The translations under genes and the position numbers were made by a program. A stretch of 64,000 nucleotides of DNA, taken from the NCBI GenBank assembly GCA_017999615.1, contig JAGNLM010000010.1:1-64000 (forward strand), read 5' to 3'. This DNA comes from Gammaproteobacteria bacterium. Its GTDB lineage: Bacteria > Pseudomonadota > Gammaproteobacteria > JAABTG01. The notes beneath the pieces were generated by a model. It did no database searches. It saw nothing but the letters and a program-made list of their open reading frames with translations, and was not told the origin of the DNA. Of the stretch, positions 1-64,000 are shown one piece after another (within the stretch, counting starts at the first letter, position 1; every line of letters starts with the position of its first letter).

Positions 1-466
1 CGTAGGGGTCGTCCGGATAAAAGAAGGTGGAGCCGTGATCGCCCTCGATCGCGGTCACCGTGCCACCGGGACGGACGACCCGGGCGAGGCTGCGCAGCGC
101 CCGATCGGGGTCCGGCAGGTGCTCCAGGACGAAGCACAAGAAGACGTGGTCGAAGGCGCCCTCGGCGAAGGGCAGGTGCAACAGATCGGCCTGCTGGAAG
201 TGCACGCCGGAGAGGCCGGCCTCGCAGACCCGCCGTTCGGCGGCCGCCAGGGATTCGGCGGAGATGTCAACCGCCGTGATCGCGGCACCGGGGCTGCGTC
301 GCGCGAGCTCCACGGTCTGCGCGCCGACGCCGCAGCCGGCCTCCAGGACGAGCGAGCCGGCGGGGTAGCCGGTGTCGTGGTGCAGCAGCTCCGCGAGGGT
401 GCCAGCCTGGTCGAGAAGGCGTTGCGCCTCGCGCGGTGTGTAGCCGTGGACGTAATTGGGGCTCAT
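1..466 (-). CDS. class I SAM-dependent methyltransferase (C-terminus off window)
   Basis: About 155 N-terminal residues are visible; the gene runs off the left edge. The Rossmann glycine motif LEAGCGVGAQ sits at about residues 41-50, followed by an acidic strand end (AVDIS) and the later motif FVLEHLPDP, all typical of small-molecule methyltransferases of the Methyltransf_11 type. The ATG at 464-466 is preceded by a near-perfect Shine-Dalgarno (GGAGGTGATG, about 8 nt away), which fixes the start. The substrate cannot be told from the sequence. It is divergent from the fadL-side genes. Confidence 0.85.
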   Translation of the reverse strand, partial: MSPNYVHGYTPREAQRLLDQAGTLAELLHHDTGYPAGSLVLEAGCGVGAQTVELARRSPGAAITAVDISAESLAAAERRVCEAGLSGVHFQQADLLHLPFAEGAFDHVFLCFVLEHLPDPDRALRSLARVVRPGGTVTAIEGDHGSTFFYPDDPY

Positions 467-1128
467 CGTGGGCACATCACCTCCGTGGGGGTTCCGGCGC
501 CGGCGCGACTGGCGGGCGCGGGCCACGGCTCTCGTCGACCTGAGGGGGAGGTTCGCCGGTGGGGTGCTCAGGCAGAGACGCTCGAGCCGGGCCCAAAGCA
601 AAGCGCCCGCCGGCCATCCGCCCGGCGGGCCAGTCGCCGCATCGCCCGAGATCTTGTTCTGGTTCTCGCGCCGGCTCGAGGGCCGGGGAACGGGCTTGGG
701 GGGCACCTTCGCCCCACGCGGCAAGCCGAGTGTGGGAGGAACGAGCGCGGGGTTCAAGCCGGGTGGTTGACGCCCGTCTACACGCCCGGTGCTCCGTCGC
801 GCGCCTTCGAGCCCTGTGCGTGCCCGACCATGCGGATAATGCCGGCCAGCAGGGTGTGGCGGCCGACGCCGGCTGGGCACCGACCAGGACCCGCCGCCGG
901 CAGGCAAGTGTTGAGTTCTCCGACAGGGCGGACCCGGACCCCGCAATCAGCGCAGCCGGGGCCAAGGGGCCCGACCGGCCAGGAGGAGACGAACCGGCCG
1001 TCACGAAGCGTGACACTCAGGGTTACACGCCCACCCTAGAACACTCCCTCAATAGCACCCTGGAGGGTCCCGGTCGATGTCCACCGGCCTTCGGTGGCAA
1101 CTCGCCACCGAGCCCCGAAAGGACTACC
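467..1128. other. long non-coding stretch upstream of the FadL porin
   Basis: About 660 bases in which I find no convincing gene. Open frames exist on both strands but are Arg/Pro/Ala-rich and lack a ribosome binding site, as expected by chance in GC-rich DNA. A perfect 6-bp inverted repeat with a 3-base loop (GTCACG-AAG-CGTGAC) lies at 1000-1014. The right end (1068-1143) folds into the structured element listed separately. Promoters for the divergent methyltransferase and for fadL should lie here, but no clear -35/-10 pair was found. Confidence 0.5.
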
Positions 1129-1145
1129 TTGACGATCGACCGGTC
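1068..1145 (+). promoter_or_regulatory. candidate structured leader with competing hairpins
   Basis: A 9-bp outer stem (CCGGTCGAT 1070-1078 with ATCGACCGG 1135-1143) encloses two mutually exclusive hairpins. These are CCACCG/CGGTGG (1081-1086 with 1092-1097) and CGGTGGC/GCCACCG (1092-1098 with 1104-1110). The shared CGGTGG arm can pair left or right, as in an attenuator or switch. The element overlaps the Shine-Dalgarno (GAAAGGA, 1117-1123) and the start of a possible small ORF. It matches no riboswitch class I recognise, and GC-rich DNA gives chance stems, so confidence is modest. Confidence 0.35.
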
Positions 1146-1266
1146 GAAGCTAACGCTCGAGGACATTAGCGTGGAAGTGGCTTTCATGCTGGGGGGTGTG
1201 GGGCACTCCCTCATGGGCGTTAGGAAGCTTGAGATGGCTCAGCGCGACAACAAGACGAGCGAGTGA
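1129..1266 (+). CDS. possible 45-residue small protein
   Basis: A TTG start at 1129 with GAAAGGA 6 nt upstream opens a 45-codon frame ending in TGA at 1266. The peptide is mixed in composition: an acidic/hydrophobic N-terminal half (ending VEVAFMLGGVGHSL) and a charged C-terminus (RKLEMAQRDNKTSE). Most third codon positions are G or C. It lies 79 bases before the FadL porin and inside the structured leader, so it could be a leader peptide, an unknown small protein or chance. I recognise no family. Confidence 0.3.
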   Translation: MTIDRSKLTLEDISVEVAFMLGGVGHSLMGVRKLEMAQRDNKTSE

Positions 1267-1345
1267 GAGACGGCGCCAACGGCTTGCACTACCGCGCCTT
1301 CCCGACACTCTGAGAGCGCACCCGACCACGCGGAGGTAGACCGAG

Positions 1346-2662
1346 ATGACGATTGCCATCGGGATTAGGGGGTGGGCGCGCGGGGTCGTCTTGGTCGCGC
1401 TCGCAGGCGGGGGGCCCTTGACCCCGACGTCCGCGACCGCGGGCGGGGTCATCCTCTACGAGGTCGGCACGGTCGACGTGGGCCTTGCTGCGGCGGGCTA
1501 CGGCGCCCGCGCCCAGGACGCCTCCACGGTGCTGGCCAACCCGGCGGGGATGACGAGGCTCACGGGTTCCCAGGCGGCCTTCGGGGCCCAGATGCTCTAC
1601 GGCGACCTCAAGTTCTCGTCCGGCGCCGGCACCTCGGGGGCGCTCACCGGCGGCGACGGCGGTAACCCGGTCGGCTGGTTCCCCGGGGGGAGCGCGTTCT
1701 TCAGCCACAGCGTCTCGCCGGACCTCAGTGTCGGCTTCGGCCTCGCCGGTACCTTCGGTCTCGCGTTGGAGTACGACAGCGACTGGGTGGGTCGGTACTA
1801 CGTGCAGGAGGCGACCCTGATGGGGGTCTCGCTGCTCCCCTCGATCGCCTACCGCATCAACGAGCAGCTCTCCCTCGGGGCGTCGATCAACGCGATGTAC
1901 AGCAAGATGGAGCAAAAGGTCGCGATCAACAATCCGCTGAGTCCCGAGGACGGACAGCTCAAAGTGGACGACAGCGACTGGGGCTGGGGCGTCAATCTCG
2001 GCCTGCTCTACCAGATCGACCCTGCCACCCGCCTCGGCCTCGTCTACAACTCCCAGGTAGTGCTCAGCTTCCAGTCGGACGCCAAGTTTTCCAACCTGGA
2101 GCCGTTGCTGCAGGGGCTCCTCGGCGCGCGGGGGTTGCTCAACGCGAAGATTGACCTGGGGATGCGCGTGCCCCAGGGGCTGATGGGCAGCGTGTACCAC
2201 CAGCTCGACGACCGTTGGGCGCTCCTCGGCAGCGTGGGCTGGCAGGACTGGTCGGAGTTCGGGAGGGTGGACGTCGGGATCTCGGACACCGACAACCCCA
2301 AGAGTGTGACCGCCGATCTGGACTACAAGGACACTTGGCACGCCGCGGTGGGCGCCCAGTACCGCGTGAGCGAGCCTTGGCTGCTCCATTTCGGCGTGGC
2401 CTACGACTCCAAGTTCCAGAGCGGCGACGTCTCGCCCGCGCTCCCGGCGAACTCCGCCTGGCGCTTCGGCGTCGGCGCGCAGAACGAGGTGAGCAAGACC
2501 CTGAGCTGGAGCGTCTCCGGCGCGTACGTCTACACCGGCACCCTGGACGTGGACGGGCAGACTCGCGCACCAGTGGCGCTCGGCGGTCAGGGCGACCTGA
2601 AGGGCTCCTTCGAGAACGCCGGCATGTTCTTCCTCGCCGCGACCCTGAATTGGAAGTTCTGA
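1346..2662 (+). CDS. FadL/OmpP1-type outer-membrane transport protein
   Basis: 438 residues, the usual size for the family. A signal peptide covers about the first 32 residues (hydrophobic VVLVALAGG, cleavage near SATA/GG). After it come the FadL N-terminal features: AGYGARAQDAST and the NPAGM motif at about residues 67-71. The rest alternates short amphipathic strands and ends in an aromatic residue (LNWKF), as outer-membrane beta-barrels do. Members take up long-chain fatty acids or other hydrophobic compounds such as aromatics; the substrate here is unknown. Start: ATG at 1346 behind CGGAGGTAGACCGAG. Confidence 0.9.
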   Translation: MTIAIGIRGWARGVVLVALAGGGPLTPTSATAGGVILYEVGTVDVGLAAAGYGARAQDASTVLANPAGMTRLTGSQAAFGAQMLYGDLKFSSGAGTSGALTGGDGGNPVGWFPGGSAFFSHSVSPDLSVGFGLAGTFGLALEYDSDWVGRYYVQEATLMGVSLLPSIAYRINEQLSLGASINAMYSKMEQKVAINNPLSPEDGQLKVDDSDWGWGVNLGLLYQIDPATRLGLVYNSQVVLSFQSDAKFSNLEPLLQGLLGARGLLNAKIDLGMRVPQGLMGSVYHQLDDRWALLGSVGWQDWSEFGRVDVGISDTDNPKSVTADLDYKDTWHAAVGAQYRVSEPWLLHFGVAYDSKFQSGDVSPALPANSAWRFGVGAQNEVSKTLSWSVSGAYVYTGTLDVDGQTRAPVALGGQGDLKGSFENAGMFFLAATLNWKF

Positions 2663-2804
2663 GCTCGGGCCGATCTCAGTGAGTGCGCGGTCTCTGGGCA
2701 GGGCAGCCAGTGGAGTGGCGCCAGCCAACCCCCTGGCGCAGGATTCAATCCCATTGACTTCGTCCGGAGACCACTCGCGCGAGGCCGAAGACAGCTTGCT
2801 GTAG

Positions 2805-2945
2805 CTTCATCAGTACATCGCCGAGCACGGCTCACCTGCGGTGGCCCGACGCTGCATGGATGCCATCGTGGAATACTGCGAGAGCTTGGCGACCTTGCCA
2901 CTGCGCGGGACCCAACGCGACGGCGTGCGGCCAGGCCAGGGTCAC
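2805..2945 (+). pseudogene. remnant of a RelE/ParE-family toxin gene
   Basis: The frame reads QYIAEHGSPAVARRCMDAIV followed by EYCESLATLPLRGTQRDGVRPG, the central helix pair and strand of ParE-type toxins (YIA...A.R....I....E.LA..P..G..R....PG). It opens directly after an in-frame TAG at 2802-2804, so the N-terminal strand is gone. The expected continuation (GLR... and the C-terminal strands) is replaced by unrelated sequence. No antitoxin is next to it. It looks like a decayed toxin fragment beside the FadL gene; the family call rests on remembered consensus, not a search. Confidence 0.55.
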
Positions 2946-2982
2946 AAACTGACGGCCGAGCGGGGCATCACGCGCACGGAGC

Positions 2983-4602
2983 TCATTGGTCTGCTGCTCG
3001 CCGATCTGATTGATTCACGCCAGTTCCAGGCGCGGCCGCGCTGGGTCCTCGACCTGTGCGCAATGCCGATTCTCCGCCGCCAGTGGCCAGAGAACTCGAG
3101 AGCATCCGTAACGTTCCGTCATCCTGCATGCGCTGAAAGAGCTCGCGCATCAGTTCGTCGATTGCCCCGGGGTTTGAGTGCTCGTTGTCGTGGCACCCGT
3201 GATCGTCACCCTCTCCGACATAGCCGAACTCGCGAGCGAGCTCATAGTTGCGGACCTCCCGCCCGCTGCTATCAGAGAGCCGCGCGCGCAGTATGAACGT
3301 CGTGGGATTGCAGAACAGGTTCATTCCGGTCAGGCCCAGCACCAAAGCGGACCCGTACGCACCCATGGTGCCCGGTTCCCTGCGCCCGCCGCCCGCAGTC
3401 TCCATGGCCACGGTCAGAACGTAATCGGACGGGGCAAGGCCTGCCGGTGCGCCGAAAACGAACCGCGGGAAAGGCATCGCCTTGACCATGGCGAGGCGCA
3501 CGGGGCTGGCAGCCCCCGAGATGTCAACGCGCACCAGCGGGGGTACGGGCGCAACCGTAGCGTGCGGTGCAAGCGCGGCGATGAGCTCATCGTCCTGGAT
3601 CTGCTCGAACAGGCGGTGCACCAGGTCCGTGAACGCGTCCGGCTGCGTCCCCTCGTCGACGCCCACGCATCCACCGCCGGACGTGGCACGGGTGGACACC
3701 GACTCGGAGAACGCGTAGCCACGCGTGCGCGCCGGGTCCGGTCCGATGAAGTTGGCGGTGAGCGTGATGGTCGAGGCGGTACAGAGTCCGCCGAGGAGCG
3801 TGGAGAGCCCGCCAGTCGCGATAGCGAGGTAGCCGCGGCCAATGCTGAAGCTGCCATGCCGCACGTCAAAGTCGAGATCCACCAGATAATCTTCCGGTCC
3901 CCTGGCATAGTCGGTGAGCGCCCAGCGATCGAAGGGTCGCTCGACCCGCGCGACCCGTTCCACCAGTTCCTTCGCCCGATTGCTGAAGATTCGCACGAGG
4001 GGGCCGTCCGGCCCCCTGATGCCGAGCGCAATCGTATCGAGAGCCCGGTCCCGCCTCATGTCCTCGTAGATTGCCGCGAGCATGCGAGCGGTGGCGGACT
4101 CGATTTCTTCTGGGGTCGGGGTTTCGCCGCAGTGCGGTGCCTGCAGAAGCCACAGCCACGACACCGTCGAGTCGGTCTGCGCATAGGTGCGTGATGCCCC
4201 GCCCGGGCCGGTGACGGTAGCCGTCAGGTCATAGGTGCGGTGCCCACATGTGCTCGGATAGAGGGTGAGGAGCAGGATAGTAGTGGCGCGCCAGATGGTC
4301 TCGAATTCCGTCTCCGTCAGGTTGCGGTAGTCCAGCCGCAGGTCGATCCGCACGGCAGATGCCGGTGCGTCGTCCGGATTGAAGGTTAACCTGGCGTGCT
4401 CGAAGGCCGCCGTCGAGGCGGCTTCAGCGGCCCCCCGAAAACCCGGCGGCGAATCGGGAGCCGCGACGTACACCAGGAGCGGTGCGGTTCCAACCGGCAG
4501 TGTTCCACCCGCACCCCCGCCGCCGGCGCAGGCGACAACGAGCCACGCCATGACCAAAGCAAGAAGAGAGGACCTCAGCGGGAGGAGGCAACTGTTACGC
4601 AT
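2983..4602 (-). CDS. lipoprotein with three internal repeats, function unknown
   Basis: 539 residues from the ATG at 4602. That start gives a clean lipoprotein signal (MRNSCLLPLRSSLLALVMAW, then LVVAC lipobox, Cys about residue 25). A TATACT -10 box at 4672-4667 on this strand lies between this ATG and the upstream in-frame starts, which also favours it. Three modules of about 105-110 residues recur at roughly 83-185, 237-345 and 392-502. Each has an Asp-rich strand, a hydrophobic hairpin, two spaced cysteines (CGH...HCGE; LCT...GCVG; FCN...GCHD) and a closing helix (MLAAIYEDMRRDRAL, LVHRLFEQIQDDELI, LMRELFQRMQDDGTL). The protein should be exported and lipid-anchored. I know no family. Confidence 0.7.
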   Translation of the reverse strand: MRNSCLLPLRSSLLALVMAWLVVACAGGGGAGGTLPVGTAPLLVYVAAPDSPPGFRGAAEAASTAAFEHARLTFNPDDAPASAVRIDLRLDYRNLTETEFETIWRATTILLLTLYPSTCGHRTYDLTATVTGPGGASRTYAQTDSTVSWLWLLQAPHCGETPTPEEIESATARMLAAIYEDMRRDRALDTIALGIRGPDGPLVRIFSNRAKELVERVARVERPFDRWALTDYARGPEDYLVDLDFDVRHGSFSIGRGYLAIATGGLSTLLGGLCTASTITLTANFIGPDPARTRGYAFSESVSTRATSGGGCVGVDEGTQPDAFTDLVHRLFEQIQDDELIAALAPHATVAPVPPLVRVDISGAASPVRLAMVKAMPFPRFVFGAPAGLAPSDYVLTVAMETAGGGRREPGTMGAYGSALVLGLTGMNLFCNPTTFILRARLSDSSGREVRNYELAREFGYVGEGDDHGCHDNEHSNPGAIDELMRELFQRMQDDGTLRMLSSSLATGGGESALRTGRGPSAAAPGTGVNQSDRRAADQ

Positions 4603-4930
4603 GCAGGCGGTCTGGCGGCACCGCGCCGAGCGGCCCAGCAGGATGAGAGTCGCCCTGCGTATAGGGAGTATAGGCCGCATGAACCGCCTCAGCCGCACCC
4701 ACCCGCCCCCTTTCAGCCACGTCTGGCAGCGGTTGCCGGCAGCCCCTGCCGGTCTAGTAAGCGAATGAGTTGTGCGCAGACCCTAGCCGCGCCTGTCGAA
4801 TTCCTCGACGCTCGATCCCCCTCCCGGCGCGGAGAGGTCTTGCCCGCTTCGTCGCGGTGTCAAGGGCCAGCTTTATTGTCCACGCCCGGGGCCACCGTTA
4901 TTGTCCACTTCAGGTCTCGGTGGGCTCGGG
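4603..4930. other. non-coding stretch with two 11-bp direct repeats
   Basis: Upstream of the lipoprotein gene. The 11-mer TTATTGTCCAC occurs twice, at 4873-4883 and 4898-4908, 25 bases apart. Repeated short motifs of this kind occur at the termini of some insertion sequences, and a truncated gene begins immediately to the right (4931), so this may be the edge of a lost element. No transposase frame or matching inverted end was found. Confidence 0.3.
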
Positions 4931-5086
4931 TTAAGGGTTAGGGTTGTCGGTCGGGGTCTCCTGCACACGGTCCCGAAGCCGCGGGGACGGGGGCAGCGTC
5001 GGCGGGGTCTCGTCGAAGAGCGGCCCGCGGCGGAGCTCGATGCCGCCGGTCTCGAAGAGCGAGGTAAGGGTGTCGAGGTTGCTCAT
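4931..5086 (-). pseudogene. N-terminal fragment resembling an ADP-ribosylglycohydrolase
   Basis: A 51-residue frame begins MSNLDTLTSLFETGGIELRR and continues GPLFDETPPTLPPSPRLRDRV. It resembles the leader of some ADP-ribosylglycohydrolase-family proteins, in which this stretch precedes EGMLLGLAIGDALG. Exactly where the catalytic domain should begin, the frame breaks into QETPTDNPNP and a stop. The catalytic Asp residues are therefore absent. No clear ribosome binding site precedes the ATG. It is best read as a gene truncated by rearrangement; the family assignment is from memory and tentative. Confidence 0.4.
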
Positions 5087-5468
5087 GGCGTTCCGCGTCG
5101 CCCGCTCATGCGAGTCGCCCCCAACCCCGGCGCGAAGCCCGCACCAGGCAGGTGCCGGCCTCGCCGTCGGCTACACGCAGGAGAACTGGGTCGAAGCCCA
5201 CCGCTACCGCGTGACCAGCACGGTTCTGCCCAGTTCCGCCAGGGAGGTCAGGGACCGGGACTCCTGGAGAGCCCGTAGTTCTTCGAGGTTACGACCGCAC
5301 GGACGGTATCCCACACTCCGGGGCAGTTCCGCCGAGCCCCGGGGCCGTAAAAGTTTCGGAAATGACAGAGTCACATTCACCGGACTCGTCGGCGTAGCGG
5401 TTCGGGGTACTTGGGGCGGGCTCTCTCTGAGGATTTCACATTCGACTTCTTCATTACGGGACAAGCCA
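5087..5468. other. intergenic stretch before the SYLF gene
   Basis: About 380 bases with no gene I can support. One frame gives a protein-like patch (AVGYTQENWVEAHRYRVTST, about 5158-5217) that might be another gene remnant, but it has no start, no ribosome binding site and no recognisable family. Base composition drops in GC from about 5340 to 5460 (GTAAAAGTTTCGGAAATGACAG and ATTTCACATTCGACTTCTTC patches), which is where the promoter of the downstream gene probably lies. Confidence 0.4.
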
Positions 5469-6032
5469 ATGAACGCACGCAGTCCTCTGACAAGAATCCT
5501 GTTCGGCCTTGCCGCCGCAGCCCTCTTCGCGCTGGCACTTCCTGTGGCCGCCGACACCGCGGCCGACATCGAGCGTGAATCCCGCGCGGCGCTGGCGAAT
5601 CTCTACCGCACGGTGCCAGCCGCCAAGCTCCTCGGCGAGAAGGCGAGCGCCGTGTTGGTGTTCCCGGACATCATCAAAGGCGGGTTACTGATTGGCGGCC
5701 ATTACGGCAAAGGCACCTTGTTCAAAGCGGACCAGGCCCAAGGCTTCTACAGCTCCAAGGCGGTCTCCTACGGGCTGCAGGCGGGGGTGCAGACCTTCGG
5801 GTACGCCCTCCTGTTCGTGAACGAGTCGGCGCTGAAGTACCTGGACAAGAGCGAAGGCTGGGAGCTCGGGATCGGTCCTTCGCTCGTCGTGGTGGACGAG
5901 GGGGTCGCGAAGAACATCTCGACCACGACCGCCCGGGACGACGTGTACGCGTTCATCTTTGGCCAGGAGGGCCTGATGCTCGGGATCGGCATCCAGGGCT
6001 CGAAGATCACGCGGATCCATCCGGAGAAGTAG
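5469..6032 (+). CDS. SYLF (YSC84-like) lipid-binding domain protein, exported
   Basis: 187 residues with a Sec signal peptide (LTRILFGLAAAALFALALPVAA, cut near residue 30). The mature part matches bacterial SYLF/YSC84 proteins: AKLLGEKASAVLVFPDIIKG, GGHYGKGTLF, SYGLQAGVQTFGYALLFVN, GIGPSLVVVDEG and a closing GLMLGIGIQGSKITRI. SYLF domains bind phosphoinositides in eukaryotes; in bacteria they are periplasmic proteins of unclear role. The ATG at 5469 is chosen because it opens the signal peptide; the Shine-Dalgarno is weak. Confidence 0.88.
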   Translation: MNARSPLTRILFGLAAAALFALALPVAADTAADIERESRAALANLYRTVPAAKLLGEKASAVLVFPDIIKGGLLIGGHYGKGTLFKADQAQGFYSSKAVSYGLQAGVQTFGYALLFVNESALKYLDKSEGWELGIGPSLVVVDEGVAKNISTTTARDDVYAFIFGQEGLMLGIGIQGSKITRIHPEK

Positions 6033-6191
6033 CAGGCGGTCTGGGAGACCTTTTGCCGCATTCAAAGTGCGCCCGCCCTCGGGGGACTGACGCCGCTCAT
6101 GCGGGGACGACCAGGCCAACGGACACAGCCTGGGAGTTGCTCGTGAGCGAAGCAACCGGCCTCGATGTTCTCGGGGGGCAGTTCCACCCGC

Positions 6192-6842
6192 TCAGCGGTA
6201 GAGCGCCACCTCCGCCACACAGATGTCCGCCGTGAACGCGCGGCCGATGGCGAACACGCCGAGGCGCGCCAGCCGCGAGCTATCGAGCGGTTTGCCAGTG
6301 CGATAGGCGGTAAACGCCGCGAATGGCAGGCGGACCTCGGTCCAGGCAGGGGGTGCCGTGAAGCTTGCACGGTAGGACTGCCAGGGGAACCAGAGGTCGC
6401 GGGTGCGCAGGTGCAGGCCGTAGGTCTCCCCGTTGCCCCGCACCCGCAGGCGCACCCCGGTGAAGCCGGAGGCGTCGAGCGGCGCGTCGTCGGGGTCGAG
6501 GTCGAGTCCGGCCTGGACGAACCCGCCGTTGTTCTCCAGCCGGACCTCGCCCGTGAGACGCAGGCAGCGGCGCCCGTCGACCTCCTCGAGACCCACTCGG
6601 GCCCGGGAGACACCGCCCATCACGGTGTCGGTGACGGCCCCCCAGGTCGTGCCGAGGGAAGACCGCATCCCCCCCGTCGCAACGTCCGCAATGACCCATT
6701 CCTGCACGTTGACAACCTCCGCACCGGCGATGCCGGGCCACGCCATCCCCAGAAGGAGCAGGAACCACCCACGCCGGCGGGCAGAAGGGGTTGCCCGCGC
6801 GCGCTGGCGCGCCGGCAGAGAGCCGAGCCCGAACACGCCCAC
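6192..6842 (-). CDS. CIA30 (NDUFAF1-like) domain protein, exported
   Basis: 216 residues from a GTG start. A hydrophobic segment (WFLLLLGMAWPGIAGA, residues 26-41) looks like a signal peptide with a long basic head, so a start a few codons inside is possible. The CIA30 hallmarks follow: WGAVTDTVMGGVSRA, ENNGGFVQ, the galactose-binding-like strand GVRLRVRGNGETYGLHLRT and WTEVRLPFAAF. In mitochondria this fold assists complex I assembly; bacterial members are uncharacterised. It starts 7 bases after the chalcone-isomerase-like gene stops, so the two are very likely co-transcribed. Confidence 0.82.
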   Translation of the reverse strand: MGVFGLGSLPARQRARATPSARRRGWFLLLLGMAWPGIAGAEVVNVQEWVIADVATGGMRSSLGTTWGAVTDTVMGGVSRARVGLEEVDGRRCLRLTGEVRLENNGGFVQAGLDLDPDDAPLDASGFTGVRLRVRGNGETYGLHLRTRDLWFPWQSYRASFTAPPAWTEVRLPFAAFTAYRTGKPLDSSRLARLGVFAIGRAFTADICVAEVALYR

Positions 6843-6848
6843 GCCGGC

Positions 6849-7415
6849 TCAGTTGCCGCCCAGCATGCCGGCCTTCAATCCCTTGTCCGCCGGCTGACTG
6901 CCCAGCCAGATCCCGAAGACCGCCTTCTTGAAGGCGAGGTCACCCTTGACCGTGCCCCGGACCGCCCCATTGAAGGACACCTGGACACCCGCGCCGGGGG
7001 CGTAGGAAACCTCGTAGACATCCCCCTTCTTCGCCTCCTTGTCGAACAGGGCGTTGAAGGCGGCGATGGCATCGGCGATGGGCGCGGTGTTGCCGCCGGT
7101 GCTGGCGGTGAAGCCCTCGGTCCAGGTCTCGACCAGCTTCGCGGGGGAGACCCCGTCATAGATGAAGTGCATGCGTACGGCCATCGGCGCGTCGGCGGAG
7201 ACGACGGAGTCGGCGTCGGTCGCCTTCGACTTCAGGTAGAGCCCCCCCGCGTACACCTTCACGAACATCTTCTTGCGCAACCCCGCGCCGTTCAGGGCAA
7301 GGGTCTGGCCGCCGACCTGGACGGAGTCGGGCAGCGTGACGCCGCCCACGTCGAGGGCGAGTGCTTCGGTGCTGGCGAAGAGTGCGAGGGCGAGAATGGC
7401 AATCGAGGCACGCAT
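6849..7415 (-). CDS. chalcone isomerase-like periplasmic protein
   Basis: 188 residues with a signal peptide (MRASIAILALALFASTEALA). The mature part shows the bacterial chalcone-isomerase-like pattern: VGGVTLPDSVQVGGQTLALNG, GLRKKMFVKVYAGGLYLKS, MHFIYDGVSPAKLVETWTEG, GDVYEVSYAPGAGVQVSFNG and a C-terminal FKKAVFGIWLGSQPADKGLK. These proteins share the flavonoid-enzyme fold but usually not its activity; a fatty-acid or hydrophobic ligand is suspected. A good Shine-Dalgarno (GGAGG) precedes the ATG. First gene of a two-gene unit with the CIA30 protein. Confidence 0.88.
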   Translation of the reverse strand: MRASIAILALALFASTEALALDVGGVTLPDSVQVGGQTLALNGAGLRKKMFVKVYAGGLYLKSKATDADSVVSADAPMAVRMHFIYDGVSPAKLVETWTEGFTASTGGNTAPIADAIAAFNALFDKEAKKGDVYEVSYAPGAGVQVSFNGAVRGTVKGDLAFKKAVFGIWLGSQPADKGLKAGMLGGN

Positions 7416-7612
7416 GGCAGAAGGACCTCCGCGGGCACCGCCCGCACTGGCAACGAGTCTCTGGCCGGCGAACCCTGCCTGGTGTCCTCGCCGACCGCAC
7501 CGGACCCAGGGCCCCGTCGAGCGATCAACCCGCTGGCTGGCCGGGAGTGGGTCAATGAGACATCATAGTGCCCGTAAGGGGCACAAGCACCCTGCAGGAC
7601 GGAAGAGACCCA

Positions 7613-8152
7613 ATGAAATCAGTGCTGGTGTTGTACGGCAGCCGCCGGGGCCACACGGCCCGGGTTGCGCGGACGATCTGCGAGAGCATCACCGCCAGCG
7701 GCGGCCGGGCGGAGATGATGGAGATCCGCGAGGCCGTACACGAGGGGGTGGACTGGTCCCGATACGACGTGGTCGCGGTCGGGGCGCCGGTAATCTACGG
7801 GACCTACTCCAAAGAGGTGTTCCAGTTCGTGGCGGAAAACAAGACCATCCTCGACTCGAAGCCCAACAGCTTCTTCAACCTCTCCGTCGTCGCCCGCACG
7901 CCCGCGAAGGCGACGGTCGAGGGCAACCGCTACATGCAGAAGTTCCTCGAGCGCTCGGCCTGGAAGCCCAAGGAGGCGAAGGTCATCGCGGGCAAGGTCG
8001 ACTACCCGGCCTGGCCCTGGTACGACGTCCTCATGATCCAGATGATCATGAAGATCACGCACGGCCCGACGGACCGGCGGGCCGTCATCGACTACACAGA
8101 CTGGGACGACGTGCGGGCCTACGGCCGGCACCTCCTCAGCCTGGCCCAGTAA
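7613..8152 (+). CDS. hemG: HemG-type flavodoxin, protoporphyrinogen oxidase family
   Basis: 179 residues starting MKSVLVLYGSRRGHTARVAR, the FMN-phosphate loop of flavodoxins. WSRYDVVAVGAPVIYGTYSKEVFQFV matches HemG, which oxidises protoporphyrinogen IX with menaquinone or ubiquinone at the inner membrane in haem synthesis. The long insertion KPNSFFNLSVVART...GNRYMQKFL and the terminal TDWDDVRAYG also fit. GGAAGAGA precedes the ATG at 7613; the upstream in-frame start lacks a ribosome binding site. Some flavodoxins of this group have other partners, so the haem role is likely but not proven. Confidence 0.8.
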   Translation: MKSVLVLYGSRRGHTARVARTICESITASGGRAEMMEIREAVHEGVDWSRYDVVAVGAPVIYGTYSKEVFQFVAENKTILDSKPNSFFNLSVVARTPAKATVEGNRYMQKFLERSAWKPKEAKVIAGKVDYPAWPWYDVLMIQMIMKITHGPTDRRAVIDYTDWDDVRAYGRHLLSLAQ

Positions 8153-8194
8153 ATCAGAGTTCAATCAGTAACCGAACATGCATGAGGACACCCT

Positions 8195-8713
8195 ATGAAG
8201 ATCGCGGTGGGTAGCCAGAATCGCAGGACCGTCACGGCCCACGCGGGCCGTACGCGGAATTTCTCGGTGTGGGAGGTCGGCGGGGCCGGTTCGGAGCCCA
8301 CCCAACTCGACTGGATCGAGCTTCCCAGGGAGCTCACCTTCCACGAGTTCCACAGTGACGGTCCCCACCCCATCGACGTCGCGAGTGTGGTCATCGTGGG
8401 GAGTGCGGGCCCTGGCTTCGTCCGGCGCGTGGGGGCGCGCGGCATCACCGTCGTGCAGACCGCCGAGACCGAGCCCCGGAAGGCGGTCCGAGACTACCTG
8501 GCCGGGACGCTCGCACCGGCGGCCCCTCACGACGACGATCGCGCCCACGATTGCGAGTGCGGGCACGAAGACCACCACGGGCCAGGGCACGCGCACGGTC
8601 ACGGGCCAGGGCACGGGCCAGGGCACGCCCACGGTCACGGTCACGGGCACGGGCACGAAGGGGACGCAGTGCTCCCGACCCCGCAGGCTGCCGGTCGCGA
8701 ACGGGAGAAGTGA
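8195..8713 (+). CDS. NifX/NifB C-terminal-like domain protein with His-rich tail
   Basis: 172 residues. The first 110 or so have the Nitro_FeMo-Co fold signature: MKIAVGSQNRRTVTAHAGRT, a central FHEFHSDGPHPIDVASVVIVG, then GPGFVRRVGARGITVVQTAE and a closing VRDYL helix. This domain binds iron-molybdenum-cofactor precursors in NifX and NafY, but stand-alone versions are widespread outside nitrogen fixers. From about residue 112 comes a His/Gly-rich tail with repeated GPGHAHGHGPG units, likely metal-binding (Ni, Co or Zn). No nif genes are in view. It follows hemG by 42 bases and may share its transcript. Confidence 0.75.
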   Translation: MKIAVGSQNRRTVTAHAGRTRNFSVWEVGGAGSEPTQLDWIELPRELTFHEFHSDGPHPIDVASVVIVGSAGPGFVRRVGARGITVVQTAETEPRKAVRDYLAGTLAPAAPHDDDRAHDCECGHEDHHGPGHAHGHGPGHGPGHAHGHGHGHGHEGDAVLPTPQAAGREREK

Positions 8714-8773
8714 GGGCGGCGCGGGCTCGGCCCGCGGAAGACAACCTCTAAAGCACCGGTATCGCAGCGCCCC

Positions 8774-9694
8774 TCAGCGCAACCGGGCCCCGAGCTGGAT
8801 CGGCGGGGCCCGGTCGCCGGTGACCGCCAGGCCCTCACCGAGGGCTCGGAAGGCCCCCTCGACCGAGGCGCCGACGTCCCGGGGCAGCAACCCGAGCAGT
8901 TCCCTCTGGCCCCGGGTCCTGACCACTTCCCACGCTCGCCCGTGAGCCGCCTTCAGGGTGGCGGCTCCGATGCCGGCCCGGCTGCCCGCCTCGGCGAGTG
9001 CCGCACCGAGCTCACGTCCCATCACCTCGACCTGTGCGGGTGAAGGGTTCCCCGCGGCAAGCCACGCCCCGAGGTCGATCTTCCTGGATGCCATCGCGGC
9101 CAGCACGCTCTCAGCCAGCCGCGCGGACAGACTGCCTTTCGGGGAGCCCGGTCCATCCATTTCCGCCGCGAATCCCTGGTGGCCCAGGATGGCCTCCCGG
9201 ACCAGGGGGCCGAAGAATTGGGCGTAAGGCAACACGCCGGGGGCACGGAGCACCAGCAGGCAATAGGCGAGGAAGAGCGGGTCGTCCGTCTCCGCGCTCC
9301 CCAGGGCCGCCACGAGCGACTGCACCCGCGCGGGGGAAGGCGTCCCCAGGTCGATGGCCCCGCCGGCGCCAGCCGGGAGCGGGGCAAACGCCCCGGGTGC
9401 CGAGGCTCCGGATGGGTCGAGAAGTTCCACCACGATGAACCGCGCACCGTCGAGCGCGGCAGAGCTCGGCAGGCGCACGCCCAATACCCCTCGCCCCTCG
9501 GGTGTTCCGAGGACTTCACCGACCGGATGCAACTCTCCGGCGGCGGTCACCGCCGACAATCGCGCCCTCTGGGGAGCGAGGCTCGCGGGGACTGCGGCAG
9601 CCGCCCACAGGCCCAGGCAAACCCCGAGGAGCCCTGCCGTAGCGGCTGACCCCAGCGAGCGGGGTCCCTGCGTCGACGAGAAGCCCTTGCGCAT
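8774..9694 (-). CDS. exported protein of unknown function
   Basis: 306 residues from the ATG at 9694 (alternative in-frame ATG at 9733). An N-terminal hydrophobic segment (AATAGLLGVCLGLWAAAAVPA) is a signal peptide or anchor. The rest is alternating short strands and helices (RFIVVELLDPSG, DPLFLAYCLLVLRAPGVLPYAQFF, LAESVLAAMASRKIDLGAWL) with no cysteine pattern, no repeats and no motif I recognise. It stands alone, convergent with the His-rich NifX-like gene and divergent from the oxidoreductase gene at 9825. Confidence 0.65.
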   Translation of the reverse strand: MRKGFSSTQGPRSLGSAATAGLLGVCLGLWAAAAVPASLAPQRARLSAVTAAGELHPVGEVLGTPEGRGVLGVRLPSSAALDGARFIVVELLDPSGASAPGAFAPLPAGAGGAIDLGTPSPARVQSLVAALGSAETDDPLFLAYCLLVLRAPGVLPYAQFFGPLVREAILGHQGFAAEMDGPGSPKGSLSARLAESVLAAMASRKIDLGAWLAAGNPSPAQVEVMGRELGAALAEAGSRAGIGAATLKAAHGRAWEVVRTRGQRELLGLLPRDVGASVEGAFRALGEGLAVTGDRAPPIQLGARLR

Positions 9695-9824
9695 GCGGCA
9701 CACCCTGCTGGCAACGAGGAAGGACCACCTCCTCATCGGCCGGGCGGCGCACACGCTTGAGCGCCAAGAGCGCGAATCGTACCCTCGTCACACTCGGTGA
9801 CGACGGCGAAACAGGACCTACCGC

Positions 9825-10937
9825 ATGAGCATGCTCTTTTCTCCCCTGAAGGTCGGCCAGCTGGAAGTGCCGAACCGGGTCGTGATCGCACCGATGTGCC
9901 AGTATTCGGCCGAGGAGGGATGCGCAAGGCACTGGCATCTGATCCACCTGGGGCAACTGGCGGCCTCCGGCGCGGGCCTGCTGATCATCGAGGCCACGGC
10001 GGTCGCTCCCGAGGGGCGGATCACCCCGTTCGACCTGGGGCTCTACTCGGACACGGCCGAGGAGGCGCTCGGCAAGGTCATCGGGGCGGCACGCGCGGTC
10101 TCGGACATCCGGCTGGGGCTCCAGCTCGCCCACGCGGGACGCAAGGCATCCAGTCAGGCCCCCTGGGATGGAGGCGCCCTGCTCTCACCCGCCCAAGGCG
10201 GCTGGCCCACCGTCGCCCCTTCGGCGGTCCCGCACTCCCCCGGGGAGACACCTCCGGCGGCCCTGGACGAAGCGGGCCTGCAGCGCATCCGGCAGGCCTT
10301 CGCGCAGGCAGCCGCGCGCGCCGCACGCCTCGGGCTCGACCTCGTCGAGGTGCACGCCGCCCACGGTTATCTGCTGCACGAATTCCTCTCCCCGCTCAGC
10401 AACCGGCGCACCGACCGCTATGGGGGCTCGCTGGAGAACCGCATGCGCTTCCCCCTGGAGGTCTTCGAGTCGATTCGCGCGGCCTTCCCCTCCGACAAGC
10501 CCGTGGGCGTCCGCATTTCCGCGACTGACTGGGTCGACGGCGGCTGGGACGTCACCCAGAGCATCGCGTTCTCCAGGGCGGTGGAAGAGCGCGGCTGTGC
10601 CTACGTGCACGTCTCGAGCGGGGGCCTGTCTCCGGACCAGAAGATGACGGTAGGGCCCGGCTACCAGATCCCCTTCGCGAGACAGGTCCGCGAGCGAGTC
10701 GCACTGCCCGTGGTCGGCGTAGGTCTCGTCACCGAGCCGGAGCACGCGGAGGCCATCGTCCTGCAGGGGCAGGCCGACCTCGTCGCCCTCGGCCGCGGCA
10801 TGTTGTACGACCCCCGCTGGCCCTGGCACGCCGCAGCCAAACTCGGCGGCCAGGTGAGCGCCCCGCGGCAGTACTGGCGCTGCCAACCAGCCGGGCAGGA
10901 GAGCCTCTTCGGGGTCACCCGCATGGGCAAGCGCTGA
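9825..10937 (+). CDS. old yellow enzyme family NADH:flavin oxidoreductase (YqjM-like)
   Basis: 370 residues, a complete FMN TIM barrel. Seen: LFSPLKVGQLEVPNRVVIAPMCQYSA at the N-terminus (Cys of the YqjM class near residue 25), LQLAHAGRKA, the paired catalytic region VEVHAAHGYLLHEFLSPLSN, RRTDRYGGSLENRMRF, and the phosphate-binding GVGLVTEPEHAE with VALGRGMLYDPRWPWHAA. These enzymes reduce activated alkenes with NAD(P)H. AGGA precedes the ATG at 9825; an ATG two codons later is also possible. A small inverted repeat (CGTCAC-N5-GTGACG, 9786-9802) lies just upstream and could be an operator. Confidence 0.92.
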   Translation: MSMLFSPLKVGQLEVPNRVVIAPMCQYSAEEGCARHWHLIHLGQLAASGAGLLIIEATAVAPEGRITPFDLGLYSDTAEEALGKVIGAARAVSDIRLGLQLAHAGRKASSQAPWDGGALLSPAQGGWPTVAPSAVPHSPGETPPAALDEAGLQRIRQAFAQAAARAARLGLDLVEVHAAHGYLLHEFLSPLSNRRTDRYGGSLENRMRFPLEVFESIRAAFPSDKPVGVRISATDWVDGGWDVTQSIAFSRAVEERGCAYVHVSSGGLSPDQKMTVGPGYQIPFARQVRERVALPVVGVGLVTEPEHAEAIVLQGQADLVALGRGMLYDPRWPWHAAAKLGGQVSAPRQYWRCQPAGQESLFGVTRMGKR

Positions 10938-10953
10938 CGCAAGATCGACCCGA

Positions 10954-10972
10954 CGCCGCGCCAGACGCGGCG
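10954..10972 (+). terminator. hairpin after the oxidoreductase gene
   Basis: Perfect 7-bp stem CGCCGCG/CGCGGCG with a 5-base loop, 17 bases after the stop codon. There is no T-run after it, so intrinsic termination is uncertain; it may instead protect the mRNA 3' end. Confidence 0.3.
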
Positions 10973-11054
10973 CTGGGCACGGGACCCGGTACGCGGTACC
11001 GTCTGGCGCTCGTGGTGGCGTGAGGATTCCGACAGGGTGTCAAGGGCAACTCGC

Positions 11055-11555
11055 ATGAGCGATAACGCGGGCCGCATCGTACGAGGGACCGGGGACAAGG
11101 GATTCGGGTTCATCCGTCCCCGCACGGAGCGTACCGGCGGTGGCCAAGGCGCCCGGAGCACGGGCTTGCGCCCTCTGCCGCTCGACACCCGGACCTGGCT
11201 CGTTGCCGGCCTTGCGTTGTTCTATCTGGCCGGCGCAGCGAGCGTGCTGCGCACGAGCCCCATTCCCCTTCTGGCCTACCCCGTCGCCAGCGCGCTCGCC
11301 TTTCTCGTGTATGCCTACGACAAGTACCGCGCGATCCAGGGGCACTGGCGGGTGCCGGAGTCCACGCTGCACCTTCTGGAACTGGTCGGTGGCTGGCCAG
11401 GTGCCTACGTTGCCCAGCAAACGATGCGGCACAAGACGGTCAAGATCTCCTACCAGGTCACCTTCTGGCTGATCGTCGCGGTCCACGTGGCCTTCTGGAC
11501 GGCGTGGCTCGTGGACCCGGCGATGGTGCGCGAGGCCCTGGCCGCGGCACGGTAG
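11055..11555 (+). CDS. DUF1294 membrane protein with vestigial cold-shock domain
   Basis: 166 residues. It begins with a short piece of a cold-shock domain (GRIVRGTGDKGFGFIRP, containing the RNP1-like KGFGFIRP) but the remaining strands are missing and a Gly/Arg linker follows. The membrane part (about residues 48-166) has DUF1294 features: two to three hydrophobic segments, FLVYAYDKYRAIQGHWRVPE, the loop LLELVGGWPGAYVAQQTMRHKT and KISYQVTFW. Full-length relatives carry a complete cold-shock domain in front, so this looks like a family member whose RNA-binding part has been reduced. Confidence 0.82.
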   Translation: MSDNAGRIVRGTGDKGFGFIRPRTERTGGGQGARSTGLRPLPLDTRTWLVAGLALFYLAGAASVLRTSPIPLLAYPVASALAFLVYAYDKYRAIQGHWRVPESTLHLLELVGGWPGAYVAQQTMRHKTVKISYQVTFWLIVAVHVAFWTAWLVDPAMVREALAAAR

Positions 11556-11617
11556 TCGGAAGTAGTCCTGGGTCGCCTCCTACCGCCAAGGCGGCTGCGA
11601 CAAGCCAGCGGCGTCCC

Positions 11618-11637
11618 GCGGTCGTTCCCCCGACCGC
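11618..11637 (+). terminator. hairpin between the DUF1294 and DUF4143 genes
   Basis: GCGGTCG/CGACCGC stem of 7 bp with a 6-base loop (TTCCCC). It ends 6 bases before the long inverted repeat that covers the next start codon. There is no T-run, so a termination role is only possible. Confidence 0.3.
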
Positions 11638-11643
11638 TCGTTG

Positions 11644-11686
11644 TGATATACAGAATGAACGGTTATTCTTTCATTCATGTATATCA
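11644..11686 (+). promoter_or_regulatory. long inverted repeat across the start codon of the DUF4143 ATPase
   Basis: Left arm TGATATACAGAATGAA (11644-11659) pairs with TTCATTC-a-TGTATATCA (11670-11686): 16 pairs interrupted by one extra A, which is the A of the ATG (11677). The loop is 10 bases. The stretch is AT-rich against a very GC-rich background. It could be an operator for an autoregulatory or dedicated repressor, or an mRNA hairpin hiding the start. No separate Shine-Dalgarno is visible, so translation may be leaderless or controlled by this fold. Confidence 0.6.
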
Positions 11687-12849
11687 AAAGGTACGCCGAT
11701 CAGGCCCTTGAAGACCTCCTCGCCGGCACCAAGGTCGGCATCGTGCTGGGCGCCCGCCAGGTCGGGAAGACCACGCTGGTCGAGCACGTGCTCCAGGGCC
11801 GCAGGGCGCTGTTCCTCAACTTCGATGTGGAGGTCGACAAGGCCCGCTTCCGGGCCGCGGCGGCCCTGCCCCCTGCCGACGCCCTGCGCGCCCTCGGCAG
11901 CCCCCCGGTGCTGGTCATCGACGAGGCCCAGCGCCTCCCGGAGGCGTCCCGCATCGTCAAGGGCTGGCACGACGCCCGCCTGCCGCTGAAGGTCCTGCTC
12001 CTCGGCTCCTCCTCGCTCGACCTCCTCGACCAGGCCGCGGAGAGCCTCACCGGGCGTAACCGCAAGTTGGTGCTGCCACCGCTGCTCTTCTCCGAGACCC
12101 TCGCGACCCAAACCTGGGCGACCTCGGAGCTGCCCCGCGAGCACCTCTGCCGGCACTTCGCCCCGCAGCTGCGCGCCTGGCTGCTGCAGCGCCTGGCCTT
12201 CGGCAGCTATCCCGAGGTGATCCTGACCCCCGACCCCATTGCCCTGCTGCGCGAGCTCAGCGCCGACTACCTCTGGAAGGACGTGCTGCAGACCGGGCTG
12301 GTGAAGACACCGGACCTGATCAGGCGCCTGCTCCTGCTGCTCGCTCACCAGGCCGGCGCGGAGGGGTCGATCAACGAGCTGGCCACGCAGCTCTCGATGG
12401 CGCGCCCCACGGTCGAGCGATACCTGGAACTGCTGGAGCAGACCTTCGTGATCTTCCGCCTGCCCTCCTTCAGCACCAACCCGCGCAAGGAGATAGCCAA
12501 GGGCCGCAAGGTGTTCTTCTGGGACACGGGGATCCGCAACGCCCTGCTGAACGCCTTCTCCGCCGACGCCCTGCGCCCGGACATCGGCGCCCTCTGGGAG
12601 AGCTGGGTCATCGCCGAGATCGCCAAGCGCAACGCGCTGCTCGGCGCCCCCGCCGAGCTCTTCTTCTGGCGCTCCCGCGCGCAGTCGGAGGTCGACCTGG
12701 TGGTGAAACAGGGCGATCGCCTGAGGGGCTTCGAGATCAAGTGGTCGGGCCGACCCGCCGCGGGGCGGGCCTTCCGTGACGCCTACGGTGTGACGGTGGA
12801 GAAGATCGGACCCGAGAACCCCTTCGCCGCGGAATGGCTTCAGGGGTAG
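11677..12849 (+). CDS. AAA-type ATPase with DUF4143 domain
   Basis: 390 residues. Walker A GARQVGKTTL (about 25-34), Walker B VLVIDEAQRL (about 77-86), sensor-like LLGSSSLDLL, then the central ELSADYLWKDVLQ region. A winged-helix-like part follows (SINELATQLSMARPTVERYLELLEQTFVIFRL). The C-terminal DUF4143 nuclease-like fold has the pattern FYWRS...EVDLVV..G..L.G.EIK (here FFWRSRAQSEVDLVVKQGDR and FEIKWSG). Such proteins are common single-gene accessory elements of unknown role; the EVD...EIK set resembles a PD-(D/E)XK core. Start: ATG inside the inverted repeat. Confidence 0.9.
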   Translation: MYIKRYADQALEDLLAGTKVGIVLGARQVGKTTLVEHVLQGRRALFLNFDVEVDKARFRAAAALPPADALRALGSPPVLVIDEAQRLPEASRIVKGWHDARLPLKVLLLGSSSLDLLDQAAESLTGRNRKLVLPPLLFSETLATQTWATSELPREHLCRHFAPQLRAWLLQRLAFGSYPEVILTPDPIALLRELSADYLWKDVLQTGLVKTPDLIRRLLLLLAHQAGAEGSINELATQLSMARPTVERYLELLEQTFVIFRLPSFSTNPRKEIAKGRKVFFWDTGIRNALLNAFSADALRPDIGALWESWVIAEIAKRNALLGAPAELFFWRSRAQSEVDLVVKQGDRLRGFEIKWSGRPAAGRAFRDAYGVTVEKIGPENPFAAEWLQG

Positions 12850-12860
12850 GTCTTTGCTTT

Positions 12861-12936
12861 TGGTGGGCCGTGGAGGACTCGAACCTCCGACCTACTGATT
12901 AAGAGTCAGCAGCTCTACCGACTGAGCTAACGGCCC
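12861..12936 (-). tRNA. tRNA-Lys(CUU)
   Basis: Cloverleaf read on this strand: GGGCCGT acceptor, D-arm with AGCTCAGTCGG, anticodon loop CTCTTAA (CTT), T-arm GGTTCGAGTCC and encoded CCA (12863-12861). Last gene of the four-tRNA transcript. Confidence 0.97.
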
Positions 12937-12950
12937 TTCACTTCAGAACA

Positions 12951-13027
12951 TGGGGTGGGCGACAGGGCTCGAACCTGCGACAACCGGGACCACAACCCGG
13001 GGCTCTACCAACTGAGCTACGCCCACC
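12951..13027 (-). tRNA. tRNA-His(GUG)
   Basis: Cloverleaf with anticodon loop TTGTGGT (GTG) in a CCGGG/CCCGG stem, T-arm GGTTCGAGCCC, encoded CCA. The extra 5' G (position -1) opposite discriminator C, a histidine tRNA hallmark, is encoded. Third in the Pro-Arg-His-Lys operon. Confidence 0.97.
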
Positions 13028-13052
13028 ATCAACTCTCTGCGTCCCCTCCGGT

Positions 13053-13129
13053 TGGCGCGCCCGGCAGGACTCGAACCTGCTACCCTCGGCTTAGAAGGCC
13101 GATGCTCTATCCGGGTGAGCTACGGGCGC
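13053..13129 (-). tRNA. tRNA-Arg(UCU)
   Basis: GCGCCCG acceptor stem, anticodon loop CTTCTAA (TCT) in a TCGGC/GCCGA stem, T-arm GGTTCGAGTCC, encoded CCA (13055-13053). Second in the operon. Confidence 0.97.
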
Positions 13130-13174
13130 TCTATCCCCGCGCAGGCCCGGGTTCCCGCCCGGCGTGCTCCCGTC

Positions 13175-13251
<77 letters not shown>

Positions 13252-13291
13252 CGGTAACCGACGCCCGCGAAACAACCGCGTAAGGCGCGTA

Positions 13292-13320
13292 AAAGTACAC
13301 TCGGCAGCCCACGGCGTCAA
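13292..13320 (-). promoter_or_regulatory. sigma70 promoter of the tRNA operon
   Basis: On this strand TTGACG (13320-13315), 17-bp spacer, TACTTT (13297-13292), 40 bases upstream of tRNA-Pro. The discriminator after the -10 box is GC-rich, typical of stringently controlled stable-RNA promoters. Confidence 0.75.
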
Positions 13321-13420
13321 TTACGGAAATGCCTCGCCCGAGGCCGCGGTCCCCCTCGATGGAGGTATCATTCGCCTGGCGCAAACCGCCCGCCCAGTCC
13401 CCATCACGGATCCCCGCCCC

Positions 13421-14275
13421 ATGACCGCCCGATTGCTCGACGGAAAGGCCACCTCCAGCGAGATCCGCGACGACCTCCGCGCCCGCATCGAGGAGCGCGC
13501 CCGTGCCGGGCGCCACGTTCCGGGGCTCGCGGTGCTGCTGGTCGGCGCGGACCACGCCTCCGAGGTGTACGTGCGCAACAAGCGCCGGGCCTGCGAGGAG
13601 GTGGGGGTTCGCTCCTACGCCCACGACCTGCCGGCGGACATCAGCCAGGAGGGCCTGCTCGCACACATCGATCGGCTGAACCGGGACCCCGCCGTGAACG
13701 GCATCCTGGTCCAACTGCCGCTGCCCGCGCACATCGACCCCGAGACGGTCATCGAGCGCATCGACCCCGACAAGGACGTGGACGGGTTCCACCCCTACAA
13801 CGTGGGCCGGCTGGCCGTGCGCGTCCCGCGCCTGCGGCCCTGCACGCCGAAGGGGGTGATGACCCTCCTGGAGCGCACCGGCGAGTCCTTCCTGGGCCGC
13901 CACGCGGTGGTCGTGGGGGCATCCAACATCGTGGGGCGGCCGATGGCCCTCGAGCTGCTGCTGGTCGGAGCCACGGTGACCGTCACCCATCGCTTCACCA
14001 CCGACCTCGCGCACCACGTCCGCCAGGCCGAAGTGCTGGTGGCCGCGGCCGGCAAGCCGGGGCTGATCCGGGGGGAATGGGTCAAGGAGGGGGCCGTCGT
14101 GGTGGACGTGGGGATCAACCGGGGCCCGGACGGCAAGATCGTGGGCGACGTGGAGTTCGCGGCCGCCCGGGAGCGCGCGTCCTGGATCACCCCCGTACCG
14201 GGAGGCGTCGGCCCCATGACCGTCGCCACCCTGCTCCAGAACACCCTCATCGCCGTGGAATTGCAGGGCCTCTAA
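13421..14275 (+). CDS. folD: bifunctional methylenetetrahydrofolate dehydrogenase/cyclohydrolase
   Basis: 284 residues. Family signatures: [21 protein letters not shown] (with the tyrosine and lysine region of the active site), [30 protein letters not shown], the NADP loop [17 protein letters not shown], and the C-terminal [18 protein letters not shown]. It interconverts methylene-, methenyl- and formyl-tetrahydrofolate in the cytoplasm. It works in the same pathway as fhs at 51-53 kb, which makes formyl-tetrahydrofolate from formate. Start: ATG 13421, 101 bases downstream of the divergent tRNA promoter; no strong Shine-Dalgarno is visible. Confidence 0.97.
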
Positions 14276-14277
14276 CC

Positions 14278-14410
14278 CGTCCTACCCCCTCCTCCAGACC
14301 CTTCGCCCTCCTCCAGGCCCTTCGCCCCCCCAGGCCCTTCGCCCCCCGAGATCCTTCGCCCTCCTCCAGGTCCTACGGCATCCCCCGCGTCCTACCCCCT
14401 CCTCCAGGTC
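14278..14410. repeat. imperfect tandem repeats of about 20 bp between folD and cysS
   Basis: CCCTCCTCCAGGC/T blocks alternating with CCTTCGCC recur about five times with slippage. The repeats fill the gap between the convergent genes and supply the last codons of cysS (TTWRRG then TAG), so the C-terminus of CysRS here is set by repeat sequence. Confidence 0.7.
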
Positions 14411-15801
14411 GTGCCCCCGGCCCCGTCCTCGAGCACGATCCCCTGGTCGGAGAGCACCTTGCGGACCCGGTCCGCCTCCTTCCAGTCCTTGCGTGCGCGG
14501 GCCGCCGCACGCTCCGCGATGAGCGCATCGACCTGCTCCTCCGCAAGACCGGCAGCAGCCTCCGCCCCCCCCCCTGAGCCCCGCCCCGGAGCACCCCGCA
14601 GAAACGCCTCCGGATCCTGCTGCAGGAGCCCCAGGACTCCGCCCACGTACCGCAGGGTGGCGGCCAGCGCGACGGCGCGCGGGCTCCCCTCCTCGCGGCT
14701 ACGGTTCAACTCCCGGGCGAGGTCGAAGAGGACGGCGAGTGCCTCCGGGGTGTTGAGGTCGTCGTCCATCGCCGCGTGGAAGCGCTCCAAAAATTCCGTC
14801 TCGATCGCGGCCGCCCCGGACGGGGCGCCCCGCAGGGCGGTGTACAGGCGCACGAGCGCGGCCCGCGCCATGTCCAGGTGCTGCTCGGTGTAGTTGAGGG
14901 GGCTGCGGTACTGGGCGGTCAGCATGAAGTAACGGACCGCCTCGGCCGGGTAGCGCGCCAGGATCTCCCGCACGGTAAAGAAGTTGCCGAGCGACTTCGA
15001 CATCTTCTCGTCGTCCACCCGCACGAAGCCGTTGTGCATCCAGAGGTTCACGAACGGCTCGCCGGTCGCCCCCTCGGACTGGGCGATCTCGTTCTCGTGG
15101 TGGGGGAACATGAGGTCCATGCCGCCCCCGTGGATGTCGAAGTGGTTCCCGAGACAGTGAGTGGACATCGCCGAGCACTCGATGTGCCACCCGGGCCGCC
15201 CCGCGCCCCAGGGTGAGGGCCAGCTCGGCTCTCCCGGCTTCGCCGCCTTCCAGAGCGCGAAGTCGAGCGGGTCGTCCTTGGCCTCGTCGACCTCCACCCG
15301 CGCGCCGGAGCGGAGCTCGTCCACCTTCTTGCCGGAGAGCCGCCCGTAGCCGGGAAAGCTGCTGACGTCGTAGTACACGTCGCCGTTGGCAGCGGCGTAG
15401 GCGTGGCCCTTCGCAATCAGGTCCTGGATCATCGCGACGATCCCGTCGATGTGGTTTGTCGCCCGCGGCTCCTCGTCCGGCGGCACCACGCCAAGCGCGT
15501 CGCTGTCCTCGTGCATCGCCGCGATGAAGCGCTCGGTCAGGGCGTGAAACGGCTCGCCGCGCTCGTTGGCGCGGTGGATGATCTTGTCGTCGATGTCCGT
15601 GATGTTGCGTACGTAGCTCACCTGCAGGCCGAGGCTGCGCAGGTAGCGCACCAGCGCGTCGAACACCACCATCACCCGGGCGTGCCCCAGGTGACAGAAG
15701 TCGTAGACCGTCATGCCGCAGACGTACATGCGGACCTGGCCCGGGACGATGGGCTGCAGGGTCTCCTTCTGCCGGGTCAGGCTGTTGTAGAGCTGGATCA
15801 T
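14392..15801 (-). CDS. cysS: cysteine--tRNA ligase
   Basis: 469 residues. HIGH-type motif [13 protein letters not shown] near residue 36, zinc ligand cysteine in [16 protein letters not shown], second zinc region [14 protein letters not shown] with [10 protein letters not shown], and the KMSKS motif ([13 protein letters not shown]). It charges tRNA-Cys. The ATG at 15801 overlaps the gltX stop by 4 bases (ATGA), so translation is coupled. The C-terminal helical domain has a Gly/Ala-rich insertion ([20 protein letters not shown]) not usual in close relatives and ends in repeat-encoded residues. Confidence 0.97.
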
Positions 15802-17225
15802 CGACGAGCGTCCTGGTGGGTGAGGGTGGCCGCGCGCAACCGTGCCCGCACGCGGTCTTCGCCGAGCAGGTCGAAGAGTCGGGCGAGCTCCGGCCCTTCG
15901 TGCGTCCCGGTCAGGGCCGCCCGCAGCGGCCGGAACAGGGACTTGCCGGAAAGCCCGGTGCGCGAGCGAAGGGCTGCGATGAAGCCGTGGTAGTCGAGCG
16001 GAGAGCGGTCCAGCGCATCGAGCGCGGCGGGGAAGAGTCCCGGGTCGGCCGTGGCCAGCGCCTCCTGGGAGGACGAGTCCCACGCCAGACGGTCGCCGAA
16101 GAGCCTGTGCGCCCAGTCCCGCGCCTGGACCGGCAAGAGGACGTTGCCGCGCAGGGCGTCGACGAAGGGCCCCCGCAGGGCCGGCGGCACGCAGCCGTGA
16201 ACGCTCTTCCCCATCCAGTCCCAGAGGGCGTCCTGGGGCTCGCTCACCAGCGCCTGGTGCTGCCAGTGCCGAAGCTGCCCCAGTTCAAACCGGGAGGGTG
16301 AGCTTCCCAGAGATTCCACATGAAATCCTGACGACAACTCATTCATCCCCATGAAGTTGTCGTCTCCGTAGTGGTGTCCCAGCCGGGCGAGATAGTTGAG
16401 CACCGCGAGCGGACGGTACCCCTCCTCGCGCAGGACGCCGAGCGCGAGACTGCCCTCGCGCTTGGAGAGCGGGGCGCCGGATTCGTCGAGGATGAGCGGG
16501 AGGTGCCCGTAGCGCGGCGCGTCCCACCCGAGGGCCGCCAGGATCAGGAGCTGGCGGGGCGTGTTCGAGAGGTGGTCGTCCCCCCGCAGGGCGTGAGTCA
16601 CGCCCATCGAGGCGTCGTCGACCGCATTGGAGAAGAAGAAGGACGGGCTCCCATCGGTGCGGCGGACGACGAAATCGCCGATGGCGTCGGTTTCGAACCG
16701 CTGCGCCCCGCGCACGAGGTCCGCGAACGCGACCGTTTCGCCCGCGGGCACCCGGAAACGCAGGGCCGCCCCCTGCCCCGCGGCCAGCCGGCGCTGCGCT
16801 TCTGCCGACGCCAGCCGCGCGCAGGCCCCGTCGTAGCGCGGCGGGGCGCCGCGGGCGATCTGCGCCCTGCGGACGCTCTGCAGCCTCTCAGTGCTGCAGA
16901 AACAAGGATATGCAACATCCTTCTCAAGTAGGTTAGCGAGTAACGTCCCGTAGAGCGGGCCGCGCTCGGACTGCCGGTAGGGTCCAGCCGGTCCGCCCAC
17001 GCCGTAGCCTTCGTCCCACTGCAGCCCGAGCCAGCTCAGATCCTCGACGAGGGCCTCCAGGTATTCCGGGCGCGAGCGCTCGGCGTCGGTGTCCTCGATG
17101 CGCAGGAGGAACGTCCCACCGGAGGACCGAGCGAGCAGCGCGTTGAAGAGCGCGGTGCGGGCGTTGCCCAGGTGCAGGCGTCCGGTCGGGCTCGGGGCGA
17201 AGCGGGTCTTCAGGGCGGCGGGCAC
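15798..17225 (-). CDS. gltX: glutamate--tRNA ligase
   Basis: 475 residues. N-terminal [20 protein letters not shown] (HIGH motif as HLGN), LLRIEDTD, the zinc-like [24 protein letters not shown], and the class I signature as [11 protein letters not shown]. It charges tRNA-Glu in the cytoplasm. The gene overlaps cysS by 4 bases, forming a two-synthetase operon. Start: ATG at 17225, with ppiB divergent 119 bases away. The family has discriminating and non-discriminating members, which sequence alone does not separate here. Confidence 0.96.
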
Positions 17226-17344
17226 GGGATTCGACGATGTGAGGGGCCGCCATTATCACCGAGTGGGTCCGGGGCGGCTATCGCGGGGAACCCGGGGATC
17301 GCGTACCCTCTCCCCTCCATTTCCCGACTCCAGTAGCCAACGCC

Positions 17345-17845
17345 ATGAACGTGCGCTTAGAGACCACCCACGGTGCCATCATCCTTTCCCTCGACGCCGA
17401 GAAGGCCCCGCAGACGGTGGAGAACTTCGTGCAGTACGTCCGGGACGGGTTCTACGACGGCACCCTGTTCCACCGGGTGATCGACGGGTTCATGGTGCAG
17501 GGCGGCGGCTTTGCCGCGGGCATGCAGCAGAAGAGCGCCCGCGCCCCGATCGCGAACGAGGCCGACAACGGCCTGCGCAACCAGCGGGGGACCATCGCCA
17601 TGGCCCGCACCCCCGACCCGCACTCCGCGACCGCCCAGTTCTTCATCAACGTCGCGGACAACGCATTCCTCGACTTCAAGGCCAAGACCGACGCGGGCTG
17701 GGGCTACTGCGTCTTCGGCCGGGTCACCGAGGGGATGGACGTGGTCGACCGCATCAAGGGCGTGGCCACGACGAGCCGTGCCGGCCACCGGGACGTGCCG
17801 GCGGAGGACGTCGTGATCGATCGGGCCTCCGTCGTCGAGGACTGA
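17345..17845 (+). CDS. ppiB: cytoplasmic peptidyl-prolyl cis-trans isomerase B
   Basis: 166 residues without a signal peptide, so cytosolic. Cyclophilin core: [18 protein letters not shown] (catalytic Arg), [25 protein letters not shown] (Gln and Phe of the active site) and [19 protein letters not shown]. It assists folding by isomerising prolyl bonds. lpxH starts 7 bases after its stop, a pairing common in Gammaproteobacteria. Confidence 0.96.
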
Positions 17846-17852
17846 GCCAGCG

Positions 17853-18620
17853 TTGACGACCCTCTTCGTCTCCGACGTTCACCTCAGCGCGGACCGCCCT
17901 GAGCAGGTCCACCGGTTCCTGGAGTTCCTCGCGACCACCGCGCGGCGTGCGCAGGCGCTCTACCTGCTCGGCGACCTGTTCGACCTCTGGCTCGGCGACG
18001 ACGACCTCGGCCCCCCGAACGGCGAGGCCGTCGTTGCCCTGGCCGCACTGGGGCGCGCCGGTGTCGGGCTGTTTGCCCAGCACGGCAATCACGACTTCCT
18101 GCTCGGCAGGAAATTCGCTCGAGACACGGGGTGCCGCATCCTGCCGGACCCCGCGCGGGTGGAGATCCACGGCGAAAGCGTGCTCCTCAGTCACGGGGAC
18201 GCGTTCTGCACCCGGGACCGGTCCTACCAACGCTGGCGCACCTTCACCCGCAACCCGGTCGCCCAGATGCTCTTTCGGGCGCTCCCCCTGCCTCTGCGCC
18301 GGGACCAGGCCGCCCGCATCCGGGCGCGGACCCTTGCGCTCACCCCGCGCAAGCCCCCCGAGGTGATGGACGTCGACCCCGTCGCGGTGGCCTTGGCGGC
18401 ACGGGCGCACGGCGTATCCCGCGTGGTCCACGGCCACACCCACCGCCCCGGCGTCTATCCGCTGGGGGTCGAAGGGATGCACGCCGAGCGGATCGTGCTC
18501 GGGGACTGGTACGAAGGGGACAGCGTGCTGGTCTGGGACCGGACGGGCCCCCAGCTGACCCGGGTGGCGGAGCTCGACGGACGGATCGGGGCCGGTCCAG
18601 GAGCAGAGGGGCGAACTTGA
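17853..18620 (+). CDS. lpxH: UDP-2,3-diacylglucosamine diphosphatase
   Basis: 255 residues from a TTG start. Metallophosphoesterase motifs of LpxH: FVSDVHLSADRP, LYLLGDLFDLWLGDDD, GNHDFLLGRKFA, LSHGDAFCTRD and VHGHTHRPGVY. It cleaves UDP-diacylglucosamine to lipid X and UMP at the inner membrane, the fourth step of lipid A synthesis, so the cell makes lipopolysaccharide. The TTG lies 7 bases after ppiB, where the protein must begin because the first motif follows at once. Confidence 0.96.
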   Translation: MTTLFVSDVHLSADRPEQVHRFLEFLATTARRAQALYLLGDLFDLWLGDDDLGPPNGEAVVALAALGRAGVGLFAQHGNHDFLLGRKFARDTGCRILPDPARVEIHGESVLLSHGDAFCTRDRSYQRWRTFTRNPVAQMLFRALPLPLRRDQAARIRARTLALTPRKPPEVMDVDPVAVALAARAHGVSRVVHGHTHRPGVYPLGVEGMHAERIVLGDWYEGDSVLVWDRTGPQLTRVAELDGRIGAGPGAEGRT

Positions 18621-18695
18621 GCCCGCGCCCTTCTGCGCGAATTCGTTAGCCCCCTTCCCTCACCCCTTCCCTCACCCCTTTTCTCACCTCGTTCC

Positions 18696-19307
18696 TCACC
18701 CCTCCCCGCCCGGCGTCAGGCAGCCGCCGTGGAACATCACGGTCGCGGGCCGGTCGTCGGAGAGCCGGATCCGCGTCAGGCCGGCATTCGCGACCTGCAG
18801 CCGGTAGAGGCGCTCGAGGGGGATCCCGAGGACCTCGGCCATGACCGCCCGCACCACGCCGGCGTGCGTCACAACGAGGGTCGGCTCGCGCCGGGCCGGC
18901 TCCGCCCAGTCTTGCCAAGCCTCGGCGACACGCGCCGCGAACGCATCCAGGGGCTCGGCCCCCGCAGGGCGGTGGTGCACCGGGTCGGCGTGGAAGCGGG
19001 CGACCGCGCCGGGGTCGCCCGCATCGATCTCGAGCGCCGTGTGTCCCTCCCAGACCCCGAAACGGACCTCTTTCAGGCGGGGGTCCTCGTAGACCGGCAC
19101 GCCGTGCCGCTCGCCGAGGGCGTACGCGAAGTCCCGGCAGCGGGATAGCGGAGAGGTGATGACCCGTTGCCAGGGGCACTCGTCACCGACCGCGGACCAC
19201 ATCTGGGCCCAGCCCCGCTCGCTCAGGGGGTCGTCCGTCTGCCCCCGGTATCGGTGTCCGCCCACCGGCAGACCGTGTCGCAGCAGGTCGTAGAAGACGG
19301 CGCTCAC
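18696..19307 (-). CDS. histidine phosphatase family protein (CobC/phosphoglycerate mutase-like)
   Basis: 203 residues. The phosphohistidine motif LLRHGLP is at about 8-14, then SPLSRCRDFAYALG, the acid region LKEVRFGVWEGHT and the second histidine VVTHAGVVRAVMAEVLG. The size and motif pattern match alpha-ribazole phosphatase (CobC) of cobalamin synthesis, but many relatives have other phosphoester substrates and no cobalamin genes are nearby. It is convergent with lpxH and followed by ampD-type genes on the same strand. Confidence 0.85.
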   Translation of the reverse strand: MSAVFYDLLRHGLPVGGHRYRGQTDDPLSERGWAQMWSAVGDECPWQRVITSPLSRCRDFAYALGERHGVPVYEDPRLKEVRFGVWEGHTALEIDAGDPGAVARFHADPVHHRPAGAEPLDAFAARVAEAWQDWAEPARREPTLVVTHAGVVRAVMAEVLGIPLERLYRLQVANAGLTRIRLSDDRPATVMFHGGCLTPGGEG

Positions 19308-19372
19308 CCCTCACCTCCGTTGCTCGCCGGGCCACACGTGCCCCCCACACGCCGACAATGCACGTGCCCCCC

Positions 19373-19939
19373 TCACGCCGACGAGCGGCGCAGCCTCTCC
19401 CAGTCGAACGCCGGGCCGGGGTCCGTCTTGCGGCCGGGCGCGACGTCCCTGTGGCCCACCAGGTGCTCGTCGGAGAGACCCGGCCACCGGCGGCGCAGGA
19501 GCCGGATGATCGCAGCCAGGCGCTCGTACTGGGGATCCGTGTACGGAATGTCGTCGGTGCCCTCGAGCTCGATCCCCACGGAGAAGTCGTTGCACCCCGG
19601 GCGCCCGCGGAAGGAAGACGCCCCCGCGTGCCACGCCCGGTCGTGGATCGACACGAACTGCGTGACCGCCCCCCGGCGGCCGACGAAGAGGTGCGCCGAG
19701 ACGGGCCGGTGGGCGATGTCGCGAAAATAGGGGTGCGCGGCCGGGTCCAGGGTGTTGGTGAACAGCCGTCGGACGTCGCGCCCGCCGAACACCCCGGGCG
19801 GCAGGCTGATGTTGTGGATGACGACGAGCTCCACCCCGCTGCCTGCCGGGCGCGCGTCGAAATTCGGCGAGGGCAGGCGCGTCACGCCGGAGAGCCATCC
19901 GGTCGTGGGGCTCAGCCACAGCCGCCCGCTCAATCCCAT
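19373..19939 (-). CDS. ampD: 1,6-anhydro-N-acetylmuramyl-L-alanine amidase
   Basis: 188 residues, cytoplasmic. Zinc ligands and AmpD signatures: LVVIHNISLPPG (first His), YFRDIAHRPVSAHLFVGRRG, DRAWHAGASSF, GCNDFSVGIELEGTDD, GHRDVAPGRKTDPGPAFDW (second His and the Asp ligand). It cuts the stem peptide from anhydro-muropeptides in cell-wall recycling. The ATG at 19939 overlaps the stop of the CBS-domain gene by 10 bases, placing ampD at the end of the DUF1538/PII/CBS operon. Confidence 0.96.
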   Translation of the reverse strand: MGLSGRLWLSPTTGWLSGVTRLPSPNFDARPAGSGVELVVIHNISLPPGVFGGRDVRRLFTNTLDPAAHPYFRDIAHRPVSAHLFVGRRGAVTQFVSIHDRAWHAGASSFRGRPGCNDFSVGIELEGTDDIPYTDPQYERLAAIIRLLRRRWPGLSDEHLVGHRDVAPGRKTDPGPAFDWERLRRSSA

Positions 19940-20337
19940 TGCACCAGCCCCTTCATCACCAGGTCGGTGAAGCTCACGATTCCCATCACCTCGCCCCGGC
20001 AACTCGTCACCGGTGCCCGTGAGAGATCGAAGCGAGTCAGCAGCTTAGCACAGTGCCGGATGTCCATGTCCGGATGCACCGTGATCACGGGCTTCGCCAT
20101 GACTTCGTACACGTTGACGCGATGCGGCGAGCGGTCCCTCGCCAGCACGAGGCGCGCGATGTCCGAGATGAGGAGCATGCCGATCTCGTCGTCTGCGTCA
20201 CGCCTCGGCACGATGAGGCACTTGTTCTCGATGTGCCGCATCTTCAGCAACGCGTCCTGCACCGGCGCCATGCTGTCGACCACGTCGAATTCGGTCTTCA
20301 TGACGTCGCGCACACGGATGACCTTCTCTTCGCTCAT
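19930..20337 (-). CDS. CBS-domain pair protein
   Basis: 135 residues made of two CBS motifs: VRDVMKTEFDVVDSMAPVQDAL with GMLLISDIARLVL, and YEVMAKPVITVHPDMDIRHCA with VMGIVSFTDLVMKGL. Such pairs bind adenine nucleotides and act as energy sensors. The ATG overlaps the PII-like stop (ATGA) and its end overlaps ampD. Its partners are presumably the PII-like protein and the two DUF1538 membrane proteins encoded just upstream. Confidence 0.92.
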   Translation of the reverse strand: MSEEKVIRVRDVMKTEFDVVDSMAPVQDALLKMRHIENKCLIVPRRDADDEIGMLLISDIARLVLARDRSPHRVNVYEVMAKPVITVHPDMDIRHCAKLLTRFDLSRAPVTSCRGEVMGIVSFTDLVMKGLVQWD

Positions 20338-20684
20338 AGGTTTTCCTCCACCACACCCTTCAGGATCTCGGCCTGGTGGTGCACGCCGACCGCGTCCTCG
20401 ACGTCGATCTGAAAGGCGATGCCGGCCCCCTTTCGTTTGCTGAACCCGCCCACCTCGCGGATGCGCTCGAGGATCCGCCGGCTCAGGTGCTCCTCGACGA
20501 GGAACAGGAGCACGTCGCGCGGGGTCGTGAGGGTGAGGCCGAAGAACGTCGTCTCGCGCTCGCTGCCCTCCCCCCGGGCGCTGTTGATCACGGTGGCGCC
20601 CGTGGCCCCTTCCTCGCGCGCCGCATCGAGCACGGCGCTCGTCTTGTCGTCCTCGACGAAGGCAATGATCAGCTTGAAATGCAT
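20334..20684 (-). CDS. PII-like signalling protein
   Basis: 116 residues with a ferredoxin-like PII pattern: FKLIIAFVEDDKTSAVLDAAREEGATGATVI, then a region replacing the T-loop (GEGSERETTFFGLTLTT), DVLLFLVEEHLSRRILERIREVGG and a C-terminal VEDAVGVHH. The uridylylated tyrosine and Walker-like residues of GlnB are absent, so it is a divergent PII paralogue with its own ligand. ATG 20684 is preferred, with GAGGAA 8 bases upstream; a TTG at 20690 overlapping the previous stop is the alternative. Confidence 0.82.
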   Translation of the reverse strand: MHFKLIIAFVEDDKTSAVLDAAREEGATGATVINSARGEGSERETTFFGLTLTTPRDVLLFLVEEHLSRRILERIREVGGFSKRKGAGIAFQIDVEDAVGVHHQAEILKGVVEENL

Positions 20685-20686
20685 GG

Positions 20687-21484
20687 TCAACGTTCCTCGT
20701 TGCGGCCCAGGCGCCTTCGGCGATTCGTGCGCCAGGCGGCGAGCTGGGCGTAACCCATCACCGTCATGATCGGAAAGAGACAGGTGTAGGCGATGAGCCC
20801 GAATCCGTCCGACAGGGGGCTACGGCCCGGGATGGTGCCGGCGAGCCCGAGGCCGAGGGCGGTCACCATCGGGACGGTCACCGTGGAAGTCGTCACCCCA
20901 CCCGAGTCGAACGCAAGCGGCACGATGGCCCGGGGGGCCAGCAGGGTCTGCAGCGCGAGCACCAGGTAGAGCCCCATGGTCAGCTCGGGAAGCCCCGCCC
21001 CGCTGACGATGCGAAAGGCCCCGAGGGCCGTTCCGAGGGCAGCACCGAAGGCGACCGCCAGACGCAGGCCCCAGAACCCCACGGCGCCGCCCGAGACCTG
21101 TTCCGCCTTCAGGGCTACCGCCATCAGTGCCGGCTCTGCCACTGCGGTCGCGAAGGCGAGGGCCGCGGCGAAGGCATAGACCCAGAGGTAGTCGGACCAG
21201 TCCGCGCCCTGCGGGGGAATGCCCCCGGGCCCGAAGGCGAACGCCGGGTCCGTCAGTTGGCGTGCCATCGCTTTCCCGAGGGGGAAGAGGGCTTGTTCGA
21301 GGCCCACGAGGAACAGCGTGAGACCCACCAGGACGAAGGCGAAGCCCGCAAGCACGCGCCGGGGATTCGGCATCCGGCGGCGGATCACCAGGAACTGGAA
21401 CACGAAGATGATGAGGACGATGGGCAGCACGCTCCAGAGCGTGGCGAGCGCCGAGGCCCAGAGCTTCTCGACCAGCGCCGTCAC
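20687..21484 (-). CDS. DUF1538 membrane protein, second copy
   Basis: 265 residues with about seven hydrophobic segments. Conserved DUF1538 motifs: [40 protein letters not shown] and [21 protein letters not shown] followed by [19 protein letters not shown]. It starts with GTG overlapping the first copy's stop (GTGA). The two copies share these motifs in the same order and probably form a heteromeric transporter or channel. The cytoplasmic PII-like and CBS proteins downstream suggest nucleotide-gated transport; no substrate is known. Confidence 0.85.
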
Positions 21485-22212
21485 GCGAGCAGCCCGAACA
21501 GCAGGACGAAGACCATCGGCGTGAGGGAGGCGAAGGCGATCAGCCCGAAGCCGTCCACCATGGGGTTGCGGCCCTCGATGCTCGAGGCAAGCCCGACGCC
21601 AAGCGCGGTGACCAGCGGCACGGTGACCGTCGAGGTGGTCACGGCCCCCGAGTCCAACGCCACGCCGAGCACCTCCGGGGGGGCGAACGGCATCATCCCC
21701 ACGAGCGCCAGGTAGCCCCCCAACAGCAGGTAGTGGACCGGCCAGCCGCGCAGGATCCGGAGCACCCCGAGCACGAGGGCGACGCCGACCGCGACGGCCA
21801 CCGTGTAACGCAGACCGAGGGCGTAGAGGACCCGCGCCTCCTCCCCCGCTTCGATCACACCCGCCTTCGCGGCGGCCTCGGCCGCCTCGCCGGCCACGGC
21901 GAGGAGCGCCGGCTCCGCGACGGTCGTGGAGAACCCCAGGGCGAAGGCGAAGCTCAGCAGCCACGCGACGCTGCCCTTGCGCGCGAAGGCATAGGCGAGC
22001 GTCTCTCCGAGCGGGAACAGCCCCAGCGTCAACCCCTGCATGAAGAGCGTGAGCCCTGCCACCACCAGCAGGCTCCCGACCAGGATGCCGGCGAGGTTCG
22101 GGACGGGCTGACGCAGGATGACCAGCTGGAAGAAGGCGACGACCAGCACGATGGGGACCAGGTCCCGCAGGCTGTCCAGGCTGGCGGAAAGGAGGTGCCG
22201 CAGCGGTGCCAT
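21481..22212 (-). CDS. DUF1538 membrane protein, first copy
   Basis: 243 residues from the ATG at 22212, which opens the domain ([20 protein letters not shown]). It has about seven hydrophobic segments and the motifs [38 protein letters not shown] and [21 protein letters not shown] with [16 protein letters not shown]. First gene of the operon DUF1538-DUF1538-PII-CBS-ampD, in which every junction overlaps or nearly touches. It is the promoter-proximal gene, divergent from nadC. Confidence 0.85.
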
Positions 22213-22400
22213 GGGGTCGCGCAAGCGTTGGCTGCCCCCGGGCCGGCCCGTCCCGCCGCCGGCCCCGTCCGCGCCTACCGGAACTCTGTCATCATAGTCC
22301 GAGAGGATAGTCCCAGCGGGCGCGTCGCGCCCGCGGCGCCACGCTAGCCACGCTAGCCACGCAGGCGCGGCACGGCAGCCCACCCAGGAACGAGACCCCC

Positions 22401-23243
22401 ATGAGCGAACTGCCGCAGGACCTCTCCGAGACCGTCGCCCGGGCGCTTGCCGAGGACGTGGGCAGCGGCGACGTGACCGCCGAGCTCCTTCCCGCGGACG
22501 CCCACTCGCGGGCGCGGGTCATCAGCCGGGAGCTTGCGGTGCTCTGCGGAAGGGCCTGGTTCGACGAGGTGTTCCGGCAACTGGACCCGGCCGTGCAGGT
22601 GGCCTGGCGGGTCGCCGACGGCGCCGCCGTCGCCCCCGGCGACACGCTCTGCGAGCTCGCGGGCCCGACCCGCGCATTGCTCACCGGAGAGCGCACCGCC
22701 CTCAACCTCCTGCAGACCCTCTCGGGGACCGCCACCACGGCGCGCCGCTACGCCGAGGCCGTCGCGCACACCCGCGCGCGGGTCCTCGACACCCGCAAGA
22801 CCCTGCCGGGGCTACGCTCGGCCCAGAAGTTCGCTACCCGATGCGGCGGCTGCCTCAACCACCGCATGGGTCTCTACGACCTGGTGCTGATCAAGGAGAA
22901 CCACATCCTGGCGGCCGGCTCGATTGCCGCTGCGGTGGTGGCGGCCCGCAGGCTCTTTCCCGCACTGGAGGTCGAGGTCGAGGTCGAGAACCTGAGCGAG
23001 CTCGATCAGGCCCTCGCCGCCGGTGCCGACATCGTGCTGCTCGACAACTTCGACCTGCCCGGCCTGCGCGCGGCCGTCCAGCGGGCCGCGGGCAGCGTCC
23101 GGCTGGAGGCCTCGGGCAACGTGGACCTCGAGAACGTCTCCGCGTTTGCCGAGACCGGCGTGGACTACGTCTCGGCCGGCAGCCTCACGAAGCACGTCCG
23201 CGCGGTGGACCTCTCGATGCGGTTCCTCCCCACCGGGGCGTAG
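22401..23243 (+). CDS. nadC: nicotinate-nucleotide diphosphorylase (carboxylating)
   Basis: 280 residues. Quinolinate phosphoribosyltransferase signatures: [83 protein letters not shown] and [12 protein letters not shown]. It makes nicotinate mononucleotide from quinolinate in NAD synthesis. AGGAACGAGA precedes the ATG at 22401. Just upstream lies a short 10-bp duplication (CCACGCTAGC twice, about 22341-22360). Confidence 0.96.
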
Positions 23244-23271
23244 CGCAGGGGACCGCTGCCTGAGGAACGGC

Positions 23272-24771
23272 CTACTTCTGGCCGGCCGCCGGCAGGCGGT
23301 CGTAGCGGTCCTCGAAACGCACGATGTCGTCCTCGCCGAGGTAGCTGCCGGACTGGACCTCGATGATCTCCAGGGGCACCTTGCCGGTGTTCTCCAGCCG
23401 GTGGGTGACGCCGATGGGGATGTAGGTCGACTGGTTCTCCGTCAGCAGGAAGCGCTCCTCGCCCCGCGTCACCATCGCGGTGCCGCGCACCACGACCCAG
23501 TGCTCGGCGCGGTGGTGGTGCATCTGCAGGGAGATGGCCGCCCCCGGGTGCAGGCGCAGGCGCTTGACCTGAAAGCGGTCCCCTGCGTCGATCGACTCGT
23601 AGCTGCCCCAGGGCCGGTAGACGCGGCGATGCGTGCGGCTCTCGTCCCGGCGCCGGAGCTTGAGCCAGTCGACGACCTTCTTCACGTCCTGCGCGTGCGC
23701 CCGGTCGGCCACCAGTACGGCGTCGGGGGTCTCGATGACCACCGCGTCGCGCAGGCCCACGGTCGCGACGAAGCGGTGCTCCGAGAGGACCAGCGAGTCG
23801 CGCGTGTCGAGGGCGTAGACGTCGCCCCGCACCACGTTGCCGTGATCGTCCGCGCGGCTGATCTCCCAGAGCGAGGACCAGGCGCCCACGTCCGACCAGC
23901 CGGCCTGCAGCGGCACGACCACGGAGGGCGCCACCGCCTGCCCGGCAGCGGAATCCCGGGCCAGCGGCTCCATCACGGCATAGTCGATCGAGTTGCTCGG
24001 ACAGGACTCGAAGACACCCGCGTCGACCCGGCAGAAATCCGCGTCCGAGCGCCCGGCCTCGAACGCACCCCGGCAGGCGGCGGCGATCCCGGGCTGGTAG
24101 CGCTCCACCGCCGCCAGCCAGACCGAAGACCTCACCACGAACATCCCGCTGTTCCAGAGATAGCGCCCGCTGGCGAGATAACCCTCGGCCGTCGCCCGGT
24201 CCGGCTTTTCGACGAAGGCCGCGAGAACGCTGGGTTCCGGAGCCCCTGCAGGCGCGACACCCTCGAGTCCCGCCCCGCGCTCGATGTAGCCGTAGCCGGT
24301 CTCGGGCCGGTCGGGGACGACACCGAAGGTCGCGATCATCCCGCGTTCGGCGGCCGCGCTCGCCGTGAGCGCCGCCCGGTGGAAGGCCGCCGCGTCGCCG
24401 ATGACGTGGTCCGCAGGCATCACCAGCAGGATCGGGTCGGCGCCCCCGCGAGACGCCGCCAGGGCGGCGAGGGTCAGGGCCGGCGCGGTGTTGCGCGCAA
24501 GCGGCTCCAGCAGGATCGCTTGGGCCTTGCGACCGGCCTCGCGCAACTGCTCCGCGATGAGGAACCGGTGCTCCTCGTTGCAGACCACGATCGGCTCCGC
24601 GACGTGCACCGAACGCCCGGCAGCGTCCAAGCCTTCGAGGCGTCTTGCCGTCTGCTGCAGCAGACTCCCCTCCCCGTGCAGCGGCAGCAACTGCTTCGGG
24701 AAATGCTCTCGGGACAGAGGCCAGAGCCGGGTACCGGAACCGCCGGCCAGGATGACGGGGCAGATGTTCAA
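23272..24771 (-). CDS. mannose-1-phosphate guanylyltransferase/mannose-6-phosphate isomerase
   Basis: 499 residues, the standard bifunctional AlgA/ManC/CpsB length. N-terminal nucleotidyltransferase: VILAGGSGTRLWPLSREHFPKQLL, then VMPADHVIGD and FVEKPDRATAEGYLASGRYLWNSGMF. The C-terminal cupin isomerase: RPWGSYESIDAGDRFQVKRL, ISLQMHHHRAEHWVVVRGTA (metal ligands), and YIPIGVTHRLENTG. It produces GDP-mannose for surface polysaccharides. The start is TTG at 24771 with GGAGG 10 bases upstream. It stands alone rather than in a polysaccharide cluster. Confidence 0.95.
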   Translation of the reverse strand: MNICPVILAGGSGTRLWPLSREHFPKQLLPLHGEGSLLQQTARRLEGLDAAGRSVHVAEPIVVCNEEHRFLIAEQLREAGRKAQAILLEPLARNTAPALTLAALAASRGGADPILLVMPADHVIGDAAAFHRAALTASAAAERGMIATFGVVPDRPETGYGYIERGAGLEGVAPAGAPEPSVLAAFVEKPDRATAEGYLASGRYLWNSGMFVVRSSVWLAAVERYQPGIAAACRGAFEAGRSDADFCRVDAGVFESCPSNSIDYAVMEPLARDSAAGQAVAPSVVVPLQAGWSDVGAWSSLWEISRADDHGNVVRGDVYALDTRDSLVLSEHRFVATVGLRDAVVIETPDAVLVADRAHAQDVKKVVDWLKLRRRDESRTHRRVYRPWGSYESIDAGDRFQVKRLRLHPGAAISLQMHHHRAEHWVVVRGTAMVTRGEERFLLTENQSTYIPIGVTHRLENTGKVPLEIIEVQSGSYLGEDDIVRFEDRYDRLPAAGQK

Positions 24772-24975
24772 GGGCGTGCAGCCTCCAGGGTGGACCCGAA
24801 CGGCAAGCGCACCTCGCCTCGCCCTTGGGTGATCGGAGCGTCGTAATCGCCTCGTGATTATAGGGGCGCAGACGCCTCTTTGTTCAGAGTTCTCGTTTGG
24901 TTCTCTTCTCGTCTATACTCTCGCTCGGATAGCACTCGCCGGGCCGCCGGGGCCCGGGTCTCGGGAGGAGCGGAC

Positions 24976-25164
24976 ATGAAGAGCCAGCAGCGTTACGTGA
25001 TGCGGGATCAGGTCAAGGACCGGGTCGTCTCCCTCATGGCCCACGAGGTCCCGCGATACGGGGCAGAGGGCGACGTCCCGGAAAGCTCGGTTCGACTGCT
25101 TCTGGTCGGGCTCGTGGCGGCATACGCGGCGGCCCTGACCCTTTCCGGGCCCTTGGGGGGATGA
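24976..25164 (+). CDS. small single-pass membrane protein
   Basis: 62 residues from an ATG behind a strong GGGAGGAG. The N-terminal part is charged (MKSQQRYVMRDQVKDRVVSL) and the C-terminal third is one hydrophobic segment (VRLLLVGLVAAYAAALTLSG). A TATACT -10 box lies at 24914-24919, with no good -35. No family is recognised. It is followed after 188 bases by the GAF gene and may share its transcript. Confidence 0.65.
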   Translation: MKSQQRYVMRDQVKDRVVSLMAHEVPRYGAEGDVPESSVRLLLVGLVAAYAAALTLSGPLGG

Positions 25165-25352
25165 CGCCCCCCCACCCCCCCGGGGGGATGAGGCGGCCCA
25201 TTCCCTCCAGGGCCCGGGACGGCAGCGCCCCCATCTGCCATGGCATATGTTCTGCCGCGTTCGGGTCGACGGCACGGGTCACTGGGGTTATTCTTGTCCG
25301 AGGCATCGTCCGGTGGCCCGATGGGCGGGAAGCGACCCGCAGGGGGCTCGTA

Positions 25353-26042
25353 ATGGACAGGAAGGGACAGGACTGGCAGCACGAGGCGCTGGGCCTGGAG
25401 CATGCCTATCTCACACTGCGCGAGCAGCACCAGACCCTCAGCCGCTTCGTAGGGTCACTGGAGCGGCTGCTCTCCTCCGCCGACAGTCCGGACCGCAGCC
25501 CGGACATCTTGGACCTCCTCGGGCAGATGCTGAAGGACGCCATGGAGATCATCCAGGCAAAGGACGGCTCCGTGCTCGTCCTCGACCCGGAGTCCCAGGA
25601 ACTGGCGTTCCTTCTCACGGCGGGGGACGTGCCCGAGGACGCTCTCCTCGGTCGGCGCATCCCGGCGGGCCAGGGCGTGGCCGGTTGGGTCGCGGCGAGC
25701 CGGCGGCCGGTCATCGTCAACAACTCCAGCGAGGACGGGCGGTTCTACCCCGATATCGATTGGGCCTTCGAGTTTCGCACCGAGAGCATCCTCGCCGTAC
25801 CCATCGTGGGTGGAGGGAGCGTCCTCGGGGTGATCGAGGTGCTCAACAAGAAACACGGCCAGCGCTTCAGTCAGGGGGACAAGAGCCTGCTGATGCTGCT
25901 CGCGCGCGTCTCCGGGGAGGTCTGTCACTCGATCGACTGGCAGGCCCGAATGACCGAATCCGCGGCCAAGGCTGCCTCGGCTGCCCGAGACCCCGACTCG
26001 CCTCCTCCCCCGCGCAACACCCGTCAGCGCGCGCAGTCCTGA
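25353..26042 (+). CDS. GAF-domain protein
   Basis: 229 residues. An N-terminal helix (about 1-45, REQHQTLSRFVGSLERLL) leads into a GAF domain (about 55-195): AKDGSVLVLDPESQELAFL, GRRIPAGQGVAGWVAASRRP, VNNSSEDGRFYPDIDW, SILAVPIVGGGSVLGVIEVLNK and FSQGDKSLLMLLARVSG. There is no histidine kinase, GGDEF or HD output domain, so it is a stand-alone sensor or partner. The C-terminus is low-complexity (SPPPPRNTRQRA). It is convergent with the PP2C phosphatase gene 9 bases away. Confidence 0.85.
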   Translation: MDRKGQDWQHEALGLEHAYLTLREQHQTLSRFVGSLERLLSSADSPDRSPDILDLLGQMLKDAMEIIQAKDGSVLVLDPESQELAFLLTAGDVPEDALLGRRIPAGQGVAGWVAASRRPVIVNNSSEDGRFYPDIDWAFEFRTESILAVPIVGGGSVLGVIEVLNKKHGQRFSQGDKSLLMLLARVSGEVCHSIDWQARMTESAAKAASAARDPDSPPPPRNTRQRAQS

Positions 26043-26051
26043 AGCGGCCGT

Positions 26052-26966
26052 CTAGCCGCGGCGCAGCGCGCGCCACACCGTGGCCCAGCGCGCCCCCCGG
26101 GGAGGCTTGCTGCTCGCCGTGCAGCCCTCGCCCGCCACCGTGACCAGGACGGCAGCGATGTTGTCCTCTCCGCCGCGGTCCAGGGCCGTACGCACCAGCG
26201 CATCGAGCGGCTGGTCGCCGCCGCCGTCCAGCGCGGCCCGGATCTGCCGCGCTCCCAGGGTCGGCACGTTCCGAATCGCCTCGGGGATCCCGTCCGTCGT
26301 CAGCAGGACACGCGTGCCGGGCGCGAGCTCGAAACGTCCCCGGCGGGTCACCTCGTGCACCGGGACGGTGAGGCGGGGGCCGAGCCACACGCGGTCGAGA
26401 CGGTTGGCCCGCCGCCCCCCCCGCCCCGGGGGCAATCGGTAGAGGTAGCTGTCGCCGACACTCGCCCAGCGCAGGGTAGTTCCGTTGTGGATCACGGCCA
26501 GCAGCAGGGTCGTCTCCCCTTCGGTCCCGGCCTCGGTGATCGCCGCCTGGGCCATCCGGACCAGGCGCACGAGCGCCTCGTCCGAGCCTTCTCTCACCTC
26601 CGGCGAGGCGTCTGCCCATGCCCTTCCCACGGCAGCGACGGCAAGCTCCGCCGCGTCGGCGCCGAAATGGCCGTCCGCCACCACGACGAGTGCCGGCTCA
26701 CCCGGTGCATCGGGGGGCACGATCAACAGCGCGTCCTCGTTGGGCTTCCCCGCCGCACCCAAGCCGCCCGCGCAGATCGCCGCTTCGACAGCACACGCGC
26801 CGATCACCGCCCGGCGGTAGTGGACGCTGCTGGCGACCTCGTGCTCACGGCCGAGCAACTGGATCTCGACCCGCGCCGGTCTGCGGCGTTTGGCGCTGCC
26901 GCTGGCCACCTCCGGGGACAGGGGCAGCGCGGCGGGGGCCGCGCCGCCGTCAGGGGGCAACGTCAC
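26052..26966 (-). CDS. PP2C-family serine/threonine phosphatase
   Basis: About 304 residues if the GTG at 26966 is used; the start is uncertain and could be further inside. Metal-binding motifs: NEDALLIV, VVVADGHFGADAAELAV (DG), LRWASVGDSYLYRL, LLTTDGIPEAI (DG) and DRGGEDNIAAVLV (DN). It should remove phosphate from Ser/Thr in a cytoplasmic partner-switch or kinase circuit, but no kinase is encoded nearby. It overlaps the rnk-type gene by 17 bases at that start, implying co-transcription. Confidence 0.83.
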   Translation of the reverse strand: MTLPPDGGAAPAALPLSPEVASGSAKRRRPARVEIQLLGREHEVASSVHYRRAVIGACAVEAAICAGGLGAAGKPNEDALLIVPPDAPGEPALVVVADGHFGADAAELAVAAVGRAWADASPEVREGSDEALVRLVRMAQAAITEAGTEGETTLLLAVIHNGTTLRWASVGDSYLYRLPPGRGGRRANRLDRVWLGPRLTVPVHEVTRRGRFELAPGTRVLLTTDGIPEAIRNVPTLGARQIRAALDGGGDQPLDALVRTALDRGGEDNIAAVLVTVAGEGCTASSKPPRGARWATVWRALRRG

Positions 26967-27363
26967 GGTCCCGCTCGGGCTGGTAGCTGATACCCAGCAC
27001 ACGAACCTGAATCGTCTTGCCGCCCGGAACCGGCCAGGCGATGGCCTGTCCCACCGAAAGGCCGAGCAGGGCGCTGCCGACCGGCGCAAGGACGGAGATC
27101 CGCCGCGGGTCGCCCCGGACATCCTCCGGGTAGGACAGGGTCAGCTCGAACTCCTTGCCCATGGGCTCGATCACGAACCGGATGCTCGAGTTCATGGTCG
27201 CCACGGTGGGCGGCATGTCCTCGTCCTCCACCACCTCGGCTCTGTCGAGCTCCACCCGGAGGCTGTCGAGCTGGGGATGGGCGTCGGCAGACGAGGAACG
27301 CAGGAGGGCCTGCAGCCGACCGAGGTCGAGCCGTGAAACGATGATGTGGGGAAGGCTGGTCAT
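26950..27363 (-). CDS. rnk: Rnk/GreA-type regulator
   Basis: 137 residues. N-terminal coiled region (IIVSRLDLGRLQALLRSSS...LDSLRVELDRAEVV) and a C-terminal GreA/GreB-type FKBP-like domain: MPPTVATMNSSIRFVIEPMG, ELTLSYPEDV, RISVLAPVGSALLGLSVGQAIAWPVPGG. Rnk binds RNA polymerase near the secondary channel without Gre cleavage activity. AGGAGCGACG precedes the ATG. A hairpin in the 5' leader (27434-27456) sits right behind a TACAAT box. Confidence 0.88.
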   Translation of the reverse strand: MTSLPHIIVSRLDLGRLQALLRSSSADAHPQLDSLRVELDRAEVVEDEDMPPTVATMNSSIRFVIEPMGKEFELTLSYPEDVRGDPRRISVLAPVGSALLGLSVGQAIAWPVPGGKTIQVRVLGISYQPERDRDVAP

Positions 27364-27433
27364 CGGTACGTCGCTCCTGGCGGAAACGTGGTGACACCCG
27401 GGCTTTCCGGCGCGACGAACCGCGCGGCGCCGG

Positions 27434-27462
27434 CTGGGTTGCCGCGTGCAACCCAGATTGTA
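27434..27462 (-). promoter_or_regulatory. -10 box plus hairpin in the rnk leader
   Basis: A TACAAT -10 box on this strand (27462-27457) is directly followed by a perfect inverted repeat, CTGGGTTGC-CGCGT-GCAACCCAG (27434-27456; 9-bp arms, 5-base loop). The repeat would form the first bases of the rnk mRNA or an operator over the transcription start. No good -35 is visible. Confidence 0.45.
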
Positions 27463-27647
27463 ACCGCTTGCTCGGCTGAGGCCGTCGCCGAACGCCGGGT
27501 TTGGGTGGTAAAGGAGTCCCACGAAGAGCCGCCACTGGAAATCGATGCCTGACGCCCGGATCGGACCGGGCCGGGCCACCACGTCTCCGGCCACCGGCGG
27601 ACGGAAGGCCCCGCTGGGGCCGTCGAATCCCTTCAGGAGACCACGCC

Positions 27648-28157
27648 ATGTCCCTTGCGATCCGGCTTGCCACCAGCGTGAGCCCCCAGCGGCTACGAGA
27701 CTTGGTTGTCGACAACCTGACCCAGATGCTCGGGGAGGGCACCCGTCCGTGGGACGACATGCCGGGCCTGGACGACGGCTGCCTCGGAGCCGTCGACGCG
27801 CACAACGAGCTGGTGATGGTCAGCTTCGACGGCGAGGATGCCTCCCGCGCCCTGCTGAACGGACTCACCTGCATGGAGGCCCTTTCCAGCGAGCTGGCCG
27901 CCCAACTGCTGAGCCCCTACCGCAAGCCCGCCCGCCTGCTGGTGCTGGCGCCGACCCCACCCCCCGGCGCCAGCCTGCTCCAGGGCTCGGGAGCCCTGGA
28001 GTGGATGACATTCCGGGTGCTCAGCGTCAATGGCGAGTTCGGCCTTCTGCTGGAGGCGGGCGCACCGCGAGAGCGCACCCCCTGGGCCCCCCAGACTTCC
28101 GGTCCTGCGGAGGCAGCACCGGGCCCTGGCGAAGAGGAGTTGATCCAGCTCGCCTGA
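27648..28157 (+). CDS. conserved-looking protein of unknown function
   Basis: 169 residues with a good CAGGAGACC ribosome binding site before the ATG at 27648. No signal peptide or membrane segment. An alpha/beta pattern is visible (AIRLATSVSPQRLRDLVVDNL, ELVMVSFDGEDASRALLNGL, ARLLVLAPTPPPGA, MTFRVLSVNGEFGLLLEAG), with an acidic C-terminal tail. I do not recognise a family. It is divergent from rnk and convergent with hisG. Confidence 0.65.
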   Translation: MSLAIRLATSVSPQRLRDLVVDNLTQMLGEGTRPWDDMPGLDDGCLGAVDAHNELVMVSFDGEDASRALLNGLTCMEALSSELAAQLLSPYRKPARLLVLAPTPPPGASLLQGSGALEWMTFRVLSVNGEFGLLLEAGAPRERTPWAPQTSGPAEAAPGPGEEELIQLA

Positions 28158-28182
28158 GCGCGAGCCGGGGGCCCCGCGCCCC

Positions 28183-29058
28183 TCAGGGAACGATCTTGCG
28201 CAGGGCGTACTCCAGGATCCCCTCGGCACCCACCGCCCGCAGGCGCGGGATCAGGTCGCGCACCTGGCGGCTGTCGACCACCGTCTCCACGGCAACCCAG
28301 GCCCGGTCGTAGAGGTGGTTCACCGTGGGCGCGTGCAGACTCGGCAGCATTCCGACGACGGCGTCGAGACTCCCCGCCGGCACGTTCATGCTGAGCACGA
28401 CCTTGTGGCGGGCGTTGAGCGCGGCTTGCAGCAGCAACGCCACCTGCTCGATCTTGGCCCGTTTCCAGGGGTCCGCCAGCGCCGCCCGGTTCGCGATCAG
28501 CCGCGTGTGGGTGCGCAGGAGCTCGCCCACGATTCGCAGCCCGTGCGCCCGGATGGTACTCCCGGTCTCGGTGATCTCGACGATGGCATCGACCAGGCCC
28601 TCAGCGGCCTTGCCCTCGGTCGCCCCCCAGGAGAACTCCACGGTGGCGTTGACGCCGCGCTCCGCGAGATAGCGGCGCGTGAACTGCACCAGCTCGGTCG
28701 CGATGCGCTTGCCCTCGAGGTCCTCGATGCGCTGCACCGGGGAGTCCTGAGGCACCACGAGCACCCAGCGGGCGGGCTGGTCCGAGCTCTTGGAGTAGAC
28801 GAGCTCGCAGACCTCTTCCACGTCGGCACCCGTCTCGAGGATCCAGTCGAGACCGGTGAGGCCGAGGTCGAGCACGCCGCTGGCGACATACGTGCCCATC
28901 TCCTGCGCCCGGACCAGGGCGCACCGGATCTCCGGGTCGTCGATGGTCGGAAAATAGTTCCGGCTGCTCGCCCGGATATCCCAACCCGCCTGGGCAAAGA
29001 GCTGGATGGTGGCCTGTTCGAGACTCCCTTTCGGGATGCCCAGTTTGATCTGTGACAT
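28183..29058 (-). CDS. hisG: ATP phosphoribosyltransferase, long form
   Basis: 291 residues: the long HisG with its own C-terminal regulatory domain, so no HisZ is needed. Seen: KLGIPKGSLEQATIQLFAQAGW, ASGVLDLGLTGLDWI, ATELVQFTRRYLAERGV, the PRPP loop region EGKAAEGLVDAIVEITETGSTIRAHGL, and the C-terminal ferredoxin-like part MNVPAGSLDAVVGMLPSLHAPTV. It catalyses the first, histidine-inhibited step of histidine synthesis. Other his genes are not in the window. AGGAG precedes the ATG. Confidence 0.96.
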   Translation of the reverse strand: MSQIKLGIPKGSLEQATIQLFAQAGWDIRASSRNYFPTIDDPEIRCALVRAQEMGTYVASGVLDLGLTGLDWILETGADVEEVCELVYSKSSDQPARWVLVVPQDSPVQRIEDLEGKRIATELVQFTRRYLAERGVNATVEFSWGATEGKAAEGLVDAIVEITETGSTIRAHGLRIVGELLRTHTRLIANRAALADPWKRAKIEQVALLLQAALNARHKVVLSMNVPAGSLDAVVGMLPSLHAPTVNHLYDRAWVAVETVVDSRQVRDLIPRLRAVGAEGILEYALRKIVP

Positions 29059-29105
29059 CGTTCGAGCTCCTGGAGCGCGCCGCGCTCAGCGTTGACGCAC
29101 GGCAG

Positions 29106-29133
29106 GTGACAGTAGCTTGCCAGAACCTATAAT
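29106..29133 (+). promoter_or_regulatory. sigma70 promoter of the iorAB-paaK operon
   Basis: GTGACA (29106-29111), 16-bp spacer, perfect TATAAT (29128-29133). Transcription would start near 29140, leaving a leader of about 33 bases before the GTG start of iorA. Confidence 0.65.
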
Positions 29134-29172
29134 GCTTTTCCTTCCTTGTCGCCGCAGAGGCATCAGCCCACC

Positions 29173-30816
29173 GTGACTGCCCTGGCCACGACCCCCGACC
29201 GCCTGCTCGTATCCGGTGACGAAGCCGTTGCCCTCGCCTGTCTGGACGCAGGAGTCCGGCTCGGCACCGGCTACCCCGGGACTCCCTCGACCGAGATCCT
29301 GGAGACCTTCGCGCAGCTGGGCGGAAAGGCCCAATGGGCGCCCAACGAAAAGGTCGCGATGGAGGTGGCCCTCGGCGCCGCCTTCGCCGGCGCCCGAGCC
29401 ATCGTCACGATGAAGCACGTGGGCCTCAACGTCGCGGCGGACGTGCTCTTCACCGCGGCGTACACGGGGGTGACGGGGGGGTTCGTCATCGTCTCGGCCG
29501 ACGACCCCGGCATGGCGTCCAGCCAGAACGAGCAGGACAACCGCCACTTCGCGCGCGCAGCCGGCGTGCCCATGCTCGAGCCCGCGGACTCCCAGCAGGC
29601 GTACGAACTCACGGGCATGGCCTTCGCGCTGTCCGAGCGATTCTCCATCCCCGTCATCCTGCGCATGACCACGCGGGTCTGCCACTCCAAGACCATCATG
29701 CGCCGCGTGCCGCTGGACAAGCCCCCGCACGACCCGCACTTCGAGCGCGACATCCCGGCGCGGGTGATGGTCCCCGCGTACGCCCGCCCCGCGCACGTGC
29801 GGCTGCGCGACAAGCTGGAGCGGATCGCGGCCTGGAACGAGATCTCCGGGCTGAATCCTCGGATCGACGGCGACCGCAGACTCGGTATCGTCACCTCGGG
29901 GGTCTCCACGGTCCACGTCCGCGAGGCAGCGCCCCAGGCGGCCGTCCTGCAGTTGACCGTCACCTACCCCCTGCCCATGGGGCTCGTGCGCGACTTCGCA
30001 GCGAGCGTCGACCGGGTCCTGGTGATCGAGGAGGGCGACCCCATCCTCGAGCACGACCTGCGCGCAGCCGGTATCCCGGTCGAGGGCAAGCCCGAGCGCT
30101 TTCGCTTCGGCGAGCTCACGGTCGATCGTGTGCGGCGCATCCTCACCGGGAACCAGGAGCCCGAGCCGCCGCCCGTGCGCGGCAAGCCGCCGATGCTGTG
30201 CGAGGGGTGCTCGCACCGCTCCGTGTTCACGGTGCTGCGCAAGCTCGACTGCATCGTCGCGGGCGACATCGGCTGCTACACGCTCGCCGTCCTGCCTCCG
30301 TTCGAGGCCATGGACACCTGCGTGTGCATGGGCGCGAGCATCGGGGTCGGACTCGGCCTGCGCCACGTGCTGCCCCCCGAGGAGGCCAAGCGGGTCGTCA
30401 GCGTCATCGGCGACAGCACCTTCATGCACAGCGGCCTCACCGGCCTGGCGGAGATGGTCTACAACCCCCCGCCCACCGGGCACGTGCTCCTGATCCTCGA
30501 CAACGGCACCACCGCCATGACGGGCGCCCAGGAGCACGCGGGCACGGGGCGCAACCTGATCCACGACCCGACCGGCAAGGTCGTGTTCGAGGACGTGGCC
30601 CGCGCCATGGGGGTCCGGCACGTCGTGGTGCTGGACCCGATGGCCGACGAAGACGGTATGGAGGTGGAGATCCGCGCCGCGCTCGAGAGCGGCGAGCTTG
30701 CCGTCATCATCGCCCGGCGAGCCTGCATCCTCGCCGCCGGCAAGATCCGGCAGTGGGAGAAGGCCGCGGCCGAGAAGAGGGCCGCGGATCACCCGACCGC
30801 CCCCGAGGTGAATTGA
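29173..30816 (+). CDS. iorA: indolepyruvate oxidoreductase alpha subunit, without ferredoxin domain
   Basis: 547 residues from the GTG at 29173 (AGAGG 12 bases upstream; a TTG at 29146 has no Shine-Dalgarno). Pyrimidine-binding half: LACLDAGVRLGTGYPGTPSTE, NEKVAMEVALGAAFAGARA. Thiamine diphosphate half: MLCEGCSHRSVF (about 342-353), AGDIGCYTL, VIGDSTFMHSGLTGL and LILDNGTTAMTG. Archaeal IorA continues into a two-cluster ferredoxin domain (CxxCxxC); this protein stops at RRACILAAGKIRQW plus a charged tail, so electrons must leave by another route. It oxidises aryl-pyruvates to aryl-acetyl-CoA. paaK downstream supports this. Confidence 0.92.
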   Translation: MTALATTPDRLLVSGDEAVALACLDAGVRLGTGYPGTPSTEILETFAQLGGKAQWAPNEKVAMEVALGAAFAGARAIVTMKHVGLNVAADVLFTAAYTGVTGGFVIVSADDPGMASSQNEQDNRHFARAAGVPMLEPADSQQAYELTGMAFALSERFSIPVILRMTTRVCHSKTIMRRVPLDKPPHDPHFERDIPARVMVPAYARPAHVRLRDKLERIAAWNEISGLNPRIDGDRRLGIVTSGVSTVHVREAAPQAAVLQLTVTYPLPMGLVRDFAASVDRVLVIEEGDPILEHDLRAAGIPVEGKPERFRFGELTVDRVRRILTGNQEPEPPPVRGKPPMLCEGCSHRSVFTVLRKLDCIVAGDIGCYTLAVLPPFEAMDTCVCMGASIGVGLGLRHVLPPEEAKRVVSVIGDSTFMHSGLTGLAEMVYNPPPTGHVLLILDNGTTAMTGAQEHAGTGRNLIHDPTGKVVFEDVARAMGVRHVVVLDPMADEDGMEVEIRAALESGELAVIIARRACILAAGKIRQWEKAAAEKRAADHPTAPEVN

Positions 30817-30817
30817 G

Positions 30818-31309
30818 ATGAGCGGGGATCGGGTCGTGAACGTGCTGATTGCCGGCCTCGGTGGCCAGGGCGTGGTGAAGGCCTCCGACATCCTGGCCGA
30901 CGCGGCGTTTCGCGCGGGCCTCGACGTCAAGAAGAGCGAGTTGCACGGCATGAGCCAGCGTGGTGGCTCGGTGTCGAGCGACGTGCGCTTCGGGCGCCAG
31001 GTCTTCAGTCCGATGATCCCCCGGGGCGAGGCCGATTTCGTGGTCGTCGTCGCCCCCGACCAGGTCGAGGTCGCGCGTCCGATGCTGAAGCCGGGGGGGG
31101 TCCTCGTCTCCCCCGCCGATCTGGAGGCTGCCGGCGTGAAGCCGCACCAGAAGAGCGTCAACGTGGCGCTCCTCGGGGCACTGGCCGTGCACCTGGAGAT
31201 CCCGCACGAACACTGGGTCGCCGCGATCCAGGGGCTGCTGCCCGAGAAGCATCATCGACTGAACCTCGAGGCCTTCGCCCTCGGGCGCCGGGCCGCGGGG
31301 GAAGAATAG
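30818..31309 (+). CDS. iorB: indolepyruvate oxidoreductase beta subunit
   Basis: 163 residues, the gamma-type (CoA/electron-transfer) subunit: NVLIAGLGGQGVVKASDILAD, KKSELHGMSQRGGSVSSDVRFG, PRGEADFVVVVAPDQVEVA and NVALLGALAVHLEIPHEHW. It begins one base after the iorA stop with GAGGTGA in front. It is shorter at the C-terminus than archaeal IorB as I remember it (about 200 residues). Partner of IorA in aryl-pyruvate oxidation. Confidence 0.93.
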   Translation: MSGDRVVNVLIAGLGGQGVVKASDILADAAFRAGLDVKKSELHGMSQRGGSVSSDVRFGRQVFSPMIPRGEADFVVVVAPDQVEVARPMLKPGGVLVSPADLEAAGVKPHQKSVNVALLGALAVHLEIPHEHWVAAIQGLLPEKHHRLNLEAFALGRRAAGEE

Positions 31310-31328
31310 CCAACCCGGGGACTTCGCC

Positions 31329-32663
31329 ATGCTGACCGAGAACTGGAACGACGTCGGGACCGGGTTCCACCCGGTGAGCGCTCCGGACTACCTCCCGCTG
31401 CCCCAGCTGCACGAGCTGCAGCTCCGAAGGCTGAGGGCGGTGGTCTCCCGGGCTTACGAGAACGTTCCCTTCTACCTCAGCCGCATGGAGGAGCGCGCTG
31501 TCTCGCCTGCTTCGCTCGACACGCTGAGCGATCTGGGCCGACTCCCCTTCACGGTCAAGACGGACCTGAGGGACCACTATCCCTTCGGGCTCTTCGCCAG
31601 CCCCATGGGCGAGGTGGTGCGGCTGCACGCCTCGAGCGGGACGACGGGCAAGCCCATCGTCGTGGCCTACACCGAGGAGGACATCGCGGTCTGGACCGAG
31701 GCGATGGTCAGGGCGTTTGCCTGCTACGGCCTGCACCGCGGCGACATCGTCCAGAACTCCTACGGTTACGGCCTGTTCACCGGCGGACTGGGCGCCCACT
31801 ACGGCGCCGAGGCCCTGGGCGCCACCGTGGTCCCGGCCTCCGGCGGCAACACCGACCGGCAGATCATGCTGCTGCGCGACTTCGGGGTGACCGCGATCTG
31901 CTGCACCCCGAGCTACTTCACTCACATGATCGAGCGCGCCGCCGAGCTCGGTGTCGACATGAAGGCACTGCCCCTGCGGGTCGGCGTGTTCGGCGCCGAG
32001 CCCTGGAGCGACGGGATGCGCACGCACATCGAGCGTGCCGCGGGAATCACCGCGTTCGACATCTACGGCCTGTCCGAGATCGTTGGGCCGGGCGTCGCGG
32101 CGGAGTGCCGCGAGCAGAACGGGCTGCACGTCTTCGAGGACCACTTCTATCCGGAGATCATCGACCCCGAGACCGGCGCGGTGCTCCCCGACGGGGCCGA
32201 AGGCGAGCTCGTGCTGACGACGCTCTCGAAGAAGGCGATGCCGCTGATCCGCTATCGCACGCGCGACATCACGGCGCTGATCCCGGAGAGATGCGCCTGC
32301 GGGCGCACCATCCGCCGCATCCGCCGGATCGGCCGGCGTAGCGACGACATGTTCATCATCCGCGGCGTCAACGTCTTCCCCTCGCAGGTCGAGACGGCCC
32401 TGCTCACGGTCGAGGGCACCCTGCCGCACTACCGGATCGTGCTCACGACGGACAAGGGCCTCGACCAGATGGGCGTCGAGGTGGAGGTGAGCGCCGAGGT
32501 GGCGAGCGACCAGGTGAGGGTCATGGAGGACCTGCGCAAGCGCATCGGCCAGGCCATCGAGCGCATCGTGGGGATCCGCGTCGGCGTACGCCTGGTCGAG
32601 CCCCACTCCATCCCGCGCAGCGAGGGCAAGGCCAAGCGGGTGGTCGACCAGCGGGCCAAGTAG
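31329..32663 (+). CDS. paaK: phenylacetate--CoA ligase, copy 1
   Basis: 444 residues. Adenylate-forming signatures: LHASSGTTGKPIVVAYTEED (phosphate loop, about 100-120), YGYGLFTGGLGAHYGAEALG, IYGLSEIVGPGVAAEC, LIRYRTRDITAL and the C-terminal VNVFPSQVETAL hinge with the catalytic lysine in SEGKAKRVVDQR. It activates phenylacetate or a related arylacetate to the CoA thioester with ATP. It follows iorB by 19 bases and is followed by an ACT-domain gene. Confidence 0.95.
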   Translation: MLTENWNDVGTGFHPVSAPDYLPLPQLHELQLRRLRAVVSRAYENVPFYLSRMEERAVSPASLDTLSDLGRLPFTVKTDLRDHYPFGLFASPMGEVVRLHASSGTTGKPIVVAYTEEDIAVWTEAMVRAFACYGLHRGDIVQNSYGYGLFTGGLGAHYGAEALGATVVPASGGNTDRQIMLLRDFGVTAICCTPSYFTHMIERAAELGVDMKALPLRVGVFGAEPWSDGMRTHIERAAGITAFDIYGLSEIVGPGVAAECREQNGLHVFEDHFYPEIIDPETGAVLPDGAEGELVLTTLSKKAMPLIRYRTRDITALIPERCACGRTIRRIRRIGRRSDDMFIIRGVNVFPSQVETALLTVEGTLPHYRIVLTTDKGLDQMGVEVEVSAEVASDQVRVMEDLRKRIGQAIERIVGIRVGVRLVEPHSIPRSEGKAKRVVDQRAK

Positions 32664-32733
32664 GCGCCAGGCGCCACGGGCCCACGGGCCCACAAGCAAG
32701 CACGAGGATGGCAACATCGGGGCTTCGAAACCC

Positions 32734-33174
32734 ATGAAACTGACCCAGATCTCGATCTTCCTGGAAAACCGCCCGGGGCGCCTTCGCGCACCGTGCCAGA
32801 TACTGGCCGACCGGGGCATCAACATCCTGACGCTGTCCCTCGCCGACACCCAGCAGTTCGGCATCCTGCGGCTCATCGTGCGCGAGCCCGCGCGCGCCAA
32901 GGCCGCGCTCGAAGAGGCAGGCTACGTCGTCCACCTGAGCGATGTCGTCGCCCTCGAGGTACGGGACCGTCCCGGGGGACTCGCCGAGGTGTTGGCCCAC
33001 GTGGACGAAGGCGGCCTGAACGTCGAGTACATGTACGCGTTCACCTTCGGCCGAGGAGACCGGGCGGTGCTGATCTTCCGCTTCGAGAACGCCGACCGCG
33101 CTGCCGCCCTCCTTCAGTCCAAGGGCGTCAACGTCCTCGGCGAGGTCGAGTTGTTCGAGCGCGGCGCGTCCTGA
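32734..33174 (+). CDS. tandem ACT-domain protein, paired with paaK copy 1
   Basis: 146 residues in two ACT units: KLTQISIFLENRPGRLRAPCQILADRGINI and VVALEVRDRPGGLAEVLAHVDEGGLNVEYMYAF. ACT domains bind amino acids. Small two-ACT proteins frequently lie beside phenylacetate-CoA ligase genes and are thought to sense aromatic amino acids. A homologue (142 residues) sits beside paaK copy 2 at 39.1 kb, which makes the association firm in this genome. Confidence 0.9.
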   Translation: MKLTQISIFLENRPGRLRAPCQILADRGINILTLSLADTQQFGILRLIVREPARAKAALEEAGYVVHLSDVVALEVRDRPGGLAEVLAHVDEGGLNVEYMYAFTFGRGDRAVLIFRFENADRAAALLQSKGVNVLGEVELFERGAS

Positions 33175-33294
33175 GGGCCGCAGAGGGGCGGGACTCCGGC
33201 CGGGGCTGCCGTCCTTTGGCGACCCCGGTGTCTGCGCGCTACAGAAGGCTCCCCCGGGGCCGATACTGGCGGTGATCAGCCATAGGCCGCCGCC

Positions 33295-35514
33295 ATGTAC
33301 GAGACGTACTACAGCCTTTCCGCCGACCCCTTCCGGCTCAGTCCCGACCCGCGGTTCTGCTTCGAGCACCCGAGCTTCTCCCGCGCCCGGAAGTACATGC
33401 AGTACGCCCTGCGGCGCGCCGAGGGCTTCATCATGGTCACGGGCCGGCCGGGAACCGGCAAGACCACACTCGTCGAGAGCCTGCTGACGGGGCTCTCGGG
33501 CAACGGGCCGGTCGCGGCGCGTCTCGTGACCGCCCAGTTGGGGCCCGACGAGCTCCTGCGCAAGGTGGCCTACGCCTTCGGGCTCCATGTCGCGGGGCTC
33601 GACAAGGCCACCATGCTCCTGCATCTCGAGCGCTTCCTGATTCAGCAGGCACGCACCGGCCGCGGCGCCCTGCTGGTCATCGACGAGGCTCAGGGGCTGA
33701 ACGCATCCTCCCTGGAGGAGTTGCGCCTGCTCACCAACCTGCAGGAGAACGCTCGGCCGATCCTCCAGATCTTCCTCGTGGGGCAGGAGGAGTTGCGGGA
33801 CATCGTGCAGCGGCCCGAGCTCGAGCAGTTCCACCAGCGGCTCATCGCGGCGTGCCACCTGCGGCCTCTCGACCTCGAGGAGACACGGGCCTATGTGGAG
33901 CACCGGCTGCGGCGCGTGGGGTGGCGCGGGGACCCTCGCATCACCTCCGACGCCTTCGAACTGGTGCACCGGTTCAGCGCCGGCGTCCCCCGCCGGATCA
34001 ACCAGGTTTGCAGCCGGTTGCTCCTGCACGGCGCGGCGGAAGACCGTCACCGCCTGGACGGGAACGACGCCCTGGCGGTCATCGAGGACCTGCGCGCCGA
34101 GCTCCTGGCGCCCGCCGAGGTGGCGGAACCGGAAGAGCTTCGGGACCTGCTGGCATCCCTTCCCAAGGAGCCCGAGCCGCCCCCGAGCGAGCTCCCTCCA
34201 GCGCCCAGGCCGGAACCTGTAAGCCCGCAGCCTGCCTCCGCCCCCCCAGCCCCTCGCGCGGGGGGCTCGCTGGCCATCCCCGGGACCGAAGCGGACGTCG
34301 AGCCCGAGCCTGCGGCACCGCAGCCCCAGAGGGCGCCGCGTACCGCCCCACCGCCCGCCGCGAGAGCCGCAGGCGGGCCCCAGGCGGCCGCCCCGTCCCC
34401 TACCGGTCAGCCGCGGCCGGTGCCGCCGGCGCCCCCCCCCGTTCCCTCCGTTGGGGCGGCCCCGCCGCGTGCCGTAGCCCGGGAGCGGGACGCGTGGATG
34501 GCCACACCGATCCCCACCCCGCCGGAGCCGGCGAGCACCCCTGTGCCCCGGGAGCGCCCCCGCCGCCGATTCGCGGCCCGGGTGCTCGCGCTGTTACTGG
34601 TCGGTCTCGCCGCCGTTCCGTTGCTGCTCGCCCTTTCCCCGGAGCTCGCTGGCAGACTCCAGACGCAGGTGAGCGAGTGGTTGGCCGCTCTCCCCGTCTT
34701 GCGGAGCCCCGCCCCACCCTCGACCAGCGGTTCCGTCGCCCGCCGGTCAGGACCCGAAGAGGTGACATCACCGCGGGCCGAGGGGACCTCGAAGGGCGTG
34801 GAGACGAAGACAGAGCCCACACCCACGGCAGCGACCGCATTGCCGGCGAGCACACCTCTACCCCCCGCTCCGCAGGCCCCGCGCGAGGTCCGTGCAGTGG
34901 CTCGCGAAGCCTCCGACGAGATACCGGCCAGCGCCTCTCCGGCGCTGCCCCCGGCCCCTGCGGCAGAGGAGCCGACCCCGCCGACAGGGGAAGGCGTCCC
35001 CTCGCCTCGCTCCGGCCCCTCTCCTCTGCCGGAGCCCTCGTCGCAAATCGTCCAGACCGAGCAGTCATCGGGCCCGGCGCCCGACACGGCCAACGCCGAG
35101 CACGAGCTCGCGGGCCTCGGCGTCAGCGTGCGGCTGCTCCCGGATGGAACCGTACACGTGAACCTGCGCCGTCAGGTCCCCTTCGACACCAACTCTGCTG
35201 AAGTCCGCCCCGAGTCCCGGCCATTCCTCGACCGACTGGCCGAGGTCCTGAGCCGGCTGGAGGGGTTCGTCGTCCGGGTGGTCGGCCACACCGACGACTC
35301 GGGTCCCCGGGACTACAACGCCCAACTCTCGCGCAGGCGCGCCGAGGCGGTGGCCGCCTATCTGCGCCAGCAGGGCGTTCCAGGCGAGCGACTGCGGGCC
35401 GAGGGACGCAGCGCCGTCGAGCCGAGCCCAGAGCTGCACGGAGTGGCCGACGGCGGGGCCGACCGCCGACGCATCGACCTCCTCATCCAACGGAGCGCCA
35501 ACGGCCGGGCCTGA
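33295..35514 (+). CDS. ExeA-type AAA ATPase fused to an OmpA peptidoglycan-binding domain
   Basis: 739 residues. 1-270: ExeA/GspA-like AAA ATPase (MYETYYSLSADPFRLSPDPR, Walker A GRPGTGKTTLVESL at about 50-63, Walker B LLVIDEAQGL near 125, sensor IFLVGQEELRDI). About 275-425: Pro/Ala-rich linker. About 428-448: one membrane segment (ARVLALLLVGLAAVPLLLAL). About 450-605: second Pro-rich linker. About 615-735: OmpA-C domain (FDTNSAEVRPESRPFLDRLA, VVGHTDDSGPRDYNAQLSRR, RRIDLLIQ). Usual ExeA relatives end in PG_binding_1. It should couple cytosolic ATPase work to the murein layer. Confidence 0.9.
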   Translation: MYETYYSLSADPFRLSPDPRFCFEHPSFSRARKYMQYALRRAEGFIMVTGRPGTGKTTLVESLLTGLSGNGPVAARLVTAQLGPDELLRKVAYAFGLHVAGLDKATMLLHLERFLIQQARTGRGALLVIDEAQGLNASSLEELRLLTNLQENARPILQIFLVGQEELRDIVQRPELEQFHQRLIAACHLRPLDLEETRAYVEHRLRRVGWRGDPRITSDAFELVHRFSAGVPRRINQVCSRLLLHGAAEDRHRLDGNDALAVIEDLRAELLAPAEVAEPEELRDLLASLPKEPEPPPSELPPAPRPEPVSPQPASAPPAPRAGGSLAIPGTEADVEPEPAAPQPQRAPRTAPPPAARAAGGPQAAAPSPTGQPRPVPPAPPPVPSVGAAPPRAVARERDAWMATPIPTPPEPASTPVPRERPRRRFAARVLALLLVGLAAVPLLLALSPELAGRLQTQVSEWLAALPVLRSPAPPSTSGSVARRSGPEEVTSPRAEGTSKGVETKTEPTPTAATALPASTPLPPAPQAPREVRAVAREASDEIPASASPALPPAPAAEEPTPPTGEGVPSPRSGPSPLPEPSSQIVQTEQSSGPAPDTANAEHELAGLGVSVRLLPDGTVHVNLRRQVPFDTNSAEVRPESRPFLDRLAEVLSRLEGFVVRVVGHTDDSGPRDYNAQLSRRRAEAVAAYLRQQGVPGERLRAEGRSAVEPSPELHGVADGGADRRRIDLLIQRSANGRA

Positions 35515-35730
35515 GGCTGAGGCGTTCTCCAGCCGGCGGCACCGCGCCCGAGGGTCCGGGGACGCCCTGGGGGGCCTCCCGAGTTTTTCCCTGCCCACGG
35601 GCTACGCGTGGGGGCTCGAGTCGGTCATACTTCGATGTTTTCCGGAACCAAGGCCCCTCACCCATCGCCCGGGCCGGCAGCACCCCCTTCGGGAAAGTCC
35701 GTGCTGACGGGTCCAAAGACAGGGATGGTC

Positions 35731-36168
35731 ATGAAACCCATGCGTGCAACCCGGAGAGTCCTGACAGCGGCGCTGTGCCTGGGCGCACTCTCCGCCCCAG
35801 CGGATAACGGCCGCGACCTTGCAGGGCAGTGCCAACAGGCCCTGCGGCTGAACGTCCTCGGTGTCGAGGGCCTCGACATCGACTCCATCATCGAGGGCGT
35901 GTACTGCGTCGCGTACATCGGTGGCCTGCTCGATGGCCTGATCGTCGCCGAGGAGGACATCGAGCCCCGGGCGGCCCGCGCCCGCCCCACCATCTGTCTG
36001 CCGCCCACCGGACTGGACATGGCCCAGGCCGTCCGCCTCGTGATGGCGTGGCTCGAGGAACACCCGGAGGGGCTGAGCGAGCCCGCCCGCGTCGTAGTGC
36101 ACCGGGCACTCGCCGAGTCCTTTCCCTGCTCGACGCGGAGCGGTCCCGTCCCCAGGAAGAAGCGCTGA
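35731..36168 (+). CDS. Rap1a/Tai-like small exported protein
   Basis: 145 residues from the ATG at 35731 (AGGGA 5 bases upstream) with a short signal peptide (VLTAALCLGALSAPA). The mature part has the Rap1a/Tai spacing: CQQAL...YCVAYIGGLLDGLIV, TICLPPTGLDMAQAVRLVMAWLEEHPEGL and the closing ALAESFPC, with four cysteines likely forming two disulfides. Founding members are periplasmic immunity proteins against type VI effectors, but many relatives are orphans and no effector is near this gene. Confidence 0.75.
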   Translation: MKPMRATRRVLTAALCLGALSAPADNGRDLAGQCQQALRLNVLGVEGLDIDSIIEGVYCVAYIGGLLDGLIVAEEDIEPRAARARPTICLPPTGLDMAQAVRLVMAWLEEHPEGLSEPARVVVHRALAESFPCSTRSGPVPRKKR

Positions 36169-36269
36169 GCCGCGCTGAGCCGCGCGGCCACTCTGTGCAG
36201 TTTTGCATTTTGTTCACTAGAATCTTCTCAGAGCTCGAGTCCCCGAGCCTGCGACAGGAGAGTCAAACC

Positions 36270-36689
36270 GTGGCAAAAGTGGCCCCCAAAACAAAAAAGA
36301 AACCCGCGAAGTCTCCCGTGAGCCGCAAAGCCGCTCCGGTGAAGAAGGCCGCGCCCAAGGCGAAGGCCGCGGCTGTTTCCAAGCCGATGACCAAGGCCCA
36401 GATCTACAACGCGATCACCGAGCGCGTCGGCCTCGCCAAGAAAGACGTGGCGGCCGTGATGTCGGAGCTGCAGGCGCTCATCGAGGGTCACCTGGCGAAG
36501 AAGGGCCCGGGCCAGTTCACGCTTCCCGGGCTCCTGAAGTTGACCCGCGCCAAGAAGCCCGCCACCAAGGCGCGCATGGGGCGCAACCCGCGCACCGGCG
36601 AAGCGATGGAGATCCCCTCCCGACCCGCCCGCACCACGATTCGCCTGCGGGCCCTGAAGGGGCTGAAAGGGATGATCGAGGGCAGCTAG
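36270..36689 (+). CDS. HU-family DNA-binding protein with basic N-terminal tail
   Basis: 139 residues from a GTG start behind GACAGGAGAG. Residues 1-40 are a Lys/Ala/Pro tail resembling histone H1 tails (KKKPAKSPVSRKAAPVKKAA). Residues 41-139 are an HU/IHF fold: MTKAQIYNAITERVGLAKKD, VMSELQALIEGHLAKKGPGQ, FTLPGLLKLTRAKKPATKAR and GRNPRTGEAMEIPSRPART. It probably compacts DNA. A TAGAAT -10-like box lies at 36218-36223. The gene ends at a strong bidirectional terminator. Confidence 0.9.
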   Translation: MAKVAPKTKKKPAKSPVSRKAAPVKKAAPKAKAAAVSKPMTKAQIYNAITERVGLAKKDVAAVMSELQALIEGHLAKKGPGQFTLPGLLKLTRAKKPATKARMGRNPRTGEAMEIPSRPARTTIRLRALKGLKGMIEGS

Positions 36690-36783
36690 GGAGCCCCTCG
36701 AAGGCCGCCCCATCCCCCTGGCTTGACGTACGGGCCCTCTGCAGCCTGGCGTCCGGCTCGAGGCTCTGGAGGGATGGCGGCCG

Positions 36784-36838
36784 GAACACCCGCCCTGGCG
36801 GGACGTTACCGCGCGTCCTGCCAGGTGGTGTTTGTTTG
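36784..36838. terminator. bidirectional terminator between HU and PilZ-like genes
   Basis: Long hairpin: AACAC...CCTGGCGGGACG (36785-36805) against CGTCCTGCCAGG..GTGTT (36814-36832), with one G-T pair and a small internal bulge. It is followed by TTGTTTGTG on the plus strand. It sits between two convergent genes. Confidence 0.7.
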
Positions 36839-36846
36839 TGCGTCCC

Positions 36847-37131
36847 TCAGAGAGAGAGGGTCATCCCCCAGGGGTCGCTGTCCGTCACCGTAGCCGGAAA
36901 CGTTCGGGAGTACAGCCCCGCGTAGACACCGAGCAGGTCCTCAACCATAAGGTGCGTGCCCGGGGGGAATACGATGGGCCCGTGCAGCAGCACGAGGCTC
37001 TTCTCGTAGATCTCCCGAATCCCGTAGAGCCCGATCGGTCGACCCTGGTAGCGCAGGTGCACCAGGGGCAGTCTGAGCGTGCCCGACCCTCTGGGTGGGC
37101 GTGCTTGCGCCGCGACCGAAGACTCTGCCAT
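36847..37131 (-). CDS. small PilZ-like protein
   Basis: 94 residues from an ATG with a perfect GGAGGTG in front. The fold pattern is PilZ-like: LPLVHLRYQGRPIGLYGIREIYEKSLVLLHG, PPGTHLMVEDL and a final strand FPATVTDSDPWGMTLSL. The c-di-GMP-binding residues (RxxxR and D/NxSxxG) are missing, so if it is PilZ it probably does not bind the nucleotide. The family call is by pattern only. It is divergent from the ABC-F gene. Confidence 0.5.
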   Translation of the reverse strand: MAESSVAAQARPPRGSGTLRLPLVHLRYQGRPIGLYGIREIYEKSLVLLHGPIVFPPGTHLMVEDLLGVYAGLYSRTFPATVTDSDPWGMTLSL

Positions 37132-37234
37132 GTCCACACCTCCGGTGCACTCCGACGAAGGTACACTCGCCGATAGCGGACAATGCGCAGACTTCCTTGA
37201 AACCCCGCTCGCCCACCTTGCCAACCACCCAGCA

Positions 37235-39124
<1,890 letters not shown>

Positions 39125-39137
39125 GGCACTGCTTCCC

Positions 39138-39566
39138 TCAGAGGCGCATCGCCTCTTCCTGGCTGAGGAAGCGCAGGCCCTGCCCGTCCAGCGCGGCACG
39201 CGCCTGCTGGGGGTCCCGCACCTCGATCAGCAGGATCGCCCGGTTGTTCGCCACCAGGCCCGAAGAGTTCTGCACATTGACCTGCTGGCGCGTCAGGGTC
39301 TGGGCGAGCTCGTGGAAGGCCCCCGGTTTGTCCTCGATCTCGACGGCCAGCACCTCCACGAGCGAGGCGGTGAAGCCCGCCTCCTTCAGCGCCGTGAATC
39401 CCCGATCGCACTGGTCGACCAGGAACTTGATCACGCCGAAGGACTCGGAGGTCGAGATCGTCATCCAGCGGATGTTGACGCCCGCGTCGGCGAGGACCTT
39501 CGTCACCCGAGCCATCTGTCCCAGCTTGTTCTCCGCGAACACGGCGAGGAGTTTGACCGCGCTCAT
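39138..39566 (-). CDS. tandem ACT-domain protein, paired with paaK copy 2
   Basis: 142 residues, two ACT units: LLAVFAENKLGQMARVTKVLADAGVNIRW and LAVEIEDKPGAFHELAQTLTRQQVNVQN. It starts 17 bases after the paaK copy 2 stop and is the last gene of that operon. Likely an amino-acid (aromatic) sensor for the ligase or pathway. It is convergent with the ABC-F gene; the 13-base gap and its edges contain a CTGAGG/CCTCAG hairpin but no T-run. Confidence 0.9.
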   Translation of the reverse strand: MSAVKLLAVFAENKLGQMARVTKVLADAGVNIRWMTISTSESFGVIKFLVDQCDRGFTALKEAGFTASLVEVLAVEIEDKPGAFHELAQTLTRQQVNVQNSSGLVANNRAILLIEVRDPQQARAALDGQGLRFLSQEEAMRL

Positions 39567-39583
39567 GACATGGGCACCCGTTC

Positions 39584-40876
39584 CTAGAGTTTTCGGTTGT
39601 CGACGACGCGCTTGGCCTTGCCCTCGCTCACCGGCAAGGATCCGGGCGCTACCAGCTCGATCTTGGGCCTCACCATGATCTCGGCGCGCAGCTTCTCGCC
39701 GATCTGGTCCTGCAGCCTCACCAGATGCTCGAGCTGCCCGTCGAAGGTGGCGCCCGACAGCTCCACCTGGACGATCATCTCGTCGAGTCCTTCCAGCCGG
39801 ATCAGATAATTCCGGCCGACTTCGGGGAAGCGCATGAGAACCCGCTCCACCTGCTGCGGATAGACGTTCGCGCCCCGGATGATCAACATGTCGTCGGAGC
39901 GTCCGGTGATGCGCCGGATGCGGGCGTGGGTGCGGCCGCACGCGCACGGCGTCCGATCGATGGAGGTGATGTCCCGAGTGCGGTAGCGCAGGATGGGCAT
40001 CGCCTCGCGCGCGAGCGAGGTGAGGACCATCTCCCCGGTCTCCCCATCGGGCAGGGGCTCGCCCGTCTTGGGGTCGATCACCTCCACCAGATAGTTGTCC
40101 TCCCAGATGTGCATGCCGTCGCGCTCGGAGCACTCGAAGGCCACCCCCGGGCCGTTCATCTCGGAAAGGCCGTAGGAGTTGAACACCGTGATCCCGAGGG
40201 CCTCCTCGATCTTCTGGCGGGTCTCCTCCGTGTAGGGCTCGGCGCCGATGAGCCCGGTGCGCAAGCGCAGGTCCTTGCGCGGGTCGATCCCCTTGCGCTC
40301 GAGGAAATCCGCGAAGTAGAGCGCGTAGCTCGGGGTGGTGTGGATGACGGTGCTGCCGAAATCCTGCATCAACATCAACTGGCGCTCGGAGTTGCCGGGC
40401 CCCGCCGGGATGACGAGCAGCCCCACCTTCTCCGCGCCGTAGTGCATGACCAGGGCCCCGGTGAAGAGGCCGTAGGTCATCATGTTCTGCAGCACGTCGT
40501 GCTGGGACGCCCCCGTCATGACCAGGCAGCGGGCGGTCAGCTCCGCTGCCTGATCCACGTCCTTGCGAGAGAAGAAGAGCGCCTTCGGCTTGCCGGTGGT
40601 GCCGCTCGAGGTGTGCAGGCGCACGACCTGTTCGGGTCCCTTGACCAGCAGCCCGGCGGGGTAGTTCGCGCGCAGGTCGGCGTTCGTCGTGAACGGCAAG
40701 CGCCGCAGGTCTGCGAGCGTCCTGACGGAGGCGGGATCGAGCCCCATCTCCCGGAACCGGGCCTGATAGAAGGGGACGTGCTCACCCACCCGCCGCACGG
40801 TGCGGAGCAGGCGGGCGAGCTGCAACGCCTCCAGCTCGGGCCTCGGTAACGTCTCGACTTCCCGATCCCAGAACAT
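39584..40876 (-). CDS. paaK: phenylacetate--CoA ligase, copy 2
   Basis: 430 residues. LHTSSGTTGKPKALFFSRKD, MTYGLFTGALVMHYGAEKVG, SYGLSEMNGPGVAFEC, ILRYRTRDITSI, RGANVYPQQVERVL and the lysine tail SEGKAKRVVDNRKL. It is clearly homologous to copy 1 but diverged throughout, so it is an old paralogue likely with a different arylacetate preference. A model Shine-Dalgarno (GAAGGAGATCGC) precedes the ATG. The gene lies 10 bases after the porin gene in the transporter operon. Confidence 0.95.
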   Translation of the reverse strand: MFWDREVETLPRPELEALQLARLLRTVRRVGEHVPFYQARFREMGLDPASVRTLADLRRLPFTTNADLRANYPAGLLVKGPEQVVRLHTSSGTTGKPKALFFSRKDVDQAAELTARCLVMTGASQHDVLQNMMTYGLFTGALVMHYGAEKVGLLVIPAGPGNSERQLMLMQDFGSTVIHTTPSYALYFADFLERKGIDPRKDLRLRTGLIGAEPYTEETRQKIEEALGITVFNSYGLSEMNGPGVAFECSERDGMHIWEDNYLVEVIDPKTGEPLPDGETGEMVLTSLAREAMPILRYRTRDITSIDRTPCACGRTHARIRRITGRSDDMLIIRGANVYPQQVERVLMRFPEVGRNYLIRLEGLDEMIVQVELSGATFDGQLEHLVRLQDQIGEKLRAEIMVRPKIELVAPGSLPVSEGKAKRVVDNRKL

Positions 40877-40886
40877 GCGATCTCCT

Positions 40887-42305
40887 TCAGAAGGCGTACA
40901 TCAACTCCCAACGCGCGAAGACGGCGTTGTGGGGGAGGTCGTCGTAGTAGTTGCCGGGGTTCAGCCACTCGAGGAGCAGGTGCCCGGTCAGCCGATCGCT
41001 GCCGGTGAGGAGCTTCTCGCCCAGCTTGAACTTGTTCCACCAGGTGAACAGGAGCCCGCGATTGTGGCCGCCGCCCGCGCCGTCGTCCACCGGGGCCTTC
41101 ATGTAACCCGCCATGAGCTCGGCCTTGTACCAGGGGGCGGGTGAGAGCTCCAGGTCCACGTGGGGCATGCTCATGTTCGACCAGCGCCCGGCGCCGTCCC
41201 GGTCGAAGGCAAACACATACAGCTCGCTGTACTGCGGCCAGCGGGCGAACACCGGGTTCCAGCCCTCGTCCTTGTTGCTGCTGCCCTGCTTGTCGCCGCT
41301 CAGGTAGTACCAGCCGACGCCGAGCCTCGGCTTCATCGACTCCAGGACCGGGGGCGACCACCTCAGGACGGCATCGACCATCCCGCCCTCCACGTCGGCG
41401 GAGCCGCGCTCACCCCACTGGTAGGCGAGCTCCACGTTGGCGCTCAGACTGTCGCTGAACTTCGGCATCAGGCGCACGCCCACGGTGTTCAGGTCCAGCT
41501 CGGGGTACACCCAGTTCCCCGCCCTGTAGCGGCCCGCGAACGGGTATTGGGAGTTGTCCTCCCACTCCGACTCTTCCTTGTAGAGGTAGTAGGCCTCGAA
41601 GGGGAGCTCTTTGTAGCTGTTGCTCTTCCAGTAGATCCCCGCGGCCTTTTCCTCCATCTCCTCGAGTTCCGTCGGGTCGTAGCCGGAGAGGTAGCGGTCG
41701 TTCTTCGGCTTGTGCAGCGCCAGGTTGTTCTCCGGCGAGTTGGAGATGAGCAGCAGGTCGACGGTGTTGTCCGGAATGCCCCGGTAGGTCAGCTTCAACG
41801 CGTCGAAGTAGATCGTGCGCGACCCGTCCAGCGGGGTGCCGTCCAAAAGCACGCGACCGTTGCCGTAGATGAGGTCCTGGCGTCCGGCGCGGACGTCCAG
41901 CGTGTCGTTGAAGAGCCCCTTCAGGTCCAGGTAGAGGTTGTCGACGACCAGCTCGTCCGGATAGGTGTAACCGGCCTGTCGGCCCTCGTAATCGGGCTCC
42001 CAGAACTTGCGGAACTCGTTGGTGAGCCTGCCGTAGATCCGGGCCTCGCGGCTCAGGTCGGCCTGGGCCCAGACCCTCGGGCGCACCCGAAGGTAGTTGT
42101 TCTCTCCGGAGGGGTTCTCGCTACCGACGACGCGGGCGTAGCCCCCGGGCCGGTAGGGGATGTGTTCGAAGTACTCCTGGCGAACCCGCAGGTCTGCGCC
42201 TGCCTTGAAGGACGGATAGCTCACCTCCGTCTTGCTTCCCTGCGCCCACACCCCCGTGGCTGCCAGCGCCGCCGCGACCGCTACCGCCATTGACCTGAGC
42301 GTCAT
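40887..42305 (-). CDS. alginate-export-type outer-membrane porin
   Basis: 472 residues with a signal peptide ending ATGVWA/QG. AlgE-like pattern: VRQEYFEHIPYRPGGYARVV, NNYLRVRPRVWAQADLSREARIYGRLTNEFRKFW, the FDALKLTYRG and DVRAGRQDLIYGNGRVLLDGTPLDGSRT block, and a C-terminal aromatic (WELMYAF). The family includes alginate exporters and many substrate-uptake porins. Its position between a symporter accessory gene and paaK argues for uptake of an aromatic acid here rather than alginate export. Confidence 0.85.
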   Translation of the reverse strand: MTLRSMAVAVAAALAATGVWAQGSKTEVSYPSFKAGADLRVRQEYFEHIPYRPGGYARVVGSENPSGENNYLRVRPRVWAQADLSREARIYGRLTNEFRKFWEPDYEGRQAGYTYPDELVVDNLYLDLKGLFNDTLDVRAGRQDLIYGNGRVLLDGTPLDGSRTIYFDALKLTYRGIPDNTVDLLLISNSPENNLALHKPKNDRYLSGYDPTELEEMEEKAAGIYWKSNSYKELPFEAYYLYKEESEWEDNSQYPFAGRYRAGNWVYPELDLNTVGVRLMPKFSDSLSANVELAYQWGERGSADVEGGMVDAVLRWSPPVLESMKPRLGVGWYYLSGDKQGSSNKDEGWNPVFARWPQYSELYVFAFDRDGAGRWSNMSMPHVDLELSPAPWYKAELMAGYMKAPVDDGAGGGHNRGLLFTWWNKFKLGEKLLTGSDRLTGHLLLEWLNPGNYYDDLPHNAVFARWELMYAF

Positions 42306-42342
42306 CTTCTTCCCCCCGAACGCGGCTCACCCGCCGCGCGTG

Positions 42343-42519
42343 TCAGAGTGTCGACTCGATGTCTTCCTTCTCCTCGCGTGCCCAACGCACGTCTTCTTCC
42401 TGCCCTGGCTCGTCGCCACGGTTCCAGTTGACGACACCGTACCCCAGGCACAACACCGCGCTGGCAATGGAGAGCCAGTACGCCGCTGCCACCCAGGGAT
42501 CCGCCAGTCCCAGCATCAT
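42343..42519 (-). CDS. symporter small accessory protein
   Basis: 58 residues, ATG at 42519 behind GGGGGAG. MMLGLADPWVAAAYWLSIAS, a single membrane helix continuing AVLCLGYGVVNWN, then an acidic/charged tail (EEDVRWAREEKEDIESTL). Such short proteins accompany sodium/solute symporters. The matching symporter gene lies upstream in the same operon, separated here by a cyclophilin gene, which is unusual. Confidence 0.75.
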   Translation of the reverse strand: MMLGLADPWVAAAYWLSIASAVLCLGYGVVNWNRGDEPGQEEDVRWAREEKEDIESTL

Positions 42520-42701
42520 GCCGCTCCCCCGCTCCCGCTCACCCGTCCGCCGCCATACGCCGGTCGCTCAGGTCTTTTCTCACCTGGCGCAGGCAGGGAC
42601 CACGCGCCGCAGGCGCGGGGTTGGGGTCCATGATCGAGGGGCGCGCACGCATACCCGACGGAGCGTATCGCCTGCGGAACGCCAGGACATAGACCCACGT
42701 C

Positions 42702-42719
42702 AATAAGTCGCGACTTATT
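42702..42719. promoter_or_regulatory. perfect 18-bp palindrome at the end of the cyclophilin gene
   Basis: AATAAGTCGCGACTTATT, a perfect dyad, AT-rich in a GC-rich setting. It covers the TAA of the cyclophilin gene and lies about 180 bases before the small accessory gene. It could be a regulator-binding site for the distal half of the operon, or an RNA hairpin limiting readthrough or protecting the upstream mRNA. Confidence 0.5.
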
Positions 42720-43266
42720 CACCCGCGCCCCGGGTCCCCACCAGACGGGCGCGCACGACCCGGTCGGGATTCTCGACGGCGCCGTTGCGCGCCTTGTCGC
42801 CCTTCTTGAGGGCGTCGACGTGCTCCATGCCCGTCACGACCCGCCCCCAGTACGTGTACTGGCCGTCGAGCCAGGGCGAGGGCCCGAGGCAGATGAAGAA
42901 CTGGGAATCCGCGCTGTCGGGGTCGCGCGAGCGCGCCATGCCCACACTCCCCCGCACGAAGGACTCCTGGGAGAACTCGGCCACGAGCTTCGTCCCCGAG
43001 CCGCCGGTCCCGTTCCCCTTCGGGTCCCCGGTCTGCGCCATGAAGCCCGCGATGACCCGATGGAAGGTCAGGCCGTCGTAGAACTTCTGGCCCACCAGCT
43101 CGCGGATCCGCGCCACGTGTTTCGGCGCGAGGTCGGGCCGCATCTCGATGACCACCGGGCCGGAGGCCAGTTCGAGGACCAGGGTGTCCGCCGGCCCGGC
43201 GGCGAGGGTCGGCGCGCCCAGAAGGGCCGCCGCCAAGCCAAGAACGTAACGCCAGCTCGTTTTCAT
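42715..43266 (-). CDS. periplasmic cyclophilin-type peptidyl-prolyl isomerase
   Basis: 183 residues with a signal peptide (WRYVLGLAAALLGAPTLAA). Cyclophilin core: VVIEMRPDLAPKHVARIREL, YDGLTFHRVIAGFMAQTGDP (catalytic Arg), VGMARSRDPDSADSQFFICL and YTYWGRVVTGMEHVDALKKG. The ATG overlaps the symporter stop (ATGA). A folding helper inside a transporter operon suggests it serves the porin or the symporter, but this is inference. Confidence 0.93.
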   Translation of the reverse strand: MKTSWRYVLGLAAALLGAPTLAAGPADTLVLELASGPVVIEMRPDLAPKHVARIRELVGQKFYDGLTFHRVIAGFMAQTGDPKGNGTGGSGTKLVAEFSQESFVRGSVGMARSRDPDSADSQFFICLGPSPWLDGQYTYWGRVVTGMEHVDALKKGDKARNGAVENPDRVVRARLVGTRGAGE

Positions 43267-45176
43267 CGTCCGGATGCTCCTGAATCGGGCCTTGGCCCAC
43301 CGAAGACGTAATGCACGTAGGCCGGGTCCATCGGGCGCGACACCCGGGCGACCACGACCGCCGTGAGGAAGGAGAGAGGCAGCGCGACCACCACCGGGTC
43401 CACCACGGTCCAGGTGAGGCTCCAGTGCGCGGGGACGATGTGCGGGGTGCCGACGAGGGCCTCGCTGATGCCGAGGCCGGCCGCCGTCCGCCCGTGCACG
43501 AAGACGAGCCAGAAGAGCGAGGTCACGAAGCCCACCAGCATCGACGCCACGGCCGCGGCGGGCGTCATCCGGCGCCAGAAGACGCCGAGCACGAAGGATG
43601 GCAGGAAGGTCGTCGCGCACAGCCCGAAGAAGATGGCCGTCGCCACCGCGATGATGTTCCCGCGCAGGGTCTGCGCCAGCACCACGGCGACTACGATCCC
43701 CAGGATGACCCCGAGACGCGTCACGAGCACCGATCGCTCGTGGGAGACCCTGCCGATCCGCTCAAAGACATCCCGGCCGATGGCCGTGCCGATGGTGTGG
43801 AACTGGCTCGACAGGGTGCTCATGGCCGCCGCCATCAGGGTCAGCACGAAGACCACCGTGAACCAGCGCGGCATGGCCTCGCGCACGAAGCGCGGGATGA
43901 CGGCGTCGGTATTGCCCTGCAGCGTGGTGCCGAGCGTCACCGTTCGCTCGATGGCCACCAGTCCCGGGCGGATCTCGTCGGGGCCGCCCGCCGTCCCGCG
44001 CCGGATCTCCAGGTTGGGAGTCCACATCACGTACTCGAGGGCGGTCCCCTCGGTCGCCGACCACTCCTGGTATGCGACGAAGCGCACCGCGCGATTCTTC
44101 GCCTCGGCGGGCGCGTCCGGCGTCACCAGCACGAGCTTGCCCTTGCGGTCCGCGCCGGGGTCCATCCAGACCTGGTCGTCCACCACGCGCGCCAGCACCG
44201 ACTCGTGCTTCGCGTAGTAGACATTGGTGAGCGCGCCCACCACGTAGGCGACGCCCACCATGAAGAGGATGAAGACCCCGCCTGCCCCGACCGCGCGGTT
44301 GAGCGCCTGGCGGGACTTGACGGTCATGAAGCGCACGATGAGCTGGGGCTGGGCGAGGACCCCGATACCCACACCGAGCGTGATGGTGGAGACCATCAGC
44401 CACCACAGGTGGTACCGCAGGGCGGCGGGCGGCGCCTCGCCCGCGGCCGCGAATCCGAATGCCGGCATCGCGGTCCAGCCCTGGGACCCGATCGCCCGCA
44501 GGAACCCCGGGACCCGGTCCTGCATCGCGGTCAACTGCTCGTGGGCCGACACCACCCCGCCGAGCTGCTCGTACGTGACGACGAGCAGCACCAGCATGCC
44601 GACGAACATGATGCCCCCCTGCAGCGCATCCGTCAGCATGACCCCCTTCAAGCCCCCGGCGATCACGTAGGCGGCGACCAGCACGGAGAAGACGATGAGG
44701 GCCACGTCGTAGGAGGTGTGGAAGGTCGGTGCGAACGCCTCGGCCCCACCCACGATCACCGCCGTCGCGTAGAGGGGCATGAAGAAGAAGATCACGAACG
44801 CGCTGAACAGGTGAATGAACGGCGAGTCGTACCGCTTGCCCATCAACTCCGGAAAGGTGTGCGCGTCCAGGTGGTGGCCCATGCGCCGCACGGGGTCCCC
44901 GAGAACCACGAAGGCGATGAAGATGCCCACGAAGATGTTCAGGAACACGAGCCACAGGAGCCCCATCCCGAAGTTCGCGGCAACGCCCCCGAACCCCACG
45001 ATCGCCGAGGTGCTGATGAACGTCGCCCCGTAGGACAGGGCCATGACGATGGGGTTGGCGTTGCGCCCGGCGACGAGGTAGTCCGCGGCGGTGCGGGTCT
45101 GCCGGTACCCGAGGTAGCCGAGGTAGCCCGTGGCCAGCAGGTAGACCATCACCATCAGGATCGCAACCAGGTCCAT
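43263..45176 (-). CDS. sodium:solute symporter (SSS family)
   Basis: 637 residues, about 13 membrane segments: TGYLGYLGYRQTRTAADYLVAGRN, SYGATFISTSAIVGFGGVAANFGMG, GGLKGVMLTDALQGGIMFVG, and the late AAAMSTLSSQFHTIGTAIGRD motif (conserved sodium-site serines). A hydrophilic insertion of about 110 residues (about 325-430) interrupts the membrane part. Family members import acetate, other monocarboxylates or amino acids. Given paaK, PaaI thioesterase and the porin around it, an arylacetate or related acid is the likely cargo. Confidence 0.92.
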   Translation of the reverse strand: MDLVAILMVMVYLLATGYLGYLGYRQTRTAADYLVAGRNANPIVMALSYGATFISTSAIVGFGGVAANFGMGLLWLVFLNIFVGIFIAFVVLGDPVRRMGHHLDAHTFPELMGKRYDSPFIHLFSAFVIFFFMPLYATAVIVGGAEAFAPTFHTSYDVALIVFSVLVAAYVIAGGLKGVMLTDALQGGIMFVGMLVLLVVTYEQLGGVVSAHEQLTAMQDRVPGFLRAIGSQGWTAMPAFGFAAAGEAPPAALRYHLWWLMVSTITLGVGIGVLAQPQLIVRFMTVKSRQALNRAVGAGGVFILFMVGVAYVVGALTNVYYAKHESVLARVVDDQVWMDPGADRKGKLVLVTPDAPAEAKNRAVRFVAYQEWSATEGTALEYVMWTPNLEIRRGTAGGPDEIRPGLVAIERTVTLGTTLQGNTDAVIPRFVREAMPRWFTVVFVLTLMAAAMSTLSSQFHTIGTAIGRDVFERIGRVSHERSVLVTRLGVILGIVVAVVLAQTLRGNIIAVATAIFFGLCATTFLPSFVLGVFWRRMTPAAAVASMLVGFVTSLFWLVFVHGRTAAGLGISEALVGTPHIVPAHWSLTWTVVDPVVVALPLSFLTAVVVARVSRPMDPAYVHYVFGGPRPDSGASGR

Positions 45177-45337
45177 GCTCCCGTCCCCCCTGTCCTGCTC
45201 GCAAAGCCGGTGAGACTACCCTCCGCGCCCGACACGGACACCGACCTCGATCAACAAAGTCGGGAGACCGCAACGGGACAGCGGGCGCGAGTACACTTGC
45301 GGTGCTGACCTCCATCACGGCCCCGGGGAAGAGAACC

Positions 45338-45808
45338 ATGACCACCCATCACCCGCAAGAAGGCACCGGGCATCCGGCCACCGATCCCGCCGAACGCGCC
45401 CGGGTCGTCACCGAATTCTTCGCACGGGACCGCTTCGCGCGGCACAGCGGCATCGAGCTCCTCGAGGTCTCGGAGGGCTTCGCCCGGGCGAAGATGCCGC
45501 TGGCACCGTTTCACCACAATGGGATCGGGACCGTCCACGGAGGCGCGCTCTTCACGCTGGCCGACCTCGCCTTCGCCGCGGCGTCGAACTCCCACGGCAC
45601 GGTCGCGGTGGCGGTGAGTGCCACCCTCTCCATCGTGAAGGCGACCCGCGAGGGGACACTCTGGGCCGAGGCGCGCGAGGTCGCGCGCAGCCGCAAGATC
45701 GGGACCTACACCGTGGAACTGAAGGACGACGCAGGGGACCTCGTGGCCGTCTTCCAGGGCACCGTCTACCGCAAGTCGGAGTCCCTGCTCCCCCAGGGGC
45801 TGACCTAG
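45338..45808 (+). CDS. paaI: PaaI-family hotdog thioesterase
   Basis: 156 residues. Hotdog-fold signatures of PaaI: DRFARHSGIELLEVSEGFARAKM, NGIGTVHGGALFTLADLAFAAASN (catalytic Asp in LADLAF, HGG oxyanion turn) and VAVSATLSIVKATREG. PaaI hydrolyses hydroxyphenylacetyl-CoA and rescues trapped CoA in phenylacetate metabolism. It is divergent from the symporter operon (161-base gap), consistent with that role. GGGGAAGAG precedes the ATG. Confidence 0.88.
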   Translation: MTTHHPQEGTGHPATDPAERARVVTEFFARDRFARHSGIELLEVSEGFARAKMPLAPFHHNGIGTVHGGALFTLADLAFAAASNSHGTVAVAVSATLSIVKATREGTLWAEAREVARSRKIGTYTVELKDDAGDLVAVFQGTVYRKSESLLPQGLT

Positions 45809-45820
45809 GGGCCGCGCCGA

Positions 45821-47043
<1,223 letters not shown>

Positions 47044-47047
<4 letters not shown>

Positions 47048-47748
47048 GCGTCCACCTCGCCGTCGTGGACCACGCGGCCGTCGACGAAGCGCACCAGGCG
47101 CCCCGCGTAGCGGGCGATGTCGGGCTCGTGGGTCACCACCACGAGGGTGATCCCGCGCTCCCGGTTGAGCCGTGTGAAGAGGTCCATGATGTCGCGGCTG
47201 GTCTGACTGTCGAGGTTGCCGGTCGGCTCGTCGGCCAGGATGAGCGAAGGGCTCGCCGCCAGCGCCCGGGCAATCGCCACGCGCTGCTGCTGGCCACCGG
47301 AGAGCTGGTTCGGCAGCGAGTCCCCGTACTCCCCCAGACCGAGCTGTGCCAGGAGCTCCAGGGCACGCTCGCGGCGCTCCGCCCGCCCAACGCCCGCGTA
47401 GAGCAGCGGCAGACCCACGTTCTCCGCCGCGCTCACGCGCTTCAGCAGGTTGAAGCCCTGGAAGACGAACCCGATGAGCCGGTTGCGCAGCCCCGCGAGC
47501 TCGTCCTCCGAGAGGCCGCCCACGTCACGACCCTCGAGGACGTACCGGCCGCTCGTGGGGCTGTCGAGGCCCCCGAGGAGATTCATGAAGGTCGACTTGC
47601 CGGAGCCGGAGGGCCCCATGACGCTCACGTGCTCGCCGGCCTGGATCTGGAGGTCCACGTCGAAGAGGACCGGCGTGCTCCGTCCCCCCGGTACCTCGTA
47701 GGACTTGCAGAGGCGCTCGACCCGGACCAGGGGGCCGGCCGGCATCAC
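47044..47748 (-). CDS. ABC transporter ATP-binding protein of the MacAB-type system
   Basis: 234 residues. Walker [19 protein letters not shown], the LolD/MacB-type [18 protein letters not shown], signature [17 protein letters not shown], Walker [17 protein letters not shown] and the H-loop VVVTHEPD. It powers the neighbouring permease. Both ends overlap its neighbours by 4 bases. Confidence 0.95.
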
Positions 47749-48890
47749 ATGATCCGGATCCGGAAGCCGGACCCGCCGCTCTCCTGCCTGGGCGCGATGG
47801 CCCGCGTGACGACGGCGTCTCCAGCCTTCAGGGTGCCGTCGACCACCTCGGTGAAGGTGTTGTCGGTGATGCCGGCGCGCACCCGCACGGGCCGCAGGCT
47901 CCCGCGCTCCAGGACGTAGACCGTCGTCCCCTCACCGTTCTGGCGGGCCTCCACGCCCACCCCCCCCGGGGAGACGTCCTCGGGCTTTGGCCGGAAACCG
48001 AGGGCCGCGTTCGGCAACCGGAGGACGTCCCGGCGCTCGGCAATGGGGATGACCACGTGGGCGGTCATGCCGGGCATCAGCCGCCCCTCCCGGTTGTCCG
48101 CCGCGACCACCACGTTGTAGGTGACGACGTTCTGCTGGATGGTGGGGTTCAGCCGGACCTGCCGGATCTGGCCCTGGTAACCCTGACCGGGGAAGGCGTC
48201 CACCGTAAAGCGCACCGGCTGCCCCACGCGCAGGCCGCCCACATCGGCCTCGGCGACGCTGGTGTCGATCTGCATCTCCCGCAGGTCCTGGGCGATGTGA
48301 AAGAGGGTCGGTGTCTGGAAACTGGCCGCCACCGTCTGCCCGATATCCACGTTGCGGGCCACCACCACGCCGGAGATGGGCGAGCGGATCACCGAGTAGC
48401 GCAGATTGGTGCGGTCGTGCTCGAGCTGCGCCTCCGCCAGCTTCACCTCCGCGGCGGCCACGTTCACCCGCTCCTCGGCGGTCTCGAGCTCTGCCCCCGA
48501 GAGGAGCTTCTTCTCGAAGAGGGACTGGTTGCGCCGCAGCGTGCTCCGCGCGAGGGCGAGCGTCGCCTGGGCGTTCTGCAGGGTCGCCTCGCCCTGCTTG
48601 ACCTTGGCCGACAGCAGCGAGGGGTCGAGCTCGGCCAGGACCTGCCCCTCGGTGACCTGGTCGTTGTAATCGGCGTAGATCTTCTGGACCGTCCCCGAGA
48701 CCTGGGTCCCCACCTGCACCAGGGTCACCGGACTCAACGTTCCGTTCGCAGTGATCGCCTGGACGACGTCACCCCGGTCGACCGGCTGGGTGCGGTAGCG
48801 CTGCGGGGACGGGGCGTCCTGGCCCCTCCACACGAGCACCCCCACGGTCGCCGCTGCGAGCAGCGCCAAGGAGACCCACCGCCGCGTCAC
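47745..48890 (-). CDS. macA: periplasmic adaptor subunit (MacA-like)
   Basis: 381 residues with an N-terminal anchor (LALLAAATVGVLVWRG). Membrane-fusion features: VVQAITANGTLSPVTLVQVGTQVSGTVQKIYADYNDQVTEGQVLAELD (lipoyl half), a coiled-coil hairpin (about 95-165, LLSAKVKQGEATLQNAQATL), SVIRSPISGVVVARNVDIGQTV (second lipoyl half) and a beta-barrel with ADVGGLRVGQPVRFTVDAFP. It links the permease to an outer-membrane exit duct; no TolC-type gene is nearby. Starts 10 bases after ydbL. Confidence 0.94.
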   Translation of the reverse strand: MTRRWVSLALLAAATVGVLVWRGQDAPSPQRYRTQPVDRGDVVQAITANGTLSPVTLVQVGTQVSGTVQKIYADYNDQVTEGQVLAELDPSLLSAKVKQGEATLQNAQATLALARSTLRRNQSLFEKKLLSGAELETAEERVNVAAAEVKLAEAQLEHDRTNLRYSVIRSPISGVVVARNVDIGQTVAASFQTPTLFHIAQDLREMQIDTSVAEADVGGLRVGQPVRFTVDAFPGQGYQGQIRQVRLNPTIQQNVVTYNVVVAADNREGRLMPGMTAHVVIPIAERRDVLRLPNAALGFRPKPEDVSPGGVGVEARQNGEGTTVYVLERGSLRPVRVRAGITDNTFTEVVDGTLKAGDAVVTRAIAPRQESGGSGFRIRIM

Positions 48891-48900
48891 CCCGCCGCCC

Positions 48901-49248
48901 CTAGCGCTTGACCCAGCGCCCCCCGGAGTCCATCACGAACTGGCCGGAGGGGGTGGCGCTGACGAGGCGTTGACCGGCCACGGCCTGAACCTCCTGGAGG
49001 GCGCGGCCCGTACTCCGGGCGACCTGCTCGTACTGCTTGCGCCGTTCCTCGTTCACCCGGTTGACGAGCTCGCGCACGTCGGCCGGCGCCTTGGCGGAAA
49101 CGAGGCCGAGCAGACCGTCCGTGCGCTCCCCCACGAGGCCCGACGCCTTGGCGCCGGTCAAACCATCCTGCGCGAATGCCGGCAGGCTGTGCGCAGCGAG
49201 CAGGGGCAACACCCCGATCAGGGCGACGAAGCGGCGGCGCGTGGTCAT
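48901..49248 (-). CDS. ydbL: YdbL-family periplasmic protein (DUF1318)
   Basis: 115 residues with a signal peptide (FVALIGVLPLLAAHSLPAFA). Mature part: TGAKASGLVGERTDGLLGLV, then DVRELVNRVNEERRKQYEQVARSTGRALQEVQAVAGQRL, the DUF1318 pattern, and a final FVMDSGGRWVKR. In E. coli it is encoded after ydbH and ynbE. It overlaps ynbE by 4 bases. Confidence 0.92.
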   Translation of the reverse strand: MTTRRRFVALIGVLPLLAAHSLPAFAQDGLTGAKASGLVGERTDGLLGLVSAKAPADVRELVNRVNEERRKQYEQVARSTGRALQEVQAVAGQRLVSATPSGQFVMDSGGRWVKR

Positions 49249-49478
49249 GGCTTCTTCTCCTTGGGCAAGCCGAAGAGCTCCGGGTTCTTGTCGAAGACTT
49301 GGTCGAGCTCGCGGTCGATCTTCACCCGGACCTCCTGCTCGATACGGACGTTGAGATTGATCTCGATGGGCTTGTCCGGGGCCTCGAGCTTCACGGTCGG
49401 GTTACACCCGCCCGCCATCAGCACGACTGCTGCCAGGGCGCCGAGGCGCACCGGCCGGAAGGTCTCTCGCTCGTTCAT
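49245..49478 (-). CDS. ynbE: YnbE-family small lipoprotein
   Basis: 77 residues. Lipobox LMAGGC at about residues 20-25, then CNPTVKLEAPDKPIEINLNV and RIEQEVRVKIDRELDQVF, the YnbE signature. In E. coli YnbE forms an outer-membrane-linked partner of YdbH, bridging inner and outer membranes for phospholipid transport. It overlaps ydbH and ydbL by 4 bases each. Confidence 0.92.
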   Translation of the reverse strand: MNERETFRPVRLGALAAVVLMAGGCNPTVKLEAPDKPIEINLNVRIEQEVRVKIDRELDQVFDKNPELFGLPKEKKP

Positions 49479-51010
49479 CGCTTTCGCTTTCCCGGCGTTG
49501 CGTTACCCACGTTTGGAGTCCCCAACTGCTCGATCCGTTCCCGTACCGAGTCGGGGATCTGGTAACTGCGCAGACCGCTGCGCAGGATGCGGTCCAGGGC
49601 TCCGCTCAGGCGGACGTTCAGGGCCACCGGGCGCCCCCCCTGGAAGTCGGGATTGGCCCCCTTCAACTTCAGCCCCACGACCGTCTCCTCCCCGAGGACC
49701 CCGTCGATCGTGAGCGCAAGCTCCTCGTAATGGAAGTTCCGCAGGGCCTCCCGGAGCACCGCCGTGCCGGAGTCGCCACCCCCGCCCAGGAAGGCCGGGG
49801 GATCGGCCGGGTCGTAGCGCACACGCCCGGTTCCGGCCGCCTCGAGGCGCCCGCCCTCGACCCGAACCCGGCTGCCCTCGATCTCGACCGGGATGCGCCC
49901 CCCGAGGGTCCCCGTCGCTTCGAGGCCCTGCACCTCGAACTGGGCGAGCACCTGGTCGAGGTCGAGCCCGTCCGCCTCCAGGGTCAGGTTCCGGCGGCGC
50001 TCCCCCACCGCGAAGCTGGCCGGCAACATCCGCAGGCGACCACCCGCCCAGCGGACCTCGGCCTGCTCAACCGCGAGACGCTCACCCCGCTTGACCTGGA
50101 ACGAGACGAGCGCGTCGGTCAGGGGCAAGCCCACGTCGATGGAATTCGCGGAGAGCCACTGACCCGGAGGCGTCAGGATCGGGTCCAGGGACGAGAGGGC
50201 GACGAGACCGTTCACCCCGCCCACCGTGAGGGCCAGCCCGCGGAGCGACAGCCCCGCCACCCGCACCTCCGCGCTGCCGTCGAGCCCCTTGCCGTCGTGG
50301 CGCACGCGCGCCTTCAGCCGGGCCTCCCCGTCCAGGGCGAAGGGCTCCCCCCCGAGCGTCAGGGCCCCGGCAAGCCCTGCCCTCGAGTCGAGGTCCACCG
50401 TGAGCCCGGAGGGGCCGGAACGGGCACGCAACTCCGCAGTGGCCCGGGGCCCGATGGGAACGAGGCTCAGCTCCAGACGCCCGTCGAGACGGCCCTCGCC
50501 GGGGCTCGTCAGGTGGCCCGAGAAGGGGACCGTGGCAGCGCCGAGAGGGCTGGTCAGCGAGAGCACGGCGTCATCGACCGCGAGCTCTGCGACCGGTAGC
50601 CGGAGCGCCGAGAGCCAACCGGGCACGGCCGCGGGAGGACCGCCGTGCGCCTCCCGGCCCAGGAGCTCCACACCCTCGGGACCCACGCGCAGCGAGAGAC
50701 GCGCACCGGTGAGGGCGACCCGGTCGACCCGTCCCATGGCCAGGCCCGCCGGGGAGTACTCGAGCCGGATGCCTTCGACGCCCTGGCCACCCTCGCCCTC
50801 CCCGGTGTCGGCTCCGAGCCGAAGCCGGGCGTCCAGCGCCCCCCAGCCGATGCGCTCCACCGTGAGCACCGCCTCGGGGAAACCGGCGCCCCGTATCGCC
50901 GACGACGCCGAGGCTCCGAGGAGCTCCGGCAACACCCGGGACACACCGAAGACGGCCAGCAGCACCAGGCCGAGAACCTGCACCACTGTCCAGAGCAGCC
51001 CGCGCATCAT
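49475..51010 (-). CDS. ydbH: YdbH-type AsmA-like intermembrane bridge protein, short form
   Basis: 511 residues from the ATG at 51010, giving an N-terminal anchor (LLWTVVQVLGLVLLAVFGVS) and a long run of beta-strand-rich AsmA/TamB-like repeats, ending in VGLKLKGANPDFQGGRPVALNVRLSGALDRILRSGLRSY. YdbH spans the periplasm as a lipid-conducting groove and works with YnbE. E. coli YdbH is about 880 residues, so this is a markedly shorter version; whether it can span the envelope is a fair question. First gene of the operon. Confidence 0.87.
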   Translation of the reverse strand: MMRGLLWTVVQVLGLVLLAVFGVSRVLPELLGASASSAIRGAGFPEAVLTVERIGWGALDARLRLGADTGEGEGGQGVEGIRLEYSPAGLAMGRVDRVALTGARLSLRVGPEGVELLGREAHGGPPAAVPGWLSALRLPVAELAVDDAVLSLTSPLGAATVPFSGHLTSPGEGRLDGRLELSLVPIGPRATAELRARSGPSGLTVDLDSRAGLAGALTLGGEPFALDGEARLKARVRHDGKGLDGSAEVRVAGLSLRGLALTVGGVNGLVALSSLDPILTPPGQWLSANSIDVGLPLTDALVSFQVKRGERLAVEQAEVRWAGGRLRMLPASFAVGERRRNLTLEADGLDLDQVLAQFEVQGLEATGTLGGRIPVEIEGSRVRVEGGRLEAAGTGRVRYDPADPPAFLGGGGDSGTAVLREALRNFHYEELALTIDGVLGEETVVGLKLKGANPDFQGGRPVALNVRLSGALDRILRSGLRSYQIPDSVRERIEQLGTPNVGNATPGKRKR

Positions 51011-51132
51011 CCCACCCGCGCATCGTCCGACCGGCCCCGCCATCCCGTGGCCGCGCAGGGCCGGAAGGCACCTGCGCACAGGTGCCCCCCTTCAGCGCAG
51101 CGAAAGCCCGCGGGGCCTCTGGCCCACTCCCG

Positions 51133-52752
51133 TCAGAACAACCCGCTGACGTTCCCTTCGGAGTCCACGTCGATCGAGAGCGCCGCGGGCTGGCGCGGAA
51201 GGCCCGGCATGGTCATGACCTTGCCAGTGTAGACGACCACGAACCCGGCCCCGGCGGAAACCTTCGCGCCGTTGACGCTCAGCACGAAATCCCGCGGCCG
51301 ACCGGCGAGCTTGGGGTCGTCGCTGAGCGAGGCGGGTGTCTTTGCCATGCACACGGGCAACCCCCCGTAGCCCAGGTCTTCGATGCGCTTCATCTCGGCG
51401 CGTGCGCCCTGGGAGAGCTCCACTCCCGCCGCACCGTAGATGCGCCGTGCCACCCATTCGGCCTTCTCACGGATCCCCAGTTCCAGGGGATACAGGGGGT
51501 GGAACGACGAGGGCGAGTCGCTCGCCGCGCAAACCAGCTCCGCGAGCTCGAGACCACCGGCGCTGCCCCCCTCCCGGAAATCCGTGATCGCCGCCGGCAC
51601 CCCCAGGTCCGCGCAGCGGGCACGCATCTCCTCGAGCTCGGCCGGCTCGTCGTCCAGGAACCGGTTGATCGAGACGACCACCGGCAAACCGAACTCGCCC
51701 AGGTTCTCCACGTGCTTGGCCACGTTCTCGATGCCGTGGCGGGCGTAGGCCCGGCGCGTCACCACGAGCACGGCCGCCGCGGGCTTCAGTCCCCCCGCGC
51801 GGCACTTGATGTCGAAGAACTTCTCCGCCCCCAGGTCCGCGGCGAAACCCGCCTCGGTCACCACGTACTCGCCGAGCTTCAACGCGAGCCGCGTCGCGAT
51901 CAGGGTGTTGCACCCGTGAGCGATGTTGGCGAAAGGCCCACCGTGCACGAAGGCCGGGGTGCCCTCGATCGACTGCACGAGGTTCGGGTGGATAGCCTGC
52001 TTCAGCAAGGCCGCCATCGCGCCGTGCACACCGATGTCGCCCGCGCGCACCGGCCGGCCCAGGCTGTCGTAGCCCACCACGACCTCGCCGAGCCGCCTCT
52101 TCAGGTCGGCCAGGTCCTCGGCGAGGCAGAGCACCGCCATGACCTCGGATGCGGCGGTGATCTCGAAGCCGTCCTCGCGCATCACCCCGTTGCCACCCTG
52201 TCCCTCCAGCCCCACCAGGATGCTGCGCAGGGACCGGTCGTTCATGTCCATCACCCGCTTCCAGACGACCTTGCGCGGGTGGATCTCGGGGGTCGCGCCC
52301 TGGTGCAGGTGATTGTCCACCACGGCGGACAGGAGATTGTGGGCAGTGGACACGGCGTGGAGGTCGCCCGTGAAGTGCAGGTTGATCTCCTCCATGGGCA
52401 GGACCTGGGAGTAGCCGCCGCCGGCCGCCCCGCCCTTCAACCCCATGCAAGGGCCGAGGGAGGGCTCGCGGATGGCGATCACGGCCCGCCGGCCGATGGC
52501 TGTCAGGGCTTGGCCCAGCCCGATGGTGGTGGTGGTCTTGCCCTCGCCGAAGGAGGTCGGCGTCATGGCGGTGACCAGCACCAGCCGCCCCTCGGGGCGT
52601 TCCCCCAGCCGGTTGGCCAGGGCGGGAGCCGGCACCTTCGCGATGTAGCGCCCGTAGGGGAGCAGGTCGTCGGGCTCGAGGCCGAGGACTGCAGCCACCT
52701 CCGTGATGGGCCGCAGGGTGGCCTCCCGGGCAATCTCGAGGTCGGAGCGCAT
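51133..52752 (-). CDS. fhs: formate--tetrahydrofolate ligase
   Basis: 539 residues. TAMTPTSFGEGKTTTTIGLGQAL (ATP loop), REPSLGPCMGLKGGAAGGGYSQV, MEEINLHFTGDLHA, AFVHGGPFANIAHGCNTL, and GAEKFFDIKCRAGGLKPAAA. It makes 10-formyl-tetrahydrofolate from formate with ATP, feeding FolD. It follows the SerB-like gene by 29 bases. That pairing hints at serine/one-carbon metabolism. The ATG has only a weak Shine-Dalgarno. Confidence 0.97.
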   Translation of the reverse strand: MRSDLEIAREATLRPITEVAAVLGLEPDDLLPYGRYIAKVPAPALANRLGERPEGRLVLVTAMTPTSFGEGKTTTTIGLGQALTAIGRRAVIAIREPSLGPCMGLKGGAAGGGYSQVLPMEEINLHFTGDLHAVSTAHNLLSAVVDNHLHQGATPEIHPRKVVWKRVMDMNDRSLRSILVGLEGQGGNGVMREDGFEITAASEVMAVLCLAEDLADLKRRLGEVVVGYDSLGRPVRAGDIGVHGAMAALLKQAIHPNLVQSIEGTPAFVHGGPFANIAHGCNTLIATRLALKLGEYVVTEAGFAADLGAEKFFDIKCRAGGLKPAAAVLVVTRRAYARHGIENVAKHVENLGEFGLPVVVSINRFLDDEPAELEEMRARCADLGVPAAITDFREGGSAGGLELAELVCAASDSPSSFHPLYPLELGIREKAEWVARRIYGAAGVELSQGARAEMKRIEDLGYGGLPVCMAKTPASLSDDPKLAGRPRDFVLSVNGAKVSAGAGFVVVYTGKVMTMPGLPRQPAALSIDVDSEGNVSGLF

Positions 52753-52781
52753 GACCAAGTTTCGGGCTCCGGTTGCGGGGC

Positions 52782-53936
52782 TCAGAGGCGCGGGACGCCG
52801 AAACCACCCAGAAGGCCGAGGAGCTGGTCCCGGCTGAGCACCCGCTGGTTGAGGAAGTCGAGGGCGAGCTTCATGTTGAACTCCACCTGGATCCCGACCG
52901 GCGCCACCCCTTCGCCCGGCTCCTCCCCGATGACGGTCACGTCCGATTCGGCGAGACCCTCCTCGGCGAGAAGGCCCGCGAGCACCCGTCGGCGGTCGAG
53001 CGGGTCGACCCCGGGGTCGGGCTCTCCGGTGAGGGAGCGGGTGTCGTCGTTGACCGGCAGCCGGAAACCGTAGCAGTGGTCGAGGGCCGCCTTGCGCGCG
53101 AGCACCTCGGTGAAGAAGTCGAATGCGCGGGTGATGGCGATTACCTTGTAGCCCATGACCTTGAGCGTCTCGACCAGCTCGGTCGTGGCCGGCGTGACCT
53201 CGGTCGCCCCGCACGCCCGAGCGGCCACCTCGGCTGGCAGCCCCTCCAGCAGCCGCGCGGCGTGACGCACGGCGTCCACCGGCCGCGCGGGGTCGTAGGC
53301 CCGGCGCACCGCCTCACGGTCGATCCCCGCCTGCCGCAGGACCTCCGTCAGCGTGCGGGTGTCGATGAAGCTGGTGCCGATATCGAAGCACACGGCCCGT
53401 TTCTTCTTGTTGAAGACGTCCTCGGCCTGGAACATCGAGCGGATCCCGACCGCGCTCATCTCCTCGCGCAGCACGCCGAGCAGGTTCGGCAGGGGCAATG
53501 CGGCCTGGGTCACGTCCGCGTGGAGCTCCATCAGGAAGACCCCGGCGCGCGCCACCATCCGGGAGAACTCGATGTTGACGTGGTAGCCGGAGAGTTGCTG
53601 GGAGATGCGGGAGACGATCCCCGGCCGGTCCCTGCCCACGAGCACGATCAGGAGGCTCTTGCGGTCGGGGCTGCGCGGGACGGGGGTGTACTTCTGGACG
53701 TCGAGGGTGAGGTTGGCATCCTCGGCGATGCGTGCGACGAGGCCGCGGAACTGCTCCGCGCGCAAGTCGCTCTCCGCGAGGTCCACCACCATCACGACCG
53801 TGAACAGCCCGTGGACGACGTCCTGGCGCAGGTCCACGACGTTGCCCCGGACCTCCGCAATCGGCCGCGTGAGCTGCTGCACCAACCCCACCGCGTCGCG
53901 CCCGGCGCCGTGCACTACGTAGAGCCTTTCCCGCAT
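52782..53936 (-). CDS. SerB-like ACT-ACT-HAD protein with degenerate active site
   Basis: 384 residues. Two ACT domains (about 1-85 and 94-175), then a HAD fold like phosphoserine phosphatase. The HAD motifs are altered: motif I reads FDIGTS (D185, then G187 where the second Asp of DxDxT belongs), motif II lies in ITRAF (269), and the usual GDGANDLPM is IGEEPGEGVAP (336-346), lacking both Mg-binding Asp. Catalysis as a phosphatase is therefore unlikely. It is probably a serine- or amino-acid-sensing regulator, perhaps of the adjacent fhs. Sequence length and the C-terminal NQRVLSRDQLLGLLGG are otherwise orderly, so it is not a decaying gene. Confidence 0.82.
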   Translation of the reverse strand: MRERLYVVHGAGRDAVGLVQQLTRPIAEVRGNVVDLRQDVVHGLFTVVMVVDLAESDLRAEQFRGLVARIAEDANLTLDVQKYTPVPRSPDRKSLLIVLVGRDRPGIVSRISQQLSGYHVNIEFSRMVARAGVFLMELHADVTQAALPLPNLLGVLREEMSAVGIRSMFQAEDVFNKKKRAVCFDIGTSFIDTRTLTEVLRQAGIDREAVRRAYDPARPVDAVRHAARLLEGLPAEVAARACGATEVTPATTELVETLKVMGYKVIAITRAFDFFTEVLARKAALDHCYGFRLPVNDDTRSLTGEPDPGVDPLDRRRVLAGLLAEEGLAESDVTVIGEEPGEGVAPVGIQVEFNMKLALDFLNQRVLSRDQLLGLLGGFGVPRL

Positions 53937-54029
53937 GACTCGCTCCCTCCCCTCCCTACCGCGCCTCGGTTTTCGATAGCGGCACGTCCCGCACGGCCCT
54001 TACTCCCTGCTCGCCCGACGAGCCGGCAA

Positions 54030-54095
54030 GCCCTGCCGGCCGCCGCAAGCCCTGCGAACCCGGCGAACCCGGCGAACCCTGCAAGCCCTTCCAAG
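54030..54095. repeat. short tandem repeats before pbpC end
   Basis: Units of 9-10 bases (GCAAGCCCTG, CGAACCCGG, CGAACCCGG, CGAACCCTG, GCAAGCCCTT) run head to tail just downstream of the pbpC stop, in the 160-base gap before the SerB-like gene. They look like replication-slippage products with no evident function. Confidence 0.55.
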
Positions 54096-54096
54096 G

Positions 54097-56181
54097 CTAG
54101 CGCAGGGTGACGCTCGCCGCGTCGCTGCGTCCGTCGGAATCGACCACGCTGACCCGCACGCTCCCAGTCCGCAGCGGTTGCCACAACACCTCCCGCTCCT
54201 GACCCTGCGCCACCGGACGGCCGTCCACCAGCCAGACGAGGGGACGCCGCCCGCCCTCGGCCATCAGGGTCACCGGAGCGATCGCCCCCCCCTCCTCGGC
54301 AACGTCCAGGCGGATGCCGGGTTGCGGAAACACCAGCCGCAGGTGGTGCGCATCGGGCAGGTCGAGCCCCCCGCCGGGGGCGCGGGCCTCCAGACGGCGC
54401 AGCAGGGGCGCCGTCGCGCCCGACGGGCCGGCGACCCCCGTCGGGGCACCCGGGTCGGAGGGCAGGAGGTCGAAGACCTCGTAGAGGAGCGGCAGCGCGG
54501 CTGTGCGGCCGGTCTGCTCGGGGATGGGCGTCCCATCGGGGCGCCCGACCCACACGCCAACCGTATACCGCTCGCCGACGCCAAACGCCCAGGCGTCACG
54601 ATACCCGTAGCTCGTCCCCGTCTTGACCGCGAGGGGTGCCCGCGTGCGCCGGTCCGCAGCCTGCACCCAGCCCGGCGCGGGCGCGGCCTCGCGCAGGATG
54701 TCGCGCACCCGGCGCGCCGATTCGGGCGAGAGGAGCCTGCCACCCCCCGGCGGCGGGCGTTCCGCCCCGGCCCGCAGCGGCACCACCTCGCCGTCCCGCG
54801 CAAGCCCTGCGTAGAGTGCCGTGAGGTCCTCCAGGGTCATCCCCACGCCCCCCAGGGCGAGGGGCAGGCCGGGAGGCGCGCCCCGCCCTGCCCCTCGCCC
54901 TGCCGGAAAGTGGAGTGAGACCCCGGTGCGGGCCAGCGCCGTGGCAAACCGGGCCGGGCCCAGGCGGTCCAGGACCAGCACGGCGGGCACGTTCAGCGAG
55001 CGCAGGAGCGCGTCCCGCACGGTGAGCTCACCGTGGAACGCGGAGTCGAAGTTGGCGGGGCTGTAGTCCCGGAAACGGGTGGAGACGTCGGACACGAGCG
55101 TGCGAGGCTCGACGATCCCTTCGTCGAAGGCGAGCCCGTAGAGGAAAGGCTTCAGGGCGGAGCCCGGGGAACGGACCGCGCGCGTCATGTCGACGGCCCC
55201 GCGGCGCCGGACGTCGAAGTAGTCGGCCCCGCCGACCGAGGCCATGACGTGGGCGTCCCGATGATCCGCCACGAGGAGCGCGACGCTGCCCGCGGACACC
55301 AGGGACGCGGTGGCGCGGGCTGCGAGGCCCTCCAGGGCCCGCTGCAGCCGCGCGTCGACCGGGGTGCGCACGACCGGCGTCCCCGGGCTCTCGCCGCGCA
55401 GCCGCTCTGCGAGGTGCGGGGCGAGAAACGGCCACGGCACCCGGCCCACGGGTACGGGCTCGGCACCCGCCTCGGCCACCGTCCGCACGTCCACGACTCC
55501 GGCGGCCAACCCCCGCCCGAGGGCCCTCTCCCGGGCCCGCGCCGCGGCCTCCGGATGCCGGTCGGGGCGCAGGAGCGCAGGGGAACGGGGCAGCGCGACC
55601 AGCAACGCGGCCTCGCCGGCGGTGAGGGCACGGGGCTCCTTGCCGAGGTAGGCGAGGGACGCGGCCCGCAGGCCCTCCAGGTTGCCGCCGAAGGGGGCGA
55701 GCGTGAGGTACATCTCGAGGATCCGGGCCTTGTCGTAACGGGCCTCCAGTTGCAGCGCCCGCAGGGCCTCGAGGAGCTTGCTCGCCAGCGTCCGGGGGCG
55801 GGGCTCCAGCAGCCTCGCGAGCTGCATGGTCAGGGTCGAGGCCCCGGAGACGGTGCGTCCCGCCGCGAGGTTCTCCGCGACGGCCCGGGCGACGGCGACC
55901 GGGTCCACGCCCGGGTGGGCTTCGAAGCGCCGGTCCTCGACCGCCACGAGCAGCGCCAGGTAGAGCGGAGCGACGTCGTCCAACGTCACCGGCAGGCGCC
56001 AGAAGCCGTCCCGCGTGGTGAAGAAGCGCAGGGGAGCACCCGTGCGGTCGACGACCGCGGTGGAGAGGTCCTCCAGCCGCCCGAGCGGCGGGGGGAAGAA
56101 CCGATCGAGCAGGACGACGCAGACCACCGGGACCGCCAGCGCGGCGGCCCCGAGCAGTGCCCGGCGCAGGGACCGCTTCAC
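54097..56181 (-). CDS. pbpC: penicillin-binding protein 1C
   Basis: 694 residues from the GTG at 56181, which places the membrane anchor (LLGAAALAVPVVCVVLLDRF) at the N-terminus. Glycosyltransferase domain: VAVEDRRFEAHPGVDPVAVARA, SGASTLTMQLARLL, KILEMYLTLAPFGGNLEG-type motif (here RILEMYLTLAPFGGNLEG). Transpeptidase: SPGSALKP (SxxK, about 338), SLNVP (SxN) and KTGTSYGYRDAW (KTG, about 520). The C-terminal BiPBP_C beta domain is present (LVWLVDGRPVAQGQ). It builds peptidoglycan at the inner membrane and follows the macroglobulin gene by 70 bases, as in E. coli. Confidence 0.95.
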   Translation of the reverse strand: MKRSLRRALLGAAALAVPVVCVVLLDRFFPPPLGRLEDLSTAVVDRTGAPLRFFTTRDGFWRLPVTLDDVAPLYLALLVAVEDRRFEAHPGVDPVAVARAVAENLAAGRTVSGASTLTMQLARLLEPRPRTLASKLLEALRALQLEARYDKARILEMYLTLAPFGGNLEGLRAASLAYLGKEPRALTAGEAALLVALPRSPALLRPDRHPEAAARARERALGRGLAAGVVDVRTVAEAGAEPVPVGRVPWPFLAPHLAERLRGESPGTPVVRTPVDARLQRALEGLAARATASLVSAGSVALLVADHRDAHVMASVGGADYFDVRRRGAVDMTRAVRSPGSALKPFLYGLAFDEGIVEPRTLVSDVSTRFRDYSPANFDSAFHGELTVRDALLRSLNVPAVLVLDRLGPARFATALARTGVSLHFPAGRGAGRGAPPGLPLALGGVGMTLEDLTALYAGLARDGEVVPLRAGAERPPPGGGRLLSPESARRVRDILREAAPAPGWVQAADRRTRAPLAVKTGTSYGYRDAWAFGVGERYTVGVWVGRPDGTPIPEQTGRTAALPLLYEVFDLLPSDPGAPTGVAGPSGATAPLLRRLEARAPGGGLDLPDAHHLRLVFPQPGIRLDVAEEGGAIAPVTLMAEGGRRPLVWLVDGRPVAQGQEREVLWQPLRTGSVRVSVVDSDGRSDAASVTLR

Positions 56182-56251
56182 GGACTTCCCGGGGTCCCCC
56201 GGCAGGACCGAGGCAAGGGCTCTGCGGGGGCCTGCGCCCGGCTCCGCGCCC

Positions 56252-59200
56252 TCACTCCGCCGGCCCCACCGTGACCCGGTGCACCGCCTGACGGGCGAAG
56301 AACCTCGGGCGGTACATGTCCTCCAGCTGGGCACCCGGCAGCTCGTAGCTCCCCGGCGTAACGGCCCGGACCAGATACGCCACCCGGAACGACGGTTGCT
56401 CCGGGGTCAGCTCGAAGGCGGCCACGTAGCGGTCGTCGCGGCCCTCCAGCGCCGTGGGCGTCGACAGTTCCCGGAGCCAGGGCAGCACCGCCCCCCCGTC
56501 CCCGGAGAGGCGCACGGTCTCGATCTCCCAGCCGGCGGGCAGCCCGTGGGTCAGCAGCGCCCGATGGTGCAGTCCGGTCGCCGCCTCCCCCTCGACCTCG
56601 ACGACGAACACGTCGTTCTGGCGGATACGGTCCAGGTCGAGCGGCTGTCCCTCGCGGGTGAAGAAGTGGCGGCGCACGGCCATCCCCTCCCGGGCTGCGG
56701 GCCGCGGCTCGACTGGCACACCCGTGCGTGTCACCGCCTCCCAGACCTCGCCCGGACCTACATTCGTCACCTTGAGGCCTGCCGCGACCTGGGCGGCCGA
56801 AGGGGCCACCAGGACCGGGTCTCCGGAGGTCAGCGCCACCCCGTCGGCCTTCAGGGAGAGCGGACCTTTGCCCGCCATCAGGGCGGCGGCGGCCCGGACC
56901 ACCCAGGCCTGTTCCTGCGTGCTGAGGCGCCCTGCCTCCAGCGCGCTCGCCGGCAGACGGTCGAGCAGCCGGGGCAGCGCGTCGCCGAGGAGGTCCACCT
57001 CCGCAAGCACGCTGAGCATGGCCGCCGCATCCCGCACGACCGAGCCGTAGTCGACCGGCCAATCGTCGCGGACCAGGTTCCCGGTCGCCGCGGCCGCCGC
57101 GGCCCCCGCGCGCTCCCGGTCGCCGAGCCGGGCCAGCGCCGCCGCGAGTTGCGCCCGCGCCAGGGGGCTCGGCAGCTTCGCCAGGAGGGCATCGTGGAGA
57201 TAGCGCGCCGGCCCCGGGGTCGCCACTCCGCCCAGTGCGAGAACGTGGACGGCGTAGGCCCGGCTCACCAGGTCCTCCTTCTCCGTCCCGCCGTCCACCG
57301 CGTGCCGGCGCAGCCAATCGAGGGCCGCCTTGTAGGGGCCCTCCGCCACCGGCCGACCGGCCGCCCGCGCACGCGCGAGAAATTCCGTCGCGTACGCGGT
57401 CAGCCAGGCAGACTCTTCGCCGTAGGCGCTCCAGACCCCGAACGCGCCGTCATAGCGCTGCTTGTCCAGGACCTGGCCGACGGCGGCGTCGACCCGGGCG
57501 TCCCGCGTCTCGGCGGTCATCAACGCACCCGTGGACTGGAGCCCCGCGCTCCCCACGAGGGGCAGCGCCCGGCTCACGACCTGCTCGAGGCAGCCGTAGG
57601 GGTAGCGCTCCAGCGCGGCCAGGATCCCCGCCACGTCGAAAGGCGCCCGTGAGGCGTACGTCAGCCTCACGCTGCCGGTGCCCGGGACGTAGCCCGCCAG
57701 GTCCGCGGCGCCCGTCTCGGTAGCGGCACCCGGGGGCAGGCGGCGCTGCGTGAAGGTGGTCTCCACGGCGCGCGACGGTCTGACGGTGATGGAGAGCTGC
57801 CGCCGCAGGCGGACCCCCCCCGGGCCCTCCAGCGCCACGCTGAGGGAGCCCGTCCCGGCCGCAGCACCCCGCAGCGTCGCCGGCACGCTCACGCGGGCAT
57901 CGCGCGCAAGCTCCACCTCGGCAGGCACGTCGCCGACCGTCACCGCGCCCGAAGCCGTCACCGACAGGCGGTAGACGCCGGGAGGGGCCTCGACATTGTG
58001 CAGGGACAGGGTGGCCCGGCTCTCGTCACCCGGGGCGAGGAATCGGGGCAGCGTGAGTTGGGCCACCAGCGGCCCGCGCACCGGCAGGGCGGCCGCGGAG
58101 CCACCGACCCGGCGCGCGTCGTAAGCGACCGCCATGAGCCGCAGTTCACCGTCGAACTCCGGCACCTCGAGGGGAATGCGGGCCACGCCGTCCGCGCCGA
58201 CCGGCACGGGCCCCCGGAACAGCGACACGATGGTGAGCGGCACCACCGGAAGGCTCGCACCGAGCCCTCCCTGGTCCCCGCCCTGGCGCAGCGTCCCCAC
58301 CGGCCCGGAGATGGCGCTGATCAGCCGCCCGTAGTCGTCGAGCACGTCGACGCCGAGCAGTCGCTTGCCGAGATAGTGGCCAGCCGGGTCGGGCGAGGTG
58401 AAGCCGGTGAGCCGCAGGATCCCTTCGTCGACGGCCGCCAGGGTCACCCAGGCGCCCGTGGCCGGCTTGCCGTCAGCGGCGGTCACCCGGACCGGCACCT
58501 CCACCCGCTCCCCGGGCCTCGCGACGGCAGGGGCATCCAGACGAACCGCCAGCGTGCGCGGCGCCGGGTCGAGACCGAGCCAGGCGACACCGATGGCCCG
58601 CACCGGCACGCGTTCCCGGTCTGCGACGGGAGAGCGAATCACGGTGGCGAGCACGTACGCCCCGGCACCCCAATCCGCGCCGACCGGCACCTCGAAGGTC
58701 GCCCCCCCGGCGGGGACGGAGTGCTGCTGCACCTCCCGCACGCGGTCCGTCGCGACGGTCAACTGCAGTTCGCCGGCGAACGGCGGCACGACGCGCACGC
58801 GCGCCCGGTCCCCGGGGGCGTAAGCCGCGCGGTCGAGCGTCACCTCCACCCGGTCGGGGGTTTCCCCCGCATCCAGCGCGACCTGCCAGCCGACGCTGAA
58901 GCGCACGGAGGAGGCCACGCCGGTGGCCTCGTCGGAGACCTCGAGCCGGTAGCGGCCGTATTCCAGCGGCCCGAAGGAGGGTGTCCCGAAGCGCTCGGCC
59001 GTGAGATCCAGACTCCCCCGGCGCAGGCTCTCCGCCTGCACGGAGGTGCGATAGGTGTAGCGTCCTTCGTCCTGGTACCAGAGGAACCGGACCCGCTCGC
59101 GGAAGAGCTCCGTCCGGAGGCCAGGACGCGAGACTCTCTTGCCGTCCGGACCGACGGCCACGACCTCGAAGGCTGCCGGATGCCCCTCCTCCACCCGGTC

Positions 59201-61483
59201 GCCGCTGAACTGGGGGCGGATCCCGATGGCGAAGGGCTGGGTGCGCAGGGGAACCGTCAGCGTCTGGCGGGACGGGCGGCCGCCCGGCTCGGCCAGGTCG
59301 ACGCGGAACAGGGCGCGCAGGGGCCGGGTGGTGTCCGGGAGCGCGGGCAACTTGACCTCGACGCGCGTGGCACCGCTCGCATCGGTGGCCGGGAGGCTGA
59401 GGGACTCGGTGCGGGGGGTCGGGGACTCCTGGACGAGACCGAAACGGAACCCCTTGAACGCGGAAAATGGCTCGGGGTCCAGGGCCACGGAGACCTCGGC
59501 GGTTCCGGAGAGACCCGCGGCGGGAGGACCGTACAGGAAGCGCGCCCGCACCAGGAGATCGAAGGGCCGCGCCGGGTCGATGGCCGGTGAGGAGCCCTCG
59601 ACCTCGACCGCCAGCCGCTCGGGCACGAACTCCTCCACCTGCACGCGCAAGGCGCCGACCGGGTCCGACTTCGGGTCTGCGAGGGCCTGCACAGTCCAAG
59701 TCCCGAGGGGGGCCGTGGCGGTCAGATAGAGCGGCAGGACGTGGGCGCCGGCCGCGCTGGACTGCACCACCCCGGAGCGGAAGACGGTTCCGTTGGGGCG
59801 CAGCACCCGCAGGGTGAGAGGGAAGCCTTCGACCGCGTCGCCCCGGTCGTCCCGCAGCAGCACCGTGAGGTTCACTCGCTCGCCCGGGCGATAGACGCCC
59901 CGGTCGGAGTACAGGTACGCGTCGAGGGGTCCGGGTGCTCGACGGCCGCCCACGCCGCGGTCGCTCAGGTCGAGTGCGGGCCGCCCGAGGTTCAGGACCG
60001 CGAAATCCCCTTCGGCGCCGTAGGCCACGACGAGCAGGGGCTCGTTGCCGCCGCCAGCCCCGGAGGGTGGGAAGTGCACGCGCCCGTCGGCGTCGCTCGT
60101 CGCCCGCCCCAACTCGGCGTTGTTGCGGGCCAGCAGTGCGACACTGGCCCCCGGCACCGGCTTTGCGCTGGCGAGCGAGCGGACGAAGACGTCCACCCCG
60201 TCGGGCCCGCGCAGCGTGCTCAGCCCGAGGTCCGTGACCACGAGCCACTGGGTCGCCGGCGTGCTCTGGATCTCGCTCTCCGGCAGGTCCGCGGGCATCG
60301 CGGTGAGCACGTAGAGCCCGGGTTTCGGTTTGGGAATCAACTGGCGCACGGGGACGGCCGTCACCACCGAGACATTGCGCTCCAGGCGCACCGCCATCCG
60401 CCCTTCCCACAGCCGCTCGCCCTGCGACTCGGCGATCTGGTCCGCTTCGTAGCCTTCCAGGCTGCCGAGTGCCCCCTCCCCCATGCGCGCCACCAAGTTG
60501 CGGTCGTTGATGCGATGGACCCGCAGCGTCACGGCGTCCGTATTCACGGTGACCAGGGGGATACCATCTGGCCCGCCGCGCGGCAGGATGAAGGCGTTCC
60601 CCCGGAAGGCCGCAAGGGGCGGACGGTCGCCGATCGCGACCTCGCGGGTCTCGGTGCGCTTGAGCACCAGCCCGTCGGCACTCGCAAGCCCCTCGCGCAA
60701 CGCCACCCGATAGCGGTGCGCGTGCGCGAGCCCACCGAGGCAGAGCTCACGGCCTGCGGCGTCCACGCTGACCGGGGTCGCGGGCTCGACTCGCACGTAT
60801 TCGTCCCAGCGCGTGCCGCGGGCCTGCTTCAGAGGATTGGAGAGGACCAGGCAGACGCGCGGCTCCTCGCCGTCGGCCTCGACGCGAACACGAACCCACT
60901 CGACTCCGACCTTCTGGCGCAACGCCTCCAGCCGCTCCCCGAGACCCGGCGCCGTGCTCCCCTCCGCCCGCAGGGCCCGCAGGGCACCCAGAGCCTCGCG
61001 GGGCTGGTCGAGCCGGGTTTCGAACAACTCTGCCATGCGCTCGAGGGCGCGCTGGCGGTCCGCCGTGTCCCCCGCCGCCCGATAGGCCAGCCACGCCGCC
61101 TGCAACGCCCGGTCGGCGTCCGGACGCGGCAGGGAGAGCCACGCCTCGCTCAACTGCAGGAACACGGACGGGGCCTCGCGGCCCAGGGTGACGGCAACCT
61201 CCAGTTGTGGGAGCGCCGCCTCGACCCGATTCGCCGCGAGGGCCTGCGCCGCCGCCTTGAGCGCTGCGTCGGCTGCCGCCGGGGATGGCTGCGCCGGACG
61301 CTTCGCCACCAGCGCCGCGCGGTAGCGCCCCGCCGCGGCCGCCAGTCCCGCCGGCTCGAAGCGAGCGTCCTCCGTCTCCGCCCCGCTCTCCGTATCCTCG
61401 GTCTGAGCCAGGGCAGTCGGGGTTGCCAGGGGCAGGGAGACCAGCACCGCAACGAAGGTCAGCCAGAAGCGAGGGGGGGTCAT
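56252..61483 (-). CDS. bacterial alpha-2-macroglobulin
   Basis: 1743 residues with a signal peptide (FWLTFVAVLVSLPLATPTALA). About 30-250: helical repeat-like region (QALAANRVEAALPQLEVAVTLGRE). Then macroglobulin domains including PLDAYLYSDRGVYRPGERVN (about 520) and WVTLAAVDEGILRLTGF. The thioester site is intact: YGCLEQ with Cys near 1298, in the alpha-alpha toroid that follows the bait region. It traps foreign proteases in the periplasm. Co-operon with pbpC suggests a defence-and-repair pair guarding the cell wall. No conventional lipobox is seen, so anchoring is unclear. Confidence 0.94.
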   Translation of the reverse strand: MTPPRFWLTFVAVLVSLPLATPTALAQTEDTESGAETEDARFEPAGLAAAAGRYRAALVAKRPAQPSPAAADAALKAAAQALAANRVEAALPQLEVAVTLGREAPSVFLQLSEAWLSLPRPDADRALQAAWLAYRAAGDTADRQRALERMAELFETRLDQPREALGALRALRAEGSTAPGLGERLEALRQKVGVEWVRVRVEADGEEPRVCLVLSNPLKQARGTRWDEYVRVEPATPVSVDAAGRELCLGGLAHAHRYRVALREGLASADGLVLKRTETREVAIGDRPPLAAFRGNAFILPRGGPDGIPLVTVNTDAVTLRVHRINDRNLVARMGEGALGSLEGYEADQIAESQGERLWEGRMAVRLERNVSVVTAVPVRQLIPKPKPGLYVLTAMPADLPESEIQSTPATQWLVVTDLGLSTLRGPDGVDVFVRSLASAKPVPGASVALLARNNAELGRATSDADGRVHFPPSGAGGGNEPLLVVAYGAEGDFAVLNLGRPALDLSDRGVGGRRAPGPLDAYLYSDRGVYRPGERVNLTVLLRDDRGDAVEGFPLTLRVLRPNGTVFRSGVVQSSAAGAHVLPLYLTATAPLGTWTVQALADPKSDPVGALRVQVEEFVPERLAVEVEGSSPAIDPARPFDLLVRARFLYGPPAAGLSGTAEVSVALDPEPFSAFKGFRFGLVQESPTPRTESLSLPATDASGATRVEVKLPALPDTTRPLRALFRVDLAEPGGRPSRQTLTVPLRTQPFAIGIRPQFSGDRVEEGHPAAFEVVAVGPDGKRVSRPGLRTELFRERVRFLWYQDEGRYTYRTSVQAESLRRGSLDLTAERFGTPSFGPLEYGRYRLEVSDEATGVASSVRFSVGWQVALDAGETPDRVEVTLDRAAYAPGDRARVRVVPPFAGELQLTVATDRVREVQQHSVPAGGATFEVPVGADWGAGAYVLATVIRSPVADRERVPVRAIGVAWLGLDPAPRTLAVRLDAPAVARPGERVEVPVRVTAADGKPATGAWVTLAAVDEGILRLTGFTSPDPAGHYLGKRLLGVDVLDDYGRLISAISGPVGTLRQGGDQGGLGASLPVVPLTIVSLFRGPVPVGADGVARIPLEVPEFDGELRLMAVAYDARRVGGSAAALPVRGPLVAQLTLPRFLAPGDESRATLSLHNVEAPPGVYRLSVTASGAVTVGDVPAEVELARDARVSVPATLRGAAAGTGSLSVALEGPGGVRLRRQLSITVRPSRAVETTFTQRRLPPGAATETGAADLAGYVPGTGSVRLTYASRAPFDVAGILAALERYPYGCLEQVVSRALPLVGSAGLQSTGALMTAETRDARVDAAVGQVLDKQRYDGAFGVWSAYGEESAWLTAYATEFLARARAAGRPVAEGPYKAALDWLRRHAVDGGTEKEDLVSRAYAVHVLALGGVATPGPARYLHDALLAKLPSPLARAQLAAALARLGDRERAGAAAAAATGNLVRDDWPVDYGSVVRDAAAMLSVLAEVDLLGDALPRLLDRLPASALEAGRLSTQEQAWVVRAAAALMAGKGPLSLKADGVALTSGDPVLVAPSAAQVAAGLKVTNVGPGEVWEAVTRTGVPVEPRPAAREGMAVRRHFFTREGQPLDLDRIRQNDVFVVEVEGEAATGLHHRALLTHGLPAGWEIETVRLSGDGGAVLPWLRELSTPTALEGRDDRYVAAFELTPEQPSFRVAYLVRAVTPGSYELPGAQLEDMYRPRFFARQAVHRVTVGPAE

Positions 61484-61760
61484 GGGGCACATCCTGGTGA
61501 AGGAGCTGATGACGGGCGAGCCCACCTGGAGGGGGTCACGAAGGGGACCGCAAAGGAGTGTTGTCCCTCGGCGGGCCAGAAACAAGGTCCGCCAGGCGGC
61601 GAGCGCGAGCCGCGGTTCTCTCGCAAGGACGGTCGCGGTTTTCTCGGAACGACGTCGCTCGTGGCATGCTATGGGCAACGGCCGTTCCCCCGGGAGACCG
61701 GGAGAGCGGAGGACGGAGACCGGGACTGGGACGGCACACCTTCGCCGCGAGAGCGACACC

Positions 61761-62291
61761 ATGGGCAACTCCCTGCAGGAGCAGTTGTTGAAGGCCGGCT
61801 TGGTGAGCGCGCACCAGGCCCGCCAGACCCGAACCGAAAAGCGCAAGCAGGACCGCCAGCCCTCTCGCGGCACGGGGGACGCCGAGCGGCTCGCCGCCCA
61901 GAGGGCGCAGGCGGAAAAGGCCGAGCGCGACCGGGAACTGAATCGCCGGCGAGAGGAAGCGGCGCGGCGCAAGGCCGTGGCCGCGGAGGTCGCGGAGATG
62001 ATCCGGACCCACGCTCTGCCCCGCGCCCAGGGAGAAACGGCCTACCACTTCGTCGACGGGAAGCTGGTGAAACGGATCTACGTCACCGCCGACCAGCACC
62101 GCCAACTCACGGCCGGTCAGCTCGCGCTGGCTCGCCTGGGGCAGCGCTATGAACTGGTTCCGCTCGCCGTTGCGGAGAAGATCCGCTCCCGGGACGAGCG
62201 CTTCGTCGTCCCCCCGACCACCCCGGGCAACACGGAGCCCGAGGACGACGCCTACGCGGCGTACCGGGTGCCCGACGACCTCATGTGGTAG
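61761..62291 (+). CDS. DUF2058 family protein
   Basis: 176 residues: MGNSLQEQLLKAGLVSAHQA, then a long charged coiled coil (about 20-75, RQTRTEKRKQDRQ and AEKAERDRELNRRREEAARRK), and a compact C-terminal part (YHFVDGKLVKRIYVTADQHRQLTAGQLALARL...YELVPLAVAEKI). This is the DUF2058/YaiL pattern, a nucleoprotein-associated family found almost only in Gammaproteobacteria. Cytoplasmic. Divergent from the macroglobulin gene (277-base gap in which I see no clear promoter). Confidence 0.92.
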   Translation: MGNSLQEQLLKAGLVSAHQARQTRTEKRKQDRQPSRGTGDAERLAAQRAQAEKAERDRELNRRREEAARRKAVAAEVAEMIRTHALPRAQGETAYHFVDGKLVKRIYVTADQHRQLTAGQLALARLGQRYELVPLAVAEKIRSRDERFVVPPTTPGNTEPEDDAYAAYRVPDDLMW

Positions 62292-62315
62292 GGCGGGACG
62301 GGCAGGGTCGGACCC

Positions 62316-63668
62316 TTACGACCCCGAAGGAACTGCGGGCTCCACCGACTCCCGGTTCTCCTGGGCCGACCCATCGGCCTCCTGGCTCGCCCGGGAGGCT
62401 TCGACCCGCAGGCGGTAGGTCAGCACCAAGGCGACCGTCAGGAGCACCGCCTCCAGCGCGAACACCGTCGCATAGGCGTGGAAGGCCGCGCCGCCGGTGA
62501 CCCACAGCATGCCGTCGACCACGGCGCCCCCCATCACGCTCCCGGCCGCCTTGCCGAGGAGGCTCGCCATCCCCCAGACACCCATCAGCAGCCCCGCCCG
62601 GATCGCCGTCGCGAAGGTGGCGATGCCGCCCAGCAGGCCCGCCCCCGCCAGGCCGGTTCCGAGTCCCATCACGGCGACCAGCCCCTGGAACCCCTCAGGG
62701 CTCCCGAGGAGCCCGGTCGCGATGACGCCCACGAACACGGCCACCGTGGAGACGAGCCCGACACGCAGGAGCAGCAGGTGCCCGGTGACCCTCAGCAGAA
62801 AGGCCCCGGAGAGAAGCATGGAGGTGAGCACTCCCAGGCCCCAGTACGCGGTGAGCCGCGTCGTTTCGCTGACCGACAGCCCCAGCACCAGGGCCCCGTA
62901 GGGCTCGAGCAGGACGTCCTGGGCGAGGGTGCCCACGAAGGTGCACACGACCAGGAAGAAGAACCGCCGAACCTGAGGGTCCCCCAGCAGGAACCCCCGC
63001 AGGGCCTCCAGGAAAGGCGTCGAGCGCGCCCGGGCCGCGGCCTGGACCGCCTGGTCCGAGCGCCGTTCCTGACCGAGAGCGGCGAGGAGCGTCAGCACGA
63101 AGGCCAGGGTCACGGCACCGATACCCGCGGCGACAAGCTTTTCCGGCGCGTAGTCCCGCAGGACCGCCCCGAGCCCCCCGGCGCCCGCCACCAGCCCGAA
63201 CATGGTGGCCACCTCGTAGAGCGTCAGGGCGCGCGAGCGGCCGCTCCCCTCGAAGCGGTCCGCCACCAGCGCCTGAAAGGCGTTGTGGGCGAGGTTGCGG
63301 CCAAAGCCGTACACCACGAACATCAGGACCAGACCGGCCATGAGGAGCAGCCGGCTGCCGGGCGCGGCGGTCATGAGCAGCACCGCGCCGGCGAGTCCGA
63401 GTCCCGCGAGCAGGGAGCCGGCGACGATGTAAGGCTCGCGCCGGCGTCCGAAGATGGGGTAGCCGTCCGAGCGATAGCCGAGCCAAACGCGCAGGGGGGC
63501 CTCCAGAAGAGGCAGCGCGAAGAGGATCCCCACCAGGGTCACCGGCAGCTTCATCTCCGCGATCATGATCCGGTTGAGCGTGCCACCGGCCAGCGCCCCC
63601 GTGATCCCGTACCCGAGGGGGAACGCCGCAAGGCGCAGGGCATCCGTCAGCACACGCATCGTCACCAT
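62316..63668 (-). CDS. BCD/PucC (LhaA) family MFS carrier
   Basis: 450 residues from the ATG at 63668 (ATG 63659 also possible), about 12 membrane segments. Family marks: LNRIMIAEMKLPVTLVGILFALP, the loop LGYRSDGYPIFGRRREPYIV, and FGRNLAHNAFQALVADRF. PucC and LhaA help assemble light-harvesting antenna by handling bacteriochlorophyll. No other photosynthesis gene is in view, so this could be a phototroph or a lineage that kept or repurposed the carrier. Its start overlaps the stop of the upstream 6-phosphogluconolactonase gene by 7 bases. Confidence 0.8.
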   Translation of the reverse strand: MVTMRVLTDALRLAAFPLGYGITGALAGGTLNRIMIAEMKLPVTLVGILFALPLLEAPLRVWLGYRSDGYPIFGRRREPYIVAGSLLAGLGLAGAVLLMTAAPGSRLLLMAGLVLMFVVYGFGRNLAHNAFQALVADRFEGSGRSRALTLYEVATMFGLVAGAGGLGAVLRDYAPEKLVAAGIGAVTLAFVLTLLAALGQERRSDQAVQAAARARSTPFLEALRGFLLGDPQVRRFFFLVVCTFVGTLAQDVLLEPYGALVLGLSVSETTRLTAYWGLGVLTSMLLSGAFLLRVTGHLLLLRVGLVSTVAVFVGVIATGLLGSPEGFQGLVAVMGLGTGLAGAGLLGGIATFATAIRAGLLMGVWGMASLLGKAAGSVMGGAVVDGMLWVTGGAAFHAYATVFALEAVLLTVALVLTYRLRVEASRASQEADGSAQENRESVEPAVPSGS

Positions 63669-64000
63669 GTCGTCCCGGCTCCGGGGGTTTCTCGCAGGGC
63701 GGCCGCCGCAGCCCGGTCCGCCAGGACCAGGGCACGGTCCTGGCTCACTCGTCCAGCGGGGATGGCGGTGTCCACCCGCGCAAGGCGCGCCAGCATCGCC
63801 GCCTTCTCTTCCCCCGTCACCACCCACAGCACGCGCCGGGCCCGATTCAGGATGGGATAGGTCAACGTCATGCGCCGCCGGCCCCCGTAGAGGCCTGTCG
63901 GGGAGACGTCCCCGTCGGTGACGGCAAGGGCCGGGTCCCCCGGAACCAGGGAGGCCGTGTGACCGTCGGCCCCCAGGCCGAGGTGCACGAGATCGAGCAC
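63662..64000 (-). CDS. pgl: 6-phosphogluconolactonase, C-terminal part
   Basis: The last 112 or so codons are visible; the start lies beyond the right edge. DLVHLGLGADGHTASLVPGD is the hallmark of the family (active-site GLGADGHTAS), followed by RMTLTYPILNRARRVLWVVTGEEKAAML. It hydrolyses 6-phosphogluconolactone in the oxidative pentose phosphate pathway. It overlaps the PucC-type gene by 7 bases, implying one transcript. Confidence 0.92.
   Translation of the reverse strand: MLDLVHLGLGADGHTASLVPGDPALAVTDGDVSPTGLYGGRRRMTLTYPILNRARRVLWVVTGEEKAAMLARLARVDTAIPAGRVSQDRALVLADRAAAAALRETPGAGTTW

Follow-up and report, generated by a model that had tools for sequence, protein, structure and literature searches.

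A conserved palindrome over a leaderless-type promoter at the start of a DUF4143 ATPase gene, a candidate portable operator

The window, by which we mean the whole stretch of 64,000 nucleotides that was analysed, contains a gene whose product matches AAA_14 (PF13173; E 6.8e-24, 84.8 bits against a cut-off of 27) and DUF4143 (PF13635; E 5.9e-40, 137.1 bits against a cut-off of 28.1) in Pfam (Table 1). The initial annotation of this DNA, made from the letters and their open reading frames, had described DUF4143 ATPases as genes with no agreed role. That description needs updating, as in PADLOC the family has profiles under the name PDC-S01, a phage-defence candidate, and profile PDLC04789 matches residues 1–381 of the window protein (best E 2.8e-104). 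The accessible part of PMC12988326 ranks PDC-S01 fourth by frequency among the defences of prokaryotes. No NCBIfam or PHROG profile matched the window protein at E ≤ 0.01, and a sequence comparison with solved chains gave nothing below E 0.1. The gene lies in a segment (9876–12860, with an FMN oxidoreductase gene, DUF1294 and DUF4143) that has no DNA match in a genome of the same genus (G001), the folD of which is 97% identical. The contigs of that genome break at both borders (9875 and 12861), adjoining tRNA-like genes, and the segment is either an island or an assembly gap.

An AlphaFold2 model of the protein, built with 34 sequences (pLDDT 75.9), places an AAA+ domain first, then a winged helix at about residues 197–283, and last a C-terminal core of helix-strand-strand-strand-helix-strand order. 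The modelled winged helix consists of helices 197–204, 213–225, 232–239 and 243–255, with wing strands at 259–268 and 271–281, and HTH_IclR matches residues 217–255 (E 0.0003, under the curated cut-off). Residue D340 is invariant and E353 and K355 are conserved in at least 90% of the aligned sequences (alignment A3), and the PD-(D/E)XK motif is present in 189 of 224 family proteins. The C-terminal domain modelled alone (pLDDT 83.8) recovered mostly PD-(D/E)XK proteins in VIA (BpuSI, VRR_NUC, McrC, Can2, Hjc and EcoRV), at Z scores of only 5.0–6.9. A Foldseek search with the same domain gave no match at E ≤ 0.001, and the assignment of the nuclease fold therefore rests on topology, motif and VIA. 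Residues 1–292 resemble the archaeal ATPases PABY2304 (2qen; Z 13.1, rmsd 5.0, 245 aligned) and SSO1545 (2fna; Z 12.2, rmsd 5.1, 242 aligned), as well as the A. pernix Orc/Cdc6 protein ORC2 (Z 11.4, rmsd 5.3, 256 aligned), with CED-4/NLR proteins also close behind 2qen and 2fna in VIA. The nuclease domain of the window protein, after residue 295, lies beyond all of these matches. Taken as modelled, the protein combines an ORC/STAND-like AAA+ ATPase, a winged helix and a predicted PD-(D/E)XK nuclease.

Table 1. Features of the DUF4143 gene and its start region, in window coordinates.
Feature	Positions	Strand	Remarks
-35-like hexamer TTGTGA	11641–11646	+	4/6 to TTGACA
Inverted repeat at the start codon	11644–11686	+	16 pairs, A of the ATG bulged; right arm enters the first codons; register kept in part by relatives
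Family palindrome, operator candidate	11647–11674	+	Consensus halves TATACARAATNACN and GGTTATTYTGTATA, centre 11660/11661; window keeps 8/14 pairs
-10-like hexamer TATTCT	11664–11669	+	4/6 to TATAAT; spacer 17 nt; end 7 nt before the ATG
AAA_14 + DUF4143 protein (PADLOC PDC-S01)	11677–12849	+	390 aa
Walker A GARQVGKTT, residues 25–33	11749–11775	+	Residues 25–31 and 33 invariant, 32 at least 90% (34 sequences, A3)
Winged-helix region, residues 197–283	12265–12525	+	AlphaFold2 model; residues 178–211 of low confidence
Predicted PD-(D/E)XK nuclease core, residues 303–378	12583–12810	+	D340, E353, K355; model topology

The start of the gene had drawn attention for a near-perfect inverted repeat, and we confirmed its 16 Watson–Crick pairs, the sole break being the A of the ATG. 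The left arm is TGATATACAGAATGAA (11644–11659), the loop has 10 nt, and the right arm runs as TTCATTC (11670–11676), the bulged A (11677) and TGTATATCA (11678–11686). The accompanying remarks on composition were borne out as well: the GC fraction is 0.37 at 11630–11689 against 0.57–0.85 in most other 60-bp segments of 11000–13279, and no Shine-Dalgarno sequence is seen ahead of the ATG at 11677. When the 64 kb were scanned for stems with 16 or more pairs, no more than one bulge and a loop of 3–30, two were found, this dyad and a GC-rich stem. Equally long stems were absent from three shuffles of the whole window and from all 2000 shuffles of the local 120 nt. The GC-rich stem (innermost pair 54868/54887) sits within a 745-aa reading frame that we take to resemble a penicillin-binding protein, and it is probably a product of chance or coding bias. 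A gapless score does not allow the bulge, and by it the start-site dyad has 9 pairs (p 0.023) and is thus less extreme.

Forty relatives of the window protein were obtained from a tblastn-confirmed scan of genome contigs. Those with the conserved palindrome described below are 53–82% identical to it, and the 33 aligned with it in A3 are 54–82% identical; the hosts are Pseudomonadota (Chromatiaceae), Verrucomicrobiota, Myxococcota, Planctomycetota, Acidobacteriota, Armatimonadota, WOR-3 and others. In a tree of 34 sequences the window protein groups with those of Chromatiaceae (98/91), and phyla are mixed elsewhere; the phylum label changes 12 times, with a minimum of 9 and a mean of 16.4 after shuffling. 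These sequences, nearly all from MAG contigs, suggest that the gene has been transferred between phyla. DUF4143 is patchy in the phylum of the window, being present in 26 of 150 sampled genomes. Four close relatives (L066, L068, L062 and L072) appear broken or partial, with early stop codons or partial matches, and given these the gene may often be lost. In three genomes of 1.7–1.9 Mb from the same class (G020, G054 and G077) the window protein has 19, 23 and 21 matches, and a viral scan of 30 stretches gave three loci at 28–34% identity.

The element that is conserved among the homologues is a 28-bp palindrome, TATACARAATNACNGGTTATTYTGTATA, the centre of which lies 4–5 bp upstream of that of the 16-pair dyad. 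We analysed it in alignment A2, which has 31 sequences, the window and 30 relatives from several phyla. This alignment omits six of the 37 sequences of alignment A1 (L047 and L067, shifted by one base, and L064, L065, L069 and L070, in which the promoter is farther from the ATG) and retains L063, whose matched frame starts without an ATG. In the palindrome register 69.8% of cells are paired, compared to 34–45% after sliding by 1–3 columns. Cells with double changes number 37, against 26.6 ± 4.6 after shuffling (a count reached by 9 of 500 shuffles), and compensatory variants are seen, as with TTTACAAAAT/ATTTTGTAAA in L055. The overall percentage paired was matched by 69 of 500 column shuffles, and the conserved symmetry is therefore stronger evidence here than the covariation. 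A third half-site, ATTCTG, occurs upstream in many relatives and is absent from the window (2/6).

The upstream regions of the relatives align nearly free of gaps up to the ATG, with the consensus ATTnTGnnACTTGnAnTATACAAAATnACAGGTTATnCTG followed by ATGTAT. We read this consensus as a sigma-70-type promoter, with a -35 of TTGnnn, about 17 nt, a -10 of TATNNT, 7 nt and the ATG. TATNNT stands at -13 to -8 in 24 of 32 family sequences, and 22 of the 32 have TTG with TATNNT 15–19 nt downstream. The corresponding TTGTGA-17-TATTCT-7-ATG of the window is weak (8/12), and a stricter scan (at least 9/12) of 11400–11800 returned no promoter; its geometry fits leaderless sigma-70-type spacing, in which the -10 lies some 6–8 nt before the start and the -35 is at 16–18 nt. 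Across the family the palindrome overlaps the gene's own promoter, and the window copy does so with the partial symmetry given in Table 1. A distant relative from a Desulfatirhabdium MAG (L070) has its palindrome and promoter farther upstream, and its ATG is preceded by a Shine-Dalgarno-like AAGGAG, so that leadered versions exist. A predicted operator and promoter at the start of the gene are well supported by these alignments.

The exact register of the 16-pair dyad is a local variant of this conserved promoter-operator. Among the relatives 57.5% of its cells are paired, against 23–47% after sliding, and its covariation does not exceed that of shuffles (57.1% paired expected); each of the 30 relatives retains between 1 and 12 of the 16 pairs. 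The comparison of DUF4143 start regions across genomes, which had been proposed as a check, gives a divided answer, in that a dyad is kept near homologous genes and the register first noticed is kept only in part. There is a substantial chance, somewhat short of even, that this register is a by-product of the promoter-operator, in which TATACA happens to pair with the TGTATA of the first codons (ATG TAT ATC). TATACA and ATGTAT are each conserved in the relatives, as such a by-product would have it, and the lack of covariation in the register agrees. Against it, the remaining 10 pairs are perfect too in the window, where the local shuffles never gave such a stem, and the full symmetry may have re-formed in the lineage of the window. 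The by-product concerns the register only, and it can be true together with the reading of the site that we prefer.

We next consider DUF4143 genes at large. The survey comprised 232 distinct genes. They were drawn from genomes related to that of the window, 25 genomes in which relatives of the window gene occur, and four records of plasmids or phages. From 288 ORF hits we removed 19 without a Walker A motif, three without a start and one that was too short, and 33 duplicates were dropped from the resulting 265; the genes kept start with ATG (212), TTG (11) or GTG (9). Starts were picked by their distance to the Walker A lysine, independently of any dyad, and gapless inverted repeats in -60 to +15 were scored against 300 dinucleotide shuffles. 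Dyads at p ≤ 0.01 were found in 63 of the 232 genes and in 3 of 250 neighbour genes. The enrichment over neighbours holds for representatives less than 45% identical to one another (17/73; Fisher p 1e-9) and for the loci from L158 onward (22/93; Fisher p 5e-11), which were chosen by Pfam matches, several batches of them in the 25 genomes selected for holding relatives. Beyond the window's own family the counts are 59/197, and 22/92 for the loci from L158 onward; L158–L186 alone have dyads in 5 of 27 and promoters in 10 of 27. The same genes examined at -215 to -140 gave 3/72 at p ≤ 0.01 and 9/72 at p ≤ 0.05, the latter above the 3–4 expected. A first, smaller run (18/62 against 0/150) is superseded by these numbers. 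Other accessory genes (Fic, AlbA_2) served as a further control, in which one of 25 usable loci was significant, too few to be firm; 55 loci had been collected, of which 23 had no usable ORF and seven no usable ATG, and a cruder version also gave 1/25. About three quarters of DUF4143 genes have no significant gapless dyad. When sequences are scored singly, the window's own family has just 4 of its 37 genes at p ≤ 0.01, because bulged or degenerate dyads are missed by the gapless score.

Promoters of the leaderless type (at least 8/12, with the -10 ending 5–9 nt before the start) accompany 92 of the 232 genes, compared to 12 of 345 controls, and are found in 21 of the 73 representatives and 40 of the 93 loci from L158 onward. 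Their distance to the start peaks at 6–7 nt, and at a threshold of at least 9/12 the counts are 60/232 and 5/345. Shine-Dalgarno-like sites are rarer in the DUF4143 genes (33/232) than in controls (102/345). The dyad sequences vary clade by clade. The expectation of a shared control site thus held for the architecture, which is common to DUF4143 genes, and failed for the sequences, which differ between clades. By these counts, the layout of a dyad with a leaderless-type promoter is a common predicted design in the family. The longest of the 63 dyads is a perfect 29-bp inverted repeat with a 6-nt loop and the start codon in its right arm (L125, G013:C37; score 29). The dyad of L183 scores 24, with the start codon inside, and those of L018, L143 and L258 score 18. 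Direct repeats before the ATG were seen by eye in L007, L014, L020 and L076; in L007, AAAGTTACGATTGGCCGAC abuts the ATG and two imperfect copies lie upstream. In the first run direct repeats counted 7/62 against 0/150, and in the larger run 13/232 (4/73 representatives) against 3/250. Visible by eye in a few clades, they are not counted among the main results.

These data bear on whether the dyad acts as DNA or as RNA. The initial annotation had offered, besides an operator, an RNA hairpin that would mask the start codon and thereby control translation. The 101-nt region around the dyad folds stably (-32.3 kcal/mol, z -3.5; none of 200 shuffles equal), in 19 of the 63 significant dyads the right arm extends at least to the A of the start codon and in 12 it spans the whole codon, and G·T cells outnumber A·C cells in the family palindrome (44 and 28). 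However, the -10 ends 7 nt before the ATG in the window and 6–7 nt before it at the family peak. With this spacing the transcript would start at or next to the ATG, and the left arm is predicted to lie outside the mRNA. Furthermore, the mismatches in the 63 dyads have no excess of G·T over A·C (12 and 13), the register of the 16-pair dyad in relatives has 50 G·T and 59 A·C, and loops are of at least 11 nt in 18 of the 63. On the promoter spacing and the lack of a wobble excess in the significant dyads, we consider the hairpin highly improbable and set it aside. We hold it equally improbable that the dyads serve the movement of the gene, as recognition or insertion sites, and have no part in regulation. 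The wide transfer that is likely for this gene would agree with such sites, as would the homology, whose limits by eye lie immediately ahead of the promoter and at the stop codon. On the other hand, dyads in many genes lie over promoter elements whose distance to the start codon is fixed, and no matching element is seen by eye at the 3′ end. Beyond the stop codons, conservation judged by eye is confined to the close pair L054/L055, and a transposon-like 3′ end was accordingly set aside.

To address what binds the site, the upstream-DNA similarity of gene pairs was regressed on the identity of each domain (224 proteins). For pairs 25–60% identical (15,329 pairs) the coefficients were -0.042 for AAA, -0.031 for the linker, 0.126 for the winged helix and 0.056 for the nuclease, and none of 200 permutations reached the winged-helix or the nuclease value. 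The standardised partial coefficient of the winged helix was 0.119–0.148 in four identity ranges, with 0 of 200 permutations as high; AAA and linker identity had negative coefficients. That of the nuclease was 0.048–0.056 in three ranges (0, 0 and 2 of 200 permutations as high), and for pairs 30–50% identical it was 0.015 (50/200), with the winged helix at 0.119 (0/200). In sliding 13-residue segments the wing (265–283) is high, at about +0.10, and the top segment is 151–163 (+0.133), which is outside the winged helix and is unexplained. The gene pairs are not independent, and the regression is therefore suggestive: upstream similarity appears to track the identity of the winged helix above that of the other domains.

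The dyad could instead be an operator for a regulator of the host or of a mobile element, and not for the DUF4143 protein. The weaker association of the nuclease and the peak outside the winged helix give this alternative some room. Nevertheless, a pattern of the left part of the site (11645–11668), at up to three mismatches, occurs once in the 2.47-Mb genome, at the site itself. A search with the family consensus gave no match at three mismatches, a weak test that also missed the window's own site. A host regulon was set aside, the left-part pattern being found at the window site alone. In addition, the palindrome accompanies the gene in hosts of different phyla, and the dyads are clade-specific, as self-recognition would predict. 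We regard such a regulator as unlikely, though it deserves more weight than the hairpin or the movement site.

The reading that we prefer, to which we assign a probability of about 0.58, is that the site is a portable promoter-operator repressed by the product of its own gene. A promoter and an overlapping palindromic operator would belong to, and travel with, a single gene. RNA polymerase would use the -35 TTGTGA and the -10 TATTCT and start at or beside the ATG. The resulting leaderless mRNA would do without a Shine-Dalgarno sequence, which suits a gene that moves across phyla. Protein bound to the palindrome would block the -35/-10 region and turn the gene off. The palindrome would most likely be bound by the winged helix of the gene's own product, and autorepression by this route is the most likely mechanism. 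The autoregulatory operator first proposed for the dyad is thus the best reading of the site, favoured by the conserved palindrome on the promoter, the single occurrence in the genome and the tracking by the winged helix, with binding by the gene's own product as its conjectural part. The ATPase and nuclease domains would be the sensor and the effector of the candidate phage-defence protein. Many genes in other DUF4143 clades show this layout with differing dyads of their own, which would let copies in one genome avoid cross-repression. More speculatively, and with clearly lower confidence, DUF4143/PDC-S01 genes may form a large class of one-gene immune switches, each uniting a repressor, an ATP-dependent sensor and a nuclease with a private palindrome and a leaderless promoter. 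Release of the protein from its operator, by foreign DNA or an altered ATP state, would bring about a burst of its own leaderless mRNA, and more than ten copies could share a genome without cross-talk. A promoter-operator beside many PDC-S01 genes would offer a direct handle on the control of a common defence candidate, and a self-contained leaderless unit would help to explain how single genes work in hosts of different phyla.

Self-contained operators on a promoter are familiar from autoregulated toxin-antitoxin and restriction-modification control genes. Those systems are pairs or sets of genes, whereas the DUF4143 unit is one gene. Palindromic operators are likewise the sites at which BrxR/CapW and RptR act. 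The accessible parts of PMC9122601, PMC9122588, PMC9122589 and PMC12255303 describe the BrxR/CapW WYL regulators and RptR as transcription factors over defence genes. These are separate regulator genes; here, in contrast, the candidate repressor is the ATPase-nuclease itself. Within the DUF4143 family, the AAA_14/DUF4143 gene TT_P0211 of Thermus thermophilus is up 6.6-fold with plasmid in an Argonaute-bearing strain, according to the accessible part of PMC4406477. The pTT27 gene TT_RS11170, probably the same gene, has TTGTCT-17-TATCAT-6-ATG, with TGAATGA/TCATTCA across the -10 by eye. Our literature search, which took in few subscription papers and no bioRxiv preprints, returned no account of PDC-S01/DUF4143 control, leaderless or autoregulated, and the terms "promoter", "autoregul" and "repressor" are absent from the main text of PMC12988326. 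The closest known system is PDC-S01 itself, which the accessible part of that paper describes as an ATPase fused to a domain of the PD-(D/E)XK superfamily, with multiple inter-domain transfers. The window protein matches the PDC-S01 profiles and is likewise an ATPase with a predicted PD-(D/E)XK domain, and the promoter-operator layout would be an addition to the system as described there.

Follow-up and report, generated by a model that had tools for sequence, protein, structure and literature searches.

A rare gammaproteobacterial protein joining an XrtA-ATPase-like AAA+ domain, a membrane helix and an OmpA-C domain

Results

Layout of the gene and its product

The window analysed here is a stretch of 64,000 nt from Gammaproteobacteria bacterium (JAABTG01; assembly GCA_017999615.1, contig JAGNLM010000010.1, positions 1-64,000, forward strand). 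The gene under study runs unbroken for 739 codons as one ORF, with an ATG start and an in-frame stop just three codons 5' of it. Its features are as follows.

33295..35514, + strand: AAA+ ATPase, membrane helix and OmpA-C fusion gene, 739 aa (ORF, Pfam, orthologues, selection test)
33295..34101, + strand: AAA+ domain, residues 1-269, XrtA-ATPase-like, with an initiator-clade fold (ORC/Cdc6, TnsC, MuB) (TIGR03015 317.7 bits, predicted structure)
33442..33468, + strand: Walker A GRPGTGKTT, residues 50-58 (G, G and K kept in 16/16 rows of alignment A1)
33670..33693, + strand: Walker B LLVIDEAQ, residues 126-133 (DEAQ invariant in alignment A1)
34102..34548, + strand: predicted cytosolic Pro-rich linker, residues 270-418, 31% Pro (disorder predicted from about residue 297; dN/dS 0.46)
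34561..34635, + strand: single membrane helix, residues 423-447, preceded by the basic stretch RERPRRR (hydrophobicity, predicted structure)
34639..34686, + strand: amphipathic helix right behind the membrane segment, residues 449-464 (predicted structure)
34690..35094, + strand: predicted periplasmic Pro-rich linker, residues 466-600 (predicted mostly disordered; dN/dS 0.68)
35095..35511, + strand: OmpA-C domain, residues ~601-739, YiaD/PA0833-like, with D667 and R682 (Pfam, structure match, dN/dS 0.14)

Pfam places AAA_22 at residues 42-170 (E 8e-23, above the curated cut-off) and OmpA (PF00691) at residues 630-710 (E 3e-17; 63.1 bits vs a cut-off of 27.2), and gives no match to PF01471 (PG_binding_1) in the protein, OmpA standing in its place. 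The lid motif of the ATPase, GVPRRIN, occupies residues 230-236. The original prediction, made from the DNA letters, had described one protein with a single membrane segment and two Pro-rich linkers, and this description is supported: the ORF is uninterrupted and the fusion is kept in orthologues, a single hydrophobic helix is predicted, with basic residues on its N-terminal side, and the second linker contains 20% Pro across residues 446-600. An AlphaFold2 model likewise gives two confident globular ends (pLDDT ~90), together with the membrane helix and disordered linkers, which appear as long low-confidence stretches on both sides of helices 423-447 and 449-464.

The OmpA motifs quoted in the original prediction are present in the C-terminal domain and the murein-binding residues are kept. 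In Acinetobacter baumannii OmpA the D271/R286 pair, with a spacing of 15, holds diaminopimelate (PMC6572160), and by sequence D667 and R682 of the fusion protein, also 15 apart, are the equivalents of this pair. The last third of the domain (701-725) is divergent and the usual N.T..GR..NRR signature is missing, but the closing strand (726-733) is still predicted. On the strength of the D667/R682 pair we predict that the domain binds peptidoglycan, and the parts combined predict a direct connection between cytosol and murein.

Conservation of the fusion

The same fusion is found at full length and 83% identity in a sister species (G001; CALMKJ010000032.1, uncultured Ectothiorhodospiraceae bacterium), as an intact 838-residue version in another genus of the same family (G002), and in five more gammaproteobacterial families. 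Comparison with the G001 gene reveals no frameshift, all linker indels being in-frame, and dN/dS values of 0.05 for the AAA domain and 0.14 for the OmpA domain, with 0.46 and 0.68 for the linkers. Both end domains are thus under purifying selection whilst the linkers drift, as expected of one protein in which a spacer separates two functional ends.

Relationship to other ATPases

Among curated models, the one that matches the AAA+ domain best, and along its entire length, is TIGR03015 (XrtA/PEP-CTERM ATPase), with 317.7 bits in hmmscan and 321.2 in the genome search, just under the curated cut-off of 324.5 bits, which the window ATPase does not reach. A profile (A1) built from its relatives (16-row alignment) found 17 loci in 16 of the 369 gammaproteobacterial genomes at 387-449 bits, all other ATPases scoring 371 bits or less, and over 349 Pseudomonadota genomes it found no locus outside Gammaproteobacteria in the 387-449-bit range. 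The 26 sampled members form one clade in a maximum-likelihood tree (support 100/100), adjoining the XrtA ATPases and far from the ExeA-like (PG_binding_1) and MshM-like proteins; the window ATPase sits within this 26-row sister clade and does not group with the XrtA-locus ATPases. Walker A, Walker B and lid motifs are retained throughout the clade, and most members have the typical motif H.SY..A..YL behind PFRLSPD. A PDB search returned no solved structure of the family, the nearest folds to the AAA+ domain being ORC/Cdc6, TnsC, MuB and RuvB. Judged by these comparisons, the window ATPase is nearer to the XrtA/PEP-CTERM exopolysaccharide ATPase than to ExeA and belongs to a distinct sister clade, and so its original assignment to the ExeA/GspA type does not stand in the narrow sense.

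C-termini in the wider ATPase family can be NTF2-like (our own reading, without a Pfam match), FHA or other modules. A sister architecture that we found to be common (L072, L078, L071, L073, L082 and L085) joins an XrtA-like ATPase, usually with a predicted TM, to a C-terminal NTF2/SnoaL-like module that has no Pfam match and carries the motif L..F..AYE.GD...L..LF...A..ND...I...Y..LF.

Paralogues in the same genome

The organism's own genome (G000) encodes further members of the superfamily. The gene at C1:60090, part of an XrtA locus whose exosortase is at C1:62432, specifies a canonical TIGR03015 ATPase (372 bits), and that at C1:685190 a superfamily ATPase 13 kb from the second exosortase. 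The genome's two secretins are confined to contigs C11 and C3. On C3, G000:C3:154950 encodes an AAA domain, 31% identical to that of the fusion protein, with a weak SPOR match, and lies directly upstream of genes for a non-PilQ secretin and a MSLLLDALKKAE (GspB/MshN-like) protein. With a sigma-54-type regulator, the AAA-SPOR-like ATPase, the secretin and the GspB/MshN-like protein in a row, G000:C3:154950-158269 (L005, L189) is probably an MSHA-type or T2SS-like locus. The XrtA and secretin clients of this organism are thus accounted for by other paralogues; the window protein fills neither of these two ATPase roles and is a further, orphan member of the superfamily.

An exchangeable C-terminus

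A search by domain architecture, as proposed with the original prediction, found AAA-TM-OmpA proteins in several gammaproteobacterial families, whose gene neighbours we compared. Within the clade an OmpA C-terminus is present in G000, G001, G002, G061, G075, G194, G258 and G336 (two proteins), a TPR-like segment in G202, G258b, G152 and G059, and an uncharacterised domain in G083, G202b and G346, whilst the protein ends soon past the TM in L029, L030, G066, G292, G088, G385 and G199. The two AAA-TM-OmpA proteins of G336 (C4 and C25; L110:7491-9908 and L143) occur in one genome with many other superfamily ATPases. Three loci of the same ATPase clade (L083, L132:3465-5834 and L133:6328-9021) have in common an unannotated C-terminal domain with the motif GQW.S.GKPASLLPS.V..C.

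The ATPase tree requires six changes of the OmpA label. A tree of OmpA domains, 38 in all and drawn from these and neighbouring genomes, has long branches and allows the fused domains to form one clade (AU p 0.57, with a slightly higher likelihood under the constraint). That each lineage captured OmpA independently and recently is accordingly not favoured, and a single ancient fusion with later swaps and losses would be the simplest reading and fits these sequences better. Many clade members are without any murein-binding domain, and in the OmpA domain of G194 GHTD has degenerated to AYSN, so the clade does not depend on binding to the wall. The gene is also accessory, given that the congeners of G061 are without it.

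The AAA-TM-OmpA form is rare, at 7 of the 369 sampled gammaproteobacterial genomes, and we found no description of this architecture in the open-access literature; the concern that it might prove a long-known common variant was not realised as such. What is already known is the AAA-TM-peptidoglycan-binding architecture in general (ExeA; AAA-SPOR), and AAA-TM-OmpA is a rare, conserved variant within this kind.

Gene neighbourhoods

The window gene is flanked by IOR/PaaK/ACT genes on one side and by Rap1a-like, HU/IHF-like and Uup genes on the other, and gene order around the fusion is the same in G001. As originally stated, no T2SS gene lies among the neighbours examined; nor do any XrtA/EPS genes flank the fusion gene.

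Directly 3' of the fusion is a gene for a small Rap1a/Tai-family (PF18602) protein (35608-36168, +), in an order kept in the sister species (L028:10283-10855). The gene at 35829-36689 (+) encodes an HU/IHF-like DNA-binding domain after a Lys/Ala/Pro-rich stretch (KKTKKKPAKSPVSRKAAPVKKAAPKAKAAAV), its true start probably lying downstream of the listed ORF start. Two genes for PaaK-like phenylacetate-CoA ligases (31329-33174 and 39584-40876) fall inside 10 kb, the first accompanied by indolepyruvate oxidoreductase subunits and an ACT-domain pair protein. On the reverse strand (54097-61972, -), a PBP1C-like gene (Transgly, Transpeptidase, BiPBP_C) adjoins that for a 1906-residue bacterial alpha-2-macroglobulin, the classic pbpC-yfhM pair.

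Relatives of the window gene have a different context. L029, from outside the family, encodes a 52% identical ATPase with a TM and without OmpA, and lies in an XrtA operon with the order PrsT, ATPase, PrsK, PrsR, export, chain length and tyrosine kinase. PrsK, PrsR and PrsT are defined as members of the PEP-CTERM/EPS regulon (PMC1569441). The OmpA-fused gene of G061 adjoins a nucleotide-sugar dehydrogenase, PrsK and PrsR, and that of G336 adjoins WcaJ and chain-length and tyrosine kinase homologues, both just below the XrtA cut-offs; in addition, the clade gene of G331 is near PrsK and that of G083 overlaps a TIGR03027 export protein. Clade loci beside XrtA/EPS genes therefore number 5 of 15 (L029, G061, G331, G336 and G083) vs 2 of 20 random control regions (Fisher p 0.11), an enrichment that is suggestive only and too weak to claim. 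Left out of this count were G194 (an NtrC-type regulator just 40% identical to PrsR), G346 (EpsE/Wza-like) and G202b (glycosyltransferases). The original prediction had put no name to the client machine, and this still applies to the window gene's own surroundings, but it no longer applies to the clade, whose members include genes in or beside XrtA/EPS loci.

Two exosortases are encoded in G000 and an exosortase also in G001, G258 and G336, and none was found (PF09721) in the fusion carriers G061, G075, G194 and G002, the last of which is 85% complete. With PF09721 missing from several carriers, a strict dependence on exosortase is rejected. No partner gene was conserved beside all clade members in an all-against-all neighbourhood comparison. 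We also looked upstream for a PrsR-type sigma-54 promoter as a bare GG-N10-GC, which is uninformative in such GC-rich DNA.

Discussion

ExeA, which has a cytosolic ATPase, a TM and a domain that binds murein, works with ExeB to assemble the ExeD secretin, and it is murein binding that drives its multimerisation (PMC4098917). The fusion of an XrtA-like ATPase with a well-understood murein anchor suggests an assembly factor of similar logic, and the AAA+ fold, which resembles that of TnsC/MuB/ORC, was counted for this reading. We tentatively favour, at a little under an even chance, a single-pass trans-envelope AAA+ assembly ATPase, for which a polysaccharide-export complex, or an outer-membrane complex associated with it, is the likeliest client. 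This choice of client follows from sister-clade descent and from the operons of several relatives. The N-terminal AAA+ module would lie in the cytosol and probably form a ring or short filament, whilst the membrane helix and approximately 150 residues of disordered linker would carry the OmpA-C domain on a flexible tether of sufficient length to span the periplasm. If the OmpA-C domain clamps the meso-DAP stems of murein, then assembly powered by ATP on the cytosolic side, together with anchoring in the wall on the far side, may place or hold an envelope complex at a site on the wall, and by ExeA-ExeD logic the anchor would fix where the client complex is inserted. Within this scheme the topology, the binding to murein, the oligomeric state, the client and the direction in which the protein acts are inferred. 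For the reading we also count the architecture, the orthologous fusions in several families, purifying selection at both ends, TIGR03015 as the nearest curated ATPase model, the D667/R682 spacing and the compatibility of the fused OmpA domains with one old origin. Against it count the neighbours of the window gene, which are not EPS genes, the only suggestive EPS enrichment around the clade, the fusion carriers without an exosortase, the accessory nature of the gene, and the clade members that have no murein-binding domain or, as in G194, have lost GHTD.

A broader proposal, which we regard as rather doubtful, is that the clade constitutes a gammaproteobacterial family in its own right, made up of AAA+ assembly ATPases that are anchored in the wall and can exchange their periplasmic module. 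Its OmpA form would directly couple ATP hydrolysis in the cytosol to a grip on murein, so as to build or place polysaccharide-export complexes across the wall.

Other readings need to be weighed against the assembly ATPase. The protein may instead be a trans-envelope tether or sensor, with an AAA+ domain that responds to nucleotide state or to a partner in the cytosol and an OmpA domain that senses contact with the wall, no machine being assembled. The long disordered linkers and the exchange of periplasmic modules (OmpA, TPR-like, unknown or none) would suit such a modular receptor, but the clade-wide retention of Walker A, Walker B and lid motifs suggests that hydrolysis matters, and ExeA, a relative that has been characterised, serves in assembly (PMC4098917); we consider this reading unlikely. 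Ranking after it, and likewise improbable, is a DamX-like envelope factor (AAA-TM-glycan binder) acting in cell division or wall remodelling rather than export. It draws on the AAA-SPOR protein of the same genome, on the clade members that lie among housekeeping genes and on the general envelope linkage that OmpA-C domains often provide. A patchy, accessory distribution fits poorly with a core division role, however, the ATPase clade is sister to EPS ATPases, and no division gene adjoins the window gene.

More improbable again is a secretin-assembly ATPase of the ExeA/GspA or MshM type in which OmpA has replaced PG_binding_1. The predicted overall plan is as in ExeA (PMC4098917) and the genome does have two secretins, but it is the C3 paralogue that lies directly upstream of a non-PilQ secretin gene, the window ATPase is far from the PG_binding_1 group in the tree, and no secretin is near any clade member examined. 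Finally, the artefact against which the original prediction had cautioned, two genes merged by a frameshift or assembly error, is rejected with near certainty, because the same fusion stands in independent assemblies of another species, another genus and five further families, with selection at the codon level acting on both halves and linker indels that keep the reading frame.

The assembly-ATPase reading has practical value, as the fusion yields a short list of genomes and residues (Walker A K56, D667 and R682) for testing, and the exchange of periplasmic modules inside one clade is useful for asking what the module chooses.

Set against known systems, the protein resembles several without coinciding with any of them. 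ExeA/GspA has the plan that is predicted for the fusion protein, a cytosolic AAA ATPase, single TM and periplasmic peptidoglycan-binding domain (PMC4098917). The fusion protein also has the AAA_22 ATPase with Walker A/B that characterises ExeA/GspA, but it differs in domain (OmpA rather than PG_binding_1), in tree position and in gene context, the GspB partner and secretin/T2SS operon of ExeA/GspA both being missing nearby, and on these grounds we reject membership of ExeA. The AAA-SPOR (MshM/DamX-like) ATPases are likewise similar in plan, combining AAA_22 with a C-terminal glycan-strand binder, but have SPOR where the fusion protein has OmpA, and the ATPase of C3:154950 is just 31% identical. 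The TIGR03015 ATPases, a group kept by NCBI as a hypothetical equivalog, are sister in the tree and have an operon context in common with some relatives of the window gene, whereas the canonical members examined are approximately 290-450 residues long and mostly without TM and OmpA. MotB/PomB, TssL and Pal/YiaD have the murein-anchoring OmpA-C fold in common with the fusion protein, whose nearest matches are YiaD and PA0833. In MotB and TssL, wall anchoring is coupled to a motor or secretion machine via separate subunits, and unlike the fusion protein none of these anchors carries an AAA+ ATPase.
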